Shown: in pieces, positions 1 through 64,000 of the stretch
Position numbering within the stretch: the first letter of the stretch is position 1
Layout of the letters: the number at the start of each line of letters is the position of its first letter
Assembly: GCF_004117075.1 (NCBI RefSeq)
Contig: NZ_CP026721.1
Location: forward strand, 1,922,001-1,986,000
Direction: 5' to 3'
DNA from: Fervidobacterium changbaicum
GTDB lineage: Bacteria; Thermotogota; Thermotogae; Thermotogales; Fervidobacteriaceae
Length of the DNA: 64,000 nucleotides
Made by a program: the position numbers and the translations under genes
Notes under the pieces: model-generated
The model's database searches: none
Told to the model about the DNA's origin: nothing
What the model saw: the letters and a program-made list of their open reading frames with translations, nothing else

Positions 1-677
1 GGACCGTTGGGTTATTGCTGTCTACAACCCTTTTGTCATGGGTAATAGGAAGTATTTTAGGAGGATTTGCTGGATATTATCCCGACAAAAAGTGGGTCAA
101 GATAGTGGATTTGATTGCGATGGTGATTAGGCCTATGCCTTACTATATATTGGCGCTTTCCTTACTCATCCTTTTTGGTTTTATATTTCCTATATTTCCT
201 GTTAGAGGTGGGTTTTCAATAGGAGGTAAGATTCGGTTTGATTTGTACAGTATAGTAACAATACTTAAGCACGCATTTTTACCCGCATTGTCGTTGTTAT
301 TAATAGGAACGTTCGTCTGGTTTCAGGGTATGAAATTAATCGTTCAAACGGTCAAGTCAGAAGATTATGTCAGGTACGCAAAATATGCAGGAGTTCCTGA
401 GAAAAAAATTGTATATCAATACGTGATTAGAAATGCAATGTTACCTCAAATAACAGGATTGGCGCTCTCGCTAGGTCAAATTTTCAGCGGAGCTCTTATA
501 ACTGAGATGACTTTCTCCTATCCGGGAATGGGAACTCTTCTTTATAACGCCGTATTTACAGGAGATTATAACTTGTTGATGGGTATAACGAGTATTTCTA
601 TAATCGTCATTACAACAAGTGTTTTCTTAATAGATTTGTTATACCCATTACTAGATCCCCGTGTTAAATACAAGTGA
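1..677 (+). CDS. ABC transporter permease, DppB/OppB type (5' partial)
   Basis: This is the first inner-membrane permease of a peptide/oligosaccharide-type ABC importer. The reading frame is open to the left edge, so the N-terminus lies outside the window and the TTG at 15 is probably internal. About 220 residues are visible, with several hydrophobic segments. Near residues 118-150 lies the cytoplasmic coupling region, including YAKYAGVPEKKIV, typical of the binding-protein-dependent transport (MetI-like) domain. The chain ends with the DPRVKYK tail common in DppB proteins. The second permease starts 9 nt downstream and two ATPase genes follow. A substrate-binding protein gene is expected upstream of the window. 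The adjoining glycosidase, xylA and xylB suggest xylo-oligosaccharides rather than peptides; that substrate is inferred. Confidence 0.9.
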   Translation, partial: TVGLLLSTTLLSWVIGSILGGFAGYYPDKKWVKIVDLIAMVIRPMPYYILALSLLILFGFIFPIFPVRGGFSIGGKIRFDLYSIVTILKHAFLPALSLLLIGTFVWFQGMKLIVQTVKSEDYVRYAKYAGVPEKKIVYQYVIRNAMLPQITGLALSLGQIFSGALITEMTFSYPGMGTLLYNAVFTGDYNLLMGITSISIIVITTSVFLIDLLYPLLDPRVKYK

Positions 678-686
678 GGTGGATTT

Positions 687-1541
687 ATGAAAGTGTTCAG
701 AGAACTTCTTAAGGACAACAGGTTTAAGATTGCGTTTGTAATAGTGCTTCTGCTGTGTGTCCTCTCATTCTTGACTGCATTTTCACCCTACGATCCTTCC
801 CAATGGAATGTGGTTGAGAGAAGTTCACCACCACGCTGGCCACACATCCTTGGTACAACTTCAATGGGTCAAGATGTCTTTTGGGTGCTTACTTATGCAG
901 TGAGAAATTCTTTACTTACCTCACTGATTGCAGGAATCGTTTCGAGGATTATAGCATTATTGGTTGGTATTCTCGCAGGTTTTAAGGGTGGTTTGATCGA
1001 CAGAATTTTGATGTTTTTGACTGATTCTTTCTTGGTTATACCGCTTTTTGTGATTATAGTGCTTTTCGCAATGATAGCAAAAGCAAGAATGGATATTATA
1101 AATCTTGGGATATTGTTGGGTGCCTTTGGATGGGCGTGGGATGCACGCGTCGTGCGTTCGCAAGTCCTTAGTTTAAGAGAGCAGGATTTTACTTATACCT
1201 CAATTCTCTCAGGCTCAAACACAAGGTCGATAATTTTCAAAGATTACATTCCGTTCTTAATACCCTTAGTGTTTTCTACTTTAATCGGGAACATGTCTTG
1301 GGCTATTGGTATGGAAATCACGTTGTCTATACTCGGGGTATTCAATTTGGAAATACCAACGCTAGGTACAATGCTCCAGTGGTCAATTTCAAGTCAGGCG
1401 TTATTTTTAGGTTACTGGTGGTGGGTCCTTACGCCTGTTGTATTCTCGATTCTCATTTTCGTCGCACTTTACCTAATGTCAGTAAGTATCAGTGAGTACT
1501 TAGATCCACGGATGCGTTTGCAAAGAGTTGGAAAAGCTTGA
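687..1541 (+). CDS. ABC transporter permease, DppC/OppC type
   Basis: This is the second permease of the importer (284 aa), the usual length for DppC proteins. It has an N-terminal membrane helix at about residues 15-32, an extracytoplasmic stretch with the typical HILGTTSMGQDVFW signature near residues 53-67, and then a MetI-like domain with about five helices. The C-terminus EYLDPRMRL is the standard DppC ending. The start ATG follows a GAGGTGG ribosome-binding site. Its stop overlaps the ribosome-binding site of the next gene, so the four transport genes are probably translated together. DppBCDF-type systems in Thermotogota often carry oligosaccharides, and the neighbours favour that here. 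Confidence 0.93.
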   Translation: MKVFRELLKDNRFKIAFVIVLLLCVLSFLTAFSPYDPSQWNVVERSSPPRWPHILGTTSMGQDVFWVLTYAVRNSLLTSLIAGIVSRIIALLVGILAGFKGGLIDRILMFLTDSFLVIPLFVIIVLFAMIAKARMDIINLGILLGAFGWAWDARVVRSQVLSLREQDFTYTSILSGSNTRSIIFKDYIPFLIPLVFSTLIGNMSWAIGMEITLSILGVFNLEIPTLGTMLQWSISSQALFLGYWWWVLTPVVFSILIFVALYLMSVSISEYLDPRMRLQRVGKA

Positions 1542-1551
1542 GGTGAGAGAA

Positions 1552-2541
1552 ATGAATGTTATAGAAACGCGAAACCTGAGCGCGTACTACATGCTTGATA
1601 TATATGGCAGAAAGGTAGTTGTAAAGGCTGTTGATAATATCAGCATCTCTTTCAATCAAAATGAGATTTACGGCATAGCGGGTGAAAGCGGATGCGGAAA
1701 GAGCACTTTATTAAAAGTACTCTTCGATTTGGTAGAACCACCACTTAGAATTGTTAATGGCGAGGTTCTTTATATCGAAGATAACAAGAGCGTGTCAATA
1801 TACAAGACTCCATTAAACAATAGAAGGAAGTACAAATGGAGATTTATTTCTTACGTTCCACAGGGTTCCATGAATGTGCTGAATCCTGTTCGAAAAATAA
1901 GCCAAACTTTTGAAGACTTTTTGAAACCTAACATCAATAACTCTGATCCTACAGAGCTTAAAGAAAGAATAGTAAAACACATTTTGGAACTTGGCCTGAG
2001 AAAAGAGGTATTAGATGCTTACCCACACCAACTATCAGGTGGTATGAGACAACGTGTAACCATAGCTTTGGCGACAATCTTGACTCCAAGAGTCATTATA
2101 GCTGACGAACCGACAACGGCTCTTGATGTTGTGACACAGAGGGGAGTAATCCAGATACTAAAGGATATCCAGTCGAGGTTTAATAACACAATTATTTTAG
2201 TAACTCACGACATGGGGGTACACGCTAATGTTGCTGACAGAATAGGGATTATGTATGCTGGAAAGTTTGTCGAAGAAGCAAAGACAGCGGAAATATTTGA
2301 GAATCCCCTACATCCTTATACTAAGTTTTTGATAGACTCGTTACCTCAATTTGGAGATGGAAGAAAAAGGGAAAGTGCACCAGGTTCACCTCCTTCACTA
2401 TCTTCTCTACCGGAAGGTTGTGCGTTTCACCCAAGATGTCCTTACGCTATGGCAAAGTGTAAGGCAAGTGCTCCTCAATTTATCGAGGTAGATAAGGGAC
2501 ACAAAGTGGCATGTTGGTTATACTCGGGGGTGGACCTATGA
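1552..2541 (+). CDS. ABC transporter ATP-binding protein, DppD/OppD type
   Basis: This is the first ATPase subunit of the importer (329 aa). Walker A is GESGCGKST at residues 44-52, the signature is LSGGMRQR, and Walker B is VIIADEP followed by TTALD. The C-terminal oligopeptide/dipeptide extension carries clustered cysteines (CAFHPRCPYAMAKC), a pattern that in this family can bind an iron-sulfur cluster. I chose the ATG at 1552 because AGGTGAG lies five bases before it; an in-frame ATG at 1528 would overlap the permease and lacks a good ribosome-binding site. The stop overlaps the next start as ATGA. Confidence 0.93.
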   Translation: MNVIETRNLSAYYMLDIYGRKVVVKAVDNISISFNQNEIYGIAGESGCGKSTLLKVLFDLVEPPLRIVNGEVLYIEDNKSVSIYKTPLNNRRKYKWRFISYVPQGSMNVLNPVRKISQTFEDFLKPNINNSDPTELKERIVKHILELGLRKEVLDAYPHQLSGGMRQRVTIALATILTPRVIIADEPTTALDVVTQRGVIQILKDIQSRFNNTIILVTHDMGVHANVADRIGIMYAGKFVEEAKTAEIFENPLHPYTKFLIDSLPQFGDGRKRESAPGSPPSLSSLPEGCAFHPRCPYAMAKCKASAPQFIEVDKGHKVACWLYSGVDL

Positions 2542-3497
2542 GCGAACTGCTTAATGTTTCAAACCTGACAAAAGTTTACAGGATAGGAAGCCTGATTGGC
2601 GGTATAAAATTGACGGCTGTGGAAAATGCTTCTTTCGATGTGAACAAAGGTGAGGTGTTTACTTTAGCTGGTGAGAGTGGTTGTGGAAAAACTACGGTAG
2701 CTAAGATAATTCTCGGATTTGAAGAACCAACAAGTGGCGAAATTCACTACTTAGGTAATAGAATAGATGTCTTAAAGGACAAGGAGAGAAAGAAACTGTT
2801 CAAACACATACAGGCCGTATTCCAAAATCCTTTTACCACTTTTAATCCCCTCAGAAAAGTTGACTCGTATTTTTACGAGCTACTGAGAAACTTTGGAATT
2901 GCCCAAGACCTTAGTGAAATGAAAAGAATCATCTCGGAGACGTTAGAAGTGGTGGGGATTTCTTATAACGAGTTTGTCGATAAGTATCCGAATGAATTCT
3001 CTGGTGGACAGCTCCAACGAATTTCTATCGCTAGGAGCCTTTTAACTCGTCCAGAATTGTTGGTAGCCGATGAACCGGTATCAATGGTTGACGCATCTTT
3101 GCGAATGTCGATTGTAAACCTGTTTGGAGAATTGGTTGAAAAGTTTGGCATCAGTATCTTGTACATCACACATGATTTAATGACAGCTTACTATTTAGGC
3201 GGCAAAATCGCAATTATGTTCAGAGGAAATATCCTTGAAATGGGCAGTACAAAGCAAGTGCTCACAGAACCGAAGCATCCATACACAAAGCTGCTAATTG
3301 AATCTATTCCCCAACCAAATCCAAGAAAAGCATGGAATTCAAGAATAAAACTGTCAGATCTAGAAGAAGTTGAGTATAAAGCGTCGGGATGTAAGTTCGC
3401 TGGTAGATGCCCGTTTGTTATGGATATCTGTAAGAAAGAAAAACCACCGTATTTTGAGGTGGAAGGTACATTAGTTAAATGTTTTTTATACAAATAG
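2538..3497 (+). CDS. ABC transporter ATP-binding protein, DppF/OppF type
   Basis: This is the second ATPase subunit (319 aa) and the partner of the preceding DppD-like protein. It shows Walker A GESGCGKTT, signature FSGGQLQRISIARSL, Walker B LLVADEP and the C-terminal cysteine-bearing oligopeptide transporter extension (CKFAGRCPFVMDIC). The start is the ATG in the ATGA overlap with dppD, preceded by GGGGGTGG. The glycosidase gene begins 13 nt after its stop, so transport and intracellular sugar cleavage look co-transcribed. Confidence 0.93.
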   Translation: MSELLNVSNLTKVYRIGSLIGGIKLTAVENASFDVNKGEVFTLAGESGCGKTTVAKIILGFEEPTSGEIHYLGNRIDVLKDKERKKLFKHIQAVFQNPFTTFNPLRKVDSYFYELLRNFGIAQDLSEMKRIISETLEVVGISYNEFVDKYPNEFSGGQLQRISIARSLLTRPELLVADEPVSMVDASLRMSIVNLFGELVEKFGISILYITHDLMTAYYLGGKIAIMFRGNILEMGSTKQVLTEPKHPYTKLLIESIPQPNPRKAWNSRIKLSDLEEVEYKASGCKFAGRCPFVMDICKKEKPPYFEVEGTLVKCFLYK

Positions 3498-3510
3498 GGG
3501 GGAAGATGAT

Positions 3511-5832
3511 ATGGAGATTTATAAGGATCCAAGCGCGCCAGTGACTTTGCGAGTTGAAGATTTGCTTTCTAGAATGACTTTGGAAGAAAAAGTTTTTCAG
3601 TTGGGTTCAATTTGGAGCTATGAACTACTGAATGAAGATGGAAGTTTCGACGAGCAAAAAGCATATGAGCTTTTGAAATACGGCATAGGTCAAATTACTA
3701 GGCCAGGCGGTGCTACAAATTTCGAACCTGAACGCGCTGCAGAATTTAGCAATAAAATCCAGAGGTTTCTCATTGAAAACACAAGACTTGGAATACCTGC
3801 TATAATGCACGAAGAATGCTTGACTGGGTACATGGGACTTGGTGGTACAAGTTTTCCGGTACCAATTGCTATGGCAAGTACTTGGGAACCAGAACTGATT
3901 AACAAGGCTGCGTCTGTCATTCGAGATGAACTCAGAACAGTTGGTGCTCACCAAGGTCTTGCACCGGTACTTGATGTTGTTCGGGATCCCAGATGGGGAA
4001 GGGTAGAAGAAACTTTTGGAGAGTCTCCGTATCTTGTGGCAACGATGGGATGCGCTTATATCAACGGCCTACAAGGAAATGACCTAAGAAACGGAGTTAT
4101 TGCAACTGCTAAACATTTTGTTGGTTACGGAGCATCCGAAGGCGGAAGGAACTGGGCACCGACGAATATACCACCTCGTGAATTAAGAGAGGTGTTTCTC
4201 TTACCGTTTGAGGCCGCTGTGAAGATTTCAAAAATCGGTTCAGTGATGAATTCGTACAGTGAAATCGACGGAGTCCCAGTAGCTGCTTCTGAGGAACTCA
4301 TCCGCGATGTGCTTAGAAAGGAATGGGGGTTTGATGGTATAGTTGTTTCCGATTATTTTTCCATAGCACTTTTGTATGAGTATCATAAAATTGCTGAGAC
4401 CAAAGCACAAGCAGCCAAGCTCGCGCTTCAAGCCTCTATCGATGTTGAATTACCCAAGATTGACTGTTACAAGCATCTCGTAGAGTTGGTGAGGGATGGC
4501 AAAATTTCGGAAAGGCTGATAGATGAATCGGTGAGAAGGATCCTAAAGGTTAAGTTCCTGCTTGGATTATTTGATAATCCTTACGTTCGACCGTCGAAGA
4601 TCGTTAAGAATTCTGGACTAGCTCTCGAAATCGCTAGAAAATCTATAGTTCTGCTTAAAAACGATGGTATTCTTCCGCTAAAAAACGAAATGAAAGTTGC
4701 GCTGATAGGACCTAATGCGGAAAGTGTTAGAAATATGTTAGGCGATTATATGTACCTTTCTCACATCAGTGTGATGCTTGAAAATATAAATGAGAATTTC
4801 AATGCTCCGAAATTCAATCTCTCTGGTGTTAAAGAATCGGTAGAGAAAAATATGAGTATGATTAAGAGTTTGAAAACTATATTCGATGAAGAGGGCATAA
4901 AATACATCTACGCTAAGGGTTGCGATGTTCTGGGAACGTCTACCGAAGGATTCAGCAAAGCATTAGAAGCGGTTGAAAAATGTGACGTCGCAGTTGTTGT
5001 GGTCGGTGACAGGTCAGGTTTGACAAAAGACTGCACTACAGGGGAGTCAAGGGATACATCTACTTTAAAACTACCCGGTGTTCAGGAAGAGTTGATTGAC
5101 GCAGTTTCAAATGTGGGTAAGCCTGTGATAGTTGTTTTGATAAGTGGCAGACCATATTCTCTTGCTAAAGTTGTCGATAAAGTGTCGGCTATAGTTCAGG
5201 CATGGTTACCTGGAGAAGCGGGAGCAGAAGCGATATTTGATGTTCTGTATGGGAAGTATAATCCATCTGGAAAGCTTCCTATAACAATTCCGAGAAGTGT
5301 TGGACAGATTCCGCTCTTCCATTATTTTAAACCATCTGGTGGCAGATCAAGCTGGCATGGTGATTATGTTTCCGAGAGTGTCAAACCACTTTTTGAGTTT
5401 GGTTTTGGACTATCGTACACAACCTTTAAGTACAGCGATTTAGAAATCACACCATCGAGAGTAAGTGGTATCGGGACAGTTGAAATTTCTTTAAATGTCG
5501 AGAACAGCGGAGAGCTGTACGGTGAGGAAGTTGTTCAACTCTACATAGGAAGAGAATACGCTTCAGTCACACGCCCTGTGAAAGAGTTAAAGGGATTTGC
5601 AAAAGTTGGTATAAAACCGGGAGAAAAGAGGAAGGTTGTTTTCAAATTGCACACAGAACAGTTGGCGTTTTATGGAATAGATATGAAGCTATGTATCGAA
5701 CCAGGTGTGTACAATGTCATGATTGGTAGTTCGTCTGAAGATATACGACTCCGTGGAACGTTTTCAATAGATGGTGAGAAAATAAAAGTTCCAAATGAAA
5801 GGATATTCTTTACCGAGGTTAAAATTATATAA
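3511..5832 (+). CDS. Glycoside hydrolase family 3, beta-xylosidase or beta-glucosidase
   Basis: This GH3 enzyme (773 aa) removes sugars from the non-reducing end of beta-linked oligosaccharides. The N-terminal barrel carries the substrate-binding KHF at about residues 201-203 and the nucleophile Asp near residue 281 in GIVVSDY. A second alpha/beta domain (about 375-620) and a C-terminal fibronectin-type-III-like domain (about 650-760) follow, the usual order for this class. No signal peptide is seen, so it should be cytoplasmic and act on imported oligosaccharides. It lies between a DppBCDF-type importer and xylA/xylB; Thermotoga maritima has a comparable transporter-GH3 arrangement assigned to xylan use. 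This favours beta-xylosidase, but specificity cannot be read from sequence alone. Confidence 0.9.
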   Translation: MEIYKDPSAPVTLRVEDLLSRMTLEEKVFQLGSIWSYELLNEDGSFDEQKAYELLKYGIGQITRPGGATNFEPERAAEFSNKIQRFLIENTRLGIPAIMHEECLTGYMGLGGTSFPVPIAMASTWEPELINKAASVIRDELRTVGAHQGLAPVLDVVRDPRWGRVEETFGESPYLVATMGCAYINGLQGNDLRNGVIATAKHFVGYGASEGGRNWAPTNIPPRELREVFLLPFEAAVKISKIGSVMNSYSEIDGVPVAASEELIRDVLRKEWGFDGIVVSDYFSIALLYEYHKIAETKAQAAKLALQASIDVELPKIDCYKHLVELVRDGKISERLIDESVRRILKVKFLLGLFDNPYVRPSKIVKNSGLALEIARKSIVLLKNDGILPLKNEMKVALIGPNAESVRNMLGDYMYLSHISVMLENINENFNAPKFNLSGVKESVEKNMSMIKSLKTIFDEEGIKYIYAKGCDVLGTSTEGFSKALEAVEKCDVAVVVVGDRSGLTKDCTTGESRDTSTLKLPGVQEELIDAVSNVGKPVIVVLISGRPYSLAKVVDKVSAIVQAWLPGEAGAEAIFDVLYGKYNPSGKLPITIPRSVGQIPLFHYFKPSGGRSSWHGDYVSESVKPLFEFGFGLSYTTFKYSDLEITPSRVSGIGTVEISLNVENSGELYGEEVVQLYIGREYASVTRPVKELKGFAKVGIKPGEKRKVVFKLHTEQLAFYGIDMKLCIEPGVYNVMIGSSSEDIRLRGTFSIDGEKIKVPNERIFFTEVKII

Positions 5833-5850
5833 CTTTTGGAGGTGGAGACC

Positions 5851-7155
5851 ATGTATTTCGAAGTTGGAAAAATAGTTTATGAAGGACCGGATTCAAAGAA
5901 TCTTTTGAGTTATAAGTTCTATAATCCAGAGGAAGAGGTTTTAGGTAAGAAGATGAAAGAGTGGTTCAAGTTTGCTGTTGCATATTGGCATACTTTTAAC
6001 AGCAGAGGTCAGGATCCATTTGGAGACCCTACATTCAACAGACCGTGGTTCCATAATGATCCAGTGAGCACTTCATTTGCAAAGATCGATGCTTTGTTTG
6101 AATTTTGTGAAAAGACTGGTATAGAGTATTTTACATTTCATGATAGGGATTTGGCACCAGAGGGGCTATCATTGAAAGAATCAAACAAGATTCTCGACAA
6201 AGTGGTTGAGAAGCTTAAGGAATACATGAAGACCAGCAATATCAAATTGTTATGGGGAACGGCTAATTTGTTTTCACACCCAAGATATGCGCAGGGAGCT
6301 GCAACATCACCGAACCCAGATGTGTTTGCCTACGCAGCAGGTCAAGTTAAGAAAATGCTGGATGTTACAAAGGAACTAGGAGGTTTGGGTTATGTTCTGT
6401 GGGGTGGCAGGGAAGGATACGACAACCTTCTACTCACAGATAGCGTACTCGAAGAAAAATTGATGGCTCGCTTTCTACAATTGGTCGTGGAGTACAAAAA
6501 GCAGATAAAGTTCGAAGGAGTTCTAATGATCGAACCAAAACCTAAAGAACCCACAAAACATCAATACGATTTCGACGCTTCAACTGTTCTTCACTTTCTG
6601 CGAAAGTATGGATTATTCGATGAGTTTAAATTAAACATTGAAGCCAACCACGCAACTTTAGCTGGACACACGTTTGCTCACGAGTTGAGGGTTGCTAGAA
6701 TTAATGGAAAACTTGGTAGTATTGATGCGAATAGAGGAGATTTACTGCTTGGTTGGGATACAGATCAATTTCCAACAGATGTTTATGAAACTACTCTGGC
6801 GATGTACGAAGTTATTGAAAATGGTGGGCTTGATTGTGGACTGAACTTTGATGCAAAAGTTAGAAGAGCCTCGACAGATCCGGAAGATTTAATATATGCT
6901 CATGTTAGCAGCATGGACGCGTTTGCCTTGGGTTTGAGGCTTGCTGCTCGGTTACGTGAAGAGATAAAACCTCTCGTGGAGGAAAGGTACGCTGAATATT
7001 ACAGTCGAGAAATAGGTACGAAGATTTTGAATGGTCGGGTTTCGATGCAGGAGTTATCAGACTACGCCGAGAATCTTAAAGATATCACTCTACGGTCGTT
7101 GAAACAAGAGCTAATAGAGATGATAATGAATAACATCATGTTTACCACGAGGTGA
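5851..7155 (+). CDS. xylA: Xylose isomerase (class II)
   Basis: This cytoplasmic enzyme converts D-xylose to D-xylulose using divalent metal ions. At 434 aa it has the class II length. Visible features are the catalytic histidine in FTFHDRD (about residue 97), the WGGREGY motif (about 184-190) and the metal-binding MIEPKPKEP segment with Glu near 228 and Lys near 230. The ATG at 5851 is chosen because GGAGGTGG lies just upstream; an in-frame TTG at 5836 contains that site and is unlikely. The gene follows the GH3 gene by 18 nt and precedes xylulokinase by 4 nt, so it is in the pentose operon. Confidence 0.97.
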   Translation: MYFEVGKIVYEGPDSKNLLSYKFYNPEEEVLGKKMKEWFKFAVAYWHTFNSRGQDPFGDPTFNRPWFHNDPVSTSFAKIDALFEFCEKTGIEYFTFHDRDLAPEGLSLKESNKILDKVVEKLKEYMKTSNIKLLWGTANLFSHPRYAQGAATSPNPDVFAYAAGQVKKMLDVTKELGGLGYVLWGGREGYDNLLLTDSVLEEKLMARFLQLVVEYKKQIKFEGVLMIEPKPKEPTKHQYDFDASTVLHFLRKYGLFDEFKLNIEANHATLAGHTFAHELRVARINGKLGSIDANRGDLLLGWDTDQFPTDVYETTLAMYEVIENGGLDCGLNFDAKVRRASTDPEDLIYAHVSSMDAFALGLRLAARLREEIKPLVEERYAEYYSREIGTKILNGRVSMQELSDYAENLKDITLRSLKQELIEMIMNNIMFTTR

Positions 7156-7159
7156 AACT

Positions 7160-8650
7160 ATGGAAAACATTTGTGTTGTTGGTCTTGACATTGGCACAAC
7201 GTCGATAAAAGGTATCTTAGTGGATGAAGCTGGAAAAGTCCTTGAAAGAGCTGAGTACCCTATTAAACTTGTTGCACCGAACCCGGGATGGGCGGAGGAA
7301 AATCCTGAAGATTGGTGGAACGGAACATTGATAGTTCTAAAAAAGCTCAGTGCTTTTGCAAAGGAACAAAATCTAAAGATAAGAGCAATTTCAACAAGTG
7401 GCCAGATGCATAGTCTTGTTGCCATCGACAAAGATGGTAATCCACTTCATAATTCCATACTTTGGTGTGATCAACGAACAAGTGCTGAATGCGATGAAAT
7501 AACACAGAAAATTGGCGGAAGAAAAACGGCTTTGGAAATAACGGGAAATCCAATACTGACAGGATTCACTGCAGGAAAAATTCTGTGGCTTTTAAAACAT
7601 GAACCTGAAATCTTCCACAAGACATACAAATTCCTCTTGCCAAAAGATTTCATCAATTTCAAGATGACGAACGAGATTGTTACGGAACATTCTGATGCTT
7701 CAGGAACAGCTATGTACGATGTAAGAACAAGAAGCTGGAGTAACACTATCCTAGGTATTCTGAACATAGATGACTCAAAGCTTCCGAAGATAGTCAATTC
7801 AAACTCCATAGTCGGAACTATATCACATAAAATAGCGTCTGAATTAAACCTCGAAAATAACACAATTGTAGTTGCTGGTGGAGCAGATAACGCTTGTGCA
7901 GCACTTGGAATTGGTGTTACAGTTCCAGATACTGCAATGATAAGTGTTGGGACATCAGGCACGGTGCTAGTACCAACGTTCAAAAATGAACCAGACGAAG
8001 ATGGCAAAGTTCATTTATTTTCTCATGTTGTAAACAATGTTAATTACTACATGGGGGTAATGCTTTCAGCCACGAATTCCGTAGAATGGTTCAATAAGAT
8101 CGTAAACTTCAACGAATATGATATAATAAATGCCGAAGTTGATAAAATACCAATTGGTGCACGAGGACTTTTCTTCCTACCTTATCTTAACGGTGAACGA
8201 ACACCACACAATGACCCTAACGCAAGAGGTGTAATTTTCGGCCTGAGTTCGGCTCATAATCGCTTTGATATTTACCGCGCAATCTTTGAAGGAGTTGGTT
8301 ACGGTCTAAAAGATTGCTTTGTGAGTTTGAAATCAAGCGGCATAAGAGAAATTAGAATCACTGGCGGTGGTTCAAAAAGTAAAGTCTGGGTGAAAATGAT
8401 AGCTGATATACTTGGGAATAGAATTGTAAAGGTGTCAAGTACCGAGGGAGCAGCGTATGGAGCGGCCATCCTGGCTTTTTCTGCACTGACGGGAATTGAA
8501 CCTTCGGGTATCTCAAACAAGTGGATTTCGGTTGTCGAATCATTTGTGCCCGATGAAGAAAATTCGAAAAAATACGAAAAAAACTATGTTATTTTTGGAC
8601 AACTATACAACCTTTTAAAGGAATTGTTTGGAAGAATTGACAAAGGCTGA
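7160..8650 (+). CDS. xylB: Xylulokinase (FGGY family)
   Basis: This kinase phosphorylates D-xylulose to xylulose 5-phosphate, feeding the pentose phosphate pathway. It has 496 aa, the FGGY-family length. The N-terminal phosphate-binding loop is GLDIGTTSIKG, and the xylulokinase-type SGQMHSLV motif lies at about residues 80-87. The C-terminal ATP-binding segment contains ITGGGSKSKVW. It starts 4 nt after the xylA stop behind an AGGTGA ribosome-binding site. Other FGGY kinases are possible from sequence alone, but the xylA neighbour and the GQMH motif make xylulokinase the best call. Confidence 0.94.
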   Translation: MENICVVGLDIGTTSIKGILVDEAGKVLERAEYPIKLVAPNPGWAEENPEDWWNGTLIVLKKLSAFAKEQNLKIRAISTSGQMHSLVAIDKDGNPLHNSILWCDQRTSAECDEITQKIGGRKTALEITGNPILTGFTAGKILWLLKHEPEIFHKTYKFLLPKDFINFKMTNEIVTEHSDASGTAMYDVRTRSWSNTILGILNIDDSKLPKIVNSNSIVGTISHKIASELNLENNTIVVAGGADNACAALGIGVTVPDTAMISVGTSGTVLVPTFKNEPDEDGKVHLFSHVVNNVNYYMGVMLSATNSVEWFNKIVNFNEYDIINAEVDKIPIGARGLFFLPYLNGERTPHNDPNARGVIFGLSSAHNRFDIYRAIFEGVGYGLKDCFVSLKSSGIREIRITGGGSKSKVWVKMIADILGNRIVKVSSTEGAAYGAAILAFSALTGIEPSGISNKWISVVESFVPDEENSKKYEKNYVIFGQLYNLLKELFGRIDKG

Positions 8651-8676
8651 CAGTACGATTAATTGGGGTGATTAGT

Positions 8677-9813
8677 TTGTCGATAAGCAAGTATGACAGT
8701 AGCAACATAAAGATATTGAACAAGAAGATTATTTTAAGACTGATACATAGAAGGAACCCTATTTCAAGGAACGACATAGCTAGACTCACGGGGCTGAAGG
8801 CAAGCAGTGTTACTAGATTGGTTAATGAAATGATTTTTGAAGGACATATCCTTGAAGCCGGAGTGATCGAAAGTGAATCACCTGGCAGAAAGAAAATATC
8901 TCTTAGAATAAACCCAGAATATCGCATTTCTTTACTTTTTGATGTTGGAGTTACCTATTCAACGGTAGCATTGGGGTACTATGATGGGTCTGTTAGAGTA
9001 GTGGAATCATTCAGAACACCCAAGAACTATGTGGACTTTTTTAAACTTGTGCAGAATTACTTCAACAATCTGTCGTTACGGTACAACCACTCTCTTGTTT
9101 TGCTATCCATCCCTGGAATGGTTGATACGGATAACGGAATAATAATCAACGCACCTAACTTGGGTTGGAGAGATGTCAGAATTAAGAATTATCTGGATTT
9201 AGAAGTACCTATTATAGCGGATAACGAAGCAAATCTTTCGGTTCTTGCTGAAAAGTATTATTCTAAGGCTTTAATCAACATGAGCAATCTTGTTTTTATA
9301 TTAGTGAGAGAAGGCGTAGGAACAGGCCTTATGATAGATGGAAAACTATACCGCGGAAAGTTTTTCTCAGCTGGAGAATTCGGACATATGACCGTCGATA
9401 TATCTTCGGATGAGTTATGCCATTGTGGCAAGACTGGCTGTTGGGAATTGTATTCCTCGATTAGGTACGCACTTCGAAGAGCGCGTAGGGAACTGAACTT
9501 CCACGAAGAAGATTTTAATAAACTCAAGACCATGCCAGAGGCGAAATTTATTCTACTAGATATGGCATCCAATATTGCTGAAGGTATCGTCAATATCATA
9601 AATGCAGTAAACCCAGAAGCTGTAATCTTGGGTGGAGAAATCAGCGATATGCCTGCTTATTTTTACCAACGTTTGATAAGTATCGTTAGAAAAAAAGCTC
9701 TGAAACCAGCATCTACAAAAGTGGTAGTTATTCCTTCAATTTTCAAAAATGTAAGTTCGAACCTTATAGGTGCAAGTATTTGCGCAATTGAATACATAAT
9801 CGATAATATTTGA
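8677..9813 (+). CDS. ROK-family transcriptional regulator, XylR-like
   Basis: This is a 378-aa repressor-type ROK protein. A winged helix-turn-helix lies at the N-terminus (about residues 15-65, with ISRNDIARLTGLKASSVTRLV). It is followed by a sugar-kinase-like ROK domain with the zinc-binding cysteine motif CHCGKTGCWE and a C-terminal GGEIS segment. I chose the TTG at 8677 because GGGGTGA lies five bases upstream; the GTG at 8668 is itself part of that site. It closes the pentose gene set and presumably senses xylose or a related sugar to control the operon, although the operator is outside the window or not recognisable. The assignment to xylose is from context. Confidence 0.88.
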   Translation: MSISKYDSSNIKILNKKIILRLIHRRNPISRNDIARLTGLKASSVTRLVNEMIFEGHILEAGVIESESPGRKKISLRINPEYRISLLFDVGVTYSTVALGYYDGSVRVVESFRTPKNYVDFFKLVQNYFNNLSLRYNHSLVLLSIPGMVDTDNGIIINAPNLGWRDVRIKNYLDLEVPIIADNEANLSVLAEKYYSKALINMSNLVFILVREGVGTGLMIDGKLYRGKFFSAGEFGHMTVDISSDELCHCGKTGCWELYSSIRYALRRARRELNFHEEDFNKLKTMPEAKFILLDMASNIAEGIVNIINAVNPEAVILGGEISDMPAYFYQRLISIVRKKALKPASTKVVVIPSIFKNVSSNLIGASICAIEYIIDNI

Positions 9814-9847
9814 TAGAGCCAAGCTTCAGTTGTTAGAGCGAAGATTC

Positions 9848-9876
9848 TTGACACACTAAAAAGTGTATGGTAAAAT
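9848..9876 (+). promoter_or_regulatory. Sigma-70-type promoter for the tRNA pair
   Basis: A perfect TTGACA -35 element (9848-9853) and a TAAAAT -10 element (9871-9876) are separated by exactly 17 bases. Transcription should start near 9883, about 20 bases before the first tRNA. It is the best match to the housekeeping promoter consensus in the window, as expected for a stable-RNA unit. Confidence 0.85.
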
Positions 9877-9901
9877 CGTACCGCTGTTTGAGAAAAAGTG
9901 T

Positions 9902-9977
9902 GGCGGCGTAGCTCAGTGGCTAGAGCAGATGATTCATAATCATCGTGTCGAGGGTTCGAGTCCCTCCGCCGCCACCA
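9902..9977 (+). tRNA. tRNA-Met (CAT), elongator type
   Basis: The 76-nt cloverleaf has a fully paired acceptor stem (GGCGGCG with CGCCGCC), discriminator A and an encoded CCA. The anticodon stem is GATGA/TCATC around loop TTCATAA, giving anticodon CAT. The first acceptor pair is G-C, unlike initiator tRNAs, which have an unpaired first position. The anticodon could also belong to the tRNA-Ile whose C34 is modified to lysidine. The GTAGCTC start of the D arm fits elongator Met better, but this is not proved. Confidence 0.9.
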
Positions 9978-10002
9978 GTTTTTTTAAGTTTTCAGGCTTC
10001 GA

Positions 10003-10078
10003 GCCAGCGTAGCTCAACCGGTAGAGCGACGCATTCGTAATGCGCAGGTTGAGGGTTCGAGTCCCTCCGCTGGCTCCA
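10003..10078 (+). tRNA. tRNA-Thr (CGT)
   Basis: The 76-nt cloverleaf has acceptor stem GCCAGCG/CGCTGGC, discriminator T and an encoded CCA. Anticodon loop TTCGTAA gives CGT, which reads ACG threonine codons. Position 27-43 of the anticodon stem is an A-C mismatch; the other four pairs are Watson-Crick. It lies 25 nt after tRNA-Met and shares its promoter. Confidence 0.93.
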
Positions 10079-10106
10079 AAAAATTGAAAATAAAAAACTC
10101 AAGGGC

Positions 10107-10135
10107 GGACTCCGAGGGGAGTCCATATTTTTTTG
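10107..10135 (+). terminator. Rho-independent terminator of the tRNA unit
   Basis: A 7-bp stem GGACTCC/GGAGTCC closes a GAGG loop and is followed by ATATTTTTTTG. It lies 28 nt after tRNA-Thr and ends the tRNA transcript before obgE. Confidence 0.88.
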
Positions 10136-10146
10136 TATTTTGAGTG

Positions 10147-10152
10147 TATAAT
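10147..10152 (+). promoter_or_regulatory. Possible -10 element upstream of obgE
   Basis: A perfect TATAAT hexamer lies about 43 nt before the obgE start, just after the tRNA terminator. No convincing -35 element is present at 16-18 bases, so only the position and the hexamer support it. Confidence 0.4.
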
Positions 10153-10194
10153 ATTCTCGGAAAAGTTTAAGATAGAGGAAGAGGTGTTAAAGGT

Positions 10195-11511
10195 ATGGAA
10201 AAGGTAGGATTCGTCGATGTTGTGGATTTTTATGTAAAAGCAGGTAATGGCGGAAATGGTGCAGCAACGTTTAGGCGGGAAAAGTATGTGCCGTTCGGAG
10301 GACCGGACGGCGGAGATGGTGGAGATGGTGGGTACGTTTTTCTTGTTGCAGACCCAACTATCTCCACGCTTTATCCATTGACTGAGAAGAGAAAGTACTT
10401 TGCAGAGAATGGAGAAAACGGAAGAAAGAAAAAGCAGCACGGCAAGAACGGTAAGGATTTGATTTTACGAGTTCCTGTTGGTACTATCGTGCGTGATTAC
10501 GATACAGGCGAGATTATAGCAGACCTTGACGAGCCTGGGAAATATTGCTGTGTGGCGCGCGGTGGTAAGGGCGGAAGGGGTAATACGCACTTCAAATCCT
10601 CTACAAACCAGGCACCTAAGCTTGCAGAAAAGGGCGCACCCGGTGAAGAGAGACACATACTCTTGGAATTGAAGCTGCTTGCCGATGCAGGCTTGGTTGG
10701 ATATCCAAATGTTGGCAAGAGTTCGATAATCTCGCGCATAAGTAATTCTAAGCCGAAGATAGCCAACTACCATTTCACAACACTGGTTCCGAACCTTGGA
10801 GTAGTTGTTGTTGATAAGCCAGAGAATTCATTTGTGATAGCTGATATTCCCGGACTGATAAAAGGAGCAAGTCAGGGTAAAGGGCTTGGAAACGTCTTTT
10901 TGAGGCACGTTGAGAGGTGTAATTTGATTGTACACGTAGTGGATATAGCAGGCAGTGAAGGAAGAGATCCTATCCAAGATTACTACGATATACGCAAAGA
11001 GCTTGAGTTCTTCAGCCCTGAACTGGCAAGTAAGGAAGAAATCGTTGTTGGGAATAAGTCTGATTTGCTCTCGGAAGACGAGCTGAAATTCAACATCGAG
11101 CGGTTCAAAGAGCAGACAGGTAAGGATGTGCTACCGATTTCAGCTGTAACGGGCTACAACCTCGATACGCTGAAGTACACGGTTTGGGAACGCATAAAGG
11201 AAAGTAGAAAGTTGCTTGCCGAGAAGATAGATATCGACAAAATCGAGTTCGTCAAGCCGGAACCTGTGAAGATATTGCTGCCTGAGAAAGTGGATATTAC
11301 GATAACACGTAACGATAAGGGTGAGTTTGAAGTGCACAGCGAGTATATCTCGACTTATCTTGAAAAGTACAAGAAGGAAGCGAAGTACATGCTTGAAGAT
11401 ATAATCGAGCTCCTCGAGAAGAACGGCCTTGATGAGAAGTTGAGAAAGGCTGGTGCGAAAGATGGAGATACTGTATGGGTTGAAGGAGTTGATTTCATTT
11501 TCAAAGAGTGA
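10195..11511 (+). CDS. obgE: GTPase Obg (CgtA)
   Basis: This conserved ribosome-associated GTPase acts in 50S subunit maturation and stress control. The protein (438 aa) has the glycine-rich Obg fold at residues 1-158 ([19 protein letters not shown], then GGDGGDGG). The GTPase domain has P-loop GYPNVGKSS and switch motifs [10 protein letters not shown] and NKSD. A C-terminal OCT domain ends in [14 protein letters not shown]. The start follows an AGAGGTG ribosome-binding site. The next gene, nadD, begins inside its 3' end. Confidence 0.97.
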
Positions 11512-12118
11512 CACGGCGGTTGTTTTTGGCAGTTCTTTTAATCCACCACACATCGGGCATATCGTGATTTTCAACTACGCATTGAATTATTTTGATGCGG
11601 ACTTTTATATCGTCCCTACGAACGTACCGCCGCACAAACAGATTGCCGTACCGTTTGAAAAGCGCTTTGATTGGGCGGTGCGAACTTACGAAGTGTTTGA
11701 TGGTGTGGATAAAGCAATATATATCACCGATATGGAAAGGCATATAGAGGGAATAAATTATGCTATCTACAATGTTGAGTATTTTTTGAAATACTACAAG
11801 AACGTGATTTTGCTTGTTGGAGAAGATGCACTGGGGAATATTGAAAGATGGTACAAGTACGATGAACTTTTGAGAAAGTGCATCTTGGCGGTTTATCCAA
11901 GAACACGCGACGGAAGTCTTTACAAAAGGGGACGCGAAGTGCTTGGTGCATTGTACGAGAGAGTCTTGGAGCTGAATTTCCCGATTGTTGAGGTTTCTTC
12001 TTCGGAAATTAGAAGGTTTGTTAGGGAAGGCAAGACGATAGCAGGGTTGGTACCAAAGCAGTTAGAGGATGATGTAAGGCAGACTTATATCAACCTCGAA
12101 GAAGGGGAAAGATGGTAG
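11462..12118 (+). CDS. nadD: Nicotinate-nucleotide adenylyltransferase
   Basis: This enzyme forms deamido-NAD from nicotinate mononucleotide and ATP. It has the nucleotidyltransferase [11 protein letters not shown] motif (HxGH type) near its N-terminus and a C-terminal [10 protein letters not shown] motif (ISSTxIR type). The start is uncertain. An ATG at 11462 overlaps the obgE end by 50 nt and gives 218 aa; a GTG at 11453 is in frame too. An AAGGAG sequence at 11483-11488 lies too close to the next TTG and might instead serve a non-standard start. The obgE-nadD order is common in bacteria. The dus start abuts its stop directly. Confidence 0.9.
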
Positions 12119-13048
12119 ATGGCTGTCAAGGAGAATTTCTTACCAGGAAAAGTCGGGTTGGCTCCCATGGCGGGGGTTACGGATTATCCGTTTAGAAAGA
12201 TATGCTTTGAGCATGGTGCACAGTTTGGTTTTACCGAGATGATCAGTGCCAAGAGCGTGCTGTTGAATATTTCTGTGAATGAAGTCTACTTCCCAAGAGA
12301 AGATGAAAAGTACTTGGTAGGTGTGCAGCTTTTCGGTGCGGATCCTGTTGAATTAGCCGAAGCTGCTGCTTTGGTGCAGGAAAGAGGGCTTTGGGTGGAT
12401 CTAAACGCAGGCTGCCCCGTGGCTAAGGTTGTGAAGCGCGGTGCAGGAAGTGGACTTTTAAAAGATATCGGACATTTGAAGACGGTTGTCAGAGAAATGA
12501 GGAAGGTTGTCAAAAGGCTGAGTGTTAAGACAAGGATAGGTTGGGAAAAAGATGAGTTTGAGAAGATTTACGATGCACTTGCAAGCGAGGGTGTTGATGT
12601 GATTTTTGTGCACGGAAGGACGGCAAAGCAGATGTATTCAGGCAAAGCGAAGTGGGATATCTACAATCCGGGCGTTGTGCCATTTTATATAAGTGGGGAC
12701 ATTTATTCGAAAGATGATATAAGACGTGCTATGGAGCTTTCAAACGCAGACGGTGTAATCGTCGCAAGAGGTGCCATCGGTAATCCGTGGATATTTTCAG
12801 ATAGTCAGCCATCTATTGAAGAAAGAGTGAAGGTTATTTTAAAACATATAGATTTGCTCTATCAAGAATACGGCAAGCACGGGGTTGTGGAATTCAGAAA
12901 GTTCGTTGCTGGATACACGAAAGACATGCCACATGCAAGGGAATTTAGAAACAAGGTGATGAAGATAACGGATGTAGCTGAATTGAAAGCTGCATTTGTT
13001 GAGTATTTTAAGAATATATCAGCTCAGCATAAGCAAGAAGTTGTTTAG
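12119..13048 (+). CDS. dus: tRNA-dihydrouridine synthase
   Basis: This FMN-dependent enzyme reduces uridines to dihydrouridine in tRNA D loops. The 309-aa protein starts with the FMN-binding APMAGVTDYPFR signature. It carries the catalytic cysteine in LNAGCPVAKVVKRGAG at about residue 100 and the VHGRTAKQMYSG segment near 160. The ATG follows the nadD stop without any gap, and a purine-rich ribosome-binding site lies inside the nadD end. The closest subfamily (DusB-like or other) cannot be fixed by eye. Confidence 0.94.
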   Translation: MAVKENFLPGKVGLAPMAGVTDYPFRKICFEHGAQFGFTEMISAKSVLLNISVNEVYFPREDEKYLVGVQLFGADPVELAEAAALVQERGLWVDLNAGCPVAKVVKRGAGSGLLKDIGHLKTVVREMRKVVKRLSVKTRIGWEKDEFEKIYDALASEGVDVIFVHGRTAKQMYSGKAKWDIYNPGVVPFYISGDIYSKDDIRRAMELSNADGVIVARGAIGNPWIFSDSQPSIEERVKVILKHIDLLYQEYGKHGVVEFRKFVAGYTKDMPHAREFRNKVMKITDVAELKAAFVEYFKNISAQHKQEVV

Positions 13049-13079
13049 GTAATTGTTTTGAAAGGGGTTGAACTTGTAA

Positions 13080-13694
13080 ATGGGTTGCGTATACCTTGTT
13101 AGACACGGTAGTACGGAGTGGAATGAAAGGCAGTTGTGGCAAGGGGTTGTGGATACAGAGCTTTCCGAAAAAGGTCGCATCCAAGCAAAGATGGTTGCGC
13201 AGTTTTTGAAAGGCAAGAACGTCTCTAAAATTTTTTCAAGTCCGATGAAGCGTGCGTATGAGACAGCAAAGATAATAGCAAATGCGATAGGGTACGAAGG
13301 GGAGATTGTTACAGATTATAGGCTGCGTGAATGTGAGATTAGGCTTTGGAACGGGAAGAATTTCGAGCAAGTGCTTTCAGACCACCACGAAGCGTTCAAT
13401 GAATGGAGGACGAACCTGTTTTCTAACGTGGAAGGTGCAGAATCACTTGGAAGTGTTCAGGAAAGGATGTACGGATTTTTGAAAGAAATGGTAGTGCATT
13501 ATCCAAACGAAAATGTTATAATTGTTTCGCACGCGATAGCACTGAGGATGTTGATTGCCAAAGTGCTTGGATTGATGCCGCCTGCACACCTGAATTTCAA
13601 TTTGGATAACGCGTCTTTGAGCTGTTTGATTGCTAAGGATGGTAGCTTTAGAGTGAAGTTCTTAAACGTCACTGCCGAGGACCTTTCTTTCTGA
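13080..13694 (+). CDS. Histidine phosphatase family protein
   Basis: This 204-aa protein belongs to the phosphoglycerate-mutase-like phosphatases. The phosphohistidine motif VRHGSTEWN lies at residues 7-15, and the second catalytic histidine is in IIVSHAIALRML near 155-166. Family members act as broad phosphatases, alpha-ribazole phosphatase (CobC) or cofactor-dependent mutases. No cobalamin genes are nearby, so I leave the substrate open. It follows dus by 31 nt with an AAAGGGG ribosome-binding site. Confidence 0.9.
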   Translation: MGCVYLVRHGSTEWNERQLWQGVVDTELSEKGRIQAKMVAQFLKGKNVSKIFSSPMKRAYETAKIIANAIGYEGEIVTDYRLRECEIRLWNGKNFEQVLSDHHEAFNEWRTNLFSNVEGAESLGSVQERMYGFLKEMVVHYPNENVIIVSHAIALRMLIAKVLGLMPPAHLNFNLDNASLSCLIAKDGSFRVKFLNVTAEDLSF

Positions 13695-13717
13695 ATTTCA
13701 TAAAAGGGGGATAATCG

Positions 13718-13933
13718 ATGAAGCTTGTCCTGATTATACTCGGCTTTCTGTTTCTTGCGTATATTGCTGTGAAAGTGTTACCGCTGAAGTTGAGGTATGC
13801 GAATGTCTTTTTCGCAATAAGTTTGATATTCCATATCTTTGCTGCGTTTACTTGGTCTTATGGATTCATCATATTGTCGTTTGTGCTTATAATAATATTC
13901 TTCCTGGTACTACTTTACCTTTTTGGTTTGTGA
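13718..13933 (+). CDS. Small membrane protein of unknown function
   Basis: This 71-aa protein is almost entirely hydrophobic, with two or three predicted membrane helices (about residues 2-20, 26-45 and 47-69) and few charged residues between them. An AAAGGGGG ribosome-binding site precedes the ATG, and it sits 23 nt after the phosphatase gene and 34 nt before potA, which supports it as a real gene. I do not recognise the family. Confidence 0.65.
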   Translation: MKLVLIILGFLFLAYIAVKVLPLKLRYANVFFAISLIFHIFAAFTWSYGFIILSFVLIIIFFLVLLYLFGL

Positions 13934-13967
13934 ATAGTTTGAAAAAACTGACAGGAGTGATGAAGAG

Positions 13968-15083
13968 TTGCCCGGAAGTAGCGTGAGTATCGTTAATGTG
14001 GATAAGTACTTTGGGGATTTCCACGTGCTGAAGAACATAAACCTCGAGATTAGAGCAAACGAGTTCTTCTCAATTCTTGGGCCTTCCGGTTGTGGAAAGA
14101 CGACACTGCTACGCATTATCGCAGGACTTGAAGATGTCGATGATGGCGATGTGCTACTCGATGATAAAAGTATCATCAATCTTCCTCCTAATAAAAGACC
14201 TGTCAATACGATATTTCAAAATTACGCACTATTTCCTCATCTGAATGTCTACGAGAATATCGCTTTCCCATTGAGACTTAAGAAACTTTCCGAGGGTGAG
14301 ATAAGAGAAAAAGTTCAGTGGTTGTTATCACTCACAAGGCTTGAAGAACATGCGAAAAAGAAACCTGCCCAGTTGTCTGGTGGGCAAAAGCAGAGGGTAT
14401 CGCTGGCCAGGGCACTTGCGAATGAACCAAAAGTGCTCCTTTTAGATGAACCTGTTAGTGCACTCGATGCGAAGCTCAGACAAGAGCTTCTAATCGAGCT
14501 GGACAATTTGCATGATAAGGTTGGTATCACGTTCATATACGTTACACACGACCAGGCTGAAGCGATAAGCGTTTCGGATCACGTCGCGGTGATGAACAAT
14601 GGGGAGGTTGTCCAGTACGGCACGCCATACGAGATCTACGAAAGCCCTGCCGATGCGTTTGTCGCTACGTTCATAGGCGAGAGTAATTTGATGAAAGGGA
14701 CTGTGAAAAGGTTGATTTCGGAAAGTTACGTGCTTGTCGAATTTCCTACACTTGGTGAGATCGTGTGTTACCGGGATAAACCGGTTGATGTGAACGATGA
14801 CGTGTTAGTCACGCTTAGACCTGAAAAGATTAGAATCACTCACTCAAGACCTCAAGTGCCTGAGGATTCGTTTACGAATATTTTGCACGGCGTTGTTGAC
14901 GAGACGATATACATGGGTTACCAGACGAAGTATTTTGTTAGAACGGATGGTGGGTACATACTCAGAGTCTACAAACAGCACGCAAGTTACCTGCTCGATG
15001 AGAAAATCATCCAGTGGAAAGACGAGGTTTTCCTTTACTGGAACCCGGACGATAGTTTCATCGTGGAGGTCGACAAAGGGTGA
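13968..15083 (+). CDS. potA: Spermidine/putrescine-type ABC transporter ATPase
   Basis: This is the ATPase of a PotABC-type importer (371 aa). It has Walker A GPSGCGKTT, signature LSGGQKQRVSLARAL and Walker B VLLLDEP followed by VSALD. A C-terminal TOBE-like regulatory domain runs from about residue 240 to the end. The start is a TTG seven bases after AGGAGTGA; an ATG at 13960 is out of frame and a GTG at 13983 is an alternative. Its stop overlaps the potB start. The polyamine assignment rests on similarity and on the potB/potC neighbours. No binding-protein gene is in the cluster. Confidence 0.9.
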   Translation: MPGSSVSIVNVDKYFGDFHVLKNINLEIRANEFFSILGPSGCGKTTLLRIIAGLEDVDDGDVLLDDKSIINLPPNKRPVNTIFQNYALFPHLNVYENIAFPLRLKKLSEGEIREKVQWLLSLTRLEEHAKKKPAQLSGGQKQRVSLARALANEPKVLLLDEPVSALDAKLRQELLIELDNLHDKVGITFIYVTHDQAEAISVSDHVAVMNNGEVVQYGTPYEIYESPADAFVATFIGESNLMKGTVKRLISESYVLVEFPTLGEIVCYRDKPVDVNDDVLVTLRPEKIRITHSRPQVPEDSFTNILHGVVDETIYMGYQTKYFVRTDGGYILRVYKQHASYLLDEKIIQWKDEVFLYWNPDDSFIVEVDKG

Positions 15084-15970
15084 GTAAAAAAGAACAATTA
15101 GAGAAGTTTGATAAAGATAGAGCAAATGTATCAAAATGGATGAGAAGAGGCTACGACGGCTACGGGCTTGTTTATCTTTTTTGGCTCGCTGTGTTCTTCT
15201 TAGTTCCTGTTATAGTAATACTGGCTTACAGCTTTTTCGAAAGGGATTACCAAGGTGGTGTAATTTTCAAATTCTCACTGGAAGGCTACAGAGATATTCT
15301 CAATCCTAACTATCTTCTTGTCTTCCTCCGAACAGTTTGGATTTCGCTAATTTCCTCGATTGTATCCATTGTTATAGCTGTACCTGTAGCTTATTATATT
15401 GCATTTAGTAAATGGAAGAACCTACTGTTGCTGCTCGTTATTGTGCCGTTTTGGACGAACTCTTTGATAAGGATTTACGCGTGGATATTCATCCTTGGAA
15501 ACAACGGGATTGTCAATCAGTTTCTGATAAGGATGGGATTCACTGAGTCTTACGTCCAATTTATATACAACAACTTCGCGGTTGTTCTTGTGCTTGTTTA
15601 CACCTACCTACCGTTTGCAATATTGCCATTGTATTCATCTATAGAGAGACTTGAGAAGCATATATTCGAAGCGGCGATGGATTTGGGCTGTACGAAGAGG
15701 CAGGTCTTTTTCAAGGTGCTTTTACCTAATATAAGGCAGGGGATAGTTTCATCTTTTGTATTTGTGTTTATCCCCGCGATAGGGACGTACGCGGTTCCCG
15801 AGTTGGTCGGTGGGAAGAATTCCAGGTTGATTGGAAATGAAATTGCAAGGCTGCTTACTACGGCGAGAAACTGGCCTGCTGCAGCTGCGATATCTTCCGT
15901 GCTACTTGCAATCACGATAATTGCCGTAATCGTGTTTATATTCGGTGGTGAGAAACGTGAAGCCAGGTAA
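15080..15970 (+). CDS. potB: Polyamine-type ABC transporter permease PotB
   Basis: This is the first permease of the importer (296 aa). It has a cytoplasmic N-terminus of about 30 residues, a first helix at about 33-52 and a MetI-like domain with five more helices. The coupling-loop sequence EAAMDLGCTKRQVFFKVLLP (about 195-214) is typical of PotB. The GTG start overlaps the potA stop as GTGA, indicating translational coupling. It should pair with PotC in the membrane. Confidence 0.92.
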   Translation: MSKKEQLEKFDKDRANVSKWMRRGYDGYGLVYLFWLAVFFLVPVIVILAYSFFERDYQGGVIFKFSLEGYRDILNPNYLLVFLRTVWISLISSIVSIVIAVPVAYYIAFSKWKNLLLLLVIVPFWTNSLIRIYAWIFILGNNGIVNQFLIRMGFTESYVQFIYNNFAVVLVLVYTYLPFAILPLYSSIERLEKHIFEAAMDLGCTKRQVFFKVLLPNIRQGIVSSFVFVFIPAIGTYAVPELVGGKNSRLIGNEIARLLTTARNWPAAAAISSVLLAITIIAVIVFIFGGEKREAR

Positions 15971-16727
15971 ATTCGCGCTCGTAGTGACTTTGATTGTGCT
16001 GCTCTTTTTCTATGTTCCCATATTCATCGTTGTGCTCTTTTCGTTCAATTCATCTAAATCACCGGAATGGACGGGTTTCAGTTTGAAATGGTACGAAAAG
16101 CTCTTCACCTCATCTGCACATATCTGGCGCACGTTTATGAATTCCATCATCGTTGGTATCAGTTCAAGTTTTGTAGGGGTGATATTGGGGACGTTCGGTG
16201 CGGTTGCGATGTACATGGGTTCTAAGAAGTTTAAAAAGCTCATGTGGACAACCACCTACATTCCGTTCATTATTCCAGACATCATCATCGGTGTTTCTCT
16301 GCTAGTGTTTTTCACCACGATTCATCTGAGGCTCAGTTTGTTTACGATATTCATAGCGCATGTGACGTTCTCGATTCCATACACGATGATGATCATCCTT
16401 ACGAGGCTTCAGGATTTTGATAAGTCGATAATTGAGGCAGCTTACGATTTAGGAGCTACGCGCGCTATCGCTCTTTGGAAGGTTATTATTCCAATAGCGC
16501 TCCCGGGAATTGTTGCCGCGTTTTTTATGGCGTTTACGCTTTCTATAGACGATTTCGTGATTACGTTCTTCGTTGCTGGCCCAAGCTCAACAACGCTGCC
16601 TTTGCAGATATTCTCGATGGTGAGGTTTGGCATCTCACCAGTGATTAACGCAATTTCAACGCTTTTGCTTGCTGGAACGATTTTCATAAGCGTTTTGCTA
16701 AGAAAGTACGTGAGGTATATAATATAA
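15957..16727 (+). CDS. potC: Polyamine-type ABC transporter permease PotC
   Basis: This is the second permease (256 aa). The FSFNSSKSPEWTGFSLKWYEKLF stretch after the first helix (about residues 25-47) and the coupling loop EAAYDLGATRAIALWKVIIP are characteristic of PotC. I chose the GTG at 15957 because GGTGGTGAG lies just upstream; a GTG at 15945 in the same frame is possible but would sit on that site. It overlaps potB by 14 nt. In many genomes the binding-protein gene potD is adjacent, but here punA follows instead. Confidence 0.9.
   Translation: MKPGKFALVVTLIVLLFFYVPIFIVVLFSFNSSKSPEWTGFSLKWYEKLFTSSAHIWRTFMNSIIVGISSSFVGVILGTFGAVAMYMGSKKFKKLMWTTTYIPFIIPDIIIGVSLLVFFTTIHLRLSLFTIFIAHVTFSIPYTMMIILTRLQDFDKSIIEAAYDLGATRAIALWKVIIPIALPGIVAAFFMAFTLSIDDFVITFFVAGPSSTTLPLQIFSMVRFGISPVINAISTLLLAGTIFISVLLRKYVRYII
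16695..16723 (+). promoter_or_regulatory. Candidate promoter for punA inside the end of potC
   Basis: A TTGCTA -35 element (16695-16700) and a perfect TATAAT -10 element (16718-16723) are 17 bases apart. They overlap the last codons of potC and would give a leader of about 55 nt before punA. Coding constraint may produce such a match by chance. Confidence 0.45.
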
Positions 16728-16782
16728 GTGGTCTTTTTACCAAGCTCGAAAATATCTAACACTACGGCGGAGGTGTGAAGAG

Positions 16783-17616
16783 ATGGTTCAGGATATTAAG
16801 ACTTACGTTGAAAGAGTCAAGAAGGCAGCAGAGTTCATTAAATCTAAAGTTGCTGAGACTCCGGAAGTTTGTATCGTGCTTGGCTCTGGTCTGCATGGCA
16901 TTGCAGATATAGTTGAAAACCCGATTAGGATACCATACAAAGAGATTCCCGAATTCCCAGTTTCAACTGCTCCGGGCCACAAAGGAGAGTTGATCTTCGG
17001 AAAGATCTCCGGTAAGTACGTAGCACTGATGAATGGAAGGTTCCACTACTACGAAGGCTACCACATGAGGGATGTTACCTTCGGTGTAAGGGTCATGCAG
17101 GAACTAGGCGTTAAATACTTGTTCTTAACGAACGCAGCCGGCGGTCTTAATCCAGATTTTGAGGTTGGCAGACCGATGATAATCAGCGACCATATAAATA
17201 TGATGGGCGATAATCCGCTTATAGGTCCGAACGTTGAGGAATGGGGTCCAAGGTTTCCGGATATGTCAAATGCGTACGACAAAGAGCTCAGGACAATTGC
17301 TAAAAAAGTTGCAGAAGAGCTCAACATCCCGGTCTACGAAGGCGTTTACGTTGCCGTGGCAGGTCCAAATTTCGAAACACCTGCTGAACTGAGGATGCTC
17401 AGGTGGATGGGCGCTGATGCAGTTGGTATGTCGACGGTTCCTGAAGTCATCGCAGCAGCGCACAGAGGTACAAAGGTACTTGCCATTTCTGCTATCACAG
17501 ATAGAGCAGTTCCGGACGATTTAAAACCACTTACAGCAGAAGAGGTTCTCGAAGTTGCACACAGGACTGGACAGCTGATAGCGAAGATAATGATTAAAGT
17601 TTTGGAAAGAATATAA
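16783..17616 (+). CDS. punA: Purine-nucleoside phosphorylase (trimeric type)
   Basis: This enzyme cleaves purine nucleosides with phosphate for purine salvage. The 277-aa length and motifs fit the trimeric PNP class: VLGSGLHG near the N-terminus, the phosphate and ribose site segment GRFHYYEGY at about residues 86-94, and the TNAAGGLN motif. A C-terminal purine-contact region follows (GMSTVPEVIAA, then AITDRAVPD). The GGAGGTG ribosome-binding site supports the start. Methylthioadenosine phosphorylase is related but has different active-site sequences, so PNP is preferred. Confidence 0.94.
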   Translation: MVQDIKTYVERVKKAAEFIKSKVAETPEVCIVLGSGLHGIADIVENPIRIPYKEIPEFPVSTAPGHKGELIFGKISGKYVALMNGRFHYYEGYHMRDVTFGVRVMQELGVKYLFLTNAAGGLNPDFEVGRPMIISDHINMMGDNPLIGPNVEEWGPRFPDMSNAYDKELRTIAKKVAEELNIPVYEGVYVAVAGPNFETPAELRMLRWMGADAVGMSTVPEVIAAAHRGTKVLAISAITDRAVPDDLKPLTAEEVLEVAHRTGQLIAKIMIKVLERI

Positions 17617-17641
17617 GTTTACAGTATAGCTGGTGAGAGTT

Positions 17642-19930
17642 ATGTCGATTCGAACTCGACTTCTTTTGTTAGCAATCTTGCTGGTATCGGTTCCATTAAC
17701 GATTTCTGTTTTGTTCACTGTTGTTAATCTGTCCAGAGAGAGTGCGAGAATAGAGAACGAAGTCAGAAAGCAGTTAGGAGATCCAAAGGTCATTTTCAAA
17801 GATTTCTTCGACACGTTCTCAAAACAATTGGAGGAACACATCAATGCGTACAACGAGAAATTAGTTGCCGCTGTTGAGAAGCAAAAAGAGAGCGTTCAGA
17901 AGGCTTTTGAAGCAGTCTACCTCGGAGCACTTGAGAAAGAAGCGAATTCAATAAAGAACGTTGTTGAAAACCTGATAAAAGAGAAAGTGAGCACGATAGA
18001 AAACCTTTCTAAAGTGGCTGCAAGTTCAAAAGAAGTCGTCAATGCGGCATCTGAGAAGAATTTAGGGCTGGCAGAGAAAAGAAGCCTTCTGAACAATTAT
18101 GTGGAACGCGCGTTGTTTGACTACATTTCGCTATGGACGATTGAATCATCCGAGCCGAAGTTGAAGACAAGGCCGTTTGTGAACCTAGGTGAAAGGTATC
18201 TTGTTGAGTACGCTTATTCGCTTGCACCTGGTGTTGAGGCAACGACGTATAAGGATTTAGAGTTCGCAAATGAAATCGTTGACAGGGTAAAAAAGATTCT
18301 GAGTTCACCATCTGTGTATTCGGAATCTTTTGTATTTAAAGGCAACAAGGGGATTTATTTCATCGCACTCAACCCGGTGATGCACCCGCAGTTGGGAAAT
18401 ACAGTTACGGGGTTTGTTATTGCAACAGGAAGGCTCGCAGATAATTTCCTGGACGATATCAAAAGACTCACAAGTGCTGAGTTAACGATTTACATTGATG
18501 GTAAGGCGTACGCAACAACAAAAGTTGATGAAAATGGCGAACGAACTTTGGGCGTAGATGAGCCGAGTGAAGATAAGTACACGTTCAAAGTAGGCACTGA
18601 AGAATACCTTGCGATTAAGAGCGACTTAAACGTTGCGGGTGAAACGTTGGGCAAGTTCGAGGTAGCGGTCAGAAAAGAGACCGTGAGTGCGCAAATCGAA
18701 ATACCACAGCCGGAGAAATTCCAGATGCCTGAAATTAAGATGCCTGAAGTTAAGGTTAGTATTGATTTGAATCTTGCAAGGTTGGTTGTAATCAATTTGA
18801 TTGTAGGAATTGCCATCCTTGCGATAGCACTTGTCGTTTCTGTACCTATGATCAATAGCATCTCAAAAGAAATTGTTAGGTCTTCTGAAATTATCGAAAA
18901 ATTCTCTAACGGTGAGCTTGTATCGTTCAATGTAAAGACGTTTGGTGAATTTGAACGGGTTATTAATTCGCTTAAACGACTTTCAGAGAATTTGCGTGAG
19001 TACGCAAGGGATATGAAAGAAAGTTCAAAAGAACTGACAAGCGAAATCGAGCAAGTCACAGCGATTAAGGAGACTTTGGAAAACTCAGTTTCAAGGTTCA
19101 GTGAGTTTGTTGAAAGATACATAACGGATGTTGAGGATGTCAAATCGAAGATTATGATGCTCCAGCAAACCGTTGAAACGTCGATGGAAAGCAACGAGAA
19201 CCTTTCACAGCAACTATCTGAGCTTTTGAGAGATATAGAACACGCTCAGGCGGAGATTTTGCGAAACGTAGCTTTGATAGAGGAGATGAATGAATCGGTC
19301 AATGCAAATGTTGAAGTCTTTGAGAAATTCAGTACCACTGTGCAAAGAACGATAGAAAAATTTGCATCTATTAAGGACTCTATTGCAAAGATTCAAAATG
19401 TCGCCTCACAGACAAACCTGCTTGCTCTGAACGCGGCAATTGAAGCTGCAAGAGCCGGGGAAGCGGGTAGAGGATTTGCGGTTGTTGCCGATGAGGTTAT
19501 GAAGCTCTCTGTGGAAATCAACAACCTTTCGAAAAACCTTGTAAGAGAAGTTGATACTTACACGAACGACCTCAAGGAACTGGACAGACTCTACGAAACC
19601 TCTGGTGAGAAGTTCAGAAGGTTACAGCAAGCAAAGGAGGAATTCTCATCAAATTACTACACTGTTATCGAGAAAGTCCAAGAGATCGGCACTCTCAGTG
19701 CGCAAGTTGGGGTTCAAATCCAGGAAAATAACGCTACGTTCTCACAGATAGAATCCCTCATGGACGATGTGTCGAACTCGGTTATATCTTCTTCAGAACA
19801 GTTGCGCAGGTTCAACAAAGAGTTCAGAGAAATCACGGTGGTCTTCGAGCAGTTGGGTGAAAGTACAGAGAAATTGAGAGAGATAGCAAGAAAGATGGAG
19901 AACATCTCGCAGTGGTTCAAAGTCGATTAA
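17642..19930 (+). CDS. Methyl-accepting chemotaxis protein
   Basis: This is a transmembrane chemoreceptor (762 aa). It has a first membrane helix at about residues 8-28, a long extracytoplasmic sensor region up to about 370, and a second helix at about 380-405. The cytoplasmic signalling domain follows, with the conserved hairpin tip [20 protein letters not shown] and [11 protein letters not shown]. The region just before the second helix repeats a [10 protein letters not shown] motif. The ATG at 17642 is chosen because TGGTGAG lies just upstream. It probably signals to the flagellar motor through CheA/CheW, which are not in this window. The ligand is unknown. Confidence 0.95.
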
Positions 19931-19954
19931 AATAGCTGAGAAAAGTAACTTATC

Positions 19955-19979
19955 GGTGGCTCGAAAGAGCCACCTTTTT
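19955..19979 (+). terminator. Rho-independent terminator after the chemoreceptor gene
   Basis: A perfect 8-bp stem GGTGGCTC/GAGCCACC with a GAAA tetraloop is followed by TTTTT. It lies 25 nt after the stop codon and ends the transcript before mnmE. Confidence 0.92.
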
Positions 19980-19994
19980 CGTAAAACGGTTTCG

Positions 19995-20003
19995 TGGTAT
20001 AAT
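19995..20003 (+). promoter_or_regulatory. Extended -10 promoter for mnmE
   Basis: TGG followed by a perfect TATAAT forms an extended -10 element just after the terminator. No good -35 element exists, as is usual for this class. Transcription would start near 20010, which argues against the in-frame codons upstream of 20059 being the mnmE start. Confidence 0.6.
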
Positions 20004-20058
20004 TGGAAATAGCTTTGTGTATTATAGGCCTATCAACTTTAGGAGTGATAAATCGAAA

Positions 20059-21447
20059 ATGGTAGAATTGGAAAAGCTGCAAGAGATGGAAATTTTGGAG
20101 AATAATGACGATACACGCGATACAATTGTCGCAATAGCAACACCACCTGGTGTTGGTGCTATTGGTATTGTAAGAGCTTCCGGACCTCATTCGTGGCGTA
20201 TTTTGGAAGACTGCGTTCGAAAAAGTATCGAAGCTGAAAGAAGAGTCGTTTACGGTAATTTCTACGATAGCGATGGAAATATCGTAGATGAGGTGCTCTT
20301 TGTCGGTTTCAAAGGACCGCGCAGTTATACAGGGGAAGATATGGTAGAGGTCTTCTGCCACGGCGGTATACTGGTTACGCAGAAGATTTTAGAAGAATTC
20401 ATTAAAAGGGGAGCAAGGCTTGCTAAGAACGGTGAGTTCACAAGAAGGGCATTCTTAAACGGAAAGATAGATTTAATCAAGGCGGAAGCAATTCTGCAGA
20501 TAATAGAAGCCAAAAGCGAAGAGAGTCTGAAATTGGCTTTAGAGAACTTGAAAGGCAAGTTGTCGGGAGAAGTATCGGCGATACGAAAGATGCTGATAGA
20601 TGCACTTTCGAAAATAGAAGTGACGATAGATTACGGTGACGACATCGAGATTCCAAGAGAAGAGATAGCACAGGATGTGGAAAACATCGTTAAGTTTTTG
20701 TCTGAAAAGCTTGCACACGCAGACAAAGGCATCCACGTATCCACAGGTGTTACGCTTGCAATTGTTGGAAAACCGAACGTTGGAAAGAGCACGCTGCTCA
20801 ACAGGCTACTTGTCGAAGATAGGGCGATTGTGACGGACATTCCCGGTACCACAAGGGATGTGATAAGAGGGGAAATAAAGATACGGGGTATCCATTTTGT
20901 CATTTCCGATACCGCTGGGATAAGGGAGACAAATGACGTTGTAGAAAAGATAGGAATCGATAGGGCGATACGAGAGGCAAGTCAGTCCGATGTGGTGTTG
21001 TTTGTGCTTGACGCGACGACCGGTTTTACGAAAGATGATGAGTACATAATGAATATAATCCAAGACAGCAACTTCATCGCTGTGTGGAATAAAACGGATA
21101 TCGGAAATAAGATTTCGAAGGTCTCTAAAGATGGTGATGATATTTACATAAGCGCATCAACGGGCGAAGGGTTAAGAGCTCTTGAAGATAAGATCGTTGA
21201 ACGGGTAAAACCGTTGGTAGAGGATGGACACCTGTCACACGTGACAACAAAAAGGCAGCTTGAGCATTTAAAAATAGTCCAACAGCACTTGAAAAAGGCT
21301 TTGGAAGCGATCAAGAGCGGGTACCCTGTAGATATCGTTTCGATCGATATCCGGAATGCGCTCTCCGAGCTTGATAGGCTCCTTGGAACTAACTTCACAG
21401 ATGATCTACTCGACAATATATTTGCGAACTTCTGTGTCGGTAAGTAA
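20059..21447 (+). CDS. mnmE: tRNA uridine-5-carboxymethylaminomethyl modification GTPase MnmE
   Basis: MnmE works with MnmG to modify the wobble uridine of several tRNAs. The 462-aa protein has the N-terminal tetrahydrofolate-binding domain (IVAIATPPGVGAIGIVR). The inserted GTPase domain has P-loop GKPNVGKST, DIPGTTRD, DTAGIRE and NKTD. The helical domain ends with the catalytic C-terminal motif FCVGK. I chose the ATG at 20059 because AGGAGTGA precedes it by about 11 bases and the promoter -10 lies at 20003; a longer frame from 20017 is unlikely. The gene is followed directly by an IS insertion site. Confidence 0.95.
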   Translation: MVELEKLQEMEILENNDDTRDTIVAIATPPGVGAIGIVRASGPHSWRILEDCVRKSIEAERRVVYGNFYDSDGNIVDEVLFVGFKGPRSYTGEDMVEVFCHGGILVTQKILEEFIKRGARLAKNGEFTRRAFLNGKIDLIKAEAILQIIEAKSEESLKLALENLKGKLSGEVSAIRKMLIDALSKIEVTIDYGDDIEIPREEIAQDVENIVKFLSEKLAHADKGIHVSTGVTLAIVGKPNVGKSTLLNRLLVEDRAIVTDIPGTTRDVIRGEIKIRGIHFVISDTAGIRETNDVVEKIGIDRAIREASQSDVVLFVLDATTGFTKDDEYIMNIIQDSNFIAVWNKTDIGNKISKVSKDGDDIYISASTGEGLRALEDKIVERVKPLVEDGHLSHVTTKRQLEHLKIVQQHLKKALEAIKSGYPVDIVSIDIRNALSELDRLLGTNFTDDLLDNIFANFCVGK

Positions 21448-21449
21448 AT

Positions 21450-21476
21450 AAAAAAAAGCGGGCCTTTTCTGCCCGC
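21450..21476 (-). terminator. Hairpin terminator read on the - strand, between mnmE and the IS
   Basis: The 6-bp stem GCGGGC/GCCCGC lies 10 nt after the mnmE stop. On the + strand it lacks a T tract. On the - strand it is followed by TTTTTTTATTT, so it should stop leftward transcription, including that of the transposase. Its last base is the first base of the IS target duplication, so the hairpin belongs to the host sequence and predates the insertion. Confidence 0.7.
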
Positions 21477-21483
21477 ATAAAGC
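21476..21483. repeat. Target-site duplication, left copy
   Basis: CATAAAGC directly abuts the left inverted repeat of the IS and recurs exactly at 22543-22550. Eight bases is the duplication length known for IS6-family elements. Confidence 0.85.
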
Positions 21484-21496
21484 GATAGTGTTAACT
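21484..21496. repeat. IS terminal inverted repeat, left
   Basis: GATAGTGTTAACT matches the right end in 12 of 13 positions. The transposase stop codon (TAA on the - strand, 21491-21493) lies inside this repeat. Confidence 0.85.
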
Positions 21497-22441
21497 TGTA
21501 GTGATGAAAGAGTGTAAGTGTGAAAGAATGAGATTGATATTACCATTGTGCGTTTTCCAAAGATTCTTCACTACACAAAATCCTTGAATATATTTCGCTA
21601 AATTCTTCGTATTCTTCAGCCCTCGCTTGAGTCGGAAAAAGTCTTTCAACAATGAAAACTTGGATTCACATTGATTGTTTTTACCGAGCGGTACCACTAC
21701 GTGATTGATATTTCTGAACAACAGCTTTACTGCACTTTCATATGCACCAAGTCCATCAGTAATAAGTTCAATGTTTCTAGGTTTTGAATTACCAAAGAAC
21801 TTCTCGAGCAATACTTTGACTTGTCCCATATCACGATACTTTGAGACATGCCAACAAAGAATTAAGTTAGTTTCGTGATCAACTAATAGCCAAACATAGT
21901 ACTTTTGTTCTTTGAAAACAAGAACAGTTTCATCAGCATGAACTGAGAAAACATTTTCGATGGTAAATGTTGGAAAAAGTACAGAGAATAAAGTACACAA
22001 TTTAATAACCCATTTGTATATGGTGACATGAGATACTTTGATATTAAGAGAATGAGCAAGAGAGCGATAAGACATATTGTGTTTCATATACAAAACGAAA
22101 GCCTTTAAGACGAAAAAGATAGGGAAGCGGAAATATTTAAATTTCTCAGGAATAAGGGTGACTGGTTCGGGGAGGTTAAAAGGTACTCTATCTTTGGTAC
22201 GACAAGCTCTACAACGGAAGACAACGAAAGAGCGACGGACTTTGTAAATTTGCATAGATTTACCACAAGAAGTGCATTTGGGATAAGGGAAAGAGAAGTT
22301 TTTGCGTTTGTGAGAATGGGAGAGTTTGAAAGAATGATGGCAGAGTTTGCAAAGGAATTGTTGGTTACCGTATTTGTCATGACCGTTTTTGTATAAGCTG
22401 GTGGAACCGCATTTTGGACAAGAGAGCGTTGAGTTGTTCAT
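21491..22441 (-). CDS. IS6-like DDE transposase
   Basis: This transposase (316 aa) moves the flanking IS. The N-terminus has two zinc-ribbon-like cysteine pairs (CPKCGSTSLY and CKLCHH) and then two more (CTSCGKS and CRACR). A helix-turn-helix region follows (SYRSLAHSLNIKVSHVTIYKW). The catalytic core shows the DDE residues in VHADETV, ITDGLGAYE and NQCESKFSLLKDFF. The start at 22441 is supported by AAAGGAGGT eight bases upstream; an ORF extension to 22522 has no such site. The gene is intact. It is transcribed against mnmE and the flagellar genes. Confidence 0.9.
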   Translation of the reverse strand: MNNSTLSCPKCGSTSLYKNGHDKYGNQQFLCKLCHHSFKLSHSHKRKNFSFPYPKCTSCGKSMQIYKVRRSFVVFRCRACRTKDRVPFNLPEPVTLIPEKFKYFRFPIFFVLKAFVLYMKHNMSYRSLAHSLNIKVSHVTIYKWVIKLCTLFSVLFPTFTIENVFSVHADETVLVFKEQKYYVWLLVDHETNLILCWHVSKYRDMGQVKVLLEKFFGNSKPRNIELITDGLGAYESAVKLLFRNINHVVVPLGKNNQCESKFSLLKDFFRLKRGLKNTKNLAKYIQGFCVVKNLWKTHNGNINLILSHLHSFITTS

Positions 22442-22493
22442 ATCGGGATACCTCCTTTGTCGAGAGTTGGTTGGGGGGTGTCCCCTCTTTATA

Positions 22494-22522
22494 AGGATAA
22501 TGCGGTTTTTGGAAAGTTTCAA
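22494..22522 (-). promoter_or_regulatory. Candidate transposase promoter
   Basis: Read on the - strand, TTGAAA (22517-22522) and TATCCT (22494-22499) are 17 bases apart just inside the right end of the IS. This is a reasonable housekeeping promoter for the transposase, with an imperfect -10. Confidence 0.5.
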
Positions 22523-22529
22523 TACTTTT

Positions 22530-22542
22530 AGTTAACAGTATC
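22530..22542. repeat. IS terminal inverted repeat, right
   Basis: AGTTAACAGTATC is the inverted copy of the left end with one mismatch; the similarity weakens beyond 13 bases. Confidence 0.85.
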
Positions 22543-22550
22543 CATAAAGC
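22543..22550. repeat. Target-site duplication, right copy
   Basis: CATAAAGC lies immediately after the right inverted repeat and is identical to 21476-21483. Removing the IS and one copy restores the host sequence from the mnmE hairpin into CGTGGGGGG. Confidence 0.85.
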
Positions 22551-22882
22551 CGTGGGGGGTGTATCTCAAGGGGGATAGGGGGTTCTCTGGGAAAAGTCTA
22601 CCACAAGTTGAAAAAATTTGTGTTAAGCTATTGAGCACGTTTGTTATAATATTGCCGAACAAAGTTGTTACGAAATACTTTCCAATAACTCGACCTTTTT
22701 TCTTTGCCCTCTATTATATTAGACCACCAAAGTCTGAAAATCGTTCAAAAGTTTTTTGGAATTTTTTAGAAAATTTAAGAAATAGTTTTGAATAGTGTAT
22801 TTTTGAAACTTGCCAACACATATGACAAAGGAAATTTTTGGCGTCCCAAATTTTAAGTGTATTTTGTTCTTGAGGTGAGAGT
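22551..22882. other. Gene-free stretch between the IS and flhA
   Basis: These 332 bases hold no convincing gene. The left part is rich in G runs on the + strand: G6 at 22554-22559, G5 at 22570-22574, G5 at 22578-22582 and G3 at 22589-22591. The middle has an extended -10 promoter candidate, and the right part is AT-rich and leads to the flhA ribosome-binding site. An open frame at 22559-22795 has no ribosome-binding site or recognisable sequence. Confidence 0.6.
22642..22650 (+). promoter_or_regulatory. Extended -10 promoter candidate upstream of flhA
   Basis: TGT plus a perfect TATAAT forms an extended -10 element about 230 nt before flhA. The -35 region is poor (TGTTAA at 18 bases). It would give a long leader for the flagellar cluster. 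It lies about 100 nt outside the IS, so the insertion leaves it intact. Confidence 0.45.
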
Positions 22883-24949
22883 GTGAAAGCGGACGTTGGT
22901 GTAGCGTTGCTCGTTGTTGCGATAGTGCTCTTGATGATCATACCGATTCCGGACTTTTTACTGGATTTTTTCCAATTGCTGAATATCTCAATTTCTTTGG
23001 TTATACTCTTCTCAACGATGTACATCACTCACGCGCTTGAGCTCGCTTCGTTCCCGACGATGCTGTTGATAGTTACGATATTTCGTCTGGCTTTGAACGT
23101 TGCTTCAACAAGGGCGATTTTGCTTGAATGACCGAAGTTCGGTGGAAAGGTCATTCAGACGTTTGGTAATTTCGTAGTTGGCGGAAACTACGTTGTCGGT
23201 ATTGTTGTATTCTTAATACTTGTTATAATCCAATTCATCGTGATAACGCGCGGTTCTGAGAGGATCGCAGAGGTTGCGGCAAGGTTCACGCTCGATGCGA
23301 TGCCAGGAAAACAGATGAGTGTCGATGCGGATTTGAACGCAGGTTTGATAACGGAAGATGAAGCCAGAAGACGTAGAGAAGAAATCAGACGCGAAGCCGA
23401 TTTTTATGGTGCGATGGATGGTGCTTCAAAATTCGTCCGCGGAGATGCGATAGCAAGTATAATCATCACGCTGGTTAACAGCATAGGTGGTATAATAATC
23501 GGTGTATTGATGCACAGGCTGGGCTTTGCTGATGCTGCAAAGACGTTTCTACTCTACACCGTTGGAGATGGATTGGTATCCCAAATACCAGCGCTGATGG
23601 TATCGACGGCAACGGGCATCATCGTTTCAAGAAGTGCGACTAAGGATAACCTTGGAACTGAGTTGATAAGGGAACTATCGGGAGAGAAGAAGGTTATAAT
23701 ACTAACCGGAGTGGTGATAATCCTCCTTGGATTGTTCACACCTCTGCCTACGTTCACAAGCTTACTCATCGGTGGATTGTTTTTGATCGTCGGTATCATG
23801 ATAAAAGAAGAAGCTAGGCCAGAGGTCCAACCTGGCATAGCTGGAGTTCCCGGTGTTGGAGGTGCACCTCCTGGAGCGGCAGGTGTACCAGCAGGACCTG
23901 TGCTGTCAACACCTGAAGAAGTTGCCGAGGTTTTGCAATCTGACACTGTGGAAATCAACATTGGATACGGTCTTCTACCTCTTGCTGACCTTTCGCAAGG
24001 TGGAGATATGTTGGAACGCTTGACGATGATACGTAGGCAGCTTGCCCAAGAGCTGGGGCTTGTGCTTTCACCTATAAGGGTAAGGGATAGCGTGTTATTG
24101 AAACCAAACGAGTACGCTATCTTCATACGTGGTGCAGAGGTTGCCAGGTACGAGCTATTCCCGAACAGGCTGCTTGCGATTAATCCGGGGTTTGTTACTG
24201 AGCGCATAGCTGGTATAGAGGTAAAAGAACCCGCGTTTGGACTTCAAGCGTTTTGGATAGACGAATCGAAAAGGGATGAGGCTATTCAAAAAGGTTTTAC
24301 CGTTGTTGATCCTCCAACGGTTTTCGCTACGCATGTGACGGAGATTTTGAGAAGGTACGCACCAGAGTTGCTTGGTAACAGAGAGTTTCAGCTCTTGGTT
24401 GATGGTTTGAGAAACAAATTCGATAGATTGGTTGACGAAGTATTCAATGTTGTAAAGCCAACAGTAGTGAAGAAGGTTTTGCAAGAATTATTGAGAGAGG
24501 GCGTGTCGATAAGGAATCTGCCGTTCATATTTGAACTCATTCTTGACAACGCGGAAAGGGCAAGAGATGTAGAAAGTCTGGTAGAATATGTTAGAAGGGG
24601 ATTGAAGAGGCAGATCGCGAGTAAATTGTTAAGTCAAGACAAGCAAATCCACGCAGTTGCGCTTGATAGCGAATTAGAAAGGATGCTTACCGAGTCGATT
24701 TCAGAGAGTGATGAGGGCAGATATCTGAGTGTTAATCCACAGATTATGAGAGAAGTAATAGAGAGAATCTCTCAGGAATTGGAAAAGCTCATGAGGAAAG
24801 GCTATTCGCCGATTCTTATAGTCTCGGGAACGATACGACCTTATCTTGCAAAGATGGTTCTGAGGTTTATCCCTGGAGTTACGGTCATTGCATTTGAGGA
24901 AGTTCCAGAAGATGTCAATCTTTCAATCGAGGGTGTGGTGAGGATATGA
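22883..24949 (+). pseudogene. flhA: Flagellar export protein FlhA, interrupted by an in-frame TGA
   Basis: FlhA is the large membrane component of the flagellar type III export gate. Coding starts at the GTG at 22883 after GAGGTGAGA and runs through the first helices to ...ASTRAILLE. The TGA at 23129-23131 (codon 83) then stops the frame. The same frame continues without any shift as PKFGGKVIQTFGNFVVGGNYVVG, followed by MPGKQMSVDADLNAGLI and the full cytoplasmic domain, 688 codons in all, which is a normal FlhA length. Homologues usually have Gly at about this position, so GGA-to-TGA is the simplest explanation. A proline/glycine-rich linker lies near residues 315-338. It may be a true nonsense mutation, a sequencing error or a read-through site. 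The downstream part alone (ATG at 23240) would lack the first helices. Confidence 0.88.
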
Positions 24950-26064
24950 TTGTAAAAAAGTACCTCGTAACCGATATCAAGGAGGCTTTTGAAAAGATAA
25001 GGGGTGAGCTTGGAAAAGACGCGGTTATATTAAGTACCAGGAAGGTTAAAAAAGGTGGATTCCTTGGTATAGGTGCGAAAACATACCTGGAAGTTACAGC
25101 GGCGGTTGAAGAAAAGAAGACCCCTCAAACGGAAGAAAAAGGCCAGATTTATAAACTCCAGGAAATACTTTCGAAAACGAAGCAGCCTCAGCAGTCTACT
25201 GAGGATTTAACAGAGCTGAAGAGGATGATGCTTGAATTAAAATCGATGGTGGCATCTCAACGGGCGAATGAGCCACAGTGGGTGCAAGATTTAAGAAAGG
25301 CTTTGGAAAAGCAGGATGTGGACGAGGAAATCACCGAGAAGGTGATAGAATACGCTAAGGTTAAATACCAAGAGCTTGATTTTGGCAACGAAAATACAAG
25401 ACTAATACTCTCTGAGATGTTCCTTCCTTTCATGAATACGTCTATACCTGAAATGAAAGGGAAGGTGCTTTTTGTTGGGCCAACGGGCGTTGGGAAGACA
25501 ACGACTTTGGCGAAGTTGGCTGCAAAGTTGAAGCTGAACGACCACAAGCGTGTGGGAATTATCACACTTGATACTTATCGCATTGCTGCTGTTGACCAAT
25601 TGAAAACGTACGCGATGCTCCTTGATGTCCCAATTAGAGTTGCGTACACACCTAAGGAAGCGAAGTTGGAGGTCGAAGCCTTATCCGATTACGATGTGAT
25701 TCTAATAGACTCAGCAGGTAGGAGTCAGAAGAATGAACTCCATATGACTGAAATCAAGGCGATGGCCGAGGTTGTCGATCCAGACCTTGTGTTTTTAATT
25801 ATAGGCATGCAGTACAGAGCAGAGGATGTTAGAGAGATAGCCGATAGATTTTCGATAGTATCGCCTACACACGTTGTGCTCTCCAAAATGGATGAAACTT
25901 CTTCGTACGGACATTTCGTAAACGTGCCCACGTTCTTAAATGTTCCCATCGCCTATGTAACGAATGGGCAAAGAGTACCAGATGATATAATGGAGGCAAA
26001 CAGCAGAGAATTGGCGGTTCTTCTTGCACGCGAGGTGTTGAAAAATGCGAGATCAGGCAAGTAG
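24946..26064 (+). CDS. flhF: Flagellar biosynthesis GTPase FlhF
   Basis: FlhF is an SRP-type GTPase that places or counts flagella at the pole. The protein (372 aa) has a basic N-terminal part, a helical N domain and a G domain with P-loop [23 protein letters not shown] and the DSAGRSQ motif. The start ATG overlaps the flhA stop as ATGA, and the 3' end overlaps flhG by 20 nt, so translation of the three is coupled. If flhA translation stops early, this coupling could reduce FlhF production. Confidence 0.95.
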   Translation: MIVKKYLVTDIKEAFEKIRGELGKDAVILSTRKVKKGGFLGIGAKTYLEVTAAVEEKKTPQTEEKGQIYKLQEILSKTKQPQQSTEDLTELKRMMLELKSMVASQRANEPQWVQDLRKALEKQDVDEEITEKVIEYAKVKYQELDFGNENTRLILSEMFLPFMNTSIPEMKGKVLFVGPTGVGKTTTLAKLAAKLKLNDHKRVGIITLDTYRIAAVDQLKTYAMLLDVPIRVAYTPKEAKLEVEALSDYDVILIDSAGRSQKNELHMTEIKAMAEVVDPDLVFLIIGMQYRAEDVREIADRFSIVSPTHVVLSKMDETSSYGHFVNVPTFLNVPIAYVTNGQRVPDDIMEANSRELAVLLAREVLKNARSGK

Positions 26065-26881
26065 CCTCAAAAGCAGTGAAATCATCGCGGTTATAAGTGG
26101 AAAAGGAGGTGTTGGGAAAACACTTGTTGCCACGAACTTGGCTGCAGTTGTTGCGGAAAATGAGAAAAAGGTCTTGCTGCTTGATGCAGATGTAGGGTTT
26201 ACCAATGCCGATATATTACTCGGAGTTTATCCAAAGCACAGCATAAAAGATTTTGTGAATCACAAGTGCGACATAACAGATTTAATAACACCTACGAGTT
26301 ACGGTATAGACCTCATATCTTTAGGCGGTGATGTCTCAGACCTACTTGCCACGAATGAGTTGGTGTTAAAAGACTTCGCAACTAATTTTTTGAAGCTACT
26401 TGAAAACTACGACGTTGTCATTATGGACATGCCTCCAGGATTTTCAAATTCGTACATGCCATTTTTGGCGTTGGTTGATAAATTTATCATATTGACCACA
26501 CCGGAGCCGACCTCTGTGGTTAACACGTACACGATGATAAAGTTGCTCAGTATAAAGGGGATAAAAGGGGACGACATCCATATTGTGGCGAACATGGTTC
26601 AGAATATAAAAGAGGCGACGAGCCTTATGGAGCGATTTTCGGAGGTTGTTGAAAAGTTTGTGGGTAACAAAGTATCTTCAGTCACAATGATAAAGGAACA
26701 CCCGCTTGTTGTCAAGAGCATTAACGACCGACAGCTTTTCGTGTTGAAATACAGGAGTATACAACCATCGTTCTCAATCATGCGCATAGCATCTTATGTA
26801 CTTAGAAGTGAGATAAAAAAGATCGAGGAAGATACGTTAATCCAAAGGTTTTTAAGGTTCTTCAGAGGTGAGAACAAGTGA
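26045..26881 (+). CDS. flhG: MinD-like ATPase FlhG (FleN/YlxH)
   Basis: FlhG controls flagellar number together with FlhF. The 278-aa protein has the deviant Walker A SGKGGVGKT, then LLLDADVGFTNADILLG and VVIMDMPPGFSNS, all typical of MinD/FlhG ATPases. It starts inside the flhF end behind a GAGGTG site and its stop overlaps the next GTG start. Confidence 0.95.
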   Translation: MRDQASSLKSSEIIAVISGKGGVGKTLVATNLAAVVAENEKKVLLLDADVGFTNADILLGVYPKHSIKDFVNHKCDITDLITPTSYGIDLISLGGDVSDLLATNELVLKDFATNFLKLLENYDVVIMDMPPGFSNSYMPFLALVDKFIILTTPEPTSVVNTYTMIKLLSIKGIKGDDIHIVANMVQNIKEATSLMERFSEVVEKFVGNKVSSVTMIKEHPLVVKSINDRQLFVLKYRSIQPSFSIMRIASYVLRSEIKKIEEDTLIQRFLRFFRGENK

Positions 26882-27435
26882 CATTGGAAGAATACGTGAA
26901 TGCTAACCTCTCTGGGGCTGTGCTGAGAGGATTTTCAAAAGATGGTGAGCTACTCGTAAGATTAAGAGAGCTTCATGGTAGGAATCTTAAAATTTCTTTT
27001 CTTTCTTTTGCCTCCGTCCCTGAGATTCTGAGGGTGGATATACCTATAGAAGGCTTTGTCCTGTCAGTTATTGGTAAATTGACCGCTCATCAGGAAGGTA
27101 TTTACGAGTATACAGCCTTGGATAAAGCAGGAATCCTACAACGACGTGCGAAACCGCGGTATGCGGCTTTTGAACCGTGCTCGATATACGGCTTTCATTC
27201 GATAATTATCGATGTTTCCGAAAATGGATGCCAAGTGATTTCCGAATTCAAACCAAGGGTCAAGGAATCGGTTGAAATGAGACTTAGGAATAACACTGAA
27301 GAGATAATTGATGGGACTGTGATGTGGTCTGTTGAAGAGGAAGAATGCTATCGATACGGGGTTTATATCCCAAATCCAAGTAGTTCTTGGATGAAGCTTG
27401 TGGAAAAGTATAAAAACATAGGAGAGGTTATTTGA
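26878..27435 (+). CDS. PilZ-domain protein (first of two)
   Basis: This 185-aa protein has a divergent N-terminal half resembling a YcgR-type N-domain and a C-terminal PilZ-like domain. The domain shows the arginine-rich RRAKPR stretch at about residues 89-94 followed by DVSENGCQV (D/NxSxxG type) at about 113-121. PilZ domains with these motifs bind cyclic di-GMP. The second arginine pair is atypical, so binding is less certain than for its neighbour. The GTG start forms GTGA with the flhG stop. Its position suggests a brake or regulator of motility. Confidence 0.75.
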   Translation: MTLEEYVNANLSGAVLRGFSKDGELLVRLRELHGRNLKISFLSFASVPEILRVDIPIEGFVLSVIGKLTAHQEGIYEYTALDKAGILQRRAKPRYAAFEPCSIYGFHSIIIDVSENGCQVISEFKPRVKESVEMRLRNNTEEIIDGTVMWSVEEEECYRYGVYIPNPSSSWMKLVEKYKNIGEVI

Positions 27436-28103
27436 TGGCGTACGTTGAGCTTATTGAAGCTGAAAAGGCGCTAAAGATAGGGTTGCCAGCGTTGATAAGG
27501 ATAACTCTGGTGAAAGAATTAGAAGGGGAATACAAGAGCAATGTGGTTGATATAGATACGGCAAGACGCATTCTTTTTCTTTCCATTCCTTCTTATAAGG
27601 GTAGGTTTGTCCCTATTCCAAAGGGTGTCAGAATGACTGTGAATTTGTTCGATAGGTCTTCAATCTATGAGTTTGATACGGTCTCGCTTGGCGTTATCAA
27701 ACGTGATAATATGTACGCCATTCCTGTGCCATTCCCAGAAAATGTGCGAAAAACAGAACGCAGAAAGTTTGTTCGAATACCTCTTTTCTTAGAGGGAACA
27801 TTTTACCTCTCAAATGAACCAGATGCGGAGTCCTATGCGTTCACTACCAGGAACTTCAGTGCAGGTGGGTTGCTGATGGTAACGAAAAAATATTTGAGCG
27901 TCGGTGATATAATATACATCGATTTGAAACTCGACAATGAGCTTTCTTTAAATAAACAGAAATCCAAAGTAGTACGTCAAGATGAACCGACAGACGAAGG
28001 TTTCATGTATGGTGTTCAATTCTTAGATCTGTCAGCAAATTTGGAAAAACTACTTGTAAGGTTCGTGTTCCAGAAAGAGATTAAAATGAAAACGATTAAA
28101 TAG
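27435..28103 (+). CDS. YcgR-like PilZ-domain protein (second of two)
   Basis: This 222-aa protein has the two-domain YcgR layout: an N-terminal beta-barrel (about residues 1-105) and a PilZ domain from RKTERRKFVRIPL (about 107-119) to NFSAGGLLMVT (about 145-155). The RxxxR and D/NxSxxG-type motifs are well kept, so it should bind cyclic di-GMP and slow or steer the flagellar motor. The ATG overlaps the previous stop by one base. The pair probably arose by duplication and then diverged. Confidence 0.88.
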   Translation: MAYVELIEAEKALKIGLPALIRITLVKELEGEYKSNVVDIDTARRILFLSIPSYKGRFVPIPKGVRMTVNLFDRSSIYEFDTVSLGVIKRDNMYAIPVPFPENVRKTERRKFVRIPLFLEGTFYLSNEPDAESYAFTTRNFSAGGLLMVTKKYLSVGDIIYIDLKLDNELSLNKQKSKVVRQDEPTDEGFMYGVQFLDLSANLEKLLVRFVFQKEIKMKTIK

Positions 28104-28131
28104 CAATTTGGATTTGAAGGGAGGAAGAGTG

Positions 28132-28746
28132 ATGCTGGAAAAATTAACCGAGACGCAATTGGATGCAATCAAAGAGGTGGGAAATATAGGTACGGGTAAT
28201 GCTGCAACCGCGTTATCAATGATGCTGGATAAAAAGGTCGAAATATCTGTCCCGCAGGTAAAGGTTATACCGATATCGAAGATTCCGTTCCTTTTTGAAA
28301 ATCCTGAGGAAGTGGTTTGCTCTGTAAAAATGGAACTGAAAGAAGACATGACCGGAGAAATTCTGTTGATTTTCGATCCAAAAGCTGTGAGAACCTTAGC
28401 CAGAGTGTTAACAGGAATGGAGATAAATGATATAACAGAGATGGATGAATTTACATCCTCAATGCTCAAAGAGATCGGCAATATCGTCTGCGGTTCTTAC
28501 ATAACCGCACTTGCAGGGTTTACGAATCTTTTCATAAATCCAGAGCCTCCGGAATTGCTTGTTGATATGATAAGTGCCATCATCTCGGAAATTTCATTAC
28601 CGCTTGCACTGGCAGGTGAGGAAAACATAATGCTTGTTGAAACTCTCATAGAGATAGAGGGCCTGGAAGAAACACTTCATGGGTACTTATTGTTAGTTCC
28701 TTCTGTGGACTCTCTGGAGAAACTTCTGAGGGCTTTGGGGATGTGA
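28132..28746 (+). CDS. cheC: CheY-P phosphatase CheC
   Basis: CheC dephosphorylates CheY-P and binds CheD in the adaptation system. The 204-aa protein holds both active-site motifs of the D/SxxxExxN type: DAIKEVGN near residues 9-16 and SMLKEIGN near 112-119. The ATG at 28132 is chosen because GGGAGG lies upstream; an in-frame start at 28108 would include that site. cheD follows 4 nt later, as expected for a CheC-CheD pair. Confidence 0.95.
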   Translation: MLEKLTETQLDAIKEVGNIGTGNAATALSMMLDKKVEISVPQVKVIPISKIPFLFENPEEVVCSVKMELKEDMTGEILLIFDPKAVRTLARVLTGMEINDITEMDEFTSSMLKEIGNIVCGSYITALAGFTNLFINPEPPELLVDMISAIISEISLPLALAGEENIMLVETLIEIEGLEETLHGYLLLVPSVDSLEKLLRALGM

Positions 28747-28750
28747 TAGG

Positions 28751-29230
28751 ATGAAAAAAAAGGTAATAATAGGCATCGGAGAATGGGCGGTTGAAAAAAA
28801 CCCCGCAATATTAGTAACCTTAGGGCTCGGGTCTTGCGTAGGCGTCTGTATCCGAGACCCGGTGGCTAAAGTCGGTGGTATGGTCCACGTGATGCTCCCT
28901 GACAGTGGCGGACGTCCAACAAATACACCGGGTAAATTCGCAGACACGGGTGTTAATCTTGTGGTCGAAGAACTGATGAAGATGGGAGCGTCGCGTTCGA
29001 GGTTGGAAGCAAAGATCGCCGGCGGCGCATCTATGTTCCAGTCGGCAATGGATATAGGTGCAAGGAATGTAGAAGCGGTCAAAAATGCTCTGCAAAGGAA
29101 CGGGATTAGGTTGTTGGCAGAAGATACAGGTGGAAATAAAGCAAGAAGTATAGAATATGATATAGAGACTGGTAAGCTCTTGATTCGAAAAGTAAAAACT
29201 GGTGACTCTGTGGAGGTTGTTGAGATTTGA
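28751..29230 (+). CDS. cheD: Chemoreceptor glutamine deamidase CheD
   Basis: CheD deamidates glutamines on chemoreceptors and stimulates CheC. The 159-aa protein has the catalytic cysteine in GLGSCVGVC (about residues 26-34) and the catalytic histidine in GGMVHVMLP (about 42-50). Its stop overlaps the TTG start of fliA. The chemoreceptor encoded at 17642 is a possible substrate. Confidence 0.95.
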   Translation: MKKKVIIGIGEWAVEKNPAILVTLGLGSCVGVCIRDPVAKVGGMVHVMLPDSGGRPTNTPGKFADTGVNLVVEELMKMGASRSRLEAKIAGGASMFQSAMDIGARNVEAVKNALQRNGIRLLAEDTGGNKARSIEYDIETGKLLIRKVKTGDSVEVVEI

Positions 29231-29973
29231 TTCTCAACAAAGAAGCTATTGTCAAAGAATACCTTCCTCTTGTCACGCGTCTGGCAAGGGATTTAAAGGT
29301 GAATTTGCCGCATAATGTTGAAATAGATGACCTCATACAAGAAGGTGTTATAGCTCTACTTCAAGCTGTAGACAAATACGACCCACGACAGGGTGCGACT
29401 TTCAAAACATACGTTTATTCACGCATTAAGGGTGCGATGATAGATTATTTGAGAAAGCTGGATTACTTACCAAAAAACGTACGGCAGGATATCAAAAGGC
29501 TCGATAAAGAGATTGCCGATTTTTATGCCAAAAACCAGCGACTACCTACATTTGAAGAGTTGGCTGAGATTCTGGGAATGACTGTCGGAGAAGTTCAGCA
29601 AGTTTATAACGAGTTGTTGTTAAAACAATATGTGAATTTGGATGAGTACTTGTTTGGTTCGGACGAAGAAGGTACCGATTATTCCAACTATTACGAAGTA
29701 CCGAGTGAAGAGGACGTTAAGGAGAAAGCTTGGAAATCCATACTTTACGAACAGCTTGTTGAGTCGATAAATAAATTGGACGAAAAAGAACAACTTATCC
29801 TTTCCTTGAGGTTTGAGCATGAGTTGTCACTAAAAGAAATCGCAGAGGTACTAAATGTAAGTGAATCGAGAGTTTCCCAGATCATCGGCGCAATTATCTC
29901 AAAGCTCAGAACGATGCTCGAATTGCAACATGTAAAACAACCCACAGAGGCTGAGAGCAAAGGCAAAAAATGA
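29227..29973 (+). CDS. fliA: Flagellar sigma factor FliA (sigma-28)
   Basis: This alternative sigma factor directs late flagellar gene transcription. The 248-aa protein has the region 2 sequence EIDDLIQEGVIALLQAVDKYDP, a region 3 segment and the region 4 helix-turn-helix LSLKEIAEVLNVSESRVSQII. The start is a TTG overlapping the cheD stop (TTGA). No RNA polymerase sigma-28 consensus was found in front of flaG/fliD in this window, although I only looked by eye. Confidence 0.94.
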   Translation: MILNKEAIVKEYLPLVTRLARDLKVNLPHNVEIDDLIQEGVIALLQAVDKYDPRQGATFKTYVYSRIKGAMIDYLRKLDYLPKNVRQDIKRLDKEIADFYAKNQRLPTFEELAEILGMTVGEVQQVYNELLLKQYVNLDEYLFGSDEEGTDYSNYYEVPSEEDVKEKAWKSILYEQLVESINKLDEKEQLILSLRFEHELSLKEIAEVLNVSESRVSQIIGAIISKLRTMLELQHVKQPTEAESKGKK

Positions 29974-30006
29974 AGTTTCATTGAAAAGAGCTCAGAGGTG
30001 AGCACG

Positions 30007-30327
30007 ATGGCAGAACCAATCAGTGGAATTCAAAACCAAACGATTATCCTGAGGGTCAGTCATGACAGTTCACACATGCTCAGTATCCAGCAGTACGCTG
30101 CGCAAGCAGCTACAATGAACAGTGCACAGAGTGTTGAAAGAAAGTCTCAAGCACAACTGCGTAGCACGACCAATGTTCAAAATACAGAACAAAAGAACGT
30201 CAAAACGGCAACCGACGGTAGGAGTCAAGGGGAATACTTCCAAAGTGCGAACAAAAGGAAGTCAGAAAGACATGATGAGAAGATCGTCAAACAAGACGGA
30301 GCACACATGTTGGATGTGAGAGTGTGA
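30007..30327 (+). CDS. Small hydrophilic protein of the flagellar cluster, unknown function
   Basis: This 106-aa protein is rich in Gln, Ser, Lys and Asn and looks largely disordered in its middle (about residues 30-90). It has a short conserved-looking start (ISGIQNQTIILRVSH) and an end, HMLDVRV, of a type also found in small proteins of flagellar clusters in other Gram-positive or thermophilic bacteria (from memory). The ATG at 30007 follows GAGGTGAG. Its stop overlaps the next GTG start. I do not know its role. Confidence 0.75.
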   Translation: MAEPISGIQNQTIILRVSHDSSHMLSIQQYAAQAATMNSAQSVERKSQAQLRSTTNVQNTEQKNVKTATDGRSQGEYFQSANKRKSERHDEKIVKQDGAHMLDVRV

Positions 30328-30812
30328 TAGGGTATTTAAGTGTGATGAACATAGATGGAAAGCACCTCGGTGGTGTGCTTGTTGTGAACGATGTTGGTAT
30401 TCCTGTCGAATTCAAATATTCCGAACCTGTTACTCCAACAAAGCTTCAAGAGATCATCTACGGTAATTCTCTGGAGTACTACCTGCACACGGAGATTATA
30501 GCAAAGGGGTTGGTCCAGCGCTTGGAAAATAAACCTGAGTTGATTCTGGTCCAAGACCCGGCTCTTTTGTTCGATAAGAACATGGCTATGGTTACGATGC
30601 TACCGCAAAGTCTTCCGGAGAAGAAGGAAGGTAATGAAGCGATCGTTAATTTCAACAACAAGAGCATCAGGATAACGTTCCCTGAAAATAGTAAGGTTGA
30701 TGATACGATAGTACAAAAGATACTGGAATACGCATCAAAAATAGATATCTTGGAACCTTTCGACAGGATTGAAAGGGCCCTGGCTTACATATGCGAATCG
30801 CAAGAGAAATAA
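30324..30812 (+). CDS. Uncharacterised protein downstream of fliA
   Basis: This 162-aa protein has no signal peptide or membrane helix. The N-terminal half (about residues 1-95) looks like a compact alpha/beta domain with GKHLGGVLVVNDVGIPVEFKY, followed by a charged linker and a second short domain. Its GTG start forms GTGA with the preceding gene and its end overlaps the following gene by 22 nt. I do not recognise the family. The tight coupling with fliA-cluster genes suggests a motility-related or regulatory role, which is only inference. Confidence 0.75.
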   Translation: MIGYLSVMNIDGKHLGGVLVVNDVGIPVEFKYSEPVTPTKLQEIIYGNSLEYYLHTEIIAKGLVQRLENKPELILVQDPALLFDKNMAMVTMLPQSLPEKKEGNEAIVNFNNKSIRITFPENSKVDDTIVQKILEYASKIDILEPFDRIERALAYICESQEK

Positions 30813-31612
30813 TAGAAACACTAAAGATGGAACTTGGATTTTTGAAATATAAAAGTCCAAACATATCCTTAGAAGCAGCGTTTGAAGAACTCAAAGTGTC
30901 TTTTCCTGCTCGTGTAGAAGGATTCAAACTTGATGCGCCTGACGTTCACAGTTTACACTCTGTACTGAGTGTTTCGTTCCGTGGGTACTTCTTCATAGGC
31001 GAAAGCAAAGACCTCGTTGTTAAAGATATAGTCGACTCTGTCCATCCGAGTTTTAAGAGCCTGTCTCTGAATAAAGACGATTTCAAGGTAAACGCACTGC
31101 AAATCTTTAATACCTTCGTAATCAATTTCAAGGCACCCGCCTTGCATTTTATGTCCGAAGGCCTTAAAGTTATCGCTGGCGAACTACTCAACGTACCAGA
31201 TGGTATAGTGATTATCAAAAACACCGAGGTTTTGGGAAGTACTATAAAGTTTAGGAAAATCGAGATGAAGAGTTTAAGTAAACTTTTTGAAGTAGAATTC
31301 CGAAAATCACAAGAATTGCCCCCCATCCTTAGTTCCATCGATTATTTGCCCGCCCAATACGTCGAAAAGTCTGTCATACTTGAAGCCGTTAGGTCACTCA
31401 GTGCAAAGTACAACATATCGCTCTTGAAATTTCATGGTTATTATCGCGATATCCCTTTAGAAGCTGTGGCCAGCCTGAAGATCCTACCGAACAAAAATCT
31501 GAGAGTGTACTTTGACCAGTCAAAGGTTGACCGACTGAAGCGTAAACACCTCATACAAAGAGATTTTATTGTCTTCAAATACGAAGACAAATTTGTTTAT
31601 CATTTGGTTTGA
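30791..31612 (+). CDS. Uncharacterised protein at the end of the flagellar cluster
   Basis: This 273-aa protein has mixed alpha/beta character, no clear membrane segment and no motif that I recognise. It starts inside the previous gene and is the last gene before the rnf promoter region. Its middle (about residues 95-150) is hydrophobic but too broken for a membrane helix. Codon use looks like that of its neighbours, so no sign of recent transfer is seen. Confidence 0.72.
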   Translation: MRIAREIIETLKMELGFLKYKSPNISLEAAFEELKVSFPARVEGFKLDAPDVHSLHSVLSVSFRGYFFIGESKDLVVKDIVDSVHPSFKSLSLNKDDFKVNALQIFNTFVINFKAPALHFMSEGLKVIAGELLNVPDGIVIIKNTEVLGSTIKFRKIEMKSLSKLFEVEFRKSQELPPILSSIDYLPAQYVEKSVILEAVRSLSAKYNISLLKFHGYYRDIPLEAVASLKILPNKNLRVYFDQSKVDRLKRKHLIQRDFIVFKYEDKFVYHLV

Positions 31613-31644
31613 GAAAATTCATATAAATTAGACAAAAATGCTCT

Positions 31645-31673
31645 TTTAAAAATACTCAAGAAGGGTATATAAT
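31645..31673 (+). promoter_or_regulatory. Candidate promoter for the rnf operon
   Basis: TTTAAA (31645-31650) and a perfect TATAAT (31668-31673) are 17 bases apart in the 170-nt gap before rnfC. The -35 matches four of six consensus bases. No terminator hairpin was found after the preceding gene. Confidence 0.5.
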
Positions 31674-31782
31674 ATTTGCAGGGGTGTATATTTGTCTAAC
31701 TCCAGTTTTTGTTGTTTACTGCCAATCTACAAATACTTAGCAGTCAATCGATTTTTATTTTCTTTACCGGGAGGTGTGGTGA

Positions 31783-33090
31783 GTGAAGTTGTTGACTTTC
31801 AAAGGAGGAGTCCATCCACCTGAAAAGAAGTTTACTGAGCACGAAAAGATTCAAAAGGCTCCACTTCCTGAAAAGGTTGTCGTGCTTATGGCACAACATG
31901 CGGGTGCACCAGCAAAGGTAGTGGTTGAAGTTGGGCAACAGGTGAAGACAGGACAGGTTATTGGCGAACCCCAAGGTCCAATCTCTGCTTACGTTCACTC
32001 TCCAGTCACAGGTACCGTAACAAGCGTTGCCAAGGTAAATAGCGCGGTTCACGGTATGGCCGTTGAGGCCGTAACGATTCAAAGGACAGGGGAAGATGAG
32101 TGGGATTTGCTACCTAAACTGGACTGGACAAACGCATCGAAAGAGGAGCTCATTGAACAGGTCAAGAGAGCCGGCGTTGTGGGGCTCGGAGGTGCGATGT
32201 TTCCAACGCATGTGAAACTCAACCCACCTAAGCCTGTTGATACGCTCATTATCAACGGTGCAGAGTGTGAACCTTACCTCACAATTGACCACCGTGTGAT
32301 GCTCGAGATGGATGAAGAATTACTTGAAGGCATCGAGATCACTAAGAAGATTCTGGGGGTTAAGGAAGTTTACATCGGCATCGAGTACAACAAAAAGGAT
32401 GCAATTGAGTATCTGCAAAAGAAATGGAACGGGAAAGTAAAGGTTGCGGCGTTGAAGACAAAGTATCCACAGGGTGCTGAGAAGCAGTTGATAAAGGCGA
32501 TCACCGGTAGGGAAGTACCAAGCGGTGGGCTTCCAGCCGATGTTGGCGTGGTTGTCCAAAACGTGAGTACGATGGTTGCGATAAAACAAGCCGTTGTGGA
32601 TGGTAAACCTTTGGTTGAACGCGGGATGACGTTAACAGGTGAAGGTGTGAATAAAAAGGGCAATTGGTGGATTAGGATAGGGACGCCAATATCTTGGATT
32701 ATTGAAAATCTCGGTAGCGGATTTACTGAGGGTTACAGTGAACTGAAGGTCTTAATGGGTGGACCAATGATGGGAATTCCTGTTCCAAATTTGGATACGC
32801 CTCTTTTAAAGGGAAATAACGGTATAACGGTTATACCTGAGCAAAAGAGGGAAAGCACAAATTGTATTAGGTGTTCTTATTGCGTCTTCGCATGTCCAAT
32901 GAACCTTCAACCGTACCTGCTCGATTTACTTGCGAGAAAGAAGAAGTATGACGAAGCGGCGGCAATTGGGCTGCTTGATTGCATCGAATGCGGTTCGTGT
33001 TCGTATATTTGTCCAGCTAACGTTGACCACGTTAAGTCAATCAAGCTTGCGAAAAAGGTCTACCGAACACTGCGAGGTGGTAAGAAATGA
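31783..33090 (+). CDS. rnfC: Ion-translocating oxidoreductase complex subunit RnfC
   Basis: RnfC is the peripheral NADH-side subunit of the ferredoxin:NAD oxidoreductase that pumps ions. The 435-aa protein has the N-terminal barrel-like domain (FKGGVHPPEKK). A flavin/NADH-binding core with a GLGGAMFPTHVKL segment near residues 143-155 follows. Two ferredoxin-type cysteine sets (CIRCSYCVFACP and CIECGSCSYICP) lie near residues 366-420. The start is a GTG five bases after GGGAGGTG. The C-terminus overlaps rnfD as ATGA. The cysteine motifs separate it from NqrA. Confidence 0.95.
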   Translation: MKLLTFKGGVHPPEKKFTEHEKIQKAPLPEKVVVLMAQHAGAPAKVVVEVGQQVKTGQVIGEPQGPISAYVHSPVTGTVTSVAKVNSAVHGMAVEAVTIQRTGEDEWDLLPKLDWTNASKEELIEQVKRAGVVGLGGAMFPTHVKLNPPKPVDTLIINGAECEPYLTIDHRVMLEMDEELLEGIEITKKILGVKEVYIGIEYNKKDAIEYLQKKWNGKVKVAALKTKYPQGAEKQLIKAITGREVPSGGLPADVGVVVQNVSTMVAIKQAVVDGKPLVERGMTLTGEGVNKKGNWWIRIGTPISWIIENLGSGFTEGYSELKVLMGGPMMGIPVPNLDTPLLKGNNGITVIPEQKRESTNCIRCSYCVFACPMNLQPYLLDLLARKKKYDEAAAIGLLDCIECGSCSYICPANVDHVKSIKLAKKVYRTLRGGKK

Positions 33091-34070
33091 AGAACGTAAA
33101 ACTGCTCACTTCTCCAGCACCACATGTCAGAACACAGGATTCAACAAGGAAGGTAATGATAGATGTTATCATTGCGCTTGTTCCAGCAGTTATTGCAGGT
33201 ACGTTCTTCTTTGGACTGTATGCGTTGTTGCTTTCTATTATTGGTATGGTAAGTGCGGAATTGGTTGAGCTTTTCATAATGAGGGTGTTGAGAAAGGACA
33301 AGAGCTTTCTTCCAAACGGGAGCGCAGCGGTTACTGGGTTGTTGCTTGCGCTGAATCTCAGTGTTGCGACGCCTTGGTGGGTGTTGATTATAGGTGTTGT
33401 CTTTGCTATCGCCATTGTGAAACATGCGTTCGGAGGACTTGGACAGAACATCTTCAACCCTGCGTTAGCAGCAAGGGTGTTTTTGTTGGTTTCGTTCCCA
33501 ACAGCTATGACAACTTGGTATAGACCAATCGCATCGTTTACAGGTTGGTATACAGATGCCCAAACCACGGCAACACCGCTTGCGATATTGAAATTGCAGG
33601 GATTTTCAAAGGTTATGGCAGATACAAACTACCTTGACTTAGCTTTTGGAAACATCGGTGGATGTATCGGTGAGACGAGTGCAGTTCTGCTTTTTATAGG
33701 GTTCCTCTATTTGGTCTTCCGAAAGCGTGTAAAAATTGTCATACCTGTTACGTATATCGGCACTGTACTGCTGATAGCATCAATCTTCTACGCAGTTAAT
33801 CCTGAACGATTTGGTTCTCCTCTCTTCCATATGTTGGCCGGAGGTCTCATGCTTGGAGCACTCTTCATGGCTACTGATATGGTTACCAGCCCAATGACCA
33901 TTAAAGGGCAGTTCATATTTGGTCTTGGGTGTGGTATTGTGACGATGCTCATCAGATACTTTGGCGGGTATCCAGAGGGTGTTTCTCTATCTATTCTTCT
34001 CATGAACAGTTTGGTACCTATAATCGATAGACACACCCAGCCAAGGATCTTTGGGAGGCGAAAAGGATGA
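33087..34070 (+). CDS. rnfD: Rnf complex membrane subunit RnfD
   Basis: RnfD is a polytopic membrane subunit with covalently bound FMN. The 327-aa protein has about nine helices. The TTATPLA motif near residues 161-167 contains the threonine expected to carry FMN. The ATG overlaps the rnfC stop, and the stop overlaps the rnfG start in the same ATGA form. The order C-D-G-E-A matches known rnf operons. Confidence 0.94.
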   Translation: MKNVKLLTSPAPHVRTQDSTRKVMIDVIIALVPAVIAGTFFFGLYALLLSIIGMVSAELVELFIMRVLRKDKSFLPNGSAAVTGLLLALNLSVATPWWVLIIGVVFAIAIVKHAFGGLGQNIFNPALAARVFLLVSFPTAMTTWYRPIASFTGWYTDAQTTATPLAILKLQGFSKVMADTNYLDLAFGNIGGCIGETSAVLLFIGFLYLVFRKRVKIVIPVTYIGTVLLIASIFYAVNPERFGSPLFHMLAGGLMLGALFMATDMVTSPMTIKGQFIFGLGCGIVTMLIRYFGGYPEGVSLSILLMNSLVPIIDRHTQPRIFGRRKG

Positions 34071-34768
34071 AAGAAAACAGACGTGAAATGCTTAAAATGA
34101 GTATTACGTTGATGATTTATACACTTATTGCGGGAATTGCACTTGGATTGGTTTACACGGTTACAAAAGATAGAATTGCCGAGGCTGAACTTGAAAATGT
34201 GATATCTTCGATGGTGAATCTCTTGACCGATGAGAATGGGAATACTATTGTTAATGTTGATGAAATAAAGAAGATCGTTCTTGAAAAGAGAAATGAGATG
34301 GGGAACGTACTCTTTGAAGACGGAGTAGGAACCGTGATTTCTCCGGTTTATGAGTTCGAGACAGGGAATGCTAGATACTTTGTGTTGACAGGTCGTGCCG
34401 TCGGTTACGGTGGAAATGTTGTTACAATGGCTGCTTTTATGCTCGATAAAAACTCAGGTGAACTCACGCTCAAGGCGATAAAAGTGCTTGATTATTCTCA
34501 GGAGACTCCGGGACTTGGAGCGAAAATAGGGGAGTCCAACGTACAGGAGAGGTTCTTCCCAATACCGGAATCAGGCCTCAAAAACGGTTTGAAGGTTGAC
34601 AAAGACGCTGGTAAACAAAGCGCAGACCCAGAGGAAGTTAAACAAGAAGGTGTCGTAAAGGTTTCCGATGTGATGACCGGTGCAACGATTACGCCAAGGG
34701 CAGTGGTAAGTTCATTGAATGCGGTGTACAAGTTTCTTAGGGAAAAGTACCTCGGAGGTGAGGAATGA
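34067..34768 (+). CDS. rnfG: Rnf complex FMN subunit RnfG
   Basis: RnfG is anchored by one N-terminal helix (about residues 11-30) and carries a covalent FMN outside the membrane. The 233-aa protein has the FMN attachment motif TGATIT near residues 203-208 and an upstream ETPGLGAKI segment. ATGA overlaps on both sides show translational coupling. Confidence 0.94.
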   Translation: MKENRREMLKMSITLMIYTLIAGIALGLVYTVTKDRIAEAELENVISSMVNLLTDENGNTIVNVDEIKKIVLEKRNEMGNVLFEDGVGTVISPVYEFETGNARYFVLTGRAVGYGGNVVTMAAFMLDKNSGELTLKAIKVLDYSQETPGLGAKIGESNVQERFFPIPESGLKNGLKVDKDAGKQSADPEEVKQEGVVKVSDVMTGATITPRAVVSSLNAVYKFLREKYLGGEE

Positions 34769-35424
34769 TGTCCTCTAAGATGTCAGAGTTCACCAAGGGT
34801 ATAATAAAGGAAAACCCAACGTACGTGCAGGTTCTTGGAATGTGTCCGACACTTGCGACGACAACAAGTGCAAAAAACGGTTTTGGTATGGGACTAGCTG
34901 CAACAGCTGTTCTTGTCATGTCGAACATAGTTATATCCGCCATCAGGAAAACTGTACCAGAGAAGATAAGGATACCTATCTTCATTACAGTCATCGCTAC
35001 GTTCGTGACCATCGTGGATTTGTTGATGCATGCGTTCACTTATGACCTATGGAAAACTCTCGGTTTGTTCATCCCGCTCATCGTCGTTAATTGTATCATC
35101 ATGGGACGAGCGGAAGCTTATGCATCAAAACACGGTGTTGTCGATTCTTTGCTCGATGGTTTGGGTATGGGTGTTGGCTTCACACTCAGTTTGACCTTAC
35201 TTGGTAGCATCAGAGAACTGCTTGGTAACGGCACGATTTTCGATATCAATGTTTGGGGTAAGGCGTTCAACATGTTCGTTATGATACTCCCGCCTGGTGC
35301 TTATCTAACCCTTGGATTACTCGCAGCACTTTTTGCGGCGATTTCAATCAACAGGCAGGAAAAAGCAAAGAAAGCTGCGGAACAGGAAAAACAGGCGCAA
35401 AAAAAGGCGGGTGAAGCAGCATGA
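34765..35424 (+). CDS. rnfE: Rnf complex membrane subunit RnfE
   Basis: RnfE is an integral membrane subunit (219 aa) paired with RnfA. It has about six helices and the conserved LGMCPTLATTTSAKNGFGMG segment at about residues 24-43, in which a cysteine helps bind an iron-sulfur centre within the membrane. The C-terminus ends in a lysine/alanine-rich tail (about residues 190-219). The family resemblance to NqrD is expected. Confidence 0.94.
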   Translation: MMSSKMSEFTKGIIKENPTYVQVLGMCPTLATTTSAKNGFGMGLAATAVLVMSNIVISAIRKTVPEKIRIPIFITVIATFVTIVDLLMHAFTYDLWKTLGLFIPLIVVNCIIMGRAEAYASKHGVVDSLLDGLGMGVGFTLSLTLLGSIRELLGNGTIFDINVWGKAFNMFVMILPPGAYLTLGLLAALFAAISINRQEKAKKAAEQEKQAQKKAGEAA

Positions 35425-35993
35425 AGCTCTTCTTAATTCTTTTATCTGCAATGCTTGTCAATAACTACGTGTTTGTCAGATTCTTAGGGATATGTCCATT
35501 CTTGGGCGTTTCAAAGAGGACCTCAACAGCTGTAGGAATGGGACTTGCGGTGATATTCGTATTGGTTATGTCTTCCGCTATCTCCTGGGGACTCGATTTG
35601 ATACTCATAAAATTCCAGCTTGAGTTCCTGAGAACAATCGTTTTCATACTCGTTATAGCTACGTTCGTTCAATTCGTCGAGGCGTTCTTGAAGAAGAATA
35701 ATCCCGCACTCTATGAAGCGCTTGGTATTTATCTGCCACTGATAACAACCAACTGTATCATCTTGGGTATTGCGATAGTGAATAGTCTATCGAAATACAC
35801 ATTCTTTGAGGCCATTTTCAACGCACTTGGTGCAGGATTAGGATTTTTGCTGGCGTTAGTTATCTTTTCTGGAATCAGAGAAAAACTTGAACTTTACGAT
35901 GTGCCAAGGCCGTTCATTAACCTTCCAATCTCGATGATAACAGCATCGTTACTTTCACTTGCTTTCATGGGATTCCAAGGTATGATAAAATAA
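35421..35993 (+). CDS. rnfA: Rnf complex membrane subunit RnfA
   Basis: RnfA (190 aa) is the second of the paired inner membrane subunits, related to NqrE. It has about six helices, the VRFLGICPFLGVS segment with the cluster-binding cysteine near residues 19-31, and the TTNCIILG segment with a second conserved cysteine near 109-116. It is the last gene of the operon: a strong terminator follows and no rnfB is present. Confidence 0.94.
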   Translation: MKLFLILLSAMLVNNYVFVRFLGICPFLGVSKRTSTAVGMGLAVIFVLVMSSAISWGLDLILIKFQLEFLRTIVFILVIATFVQFVEAFLKKNNPALYEALGIYLPLITTNCIILGIAIVNSLSKYTFFEAIFNALGAGLGFLLALVIFSGIREKLELYDVPRPFINLPISMITASLLSLAFMGFQGMIK

Positions 35994-36020
35994 TAACATG
36001 CCAGTGCAAAAGTGTAAGAT

Positions 36021-36054
36021 AAAGAAGTTCCGGGGAACCGGAACTTCTTTCTTC
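36021..36054 (+). terminator. Rho-independent terminator of the rnf operon
   Basis: A perfect 10-bp stem GAAGTTCCGG/CCGGAACTTC around GGAA, extendable by A-T pairs, is followed by TTTCTTC. It lies about 30 nt after rnfA and confirms that the operon ends there. Confidence 0.9.
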
Positions 36055-36075
36055 ATATTTTGATGTTCCAGACGA

Positions 36076-36104
36076 TTCAAAAATCATATAATCTGTGATA
36101 AAAT
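36076..36104 (+). promoter_or_regulatory. Candidate promoter for pnp
   Basis: TTCAAA (36076-36081) is followed after 17 bases by TAAAAT (36099-36104), with TGA just before it giving an extended -10 element. A second TATAAT lies at 36087-36092 without a good -35. The leader to pnp would be about 45 nt. Confidence 0.5.
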
Positions 36105-36154
36105 AATTTGATTGAGGAAAATAATCGAAAACCAGGAAAATCGGAGGTGTAGTT

Positions 36155-38239
36155 ATGTCGGTTCGAGAATGGCGAAAGACGTTATTTGGGAAAGAATGGA
36201 TATTCCAACACGGAAAGGTAGCAAAGCAATCGGCAGGTTCAATATGGGCAAGGTTTGGTGATAGTGTCGTCTTGGCAACTGCGAACGTTTCTGATAAGGT
36301 CGTTGAAGGTGTTGATTTTGTACCACTAACGGTGGAATTCATGGAGAAATTCTACGCGGCTGGTAAAATACCTGGAGGTTTTATAAAACGTGAAGGAAAG
36401 CCTTCAGAAAGTGGTATATTGTCCTCAAGACTCATCGACAGACCTATAAGGCCACTTTTCCCGAAAACGTTGAGGAATGAGGTTCAGGTAATTGTTACAG
36501 TTTTATCCGTTGATCCGGACTGTCCAACGGATGTATTAGGAATATCCGCTGCATCACTGGCCCTGAATATTTCAAGGATCCCGTTTGATGGGGTTGTTGC
36601 CGGCGTACAAGTTGGTTACGTCGATGGCCAGTTCGTCATCTTTCCAACGGCCGAACAACTGGAGAGAAGTAAGATAGATATTGTGGTTGCTGGAACGAAA
36701 GATGCAATTACTATGGTTGAAGGTGAAGCGAAGGAAGTTACCGAAGATGAGATGCTCCAGGCACTTATGGTTGCACACGAGGCTATAAAGGAGATCGTCG
36801 CTTTCCAAGAAGAGATTATCAGCCAATTCAATGTGGAAAAAATGCCACTGCCAGAGCCGAAGTACAACGTGGAACTCGTTGAAAAGTTTGCGCAGTACGT
36901 GGATATGAATGAATTGGAAAAGAGGATATTCACACGCGGAAAACAGGAACGTGTCGAAATGGCTGATGAGTACTATGAAAGTATCGTTCAGAAATTCTTT
37001 GAGGACAACAACATAAGCGAGGAAGAGCAAGAAGAGTACAAATTGCCGTTGAAAGAAAAATATGACGAATTATCCAAAAAGCTTATGAGGAAGATCATAA
37101 TCGAGCGCGGCCTGAGAGCAGATGGAAGAGGGCCAAAAGATATAAGACCTATCAGCTGTGAAGTTGGGTTATTACCAAGAACACACGGTTCTGCACTATT
37201 TACAAGGGGCGAAACGCAGAGCCTTGGTATTGTAACGCTCGGTTCACCAGCTGAGGAGCAGATAATCGACACGTTGATCGAAGAGGGAACAAAGAGGTTC
37301 ATGTTGCACTACAACTTCCCACCGTTCTCAACCGGCGAAGTGAAACCAGTTAGATTGAGCAGAAGAGAGATAGGGCACGGACATCTTGCTGAACGTGCTG
37401 TCAAAGCGGTTATGCCTTCGGAAGAAGAATTTCCGTACGTTATAAGGGTCGTTTCTGAAATTCTTGAATCCAACGGCTCTTCGTCGATGGCGACTGTTTG
37501 TTCTGCATCACTTGCTCTGATGGATGCAGGAGTGCCTATAAAAAAGCACGTTGCAGGTGTTGCAATGGGGTTGATTTTGGAAGAAGGTAAGTCCGTCATA
37601 CTGACAGACATCATAGGACTTGAGGACCACTGGGGTGATATGGACTTCAAAGTTGCAGGTACAAGAGATGGCATAACGGCATTCCAGATGGATTGTAAAG
37701 TTTCTGGAGTAAGTGAGGAGTTGCTTAGGAGTGCGCTTTATCAAGCAAAAGAGGCAAGGATGTTCATACTCAACAAACTTTACGAAACGATCCCTGAACC
37801 ACGCAAAGAACTCTCGCCGTACGCACCGAGAATCAAGTGGTTCTACATCGACCCAACGAGAAGTGGTGAACTGATAGGACCTGGTGGAAAGATAATAAAA
37901 TCAATCATAAAGATGTTTGACGTGGAGATTTCTATCGACGATGAAACAGGAAAGGTAACGGTCAGCGGTGTTGACCCAGATAAGGTTCAGCAAGCTGTAG
38001 ACTACATCCAAAATATGTTCCGCGATATTTCCATAGGTGATATCTACGATGGTAAGATCACGAGGGTGGAGAATTACGGTATCTTCGTTGAAATCGCACC
38101 TGGTAAGATAGGTTTGGCGCACGCATCGAAGCTCGGAAACATAAAGCCCACCTCTTTCAAGGTTGGAGACAGAGTGAGAGTAGAGGTTATCAGCATAGAC
38201 GAAGTTGGAAGGTTCCAGCTCAGGAGGGTTGAGGAATAA
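36155..38239 (+). CDS. pnp: Polyribonucleotide nucleotidyltransferase (PNPase)
   Basis: PNPase degrades RNA 3' to 5' with phosphate and can add tails. The 694-aa protein has the full domain set: two RNase PH-like domains (about residues 10-210 and 310-545), a KH domain with [11 protein letters not shown] near 570-580 and a C-terminal S1 domain ([17 protein letters not shown]). The GGAGGTG ribosome-binding site supports the start. The M16 peptidase gene follows directly, an order known in several bacteria. Confidence 0.97.
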
Positions 38240-38240
38240 T

Positions 38241-39461
38241 ATGCTTAAACTTGGAGAGAATATATACTACTACGAAATCCCCGGTGTTAGATCTGCTACA
38301 ATAGCCTTTATCGTTGGAAGTGGTCCGGTCTATGAACCGGACCATTTGCTCGGTATCTCACATTTCATTGAGCACACAGTTTTTCGAAAAACGAAGAAGA
38401 GAACACTCAAAGAAATAAAGTATCCAATAGAGCAGGTTGGCGGTTTGCTAAACGCTTGGACCGACAAGGAAGACACGGTGTATTATGCGAAGGTTCCATC
38501 CTCGTTCTTTAAAACCGCATTTAATATACTCAGAGAAATCGTTTTTGAACCTGAGTTCACAGACAGAAACGTTGAACTTGAACGAAAGATAATACTCCAA
38601 GAGTACTATTCCGACCTAGAAGTCCCTGAGCAGAGACTCTTCAATAAGTTCTTTGAAGAGCTCATAGACGGTCCACATTCAAAATCGATAATTGGAACTG
38701 AGCAAACGATAAAAAATATAACAAGAGAAGATTTGGAACGATTCCACGCTGAGATGTATTCACCCTACAATGTGAAACTCGTAATCGCTGGTCACGTTGA
38801 TGAGAAAGACTTGAAACTTGTTAAGGAGTTGGAGCTGACAGATGGGTTTAAGACGGTAAAACAGGGCTCAAAGCTTAAGACAGGCATTGTTTGCGACAAG
38901 TTTAAGGAAACACAGCAAATGCACCTTCTCTTTGCCCACGATGGGACACCTCTGGCCGATGAAGAGAACGTGTATGCTGCGATGGTTTTGAAAACGCTGC
39001 TTGGAAGTGGTATGAGTTCGGTCTTGTTTGAACAAATCAGGGAGAAAAAAGCATTGGTCTACGATATCAGTGTATCCCACCTTCAAAGCAAAGAATGGGG
39101 AGTGTTCTTGATATACGCCGCAACCTCCACTGAAAATGCTCCAAAACTCGTTGATGAACTCTACTCACTTTTGAAGAATTTCAAACTCAACAAAAAAGTT
39201 TTCGATTACGGAAAAAAGCGTCTATTAGGGTACCTTGAGCTTCTGACCGAGAGCACGTCTTCGCTCATTTCACTCTATACACAGTATCTGGCAAACGATG
39301 TACAGGCAAAGAGCGTAGACGAGATTATAGAGCGTGTGAAGACTGTTAGTGAAAAAGATGTGGAAAGAGTTTTCGAAAAGATGATAGCGGGGCAGTGGTC
39401 ACTTGCCTACGTAACACCTGAACAAGAGCTGCAAGTTGGGCTCCCAGATATTTGTGTTTAG
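38241..39461 (+). CDS. M16-family zinc peptidase
   Basis: This 406-aa protein resembles processing-peptidase-like M16 enzymes. The inverted zinc motif HFIEH lies at about residues 41-45, with the third ligand glutamate in the [11 protein letters not shown] region near 115-125. The C-terminal half is the non-catalytic M16 repeat. It has no signal peptide, so it should be cytoplasmic. The ATG at 38241 lies one base after the pnp stop and uses a GGAGGG site inside pnp. The substrate is unknown. Confidence 0.92.
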
Positions 39462-39496
39462 GCATAGACACATCACAAGCACTGGAGGTGCTTAAA

Positions 39497-40897
39497 ATGG
39501 GCGATTTTGCAAACTTGACGAATTTTGACAATTTGACACCTCGCCAAATCGTTGCAGAACTTGATAAGTACATCATCGGACAGTACGAGGCAAAAAAGGC
39601 TGTTGCGATAGCGATAAGAAACAGAATTAGAAGGCAAAGACTCCCAGAAGAATGGAAAAAAGAGGTCATACCGAAAAATATTCTCCTCATCGGTCCAACT
39701 GGTGTTGGTAAGACCGAGATTGCAAGAAGGCTTGCACAATTATCTGGTTCACCATTTTTGAAAGTTGAAGCGACGAAGTTCACAGAAGTGGGATACGTCG
39801 GCAAGAATGTGGATTCGATGATAAGGGATTTGGTAGAGATAGCTGTGAACATGGTGAAACAAGAGAAGATTAAAGAAGTTGAGCCAAAGGTGAAAGATTT
39901 GGTCGAAGAGCGTATATTGGAAGCATTGGTACCGAGCAAAAAGCAAAGTATACCATTTGCAAATATCTTCGGATTCCAAGCAGCATTTCAAGGTCAACAG
40001 GAACAGCAAGAAGAGATAGACGTTCGCAGAAAGAGGGCAGAGCTAAGGGAAAAACTAAAAAACGGCGAGTTGGAAGATATGGAAATCGAGCTTGACATCG
40101 AAGTTAACCAGCCCGGCGTAGGTTTCGTTGGAATGCCGGATATGGAAGACATGGGTATCGATTTTTCGCAGATACTTGGAAATATACTGCCAAAGCAGAA
40201 GAAAAGGCGGAGAATGAAGGTCTCAGAAGCAAGAAGGATACTTGCTCCTATTGAGTCGGAAAAGCTCATTGATATGGATGAAGTCGTTCAAAAAGCACTC
40301 GTTTTAGCGCAGGAACGCGGAATCATATTTATAGACGAGCTCGATAAGATAGCGGCAACCGGACAAGGTCATGGACCCGATGTCTCAAGACAAGGTGTCC
40401 AAAGGGACTTGTTGCCTATTGTCGAGGGGACGACGGTAACAACAAGATACGGACCCGTTAGGACAGATTATATTCTCTTCATAGGTGCTGGTGCATTCCA
40501 TATGTCCAAACCTTCAGATCTCATTCCAGAGCTCCAAGGAAGGTTCCCGATAAGGGTGGAATTGGAACCTCTCAAAGAAGAAGACTTTGTAAGGATACTT
40601 ACAGAGCCGGAAAATGCACTGCTGAAACAATACAAGGCACTGCTTTACACGGAAGGAATAGAACTAGACTTCACCGAAGATGCGATAAGAGAAATCGCAA
40701 AGATAGCGTACAAGCTTAATGAAAAGATGGAAAACATAGGTGCTAGGAGACTCTACACCGTCGTCGAAAAGCTCCTCGAAGACATTATGTTCGAAGCACC
40801 CGACGTAGAGAAGAAGGTAGTTATAAACAAAGAATACGTCAACAAAAAGCTGAGCGGCATAGTCGAAGATGAGAACGCAGCAGCTTACATCCTTTGA
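39497..40897 (+). CDS. hslU: ATP-dependent protease ATPase subunit HslU
   Basis: HslU is the AAA+ unfoldase of the HslUV protease. The 466-aa protein has the N-terminal [19 protein letters not shown] segment, Walker [10 protein letters not shown] near residues 67-75, a charged inserted I domain (about 110-260) and Walker [12 protein letters not shown]. The C-terminus ends AAAYIL, in the position where HslU docks into HslV. The ATG at 39497 is chosen for its GGAGGTG site. No hslV lies next to it. Confidence 0.94.
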
Positions 40898-40929
40898 TGA
40901 GCTTAAAATATACTTGAGGGGTGGGATTG

Positions 40930-42252
40930 ATGGCACGCATTAAGGCAAGTCGGGTAAAAGAAAGTCTCTTAGCGTATTTGTTTTTGCTTCCATCACTTGT
41001 TGTGCTTGGTATCTTTACATTCTGGCCCATCGGCTTTTCATTCGTGCTGAGCTTTTTCAAATGGGACTTCAGAAATATGAAGAACCCGTATTTTTACGGA
41101 TTTGGAAATTACAAGGAGATTTTGAAATTCGACTATCCGGTGAAGTTCCCGTTCTACAAAGGACTGATTTACAGCGCTCTTTACATAGTGCTCTCTATTT
41201 TGCTCTTGATGGTTATCTTTTCGTTTGTTGAGATGATTAACAAGAGAAAGTTGGAATGGAGAAAGTTGCTATTAATAGCTTCATACATTCTAGTTCTTGT
41301 TGGCTATGGATTTACAAGAGCACAACTTTCTACAGGAAGGTTGGTTGTTTCGCTAATCGTTTCAGCTGGTTTGCTGGCTTTGTTCTTGCGAGCAAGGCTA
41401 GTCAGTTCAAAAACGCTCGCAGACCATGCATGGATTGGATTTGCAATATGGCTTGTTACCTACGTGCTCTTTGAATTTAAATTCACAGGGGCTTTCAACG
41501 GCCAAAGCTACGGCATTGTGGACTTTTTGATCGATGCGGCCGAGAAGAACTTGTTCTTTAAAGCGTTAGTGAACACAACATATTACGTGATTCTCACAGT
41601 CCCAATCGGATTAAGCCTTTCTTTACTAATTGCGCTTCTTTTGAACAGTATAGAGCGGTTTAAGGCCTTCTTCAGAACGGTCTTTTTCATACCATTCGTC
41701 ACTTCGGTTGTTGCAGTCTCGCTAATTTGGAAGTGGATTTTCAACGATGATGTCGGTTTGCTCAACTACATACTCGTTTCTATGGGATTGGAGCCTGTGA
41801 AGTGGTTAAAGGACGCGAAATGGACGATACCGACCGTCAGTATAGTCTCTATTTGGAGGCATGTTGGGTATAACGCAATGATCTTCTTAGCCGGCTTGCA
41901 GAATATTGATACGTTTTACTACGAAGCTGCCGATGTGGACGGTGCGAATAGTATGCAGAAGTTCTTGAAGATCACATGGCCCTTACTCTCACCGACCACG
42001 TTCTTTTTGCTTATAGTCTCCGTTATAGGTGCGTTTAAGGTCTTCCAAGAGGTCTTCACCCTCTACGATGGTCTACCGGGACCTTACGGCAACAGCGGTA
42101 TGACGATGGTTTACTATGTATTCGATTTGTTCTACCGCCAGCAGAGGATGGGAATCGCAAGTGCGGCGGCGTATCTGCTCTTTTTAGTGATTCTTGTCTT
42201 TACATTCATTCAGTACAGGGTCGGCGACAAAGTCGTCGAATACGTCAGCTGA
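40930..42252 (+). CDS. Sugar ABC transporter permease, MalF/UgpA-like, with extra membrane region
   Basis: This permease (440 aa) is longer than typical UgpA-type proteins of about 300 aa. Helix 1 lies at about residues 15-37, and then a region with three or four additional hydrophobic segments follows (about 78-190). The MetI-like domain covers about 205-435, including the coupling loop EAADVDGANSMQKFLKITWP. MalF proteins also carry N-terminal additions. The start is the ATG at 40930 after GAGGGGTGG. It pairs with the next gene. No ATPase or binding protein is adjacent, so a shared ATPase encoded elsewhere is likely. Confidence 0.9.
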   Translation: MARIKASRVKESLLAYLFLLPSLVVLGIFTFWPIGFSFVLSFFKWDFRNMKNPYFYGFGNYKEILKFDYPVKFPFYKGLIYSALYIVLSILLLMVIFSFVEMINKRKLEWRKLLLIASYILVLVGYGFTRAQLSTGRLVVSLIVSAGLLALFLRARLVSSKTLADHAWIGFAIWLVTYVLFEFKFTGAFNGQSYGIVDFLIDAAEKNLFFKALVNTTYYVILTVPIGLSLSLLIALLLNSIERFKAFFRTVFFIPFVTSVVAVSLIWKWIFNDDVGLLNYILVSMGLEPVKWLKDAKWTIPTVSIVSIWRHVGYNAMIFLAGLQNIDTFYYEAADVDGANSMQKFLKITWPLLSPTTFFLLIVSVIGAFKVFQEVFTLYDGLPGPYGNSGMTMVYYVFDLFYRQQRMGIASAAAYLLFLVILVFTFIQYRVGDKVVEYVS

Positions 42253-42273
42253 CGCTTCGAGGGGGAACGGTGT

Positions 42274-44433
42274 ATGAGAGAATTGAAAAAGCTTATAATA
42301 TACCTACTTTTATTACTTGGTACAGTTATTATGATCGCCCCTTTCGCTTGGATGGTGGTCACTTCTTTCAAGCTGCCTTCCGAGGTTAACACATGGCCAC
42401 CGAGATGGACGACGAAGTCTTTTGCGTCAAGCAGAGACGTTAGAGTTGTCCCTTCAACAGGATCAGTATCGACCGTAAAAGGTTTGAGTTTGCGAGAAGC
42501 ACTTTCATTTGTTGCGAAAAAAAGCACGGGTCTGAACTTAGTTGTTAACGACGATCCGTTTTACAGAGGAACCTTAACGATTCCATTCAAGGGAACGAAG
42601 TACTCGAAAGGTGTTTCACAAGAGGAATTCAACGATTTCCTATCGCAGATATCACTTCCGAGTGACTTTAAAGCCGATGCGAATAATCCGGAACAGTTTT
42701 TCGAAAATCTCTTGCTTTTCTACAAGACCGGTTCCAGTCCGTACTTCAAAAGGGACGTTTTTGTCGACAATTTGGTCGGCTCGCTCGATTCTTTAGCCGA
42801 TATCGTAGATACTATCCTCACATTCGGAGTCGACAGGATAAGCGATGAAAACGAGAAGGCCAGGTTCGAGAAATTTTTGGACGATGCTCTCAAAAACATC
42901 GAGGTGCTTAAGGCAGAAGTCGGAAAATACAAAGCTGGGACAGAACTTGTTCTAACCGACGAGGAGATAGATTCAATAAGGGATATTTTGAATAAGTACG
43001 ATTTTAGATATCCACGCATAAACGAAGCGAGCGAGAATTACAATAACGCGGTCAGCAACGGTGTTGGGAAGTACGTTGAAAACATAAACTTCTATGTAAA
43101 GGCCAAGGATTACTTCTCAAAGGTGCAAAATGAGGTAAGTGATTCTGACATAATTGCTGTTCCACTCAGCAAACAAGAGCGCGTGGAGTTGCTGATAGAG
43201 CGTGTCCAAGACCTTAAAGATAAAGCTTTACTCGAACAGATTATAAGAAAAACAGCTCTGAAAAACGCTGTTGAGGAATTCGCTAAAAAGCTTGATGAGG
43301 AAGTTGCAACGAAATTTAACGTGAAAAGTCAAGACTTGTCGACGCTTAAGACACTTTTGGGTAACCTAATCAATATCGCTGCAGAAAACGGGTTAGATGC
43401 TCAGGCTTTGCTGAATGAGTCTTACGAAACCTTTATTAACGCCATAGAGTCACATGTGGGATTCAATCTATCGTACTCAGCCACAAAGTCCAAACTTGAT
43501 GCGTACGCCGGAGAGATAACTAACGCAGAAGAATTATTCAGAACAGTTGCACTCAACTCACTTGAACTGCAAACTTTTAGGGCTATATACGAGCAAACGG
43601 TCTACGCCTGGCGCGTTGTATCGGCTCCGAAATTTGTTAAAGACGTTCTGGTAAAAGAAGGCAAGAACATTGAAATCATCCTTGATGGTGTACATCCGGT
43701 CTATTTCGTTGACGATGGTATTAAGACAGTCCATTTGAAATTTAGCGCCGGCGATGTGTTTAAGAACGTATTTCAGAACTATGTGAACGCTTGGAATGCA
43801 GCTCCATTTGGAAGGTACTACTTCAATACGGTCTTTATCGCAGCGGTTACGACGATTCTGGAAATCGTGGTCTCAGCTATGGCGGCATATGCGTTCTCTT
43901 GGATGAACTTCCCAGGCAAAGGCATAATATTTAGCATATTCCTCGCAACGATGATGGTTCCCGGGGAAGTCTTGCTTGTGCCAAATTTCATCACAATTAC
44001 GAAGTTCGGATGGATCGATACGTACTACGCACTTATTGTTCCATGGATCGTCAGCGTCTTTTCGATCTTTCTTATGCGTCAGCATTTCATGAGTATACCT
44101 TCAGAACTCTTCGATGCTGCGAAGATCGATGGTTCGTCGCATTGGAGGTTCCTATGGCAGATAGTCGTACCGCTAAGCAAACCTGTGATCATTACGAGCG
44201 CACTCCTCAAGTTCGTCGGCAGCTGGAATGCGTTCTTGTGGGTATTGATAGTGACAAACAGTCCGAAGTATAGAACTCTGACAGTTGGGTTGCAGGCTTT
44301 CAGTTCGGAAGTAGGTACGCTGTACAACATGCTGATGGCTGCGGCAACGTTCAGTATACTGCCTGTTGTCATTATCTTCCTGTTCGCTCAGAAGTACTTC
44401 GTTAGAGGCATCGCAAGAACCGGTCTAAAGTAA
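42274..44433 (+). CDS. Giant MalG-like sugar ABC permease with about 450-residue insertion
   Basis: At 719 aa this is more than twice the usual MalG/UgpE length. Helix 1 (about residues 8-28) is followed by FKLPSEVNTWPP, the normal start of the first outer loop. About 450 residues of hydrophilic, Lys/Glu/Asn-rich and largely helical sequence come next (about 45-500). The normal loop end (WNAAPFGRYYFNTVF) and the MetI-like domain with coupling loop DAAKIDGSSHWRFLWQIVVP finish the protein. The frame is continuous, so this is an insertion in one protein, not a frameshift. The insertion should be outside the membrane. Large MalG-like permeases occur in Thermotogota (from memory). Confidence 0.9.
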   Translation: MRELKKLIIYLLLLLGTVIMIAPFAWMVVTSFKLPSEVNTWPPRWTTKSFASSRDVRVVPSTGSVSTVKGLSLREALSFVAKKSTGLNLVVNDDPFYRGTLTIPFKGTKYSKGVSQEEFNDFLSQISLPSDFKADANNPEQFFENLLLFYKTGSSPYFKRDVFVDNLVGSLDSLADIVDTILTFGVDRISDENEKARFEKFLDDALKNIEVLKAEVGKYKAGTELVLTDEEIDSIRDILNKYDFRYPRINEASENYNNAVSNGVGKYVENINFYVKAKDYFSKVQNEVSDSDIIAVPLSKQERVELLIERVQDLKDKALLEQIIRKTALKNAVEEFAKKLDEEVATKFNVKSQDLSTLKTLLGNLINIAAENGLDAQALLNESYETFINAIESHVGFNLSYSATKSKLDAYAGEITNAEELFRTVALNSLELQTFRAIYEQTVYAWRVVSAPKFVKDVLVKEGKNIEIILDGVHPVYFVDDGIKTVHLKFSAGDVFKNVFQNYVNAWNAAPFGRYYFNTVFIAAVTTILEIVVSAMAAYAFSWMNFPGKGIIFSIFLATMMVPGEVLLVPNFITITKFGWIDTYYALIVPWIVSVFSIFLMRQHFMSIPSELFDAAKIDGSSHWRFLWQIVVPLSKPVIITSALLKFVGSWNAFLWVLIVTNSPKYRTLTVGLQAFSSEVGTLYNMLMAAATFSILPVVIIFLFAQKYFVRGIARTGLK

Positions 44434-44495
44434 TACAAAGCCTGCGAAGGAATCGAAGAAATAAACAAGTGATTTTAGATAAATCGAACATACAA

Positions 44496-44533
44496 ATTGC
44501 CCCAGGATTGAGTTCTTCCTGGGGTAATTTTTA
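44496..44533 (+). terminator. Rho-independent terminator after the permease pair
   Basis: Stem CCCCAGGA/TCCTGGGG (8 bp, extendable by G-T and A-T pairs) with a 9-nt loop is followed by TAATTTTTAAAAT. It ends the hslU-permease transcript. Confidence 0.85.
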
Positions 44534-44543
44534 AAATAGATAG

Positions 44544-44572
44544 TTCAAAAAACGAACAAATCGTGATAGCAT
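44544..44572 (+). promoter_or_regulatory. Candidate promoter for the MFS gene
   Basis: TTCAAA (44544-44549) and TAGCAT (44567-44572) are 17 bases apart with TGA before the -10. The same TTCAAA hexamer and spacing are seen in the pnp promoter candidate. Confidence 0.4.
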
Positions 44573-44611
44573 TTTATTGGTAGGCATTTTCAAAGGGGGA
44601 CGGAGAATTAG

Positions 44612-45937
44612 ATGTCTGACGAAAAAGTGGACAAGACAAAGGGAAGCTATTCAGAAATACCGAAATTGAAGAGCTATTCGAGGACGATGAGGTTATCGGT
44701 CGTGGAAGGAGCACTTTACACATTGGCATTCAACGCAACGCAGGGGTTCGTGTACTCTACACTGGCACTATACTTCAATTTCGACCCTGTGCTTATTTCC
44801 GTTTTAGCAGTGCTGCCCGCTTCTTCCCAGTTGATTCAGTATTTCACACCAGTAATATACAAAATCATACCTTCCAGAAAAAAAGCGATTTTCTGGCTTG
44901 CTTTTATCGCAAGGTCGAGTTTTGTAATCATACCGCTTTCTTTGGTAACGGGTGTTAGGAATAAAATCATCGTAGCACTACCATTTATCGTATTTAGTAT
45001 CTTAAACAGCTTGGTGGGAAGCCTCTGGACCTCAGCGATGAAACAGATCGTTCCTGAGCAAACGAGGAACAAGTACTTCGGAATGAGAAATACCGTGGCT
45101 ACTTTTGCCGGATTGGTTGCTTGGGTTTCTTATTCTATGATACTTCAGTACCTCGAACGAAAAACTGCACTTTTGCTTATTTATCTTGCTTCTTCTTTGG
45201 TTTTCCTCTATACCGCCTATCTTCTGTACTTGCACGAAATCCCGGAAACTAGTGTTGCGGAATACGGATTGACGATGCCGCTGAGGACTTTGAAAAATAA
45301 GAAATTTAGAAATTTTATCGTCTTTGTTTTTATATGGAATTTTGCAATACAATTTGCAGGACCTTTCTTCAGCTACTTCGAAGTATCACAACTGAAGGTG
45401 CCGTATTCGTTCCTTGGAGTGTTGAATATCATAAACTCTTTGCTTGCGATGTTTTTCTACACATTTTATGGTAAAGTTGCCGAGAACGTTGGGGAAAAGA
45501 ACATGATTAGGTACGGAATCACGGTGGTGTTAGCCATACCATTTCTTTATTCGATGATGACTCCCAACAATTACAAGTACTTACTCATCATAGACGTGAT
45601 TATTGCCGCGATGGGATGGAGTGCGATAAATCTTGCGTACTTCACATTACTTTTGAAGCTGGCACAGGAACCAAGCGAAATATACATATCCATGCATTCG
45701 TTCGTTGCTGGTATTTCTTCACTCATCGCTTCTTATCTTGGTGGACTCACCTTGAATGCAATAAAAGATTGGCGGTTCTTCGGGCTTACGGGATACAATG
45801 TGATGTTCATGTTGGCCTTTGTGTTAAGAATAATTGCTTTAATTTCGTTTGTGAGGCTCGATTTTGGGATGGAAGGTCATAGACCTTTGAAATTTGTGGA
45901 AATTGGTCAGGTCTTTTTGAGAAGGTCGAGAGATTAG
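44612..45937 (+). CDS. Major facilitator superfamily transporter
   Basis: This membrane protein (441 aa) has about twelve predicted helices in two halves separated by a central loop near residues 205-235, as in MFS carriers. A hydrophilic N-terminus of about 25 residues precedes helix 1. Charged loop sequences such as PSRKKAIFW between helices 2 and 3 fit the family. The substrate is unknown, and no catabolic gene is adjacent. The start follows a GGGGGACGG site. Confidence 0.85.
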   Translation: MSDEKVDKTKGSYSEIPKLKSYSRTMRLSVVEGALYTLAFNATQGFVYSTLALYFNFDPVLISVLAVLPASSQLIQYFTPVIYKIIPSRKKAIFWLAFIARSSFVIIPLSLVTGVRNKIIVALPFIVFSILNSLVGSLWTSAMKQIVPEQTRNKYFGMRNTVATFAGLVAWVSYSMILQYLERKTALLLIYLASSLVFLYTAYLLYLHEIPETSVAEYGLTMPLRTLKNKKFRNFIVFVFIWNFAIQFAGPFFSYFEVSQLKVPYSFLGVLNIINSLLAMFFYTFYGKVAENVGEKNMIRYGITVVLAIPFLYSMMTPNNYKYLLIIDVIIAAMGWSAINLAYFTLLLKLAQEPSEIYISMHSFVAGISSLIASYLGGLTLNAIKDWRFFGLTGYNVMFMLAFVLRIIALISFVRLDFGMEGHRPLKFVEIGQVFLRRSRD

Positions 45938-45990
45938 CAAAGTCAAGAAGATAGAGCACATGTTTGGAAAGGGTGAGAGGTGGAACTGAG

Positions 45991-46920
45991 ATGAGCATTT
46001 TAAATGAAATGACTAACTCTGGAAAGGTTAATGGTACGTTTGTCACGGTTGGTGTGTTCGATGGTGTGCACAAAGGACATGCTAAGATACTCTCAAGACT
46101 TTCGCAACTCTCCGAGGAAAATAACGCCCAGGCAAAGATTTACACTATATTGTACCCGATGGAGTACTACGTTGGGAAATTCGAAGGTTTAATAGCATCT
46201 ATTGAGGATAGATTGGAACTACTCTCCATTTATGGAGAAGTGCAGATATTGGAATTACCGCAGATCAAAGACCAATCACCAGAGGATTTTTTTGAAGAAA
46301 TTTCGGCTGGAGCCAAAGGTATTGTTGTTGGCCACGATTTCAGATTTGGTAAGGACGGAAGAGGAGATGTGGAATTACTTGATAAGCTCTGTAAAGAAAA
46401 GGGGCTAAAGCTGGAGGTTATACCTCCAGTCGTTGTAGACGGAGTAAGGGTTAGTAGTAGTTACATCAGGAAGATGATAAAAGCAGGGCAGGTGAAGGAT
46501 GTCAAAAGGTTTCTGGGAAGGAATTATTCCATACATGGAGTTGTGTACAAAGACAAACAAATCGGAAGAAAGCTTGGCTTCCCAACTGCAAATGTGAAAA
46601 GGCCTGAACTACATTTAGTAGAGCCCGCGACGGGTGTTTATTTTGTAAAAGTCTATACTCCCAAACAGTACTACGGATTGATGAATGTAGGATTCCGACC
46701 CACAATAGAACACTCAAGGAAGATAAAATACGAAGTCTACATCCTTGATTTTTCAGACGATTTGTACGGGAAAGAGATACGTGTGGAGTTTTTAGAATAT
46801 CTGAGGCCGGAGATTAAATTCGATACTTTAACTCAACTCATTGAGCAGATGAAAAATGACGAGAAGACTGCAAGGAGGTTGATAAAAGAGTATGAGAAAA
46901 AAGATGCAAAAAGCATCTGA
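45991..46920 (+). CDS. ribF: Bifunctional riboflavin kinase/FAD synthetase
   Basis: RibF makes FMN and then FAD. The 309-aa protein has the N-terminal adenylyltransferase domain with [11 protein letters not shown] (about residues 17-27) and a [10 protein letters not shown] motif near 157-166. The C-terminal riboflavin kinase domain has [11 protein letters not shown] near 191-201. I chose the ATG at 45991, preceded by GAGGTGG; the in-frame start at 45964 would contain that site. nth begins inside its 3' end. Confidence 0.95.
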
Positions 46921-47548
46921 ACTCGATTGCAAAGATGTTAATAGGATCGCCGAGTTGATAATAGATAGATTTCCACGGCAGCATGAAGAGAAGGACCCTT
47001 TTAGGGTTCTTATCACAACGATCCTCAGTCAGCGGAGCCGTGATGAAAACACGGAAATCTCAGCTAGGAACCTTTTCCGTGTTTACAAGAATGTATCGCA
47101 GTTGGCGAATGCAAAACCAGAGGAACTCTACGAACTCATCAAGCCGTCTGGATTGTATCGGGAAAAGGCAGAAAGGATAGTTGCCGTTTCAAGGTTGATA
47201 TTAGAAAAATACGGTGGAAAGGTCCCACATAATTTGGAAGAGTTGGTTTCACTACCGGGGGTTGGTAGAAAGACCGCGAACATTGTTCTGCACGTGAGTT
47301 TTGGTCAACCTGCTCTTGCGGTTGATACTCACGTTCATAGGATATCCAATCGCTTGGGGTGGGTTAACACAAAAACTCCGGAGCAAACGGAAGAAGCACT
47401 CAAAAAGATACTGGACCCCGATTTGTGGGGTCCAGTCAATGGTTCTATGGTTGAATTTGGTAAACAAATTTGTCGACCGATTTCGCCTAAGTGTGAATTG
47501 TGCTTCTTGACAGAGTGTTGTAGATATTTTAAAGAAAAGCCGAAATGA
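46892..47548 (+). CDS. nth: Endonuclease III
   Basis: This DNA glycosylase/AP lyase removes oxidised pyrimidines. The 218-aa protein has the helix-hairpin-helix [10 protein letters not shown] with the catalytic lysine at about residues 117-126, and the catalytic aspartate in [13 protein letters not shown]. The four-cysteine iron-sulfur loop [11 protein letters not shown]...C lies near the C-terminus. The ATG overlaps the ribF end by 29 nt and follows AAGGAGG by about 11 bases. It is convergent with fliD and only 15 nt separate the stop codons. Confidence 0.95.
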
Positions 47549-47563
47549 TAAGCAAATATCCTT

Positions 47564-49354
47564 TTACTTTCTCTGAGTGAATGCCTGTGCCATGAATGCA
47601 CCTTGGGCTTGTAGTTTTGATAATGCGCTTTCGAGCGATGAGTACTTTGCCCAGAGTTGCTGTTCTTTCTTCTCAAGGTATTCCATCATCGTGACCATGC
47701 GTTTAGAAAGGATGCGCTTTTCTCTTTCAAGCCTTCCACTAACACCAGCCACGGTGTCTATTTCACCGTTGAATTTTGTAAGGTTAAAGCTGTATTCTTT
47801 GAGCTGGATACCTAATCCTTTGTAGGTGTCGTTGTTGCCAAAGAATTTCCAAACTGCATCTGGTCCGTTTTCATCGATGAATTTCTTCAGTTTGTCTTCG
47901 TTTAACGTAATCCTACCTTTCATCGTGTTTTCAAAACTCTTACCTACGTCGCCAGATTCGATACCTAAATCTGCCAATTTCTTTCCATCAATTGTGGTTG
48001 TTAAGAAACTTCTGAATTTGTCGAAAATGCGTCTCAAGAAGGAATCATCCTTCAGCAGGCCTTGCAATTTTTCGTCTTCGTTCATCTGATCAGGTGATTT
48101 GTTTGTAACTTTCTTTTCCGTTAGCTTGGTGTAGAGGAAATCGGTGAGTTCATTCCATTTGTTGACAAAGTCTTTGACACGTTCGACGATCTTGTCTTTG
48201 TCTGTTCCAACTGTGACGATAGCACTACCTATCGCTGATAGATTTAAAGTCACGCCGTTGTAAGTTAGTGAATTTGATTTCGATGTGATTTCTTCTATAT
48301 AACCATTAAACGTAACTTTCACATTGGCAAGTTGGCCAAGTGTGAAAGTGGAATTGGTATCATCGAGTTTTAAAACACCTAACAAACCGCTATCGCCCTC
48401 AACGGATATTAGGTTATCTCCTGTCGTCTTGCTTGTAAGTACTATCTGACCTGACTTATCGTCATAGGTTGCGTATACATCGGTTATGGTGTTGTTGATT
48501 TTCTGAATGATCGTTTGCAGTGTATCTGAAGGTTTCAACGTGATTTCTTTTCCATTTATCTTTATTGTTGCATCCGAAGTAACTCCAAGGCTTGAAAGAG
48601 TCTTGAACGTAGAGTAAACGCCTATATCACCGCTGCTTTCAAGCACGAAATTTGTTCCCGCCTGTTTCAAGCTTGCATCGTTCAATCTGAAGACGAACGT
48701 GAAGTTTCCGGATGCGTTGGAGATCTGGAATGCTTTATTTGATTCGATTTTAAGTTTGCCATCCTGGAATACGATGTTGGCAATTGCTCCCAAGTCGGTG
48801 AACGCTTGCTCTAGTTTTCCGATGATGTCGTTAATCGTGTCAGAGTGCGAAACGGTAATTTGTTGTTCTTGAGAACCAACTTTGATCTTGACTACAGAGT
48901 TATCAACCGGCGCATATCGTGTATCGATACTTGCAAATGTATCGGTCGGTTGGATTTCTCTTCCCAGCTTTCCGCTTTTGAAGAGACTATTCGTTGCAAG
49001 TGATACTACATCAACAGAATACGCACCATCTAAAGCGGATGGTGCAGCACTTGCGTTAAGTACGTTTGTGGCAGACGAAGTTGCGGTTTTCGGAATTAAG
49101 TTTGCCTGCAATGAAAAATCTGAGATGTAGTTATAAAACTCGCGGATTTTTGAAGAAACTTTTTGATACGCCTTCTGGAGATTGGCGTACTGTGTGTACT
49201 TATCGTTAAGCCTTTGGAGTGGTGCAGCCTCCAGTTCCATAAGTTTTTCTATGATCGATTGTGTATCAAGACCACTTACAGCGCCACCAACCTGCAGTCT
49301 TGAGGACCGCTGATATCTGTAATTTATGTTGTTGGCTATGCTTGAAAGGTCCAT
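47564..49354 (-). CDS. fliD: Flagellar hook-associated protein 2 (filament cap)
   Basis: FliD caps the growing flagellar filament and helps flagellin fold. The 596-aa protein has the conserved N-terminal domain (GGAVSGLDTQSIIEKLMELEAAPLQ) at about residues 22-46. The variable central region and the C-terminal coiled domain near residues 520-596 (LEREKRILSKRMVTMMEYL) follow. It is exported through the FlhA gate, which is interrupted in this sequence. The ATG follows GTGAGGT and lies 4 nt after flaG. Confidence 0.94.
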   Translation of the reverse strand: MDLSSIANNINYRYQRSSRLQVGGAVSGLDTQSIIEKLMELEAAPLQRLNDKYTQYANLQKAYQKVSSKIREFYNYISDFSLQANLIPKTATSSATNVLNASAAPSALDGAYSVDVVSLATNSLFKSGKLGREIQPTDTFASIDTRYAPVDNSVVKIKVGSQEQQITVSHSDTINDIIGKLEQAFTDLGAIANIVFQDGKLKIESNKAFQISNASGNFTFVFRLNDASLKQAGTNFVLESSGDIGVYSTFKTLSSLGVTSDATIKINGKEITLKPSDTLQTIIQKINNTITDVYATYDDKSGQIVLTSKTTGDNLISVEGDSGLLGVLKLDDTNSTFTLGQLANVKVTFNGYIEEITSKSNSLTYNGVTLNLSAIGSAIVTVGTDKDKIVERVKDFVNKWNELTDFLYTKLTEKKVTNKSPDQMNEDEKLQGLLKDDSFLRRIFDKFRSFLTTTIDGKKLADLGIESGDVGKSFENTMKGRITLNEDKLKKFIDENGPDAVWKFFGNNDTYKGLGIQLKEYSFNLTKFNGEIDTVAGVSGRLEREKRILSKRMVTMMEYLEKKEQQLWAKYSSLESALSKLQAQGAFMAQAFTQRK

Positions 49355-49358
49355 AACC

Positions 49359-49748
49359 TCACACCCTTTCGTCCATCAGTACCCCCAGGAGTTCTTGGAT
49401 GTTCTTTGCAAGTTTAAGAGCGAGTTCTGGAGGAATTTGGCGAAGAACTTCCCCTGTTTCAGGGTCTTTGATTTTGATCACAACCATGTTCGTATCTCTG
49501 TCGATTTTAAACTCTGCTTCCCCTCTAAAAATCTTCTTCAGCTTCTCGAAGTTTTCCTTAAACATGTCGAGTTCTTCGACTCTATCCTTTCCTATACGCA
49601 GGGTATCATGTGTCTCATTTCTTCCGTGGCTGTGTTCTCCTACAGCGGGATTAACAACTGTTGCCGCGTTGTTTTGCACTTGATTTTTGTTGATAAAATC
49701 CTGTTCAACTACCGTTCTTCCTACGCCAACCCCTTTAATCCCATCCAT
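49359..49748 (-). CDS. flaG: FlaG family protein
   Basis: FlaG proteins affect filament length and are usually encoded just before fliD, as here. The 129-aa protein has a low-complexity N-terminal half (about residues 1-60) and the conserved domain FKIDRDTNMVVIKIKDPETGEVLRQIPPE at about 80-110. The gene is separated from rbfA by 39 nt. Confidence 0.9.
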   Translation of the reverse strand: MDGIKGVGVGRTVVEQDFINKNQVQNNAATVVNPAVGEHSHGRNETHDTLRIGKDRVEELDMFKENFEKLKKIFRGEAEFKIDRDTNMVVIKIKDPETGEVLRQIPPELALKLAKNIQELLGVLMDERV

Positions 49749-49787
49749 AGCTCACCACTCCGTGATGAAAGTATAGTTAGAATATCC

Positions 49788-50165
49788 CTATTTATTATCG
49801 TCACTCTTTTCTTTTTCTTTAATCGAATCTAAAAGTTGTGCGATCCGCACGGTTGCTTCGATACCTTTGTCTTCTTTGAACCTGAGTTCAGGTGCTACGT
49901 ACATTCTGATGCTTTTCGCTACGTATGTTCTAAAGTAACCTTTTTTTGAGTCCAGGTATTCCACAACTTCCCTTCTCTTTGATTCATCGCCAAGGACACT
50001 AACGTAAATATCCGCGTACCTTTTGTCTTTAGAGACTTCTACTCTCGAGAACGTGATTAACGACCTCACAGTTTCTATGTACGGATCTTTCATCTCCATT
50101 AACGCTTCTGATAAAACCTTTCTCAGTTCCGATTCAAGCATTTTAAGCTTGTATTCCTGCTTCAT
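49788..50165 (-). CDS. rbfA: Ribosome-binding factor A
   Basis: RbfA helps 30S subunit maturation. The 125-aa protein has the KH-like fold with MKDPYIETVRSLITFSRVEVSKDKRYADIYVSV and an ending rich in Lys and Asp. I chose the ATG at 50165 because GGAGGTG lies eight bases upstream; the alternative GTG at 50174 is part of that site. It overlaps the HDOD gene end by 23 nt. Placement next to flagellar genes is unusual. Confidence 0.93.
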   Translation of the reverse strand: MKQEYKLKMLESELRKVLSEALMEMKDPYIETVRSLITFSRVEVSKDKRYADIYVSVLGDESKRREVVEYLDSKKGYFRTYVAKSIRMYVAPELRFKEDKGIEATVRIAQLLDSIKEKEKSDDNK

Positions 50166-51012
50166 CCTGAACACCTCCGTAGATCATGTCTCTGGACCTT
50201 TCAAATACTCTTTCTAATTCGTGGAACATTACCTTCAAATCCCCTGGTTTCATCCCCAAAACGTTGAAAGTTAATGGATCAAGGTAAGGCGAACCGTAAG
50301 ACAGAGAATAACCTGGCATAAATATGTTAGAAAAGACGTTTGCAAGGTGGACAATGCAAATCATCTCTATGTATGGCGAATCTGGGTTAAGTGAGGGTTT
50401 CTCATGGTACTGTGCAACAGAAACGTACTCATCTGGAAATTTCCAAAGTTTTAGGAGTTCTCCTCCTAACTCCATATGGTCTTCGACTCGACATTTGTAT
50501 TCAATTAAGAAGAATGGTGTTTGCTTTTCTTGGCTCAATTTCGACAATTCGTACGTATACACTGGAAAAACCAAATCAAGTGCTATCTTCCCAACATCGT
50601 GCATCATTCCAGCTAAAAAGACTTCTTCCCTATTCATGAATCCGATTCTTTTGGCGATGTGTTCCGAAAAGATTGCGGTTGTCATAAAATGCGACCAGAG
50701 TTTGTCATGGTCGATGAATGTATGTTTTGAGTGGAGCGCAGAATATGTGAAGACACTCAGTGCAAGGTTTCGAACTGTTTTGAATCCAACGATGACGATA
50801 GCCTCACTGAGCTTTGTTATTTTTCTCGGCAGTCCGTAGTATGCCGAGTTCACAAGTCGCAGAATTTTCGTCGAAAGTCCAACGTCCATCGCAATGACCT
50901 TTTCAAGGTCTTTTGCACTGGCATTTGGATTTGACGCAGTTGATATGATTTGTTGGACAACGATATCGGGTGTCGGTATTTCAGAAATCGTTGATAGTAA
51001 TTCTTTTATCAT
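50143..51012 (-). CDS. HDOD-domain protein
   Basis: This 289-aa protein is made of one HDOD domain (about residues 10-205), with IPTPDIVVQQI at its start and the MHDVGKIALD motif near residues 136-145. HDOD proteins are signalling or stress proteins linked to motility and cyclic-di-GMP networks, and most lack phosphodiesterase activity. The MHDVGK motif is the HD-like signature, so hydrolase activity cannot be excluded. It lies between a histidine kinase and rbfA. Confidence 0.85.
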   Translation of the reverse strand: MIKELLSTISEIPTPDIVVQQIISTASNPNASAKDLEKVIAMDVGLSTKILRLVNSAYYGLPRKITKLSEAIVIVGFKTVRNLALSVFTYSALHSKHTFIDHDKLWSHFMTTAIFSEHIAKRIGFMNREEVFLAGMMHDVGKIALDLVFPVYTYELSKLSQEKQTPFFLIEYKCRVEDHMELGGELLKLWKFPDEYVSVAQYHEKPSLNPDSPYIEMICIVHLANVFSNIFMPGYSLSYGSPYLDPLTFNVLGMKPGDLKVMFHELERVFERSRDMIYGGVQDEAGIQA

Positions 51013-51083
51013 CCGTCTTCGCCCCAGTTGGTCTGAATTTACGCGCTAGTGTCCCAACTACCTAAGGATAAAATGTTCGTGCA

Positions 51084-52490
51084 TCAAGCACCTTGCTCTT
51101 TAGGTAGCACCACTTCAAAGATGCTTCCCTCACCGACCTTGGATTTAACGTGAATCTCGCCACCGTGCATCTCCACGATTTCTTTGACTATCGCTAAGCC
51201 AAGGCCGGTTCCCGGAATTGAATATGTAAGTTCATTGTCAACACGGTAGAACTTATCGAAAATCCTATCGAGTTTATCCTCTGGTATACCAATCCCGTTG
51301 TCTTCAACGGATATCCTTACCTTTTCACCCTCATCACTCGCAGTGATTTTGGTGAACTTATTCTCTTTTTGTTGGTCCGAGAATTTTATCGAATTGCTTA
51401 AAAGGTTTACTATCACTTGCTCAATTCTTCTGGGATCACACTTTATTACCACTGGAGAACATTCTTTCATTATTTGTACGTTCTTTTCTTCTGCAAGCTT
51501 TTGAACGACCGTTATTGCCTGGTCAACGATGTCACACAAATTTGCACTTTCTAAAGAAATACGCATAGTCCCAGATTCGAGCTGTGAGAAATCAAGTAGA
51601 TCATTCAGCAACTGTTCTAATCTCAGCGATTGTTCGTGAACAATTGAAATGAACTCCTGTATTTCTTCGTAACTCATCGGCATGCTGAGTATTGTTTCAA
51701 CATAAGCTTTTATTGCAGCGAGCGGTGTTCTTAATTCGTGGGAGATGTTCGCAATGAAGTTTGCCTTTATCTTGTCCACTTCTTTTAATTTCTGGATTTC
51801 CTTTTCTGTCGTGATGTTCCTGATATTTACAAGAACCCTGTCTTCACCAAAAAGTTTTATATGTTTTATTGACACGCTGAAGAACGCATTCGCTTCTTCA
51901 AATTCGAAGAACTCTACACCGTTTTGTGTGTTTTTCAAAATCTCATCGAGTAGTCTGTTGTGTTCGCTGATTACTTGTTCTGCCCTTAAGTTTTTGAATT
52001 CAACTTGCCCATCTTTGAAGACGATAATACCATCGTTTGAGACATTTATTATCGTCTCGTAATACTGACGAGAATCATCAACGATTTTAAATAGCCTCAA
52101 GTTTTCGAGCGTTATTCCAGAGAGGTAAGCGATCAATTGCAAGTAATCAATCACTTCAGCCGTTGGTTCGGTTGTTGTCAAGATTACCGCAACTGACAAG
52201 ATCTTGGTCCCTTTGAAGATAGGGATAAGTCCAACGTAGACATCCTCGAAAGGAAGGAACGTTGGATGCAACCTTTCTTCTATCCACTGAAGGTAATCGG
52301 CATAGTATTCTTGTGCTATAGTTACATCCTGTGGTTCCGAATATATCACTTCGTTGTTGCTCAGGACGTTCAGCACTTGGAAATCAACGATGCGTTTTAG
52401 AATGCCTACCAAGGCACCATACAACTTGTTTTCGTCATCAACCTTAGATATCTCAAGCATATATTTTGAAAGAAGCTGTTGGATTTCCAT
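51084..52490 (-). CDS. Sensor histidine kinase (GAF/PAS type)
   Basis: This 468-aa kinase has no signal peptide or clear membrane helix and should be cytoplasmic. An N-terminal GAF-like region (about residues 1-130) is followed by a PAS-like region (about 135-215). Then come the dimerisation/phosphoacceptor domain with ISHELRTPL (about 240-250) and the ATPase domain with NLLSNSIKFS, VEDNGIGIPEDK and PGTGLGLAIV. The ATG at 52490 has AAGGTGA at a better distance than the ATG at 52496. No response regulator gene is adjacent. Confidence 0.9.
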   Translation of the reverse strand: MEIQQLLSKYMLEISKVDDENKLYGALVGILKRIVDFQVLNVLSNNEVIYSEPQDVTIAQEYYADYLQWIEERLHPTFLPFEDVYVGLIPIFKGTKILSVAVILTTTEPTAEVIDYLQLIAYLSGITLENLRLFKIVDDSRQYYETIINVSNDGIIVFKDGQVEFKNLRAEQVISEHNRLLDEILKNTQNGVEFFEFEEANAFFSVSIKHIKLFGEDRVLVNIRNITTEKEIQKLKEVDKIKANFIANISHELRTPLAAIKAYVETILSMPMSYEEIQEFISIVHEQSLRLEQLLNDLLDFSQLESGTMRISLESANLCDIVDQAITVVQKLAEEKNVQIMKECSPVVIKCDPRRIEQVIVNLLSNSIKFSDQQKENKFTKITASDEGEKVRISVEDNGIGIPEDKLDRIFDKFYRVDNELTYSIPGTGLGLAIVKEIVEMHGGEIHVKSKVGEGSIFEVVLPKEQGA

Positions 52491-52539
52491 CGACATTCAC
52501 CTTCTCAGCTAAGTCTTTCAACTACACAGTTCAACAATT

Positions 52540-54168
52540 TCACATTTTCTCAGGGGCACTTACACCGAGTAGTTTCAACCCTTCTGCAAGTATAATCTTC
52601 ACACCGAGAGCAAGATTTAGTCTTGCGTTGGAAAGCTCTGGATTTTCTGGATCCACTATCTTGTAATCTGCGTAATACTTGTGGAATGCCGCAGCAAGAT
52701 TCTCAAGATAATCAGTTAAGTAATGTGGTGATAGTTTGTCCCGGATGCGCTCTAAAACATCGTCGAACGTTGATATAAGCTTTACGATTCTCAATTCGGC
52801 TTCATTTTCGAGTAGCTCTATGTTGTCCAGCAGTTCGAATTTCAAACCTTTGGCTTGTGCGTTTTCAAAAAGACTCGAAATCCTTGCGTGTGCGTACTGG
52901 ACGTAGTACACGGGGTTGTCCGTTGTCTGTGCTTTGGCAAGTTCAAGGTCGAAATTGAGGTGTGTATTCACGTCGACCATTGCAAAGAAATACCTTGTGG
53001 CATCTTTTCCGACCTCGTCTATCAGCTCATCCAGTGTTACGAACTCACCGGCACGTGTGCTCATCTTCACTATTTCGCTTCCACGTTTAAGTGTCACGAA
53101 TTGGTGTAAGACAAAGAAGAGGAAATCCTCGGGAATACCAAGTGCCTTTATCGCTGCGTACATCCTTGGTAAATGCCCGTGGTGATCACTACCGAAGATG
53201 TCAACGGCGATGTCGTATCCCCGTTTGAATTTATTATAGTGGTACGCAATGTCTGTAAGATAGTAAGTATAGCTTCCATCACTTTTAATTAAGACCTTGT
53301 CGTTATCATTTTCAAATTGAGAAACTCTGAACCACAACGCACCTTCATGTTCGTACACCAGGTCTTTACTCTTAAGTATCTCAAGTACTTTTTGAACGGT
53401 TCCGTTGTCTATTAGACTCTTTTCGCTAATGACACTGTCAAATTTTGCATCGAGCTTTTCCAGTGTAGTATCGAACATCTTCGTTATCTCTCGAAGTGCG
53501 TATTCTTTAAAGATTTCCTCAACCTCGTCGTTCCAAATACGGAAGAATTTGTCGTTGTGGTCTTTCAAAACAAGTTTAGCAATGTCGATAACGTACTCTC
53601 CACGGTAGCCATCTTCTGGGATCGGTTCGTCGTATCCGAGGAGCTGGTTATACCTTGCCCAGACAGATTTGGCAAGCAGTTTTATCTGTCTACCTGCATC
53701 GTTTAGGTACATCTCTTTTGTTACATCGTAGCCTATGTACTTTAAAACGTTTCCGAGTACATCCCCGATGACGACCTGTCTCCCGTGCCCCACCGTTAGC
53801 GGACCTGTTGGGTTTGCACTACCGTACTCAAGAATGATTTTACCTTTATTCTTGAAATTCCATACGCCAGATGGATTTCTAAGGAACTTCTCGAGGAAAT
53901 CTCTGTAGAATGTTTTAGAAACCTTGAAATTGATGAATCCAGGTCCAGCTATCGTTATTTCCTCGAACATGGGATGTCCTTGGAGCTTTTCAACGAAATA
54001 TTTCGCCACTTCTCTCGGTGGTTTCTTGAAGTGTTTTGCGCCAACTAAGGCAATGTTTGTAGAAAAGTCCCCAAACTGCTCTTCAGGTACTTCAACAACA
54101 AAGTCGTATTCGTATCCACTTTCCATCAAAAAGCTCTTTAAAAGGCTTTCTATTTCTTTTCTAATCAT
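52540..54168 (-). CDS. argS: Arginyl-tRNA synthetase
   Basis: This class I synthetase charges tRNA-Arg. The 542-aa protein has the N-terminal Add-1 domain. The HIGH-type motif appears as ANPTGPLTVGHGR near residues 114-126. The KMSKS-type loop is VKMSTRAGEFVTLDEL, with Thr where other synthetases have Ser-Lys, a known ArgS variation. The C-terminal helical anticodon-binding domain ends in LKLLGVSAPEKM. An AGGAGGT site precedes the start. Confidence 0.96.
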   Translation of the reverse strand: MIRKEIESLLKSFLMESGYEYDFVVEVPEEQFGDFSTNIALVGAKHFKKPPREVAKYFVEKLQGHPMFEEITIAGPGFINFKVSKTFYRDFLEKFLRNPSGVWNFKNKGKIILEYGSANPTGPLTVGHGRQVVIGDVLGNVLKYIGYDVTKEMYLNDAGRQIKLLAKSVWARYNQLLGYDEPIPEDGYRGEYVIDIAKLVLKDHNDKFFRIWNDEVEEIFKEYALREITKMFDTTLEKLDAKFDSVISEKSLIDNGTVQKVLEILKSKDLVYEHEGALWFRVSQFENDNDKVLIKSDGSYTYYLTDIAYHYNKFKRGYDIAVDIFGSDHHGHLPRMYAAIKALGIPEDFLFFVLHQFVTLKRGSEIVKMSTRAGEFVTLDELIDEVGKDATRYFFAMVDVNTHLNFDLELAKAQTTDNPVYYVQYAHARISSLFENAQAKGLKFELLDNIELLENEAELRIVKLISTFDDVLERIRDKLSPHYLTDYLENLAAAFHKYYADYKIVDPENPELSNARLNLALGVKIILAEGLKLLGVSAPEKM

Positions 54169-54211
54169 TTATGCGGTTACCTCCTGATTTTTAGTTTATT
54201 AGTTTTTCTTT

Positions 54212-54832
54212 TTACTCCTTCGAGAGCTCTTCAATTATAACATTCCATATCTTGTCCAGGCCTTCCTTTTTAACCGACGAACACGGGATGAGCTCGCGGA
54301 TGCTGTAACCAGATAATACTTCTTCAAAGTATTTGAGTTGTTTACTCAGTTCGGGAGAGCTGAGCTTATCTATTTTCGTCAACACAACGAGGGGAGAAAT
54401 ACCTATCATTTCCAACCATTCAAGCAACTGTGCATCGGATTCCATTAGTTCATGTCTGGAATCTATCAGTGCAAAAAGCGCCTTCATATTCCATGTTCGT
54501 TCGGAAAAATACCTTTCTATGACCTTCCTCCATTCCTCTCTGTCCTTTTTTGAAGCGCGTGCGTAGCCGTAACCGGGAAGGTCGACGAAGTAGAATTTAT
54601 TGTTTATTAGGTAATAATTGATTGTTCTGGTCTTCCCTGGGTTTTTGCTTACAAAAGCCACCTTTTTTCCAATGAGTGCGTTCAAGAGGCTCGATTTTCC
54701 AACATTAGAACGTCCAACAAATGCAAATTCCCCGTGGAGTGGCTCTGGGAATTTATCATTCGGCTTTGCTATTACTTTCGCGAGTTCTACGTTTTCTACC
54801 TTTATTAGCCTGCTTGTGTCCGTCTTTTTCAC
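54212..54832 (-). CDS. engB: Ribosome biogenesis GTPase EngB (YsxC/YihA)
   Basis: EngB is a small GTPase needed for large ribosomal subunit assembly. The 206-aa protein has P-loop GRSNVGKSS, the switch DLPGYGYA and the NKxD-type TKIDK motif. I chose the GTG at 54832 because GGAGGTGG precedes it by four bases; that start lies inside the lon 3' end, giving a 77-nt overlap. A shorter form beginning near LIKVEN would fit the usual family length but has no start codon of normal type. Confidence 0.92.
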   Translation of the reverse strand: MKKTDTSRLIKVENVELAKVIAKPNDKFPEPLHGEFAFVGRSNVGKSSLLNALIGKKVAFVSKNPGKTRTINYYLINNKFYFVDLPGYGYARASKKDREEWRKVIERYFSERTWNMKALFALIDSRHELMESDAQLLEWLEMIGISPLVVLTKIDKLSSPELSKQLKYFEEVLSGYSIRELIPCSSVKKEGLDKIWNVIIEELSKE

Positions 54833-57206
54833 ACAAAGCCACCTCCAGTACTTCGTCGATCGTTTCAACAAAAATGAACTCCATATTCTTTCTTACTTCT
54901 TCTGGTATCTTTTCCAAGTCTACTTGGTTCTTCTTAGGTAGTATAACCGTTTTGATGCCCTTTCTGTAAGCTGCCAAGACCTTTTCCTTTATGCCGCCAA
55001 CGGGCAGTACTCTTCCTCTAAGCGTTATCTCTCCGGTCATCGCTACATCGTTTCTAATTGGGACATCTTTTACAACAGAAACCAAAGCCGTTGTGATGGT
55101 CACACCAGCACTTGGTCCATCTTTTGGAACAGCACCTTCGGGTACGTGGATGTGGATATCGTGCTTTGTAAATCTATCCGAGTAATCCTCGCCACACAGT
55201 TTTCTTGACAAGCTTAGCGCGATTCGGACGGATTCTTTCATTACATCTCCCAGTTGCCCAGTGATTATGAGTTGTCCATTACCGGGAATGAGCGCACTCT
55301 CTATGTAAAGCGTTGTTCCACCGTTTGGAGTCCACGCAAGCCCCGTTGCGATACCAACCAACGGTTTTTCGAGAGAGTCTTCCTCCCTTATCTTTTCCGG
55401 TCCCAAGTACTCAACTACCTTTTCGGGAGTGATTACCACTATTTTTCCCGTCTTCGTGAATTCCAATGTTGCCTTTCTGACCACGCTTCTCAGTTGCCTT
55501 TCTAGTTCACGAACGCCAGGTTCCATCGTGTATTCGTTAATTATCTTTTTAATTGCGGAATCCTTGAATGCGAAGACCTTTGCCTTCTTTTCTGTGAATT
55601 CCTCGTATATCTTCGGAATTATATGGTTCTTGGCGATGTAGAATTTTTCCACGTCGGTGTAGCTTGAAATCTCAATCACTTCCATACGGTCTCTAAGTGC
55701 TGGTGGTATCGTGTAGAGAACGTTCGCTGTTGTAACAAAGAGTACCTCCGATAGGTCAAAAGGTATTTCTATATAGTGGTCAACGAAATCTTTGTTCTGC
55801 TCAGGATCAAGCACTTCAAGTAGTGCAGATGCCGGATCTCCTTGGAAACTGATACCCATTTTGTCTATCTCATCGAGGAGTATGACAGGGTTCTTGACGC
55901 CAAGTTTCCTTATGAGCTGAATAATCCTACCAGGCATTGCACCCACGTATGTTCTTCTATGACCTCTGATCTCAGCCTCATCCCTAAGACCACCAAGCGA
56001 CATACGACCAAACTTCCTATTCATCGCACGTGCAATGGATTTTGCAAGGGAAGTCTTACCGACACCAGGAGGTCCAACAAAGCAGATTATAGGTGCTTTC
56101 GCTTTATCTGAGAGCTTCCTTGTCGCAAGGTATTCGAGTATTCTTTGCTTTGGCTCTTCCAAGCCGTAGTGGTCCTCGTTCAAAACTTTTTCTGCGTACT
56201 CTATATCGACCGTGTCCTCGGTCTTTTCGTACCAAGGCAGATTGAGTATCCAATCAAGATAGGTCCTTATCACACTTGCTTCAGGTGCGTAAGGTGACAT
56301 TTTTTCAAGCCTTTGCAGTTCAGCCTGGGCCTTTTCCTTGACGTGTTCAGGGTAGTTACCTTTCTGTATCTTTTCCCTGATCTCTTTGATTTCGACGTCT
56401 TCTTCGCCACCAAGCTCGTCCCTTATTACGCGAAGTTTTTCCCTCAGATAATATTCCCTCTGACTCTTCTCGATACGTTCCTTAACCTTTTGATCCAATT
56501 GCTGTTCTATCTCGAGTAGTTCCGTTTCCCTTGCCAAGATATCGAGGATTTTTTCAAGACGGTTCGCTGGGTGTACTGTTTCGAGTAAATCCTGCTTTTC
56601 TTCGATACTTCCGGGGCATAAGGATGCTGCGATATCTGCGAAGACATCCGCGTTGTCAACATCCTCCAGTAACATTAACGTCTCTGGGGGTATCTTTCTT
56701 GAATATTGCACGTATTTGTGGAGCTCTTCCTTAACCATCCGCATCAGTGCAATAAGGCGCTTTGACCTACCGTAGCGCGCCCTTAGTATCTCGAGCTCGA
56801 ATTCGAAGAACTTCTCCCCGACGTTCTTTAGCCACTTCGCCCTTGCGATACCTTCAACAAGAACTTTGAACGTACCATCGGGTAATTTTCCAACTTGGAT
56901 TACCCGAACAATTGTCCCGATTTTATAAAGGTCATTTTCGTTTGGATCTTCTATCGCTGGGTCTTTTTGGTTCACAACAAAAACAAGATTATTAGTATGC
57001 TCCATGGCATGTTCAAGAGCCATGAGTGATTTCTCCCTTCCTACGTAGAAGGGAACGACGGTATTTGGAAATATCACCATGTTACTGCGCATCGCTATTC
57101 CAGGCAGCACATTCGGGATCGATATCCTCTCTTCTCTACTCTTTTTCGCTTCTTTTTCCAATTTTGCGAATTTCTTTTGATTGTTTCTCTTTTCGGTCTT
57201 ATCCAA
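54756..57206 (-). CDS. lon: ATP-dependent protease Lon
   Basis: Lon degrades damaged and regulatory proteins. The 816-aa LonA protein has an N-terminal substrate-binding domain (about residues 30-240), an AAA+ module with GPPGVGKTS near 381-389, and a protease domain with the catalytic serine in KDGPSAGVTI and lysine in GGIKEKVLAA. A basic tail of about 20 residues (KQANKGRKRRTRESNSKAE) extends past the usual end and is encoded within the engB overlap. The start is a TTG eight bases after GGAGGTG, which lies in the end of tsaE. Confidence 0.95.
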   Translation of the reverse strand: MDKTEKRNNQKKFAKLEKEAKKSREERISIPNVLPGIAMRSNMVIFPNTVVPFYVGREKSLMALEHAMEHTNNLVFVVNQKDPAIEDPNENDLYKIGTIVRVIQVGKLPDGTFKVLVEGIARAKWLKNVGEKFFEFELEILRARYGRSKRLIALMRMVKEELHKYVQYSRKIPPETLMLLEDVDNADVFADIAASLCPGSIEEKQDLLETVHPANRLEKILDILARETELLEIEQQLDQKVKERIEKSQREYYLREKLRVIRDELGGEEDVEIKEIREKIQKGNYPEHVKEKAQAELQRLEKMSPYAPEASVIRTYLDWILNLPWYEKTEDTVDIEYAEKVLNEDHYGLEEPKQRILEYLATRKLSDKAKAPIICFVGPPGVGKTSLAKSIARAMNRKFGRMSLGGLRDEAEIRGHRRTYVGAMPGRIIQLIRKLGVKNPVILLDEIDKMGISFQGDPASALLEVLDPEQNKDFVDHYIEIPFDLSEVLFVTTANVLYTIPPALRDRMEVIEISSYTDVEKFYIAKNHIIPKIYEEFTEKKAKVFAFKDSAIKKIINEYTMEPGVRELERQLRSVVRKATLEFTKTGKIVVITPEKVVEYLGPEKIREEDSLEKPLVGIATGLAWTPNGGTTLYIESALIPGNGQLIITGQLGDVMKESVRIALSLSRKLCGEDYSDRFTKHDIHIHVPEGAVPKDGPSAGVTITTALVSVVKDVPIRNDVAMTGEITLRGRVLPVGGIKEKVLAAYRKGIKTVILPKKNQVDLEKIPEEVRKNMEFIFVETIDEVLEVALCEKDGHKQANKGRKRRTRESNSKAE

Positions 57207-57681
57207 CGTTCATGCACCTCCTTATTAGTTCGACTCTTGTCTGATCTGCTGTGATACTGAGTTTTCTGTGGCTTTCATCAATATGCTCGAAGAAAATAGT
57301 TACAAAGTCTTCTAAGAAAAACTCTTTCACGAGTTCTCCCCATTCAATTATGAATATCCCATCCTTCTCCTCGATTTCTCCTTCAAGCACGTAGAATATC
57401 TCTTCCAAGTTGTTTAGACGATAAGCGTCTATATGGTAGATCGTTTTCAAGCACGAATAGACGTTCATCAAGGTAAATGTGGGACTTGTGACGATATGTT
57501 CGCTACAGCCAAGTCCTGTTACCAAACCACGAACAAACGTGGTCTTACCACTTCCAATTTCACCGGACAAAATCACTACGTCACCATCTGAGAGGCAGTA
57601 CGAGAATTTTTTTGCTACGCTTTTCAGTTCTTGTTCATTTAAGATTCCCAATTCAATGCGCGGTTGACTGCCTGTTTCCAC
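57199..57681 (-). CDS. tsaE: tRNA threonylcarbamoyladenosine biosynthesis ATPase TsaE
   Basis: TsaE works with TsaB and TsaD to make t6A in tRNA. The 160-aa protein has P-loop SGEIGSGKTT, SPTFTLMNVY near residues 86-95, HIDAYRL and IIEWGEL, all typical of TsaE. The GTG at 57681 is supported by GAGGAGGAG upstream, inside the glpK 3' end; it overlaps glpK by 43 nt. Partners TsaB and TsaD are not in the window. Confidence 0.93.
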   Translation of the reverse strand: METGSQPRIELGILNEQELKSVAKKFSYCLSDGDVVILSGEIGSGKTTFVRGLVTGLGCSEHIVTSPTFTLMNVYSCLKTIYHIDAYRLNNLEEIFYVLEGEIEEKDGIFIIEWGELVKEFFLEDFVTIFFEHIDESHRKLSITADQTRVELIRRCMNVG

Positions 57682-59084
57682 TTGTTGAACTCCTCCTCAC
57701 GAGCCTGTTTTGGTGTGAATATTCTATCTATTTTCCTAATCTGCTGCAATTTTTCTTTTGTGACGATGCCAAGGGCAATCGCCGCAAGACTGGCGGCACC
57801 AAGTGCCGTTGTCTCTCTGTTGACAGGCCTTTCAACAACGGTGTTCACGACATCGGAAAGGATCTGCATTATCAAATTGTTCTTTGAGACACCTCCATCA
57901 ACCTTCAAGGTGTTTATCTTTATGTTGCTTTCTTTTTCCATAAGCATAACAAGTTGGCCGACAGAAAATGCGATACCTTCAAATGCTGCATAGATTATGT
58001 GCCTTTTGTCCGTTCCCGGGGTGAGCCCGATGATTAGACCACGCGCATACGGATCCCAATACGGTGCACCAAGTCCTGTAAGGGCTGGGACGAAGTAGAT
58101 ACCGCCGTTATTACCCACTTGAAGTGCCAGTTCAGTCAGTTCGCTGCTATCTTTTCCGAATCCAAGGTTCTTGATAAGGTAATTCACAAGCGTACCCGTT
58201 ATGAACACGCTTCCTTCGAGCGCATAGGTTACCTCATCTTTGATCTTCCAACCAACAGTGCTCAGCAGATTGTGTTCGGAACTTATGATTTCATTTCCCG
58301 TGTTCATCAAGATAAAGCTGCCAGTTCCAAGCGTACATTTTACGTCGCCTCTTTGGAAAGCGGTCTGGCCAAAGAGAGCAGCCTGCTGGTCTCCGACCAA
58401 GGAAGCTACCGGGATGCCGTCGGCTGTGTACCCTATGAATTGCGCCGTATCGACCACTTCCGGAAGGAATTCCCTTTTAACTCCGAAAAGTTCCAGAAGC
58501 TCTTCATCCCAATCAAGAGTGTTTATGTTGAATATCATCGTACGCGATGCATTTGAATAATCTGTCACATGCCTTCCGGTCAATTTCCATGCAAGGAAGC
58601 TGTCTATAGTTCCAAATCTTAAAGTCCCTTTGTTGTAAGCTTCTTTAACTTCTGGAACGTTTTGAATTAGCCACTCGATTTTGGTTGCCGAAAAATAAGG
58701 GTCAACAACCAGACCTGTCTTTTCTTTTATCGCTCGTCCGTATTCTTTTCTTAGGAAGCTCGACCTCTCAGCTGTTCTACGGCACTGCCAAACGATAGCG
58801 TTGTAAAGAACTTGCTTTGTTTCAGAATCCCAAGCAACAACGGTTTCCCGCTGGTTTGTTATACCTATAACATCTATTTTCTTCCCTTTTGAATCCGCAA
58901 CACGCTTGCATTCTTCAAGAACTTCAACAACAGTTTGCCAGATATCCTCAGGATTGTGCTCCACCCATCCTTCTTTTGGATATATCTGGCGAAATTCTCT
59001 TCGCGCCTCGTGCACAACTGAAAAATCATCGTCGAATAGAATCGCCCTCGTGCTTGTCGTTCCCTGGTCTAAACCAACGAACAT
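57639..59084 (-). CDS. glpK: Glycerol kinase
   Basis: GlpK phosphorylates glycerol to glycerol 3-phosphate. The 481-aa FGGY-family protein has VGLDQGTTSTRAILFD at the N-terminus, GITNQRET near residues 72-79 and the ATP-site segment KVDGGVSKNNL in the C-terminal domain. I chose the ATG at 59084 because GGGAGGT lies eight bases upstream; GTG codons at 59087 and 59093 are closer to that site. No glycerol facilitator or dehydrogenase gene is adjacent. Confidence 0.95.
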   Translation of the reverse strand: MFVGLDQGTTSTRAILFDDDFSVVHEARREFRQIYPKEGWVEHNPEDIWQTVVEVLEECKRVADSKGKKIDVIGITNQRETVVAWDSETKQVLYNAIVWQCRRTAERSSFLRKEYGRAIKEKTGLVVDPYFSATKIEWLIQNVPEVKEAYNKGTLRFGTIDSFLAWKLTGRHVTDYSNASRTMIFNINTLDWDEELLELFGVKREFLPEVVDTAQFIGYTADGIPVASLVGDQQAALFGQTAFQRGDVKCTLGTGSFILMNTGNEIISSEHNLLSTVGWKIKDEVTYALEGSVFITGTLVNYLIKNLGFGKDSSELTELALQVGNNGGIYFVPALTGLGAPYWDPYARGLIIGLTPGTDKRHIIYAAFEGIAFSVGQLVMLMEKESNIKINTLKVDGGVSKNNLIMQILSDVVNTVVERPVNRETTALGAASLAAIALGIVTKEKLQQIRKIDRIFTPKQAREEEFNKWKQAVNRALNWES

Positions 59085-59126
59085 CACCACCAACCTCCCC
59101 TATCCCGCAAATCTATCAGCCGTCTT

Positions 59127-59348
59127 TTATTTAAAGAACCTACTTATGATGTTCAGCACGACGGTAAGTACCACACTTAGAATGATCATCGTTGTTATTG
59201 GGAATATAAAAACGAAGTTTTTCTTTCTAATCACGATGTCACCGGGCAACCAATTCAAATCACTCATCTTCGATATCAGAAACATCATCAAGCCCATTGT
59301 AATAGTTATCACTCCGACCGCTATCAATAATTTTCCAATTTCCCGCAT
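59127..59348 (-). CDS. DUF2905 family small membrane protein
   Basis: This 73-aa protein has two membrane helices (about residues 5-25 and 48-68) around the conserved loop LNWLPGDIVIRKKNF, the signature of the DUF2905 family. Its function is unknown. The ATG at 59348 follows AAGGAGGGAGAG, which lies inside ricT, giving an overlap of 89 nt with the C-terminal tail of RicT. Confidence 0.85.
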   Translation of the reverse strand: MREIGKLLIAVGVITITMGLMMFLISKMSDLNWLPGDIVIRKKNFVFIFPITTMIILSVVLTVVLNIISRFFK

Positions 59349-60156
59349 TCTCTCCCTCCTTAAAATAGGAGAATGGAAGTGCGACCATCTCACCGTCGTC
59401 CGTTTGTAAGGTGACCCTTGAAAGGAAGACGTTAACTGTTATCACCTTCGCAATTTTTCCATCGTAGTATATTGTAGACCCTTCATCTGGTATATTCTTC
59501 AGAGCTTCAACGTAGAAGTCGTGCTCAAATGTTAAACAGCAGAGCAACCTACCGCATGGTCCTGTGATCTTTGCGGTGTTTATCATCATCTGTTGTTGCT
59601 TTGCGTGTTTCAGGGTTACGCTATCAAATTCTCTCAAAAAGTACGAACAACAGCTCTTTCGTCCGCAAAGTCCCAGCCCCTTTATGAACTTCATTTCATC
59701 CCTTGCACCAACCTGCCTCAATTCAATACGTGTTTTAAACTCTTTCGCTATATCTTTTACGAGTTCTCGGAAATCAACCCTTGTTTTGGAACTGAAGTAG
59801 ATGACGAGTTTACTTCGATCGAATATGTACTTAGACTGCAAGACCTTCATTGGAAGGTTGTGCTTCTTTACAAGTTCTACGGTCACTTCGCGCGCTCTTT
59901 TTGCAATCTCTTCGTTTTCTTCAATAATCTTCAGGTCCTCGGCCGTTGCTTTTCTGATAACCGCTTTTAGTTCGTAATTGACATCGTCTATGCTTATATC
60001 TTTTGGACCTAGCAGTACTTTACCGTAATCTGTTCCGAATTCACTTAGAACAATTGCGTAATCGCCGTATTTGAAGGTTTCGCCGTTATCTAAGTAGTAC
60101 ACGATCTTCCCTAAAGGCATCAATTCTACTCCGTAAACGGTAGCTTCTAAACTCAC
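59260..60156 (-). CDS. ricT: PSP1-domain protein RicT (YaaT)
   Basis: RicT belongs to the Y-complex that aids RNA processing and sporulation or competence in Bacillus, and binds iron-sulfur clusters there. The 298-aa protein has the PSP1 domain, with cysteine motifs GLCGRKSCCSYF (about residues 164-175) and GPCGRLLCCLTF (about 199-210). The C-terminal tail of about 30 residues is Asp/Asn-rich and overlaps the next gene. The GTG start overlaps the holB stop, and this holB-ricT order is common in other phyla. Confidence 0.92.
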   Translation of the reverse strand: MSLEATVYGVELMPLGKIVYYLDNGETFKYGDYAIVLSEFGTDYGKVLLGPKDISIDDVNYELKAVIRKATAEDLKIIEENEEIAKRAREVTVELVKKHNLPMKVLQSKYIFDRSKLVIYFSSKTRVDFRELVKDIAKEFKTRIELRQVGARDEMKFIKGLGLCGRKSCCSYFLREFDSVTLKHAKQQQMMINTAKITGPCGRLLCCLTFEHDFYVEALKNIPDEGSTIYYDGKIAKVITVNVFLSRVTLQTDDGEMVALPFSYFKEGENAGNWKIIDSGRSDNYYNGLDDVSDIEDE

Positions 60157-60986
60157 AAATTATCACCTCTTAATCCAAGTAGTAGTGTGTAATACGTCAA
60201 CTGGTAGTTGAAGTTTGCGATCTTAGATTTCAATATGTCATCACATATGCGAAGGTATTTTATCTTCTCATTTTCGGAAAGCGTCGTATCTTTGTAAATC
60301 AACCATGCGACAATCTTAGCAACAAGCCGGAGGAATTTAATGTTGCTTTTCTTGGATAGTTGTGAGATAAAACGTACGTATGCCGACAGGTCCTTGCTTA
60401 AGTATTGCTCCAGAATCTGCTTTAGCGACATGATGACGTCTAATTCCACACTTGACTCGTTGATTTCATCTGTTTCTAAGAGTTCTTCTTCGGAAAGTAT
60501 CGAATAATTCTTTCCTTTTAACCTTTCAAGGAAATCGTAATTCCAATATACAAGATACCTTTCGAATTCGTCCAAATCAGGATCGATGAGTAGTTGCGCG
60601 TGCAGTTTTTGCAACCTGCTTCTTATCGTTGGTAGTAGAGAGAACCATCTTGATGTGACGAGTATTATTATCGCATACGAAGGTGGTTCTTCGAGCGTTT
60701 TCAAAAATGCGTTCGCAGCTTCTTGAGTCATCTTGTCCGCATCGTACAAAATCACCTTTTTAGTCTCACCTTTCGGTGAAAAGTCAAGAAATTCCACAAC
60801 AGTTCTAATTTCGTCGATGCCAATATTCGTGTCTGGTTCGATAACTAAAGCGTCCTGGATATCAGAAGTCTCAATTATACCTTTGATTAACGCTTTCGCG
60901 TACGCTTTGTTCGGAACAACAAGACCAAACGATTTACCACTTTCAAGCTGCCTTGATATTTTATTTCGAATTTTCTCTATTGTCAC
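60153..60986 (-). CDS. holB: DNA polymerase III delta-prime-like clamp-loader subunit
   Basis: This 277-aa protein resembles the delta-prime subunit of the clamp loader. It has no classical Walker A motif in its N-terminal part but keeps the ILYDADKMTQEAANAFLKTLEEPP segment (about residues 85-108) and the SRLQ form of the SRC arginine-finger motif. Lack of a Walker A is seen in delta-prime proteins that do not bind ATP. The GTG at 60986 is chosen because GGTGGTGA lies five bases upstream; an ATG at 60992 lies too close to that site. Its neighbour ricT supports the call. Confidence 0.85.
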   Translation of the reverse strand: MTIEKIRNKISRQLESGKSFGLVVPNKAYAKALIKGIIETSDIQDALVIEPDTNIGIDEIRTVVEFLDFSPKGETKKVILYDADKMTQEAANAFLKTLEEPPSYAIIILVTSRWFSLLPTIRSRLQKLHAQLLIDPDLDEFERYLVYWNYDFLERLKGKNYSILSEEELLETDEINESSVELDVIMSLKQILEQYLSKDLSAYVRFISQLSKKSNIKFLRLVAKIVAWLIYKDTTLSENEKIKYLRICDDILKSKIANFNYQLTYYTLLLGLRGDNL

Positions 60987-61068
60987 TACCATCACCACCG
61001 AATAGACCAAAAATGTTCTATTTCAACATGGATGTGTCAAATTCTTCGTAGTTTCTACTTGCATTTCA

Positions 61069-61077
61069 ATTATATCA
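61069..61077 (-). promoter_or_regulatory. Extended -10 promoter for the holB block
   Basis: On the - strand TGA plus a perfect TATAAT (61069-61077) lies about 80 nt before holB. No -35 element of good quality is present. It is one half of an 11-bp inverted repeat. Confidence 0.55.
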
Positions 61078-61110
61078 CAAACAACGAATTTAGACCATTA
61101 TCAAGTTGTG

Positions 61111-61119
61111 TGATATAAT
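61111..61119 (+). promoter_or_regulatory. Extended -10 promoter for the polyprenyl synthetase gene
   Basis: TGA plus a perfect TATAAT (61111-61119) lies about 36 nt before the gene start. No good -35 element is visible. It forms the right arm of the inverted repeat in this divergent region. Confidence 0.6.
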
Positions 61120-61154
61120 CGTTAACATGAACATCAAAACAGGTCAAGGGGAGA

Positions 61155-62228
61155 ATGAATTTGGATATGCTGAGTACGGTGAATATCGAGATTCTAACAG
61201 AAAAGGTGAACGAAACAATTCGAGAGTTATTACAGGAGTTGATCGAAAACACTCCGGACACACTGAAGGCGTATTCTCAAGAATTCGCAAAGTTCACTCT
61301 GCGACCGGGGAAGCGAATTAGGCCTCTCTTGCTCCTGTTAACCTACTACGGTTACAAAAACTCAGCAGGTGATGATGCTGATCGCTCAGCCTACACTTTA
61401 GCAGGAATACTGGAAATAATGCACTCATTCTTGCTGGTACACGACGATGTAATAGACCAGTCTTCGCTCAGGCGCGGAGAACCAACGCTCCACAAGATTT
61501 ACGAACAAATCACAAACGATGAGAAAATGGGTAAGGACCTTGCAATCATCGTCGGTGATATTGTAAGTTTTTATTATTTCGGAAAACTTGCAGATATGAA
61601 TGCAGGTAGTGGAAACGAATTGCTCCCAAAGATTTTAAGACTTTTCGCCGACTGCTATGTGAAAACCGGATACGGTCAGCTGCTCGATATACTTTTCACA
61701 GGGCGCATGTCTCGTGATGCAATGGTAGACGATGTCCCGACGAAAATCAGCCTCTTGAAGACCGCTTATTACACCTTCGTTTATCCGATGCTCTTTGGGT
61801 ATTATTTGGCAGGTGGAGTGGATGGTGAAGAGGCGGAAAAGCTTAGGGTGATAGGTGAAAAGGTGGGAATCGCATTTCAATACAGAGACGATATTCTTGG
61901 AACGTTCGGTGGTGAAGCAAAGAGCGCAAATGATATAGCGGAAGGTAAGACAACGATCCTGGTGAAGAGAACGTTCGATAAACTTTCTGAAAGCGAAAAG
62001 CAGAGGTTTTTGGAGTTGATGAACAAAAAGCAGAAGTCTGAAGACGATATCGAAACGGTGAAGTCGTACATGCTAAAATCTGGGGCTCTGAGTGAGATAA
62101 TTGAGGACATAAGAAGTTTAGTTGAGCAAGCTCTATCGATGCTTGCGCCATTGCAAATGAAAACGCATTTTAAAAAGCAGATGGAGAAGATTTTCGAGAA
62201 GGTTTTAGACCTTCCGAAAACATTTTAA
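61155..62228 (+). CDS. Polyprenyl (geranylgeranyl/farnesyl-type) diphosphate synthase
   Basis: This enzyme extends prenyl diphosphates for lipids or quinones. The 357-aa protein has the GKRIRP motif near residues 53-58 and the first aspartate-rich motif HDDVID near 95-100. The second motif is unusual, RDDILG, where DDxxD is usual, and lies at about residues 243-248. The exact chain length of the product cannot be set by eye. AAGGGGAG ends at 61153, so the ATG at 61155 is rather close; TTG at 61161 or ATG at 61167 are possible starts in the same frame. Confidence 0.9.
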   Translation: MNLDMLSTVNIEILTEKVNETIRELLQELIENTPDTLKAYSQEFAKFTLRPGKRIRPLLLLLTYYGYKNSAGDDADRSAYTLAGILEIMHSFLLVHDDVIDQSSLRRGEPTLHKIYEQITNDEKMGKDLAIIVGDIVSFYYFGKLADMNAGSGNELLPKILRLFADCYVKTGYGQLLDILFTGRMSRDAMVDDVPTKISLLKTAYYTFVYPMLFGYYLAGGVDGEEAEKLRVIGEKVGIAFQYRDDILGTFGGEAKSANDIAEGKTTILVKRTFDKLSESEKQRFLELMNKKQKSEDDIETVKSYMLKSGALSEIIEDIRSLVEQALSMLAPLQMKTHFKKQMEKIFEKVLDLPKTF

Positions 62229-62250
62229 AAATTAATCGGTGGTGGTACAA

Positions 62251-64000
62251 ATGGCTGATTATCCACTTCAGTATAAAAATCCGGGGCCTGATGTGGTATT
62301 AAAAACCAAACGCGGTTATCCAAGGCTCGGTGCAACACCTGACGAGACAGGTGTCAATTTTGCGATATTCTCACGCCATGCGACAAGGGTTGTGTTGGAG
62401 TTGTACCAAAATTACTACGACGACAAGCCATCGCACGTCTTTGAGCTCGATCCTGTAAAAAACAAAACAGGCGACGTATGGCATATCTACGTTTACGGTG
62501 TAGGGCATGGTCAGTACTACGGATGGAGGATCGATGGACCGTACGATCCTATAAACGGAAAGAGGTTCAATGTCAACAAATTGATTATAGATCCTTACGC
62601 AAAGGCGATAACGACGTTTTTTGACTGGGACGACGATTCGGTCTATGGATACGACAGGAACTCTCCGATGGGCGACCTTTCGTTCTCCACCTTGGATTCA
62701 GCAAAAAGTATGATACGGTCTATCGTTATAGACGATTCCAAGTACGACTGGGAAGATGACAGGCAGCTCCACATACCTTGGAACGAAACGATAATCTATG
62801 AAATGCACGTGAGACTCTTTACAATTAGTCCAACGTCAAAGGTAAAGTTCCCAGGCACGTTCTTAGGTATAGCTGAAAAATTGGACCATTTGAAGGAACT
62901 CGGCGTCACAACTATAGAACTGATGCCTATTTTCGAGTTCAACCTCAATTCGAATCCTAATATCAATCCGCTTACAGGTGAACGTTTGAAGGATGTCTGG
63001 GGATACAACCCTCTGAATTTCTTCGCGGTCACCGGAAACTATTCCGTTGGTCTGAAGTTGGGAGAGCAGGTCTTCTTGTTCAAAGACTTTGTCAAGTTGA
63101 TGCACAAAAACGGTTTTGAAGTAATTCTTGATGTTGTCTACAACCACACCGGCGAGGGTAGTGAAAAGGGACCAACGCTTTGTTTCAGAGGGATAGATAA
63201 CGAAATTTACTACATGCTCGATCCAAGGAACAAAAGGTACTATCTAAACTACTCTGGCTGCGGTAACACTCTGAACTGCAATCACCCCGTTGTCAAAGAG
63301 ATGATCATTGACAGTTTGCGTTACTGGGCCACGGAGATGCACGTGGACGGCTTTAGATTCGACCTTGCTTCCGTACTTGGCAGAACACCGGATGGTAGGT
63401 GGATTGGTGACTTCTCGCTTTTAAAGGATATAGCCGAGGATCCGATTGTTGGCAAGTTGAAGCTCATAGCTGAAGGCTGGGATGCTGCAGGTGGTTATTA
63501 TCTTGGACAATTTCCAGAAGGTTGGGCGGAATGGAATGGAAAATACAGAGACTGCGTGCGAAGATTTGTTCGCGGTGACAACGGCACCATTCCAGAGCTG
63601 ATGCTCAGGATAGCTGGGAGCCCGGACCTCTATTTCAATAGAAAGCCGCACGCGAGCATAAATTTCATAACTTGCCACGATGGTTTTACAATGAGGGACC
63701 TGGTTTCGTATAACCAGAAGCACAACGAGGCGAACGGGGAAGGTAATAAGGATGGTGCAGACGAAAACTTTAGTTACAATTACGGCGTCGAAGGCGATAC
63801 GGACGATGAAAGTATTATCAAAATACGTAAACAGCAGATAAAGAACTTCTTTGCCATACTCATGGTTTCCCATGGCACACCGATGATACTAATGGGCGAT
63901 GAAATGTTCAGAACGCAAAAAGGTAACAACAACGCCTACTGTATTGACGATGAAACAACGTGGGTTGATTGGACACTTAAAGAAAAACACAGGGACCTCT
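62251..64000 (+). CDS. Glycogen debranching enzyme, GlgX/isoamylase type (3' partial)
   Basis: The frame from the ATG at 62251 is open to the right edge (583 codons). The protein begins with a CBM48-type domain (about residues 20-130, GVNFAIFSRHA) and continues with a GH13 barrel. Catalytic motifs visible are VVYNHTGEG, DGFRFDLAS (nucleophile Asp), LIAEGWD (acid/base Glu) and FITCHDGFT (transition-state residues). The order and length fit GH13 subfamily 11 isoamylase/GlgX proteins that cleave alpha-1,6 branches of glycogen or starch. A GGTGGTGG site precedes the start, 22 nt after the preceding gene. Confidence 0.92.
   Translation, partial: MADYPLQYKNPGPDVVLKTKRGYPRLGATPDETGVNFAIFSRHATRVVLELYQNYYDDKPSHVFELDPVKNKTGDVWHIYVYGVGHGQYYGWRIDGPYDPINGKRFNVNKLIIDPYAKAITTFFDWDDDSVYGYDRNSPMGDLSFSTLDSAKSMIRSIVIDDSKYDWEDDRQLHIPWNETIIYEMHVRLFTISPTSKVKFPGTFLGIAEKLDHLKELGVTTIELMPIFEFNLNSNPNINPLTGERLKDVWGYNPLNFFAVTGNYSVGLKLGEQVFLFKDFVKLMHKNGFEVILDVVYNHTGEGSEKGPTLCFRGIDNEIYYMLDPRNKRYYLNYSGCGNTLNCNHPVVKEMIIDSLRYWATEMHVDGFRFDLASVLGRTPDGRWIGDFSLLKDIAEDPIVGKLKLIAEGWDAAGGYYLGQFPEGWAEWNGKYRDCVRRFVRGDNGTIPELMLRIAGSPDLYFNRKPHASINFITCHDGFTMRDLVSYNQKHNEANGEGNKDGADENFSYNYGVEGDTDDESIIKIRKQQIKNFFAILMVSHGTPMILMGDEMFRTQKGNNNAYCIDDETTWVDWTLKEKHRDL

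What the first reader, a model, noticed from the sequence alone, without database searches (positions are those of the whole stretch)
23129..23131. In-frame TGA at codon 83 of flhA in an otherwise intact gene
Seen directly: the frame from 22883 ends in TGA after ...RAILLE, and the very same frame resumes with PKFGGKVIQTF and runs 605 more codons to the normal end. Homologues of FlhA usually have Gly at this position (from memory), and GGA-to-TGA is a single transversion. If real, the export gate is truncated and flagellar assembly should fail, although fliD, flaG, fliA and the chemotaxis genes look intact. It could also be read-through or a base-calling error.
Basis: partly seen in the sequence, partly recalled or inferred. 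Interest (0 to 1): 0.75.

Follow-up and report, generated by a model that had tools for sequence, protein, structure and literature searches.

The report
Recent stop mutation in flhA
A hot-spring bacterium (almost certainly Fervidobacterium changbaicum CBS-1) carries one stop codon early in flhA, a flagellar export-gate gene that is otherwise undamaged; most likely this is a very recent single-base knock-out, a kind of mutation already known elsewhere.

Summary
The frame 22883-24949 (+) is flhA, and codon 83 (23129-23131) is TGA, with 82 sense codons before it, 605 after it and no other lesion. All 29 relatives examined have Gly (GGN) there; of 108 wider homologues 89 have Gly and 17 Ala.

The genome is almost certainly F. 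changbaicum CBS-1, judged by length. Raw reads and sister strains could not be read.

On both sides of the stop flhA is under the same strong purifying selection as neighbouring genes (dN/dS about 0.015), and the 11 other lineage-specific replacements are conservative. The other flagellar and chemotaxis genes checked are intact. So the stop is recent, an error, or read through.

Recoding has no support: no SelB, no tRNA-Sec, no UCA-anticodon tRNA among 48, no unusual mRNA structure, and TGA is an ordinary stop here (51 of 129 genes). No other conserved gene checked carries an internal stop or frameshift, which argues against poor sequence.

Best reading: a recent flhA nonsense mutation that removes the export gate, perhaps fixed in culture. 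Equivalent mutations are published for Vibrio cholerae and Brucella melitensis. Low novelty.

In passing: a recent IS insertion upstream splits a conserved candidate small RNA.

The parts
22883..23128 (+). flhA codons 1-82 (first part of the FHIPEP/FlhA protein)
   Evidence: Pfam PF00771 profile 1-69, E 2.3e-23; sequence
23129..23131 (+). in-frame TGA at codon 83, Gly in relatives
23132..24949 (+). flhA codons 84-688 and natural stop, open throughout
   Evidence: PF00771 profile 74-656, E 2.4e-220; same purifying selection as neighbouring genes
21484..22542 (-). IS6/IS240-type insertion element between mnmE and flhA, transposase ORF 21491-22522 (-); six identical copies in the genome
   Evidence: PF13610 E 3.6e-47; copies; absent at this place in G004 and G008
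21476..21483 (.). left 8-bp target duplication CATAAAGC
22543..22550 (.). right 8-bp target duplication CATAAAGC

Best explanation
A real, very recent single-base nonsense mutation in flhA of this strain, probably GGA to TGA. Translation ends after 82 codons, so the FlhA export gate of the flagellar type III secretion apparatus cannot form. The cell should then lack rod, hook and filament although all other flagellar genes checked are intact. It may have been fixed by drift or by selection for loss of motility during isolation and cultivation. Shown: the stop, the conserved Gly in relatives, purifying selection on the whole frame until very recently, intact partner genes, no sign of recoding machinery. 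Inferred: that the base is real in the strain, that termination is efficient, and the non-motile phenotype.
For: Gly in all 29 relatives. dN/dS about 0.015 on both sides of the stop and 11 other lineage-specific changes all conservative, so the lesion is young. No SelB over cut-off, the tRNA-Sec-like matches checked are tRNA-Leu/Ser, no UCA anticodon among 48 tRNAs, TGA a common normal stop (51 of 129), no structured RNA after the stop. No internal stop or frameshift in the other conserved genes compared, which speaks for an accurate sequence. Published parallels: spontaneous flhA Q533* in cultured V. cholerae (PMC10654082); flhA stop in B. melitensis 16M (PMC7410920).
Against: The reading frame and all flagellar partner genes checked are preserved, as they would also be if FlhA were still made. 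Sister strain AW-1 is described as motile with FlhA in its proteome, so motility is not generally lost in the species. No reads, second assembly or phenotype of this strain could be examined.
Confidence: 0.72

Rival explanations
1. Base-calling or assembly error: the strain has an ordinary sense codon and a working flhA.
For: It is one base in one assembly; selection on the frame shows no sign of any inactive period; a sister strain is described as motile.
Against: No other internal stop or frameshift was found in the conserved genes compared, so the error rate is low; the fraction of substitutions that make a stop in flhA is 3.7%.
Confidence: 0.17
2. Read-through: the UGA, followed by C, is leaky enough (for example by near-cognate tRNA-Trp) to give some functional FlhA.
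For: The stop is followed by C, a context known to be leaky in other bacteria (established knowledge, not tested here); the frame beyond is perfectly preserved; suppression of an flhA stop was proposed for B. melitensis 16M (PMC7410920).
Against: No suppressor tRNA, no selenocysteine machinery, no unusual structure; no relative has the stop, so it is not a conserved device.
Confidence: 0.08
3. Split gene: the 569-aa ORF from GTG 23240 is translated on its own and works with or without the 82-aa piece.
For: A mechanical ORF of 569 aa exists at 23240-24949.
Against: No ribosome-binding-like sequence lies before 23240; the ATG that overlaps the TGA is out of frame and closes after 13 codons; no relative has a split gene.
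Confidence: 0.02

Closest known systems
Spontaneous flhA nonsense mutants of Vibrio cholerae in prolonged culture (Q533*, PMC10654082)
   Same: Single-base nonsense change in flhA with the other flagellar genes intact; loss of motility arising in culture
   Different: There the mutation and phenotype were followed by sequencing and microscopy; here only the genome is known, and the stop is much earlier (codon 83)
flhA of Brucella melitensis 16M (premature stop, PMC7410920)
   Same: One-nucleotide substitution making a premature stop in flhA of a type strain
   Different: There several other flagellar genes are broken too, and a flagellum is still reported, with stop suppression proposed; here flhA is the only broken gene found
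flhA of genome G036, same order as the window's genome (L215)
   Same: An otherwise full-length flhA with one in-frame stop (TAA); relatives have Gln (CAG/CAA) there
   Different: Different codon (DAMPGK*MSVDAD) and stop codon, in a fragmented draft genome; it may be an error or an independent mutation

Membership tests
Recent nonsense pseudogene of flhA | In-frame stop where relatives have a sense codon | tested here: met
   TGA against GGN in 29 of 29 relatives
Recent nonsense pseudogene of flhA | Rest of the gene undecayed (recent) | tested here: met
   No further stop or frameshift; dN/dS about 0.015 before and after the stop
Recent nonsense pseudogene of flhA | No full-length product, loss of flagella | not testable with these tools
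   Needs the proteome (PXD054285) or microscopy
Selenocysteine recoding | SelB elongation factor | tested here: not met
   No match over the TIGR00475 cut-off in 21 genomes; best hits are other translation factors below it
Selenocysteine recoding | tRNA-Sec | tested here: not met
   Four best matches in this genome are tRNA-Leu and tRNA-Ser; no UCA anticodon
Selenocysteine recoding | SECIS-like hairpin after the UGA | tested here: not met
   z -1.10 for the 60 bases from the stop, -0.73 for 39 bases after it
UGA reassignment or suppressor tRNA | tRNA with anticodon UCA; TGA not used as a stop | tested here: not met
   48 tRNA places, none UCA; TGA ends 51 of 129 genes

The most novel reading that the evidence does not exclude
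The UGA is read through often enough at high growth temperature to make functional FlhA, so that flagellar export is throttled by a leaky stop rather than lost.
Probability: 0.06. Interest if true: 0.55.

Novelty: new member of a known kind. Interest (0 to 1): 0.22.

Why it matters
If real, the sequenced type strain of F. changbaicum should lack flagella, so motility predicted from its gene list would mislead, and sister strains such as AW-1 would give a natural comparison. It is also a cheap test of stop-codon leakage in a thermophile, because a proteome of the strain is already public. Otherwise it is an ordinary strain-level knock-out.

Tried and rejected
Selenocysteine, suppressor tRNA and general UGA reassignment: no support. 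Reinitiation at GTG 23240 or at the ATG overlapping the TGA: no ribosome site, or out of frame. Wider decay of the flagellar regulon: the genes checked are intact. Frame interruptions flagged proved to be terminal misalignments, genes cut by the edge of a stretch, or spurious antisense ORFs. The genome-contig scan returned no other strain of this species, so AW-1 and H-21 could not be compared. Rfam gives nothing convincing for the small-RNA candidate.

Full report
Observation. The frame from 22883 (+) reads 82 codons to ...STRAILLE, then TGA at 23129-23131, then PKFGGKVIQTFGNFVVGG... for 605 codons to a natural TGA at 24947-24949. Both halves belong to one gene: Pfam FHIPEP matches profile 1-69 in the first and 74-656 of 657 in the second, and solved full-length FlhA structures align with nearly all of the second half.

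What stands there in relatives. In 29 homologues from the genus, family and order, codon 83 is always Gly, written GGA, GGT, GGC or GGG. In 108 homologues, distant phyla included, it is Gly 89 times and Ala 17 times. GGA occurs in five other genomes of the family, so GGA to TGA is a plausible one-step change; the two closest species have GGT, so the ancestral codon is inferred.

Which organism. The genome is one contig of 2,266,349 bases. A published table gives 2,266,449 for F. changbaicum CBS-1, 2,237,377 for F. islandicum AW-1, 2,166,381 for F. pennivorans DSM 9078, 2,061,852 for DYC and 1,948,941 for F. nodosum (PMC9861569). The last three equal G004, G008 and G006 exactly. I therefore take the window to be CBS-1 (CP026721), the 100-base difference probably being a misprint; this is an inference. 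F. changbaicum has since been proposed to belong to F. islandicum (PMC11673897).

How old the stop is. Against G004 flhA has dN 0.034 and dS about 2 (near saturation), a ratio of about 0.015, similar before and after the stop and similar to flgE, flgC, fliM, mnmE and obg. The 11 other replacements specific to this lineage are all conservative (E-D, K-R, Q-R, Q-E, K-R, Y-F, D-E, I-V, K-R, Q-K, V-I). Of all single substitutions in flhA, 3.7% make a stop. With a branch of roughly one neutral substitution per site, about 67 nonsense changes would be expected in the 605 codons if the gene had been free to decay over the whole branch; none is seen, so the free period is below about 5% of it. This bound is my own rough arithmetic.

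Is the rest of the machine intact. Full-length, uninterrupted copies were found of flhF, a MinD-like flhG, cheC, cheD, fliA, flaG, two PilZ-domain genes, fliR, flhB, flgB, flgC, fliE, flgD, flgE, flgF, flgG, flgK, flgL, motA, motB, fliL, fliM, fliY, fliP, fliF and two flagellins. In the window and the flagellar stretches, 119 conserved reading frames aligned to G004 without a stop, and the flagged remainder were not internal lesions. flhA is the only broken conserved gene found. That fits a fresh lesion and argues against a poor sequence.

Recoding. No SelB exceeds the cut-off in any of 21 genomes. The four best tRNA-Sec-like matches in this genome are tRNA-Leu and tRNA-Ser genes. The genome has 48 tRNA matches, and ARAGORN finds no UCA anticodon at these places. 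TGA is a normal stop (51 of 129 genes). The RNA after the stop is no more structured than shuffles (z -1.10). Simple leakage of this UGA-C is not excluded.

Ranking. Recent null mutation 0.72, base error 0.17, leaky read-through 0.08, split gene 0.02. Published parallels are the spontaneous flhA Q533* in cultured V. cholerae (PMC10654082) and the premature stop in flhA of B. melitensis 16M, where suppression was proposed (PMC7410920). AW-1, of the same species, is described as motile (PMC4587914), and FlhA and FlhF are reported in its proteome (PMC13157175), so its flhA is probably intact; its sequence could not be read here. Another paper states that motility had not been reported in fervidobacteria (PMC9861569), so the phenotype of the genus is itself poorly documented.

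Surroundings. An IS6/IS240-type element (21484-22542, 8-bp duplication CATAAAGC) sits between mnmE and flhA. It is absent there in G004 and G008, and six copies in this genome are identical, so it moved recently. The roughly 330 bases between it and flhA remain, so flhA need not have lost its promoter; whether expression changed is unknown. The element splits a strongly conserved candidate minus-strand small RNA, described under things noticed in passing.

Noticed in passing
window 22543-22592 (-), terminator now at 21476-21458 (-); L002-L011, L031: A candidate small RNA on the minus strand between flhA and mnmE: a C-rich stretch (CCCCCTATCCCCCTTGAGATACACCCCCC) unchanged in 10 genomes of the group and with one change in two more loci, followed in the relatives by a G+C-rich hairpin and a T run. 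In this genome the IS lies between the conserved stretch and the terminator, so the RNA would run into the transposase gene. No convincing Rfam match.
   Followed up: partly
window 21484-22542 and elsewhere in G000: The IS upstream of flhA has six identical full-length copies in the genome and more than 20 further full-length relatives at 70-80% identity, a sign of recent IS expansion. A transposase 98.8% identical lies in G004 at another place, L199 687-1718.
   Followed up: partly
L215 (G036:C60:70900-73500): A second Thermotogae-order relative has an in-frame stop in flhA: TAA in DAMPGK*MSVDAD where relatives have CAG or CAA; a draft genome.
   Followed up: partly
L194 about 2900-10300 (G000:C1:1435900-1443300): About 7.5 kb lies between a flagellin-domain gene and the first large flagellin gene, against about 1.8 kb at the corresponding place in G004; the extra stretch was not examined.
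   Followed up: no
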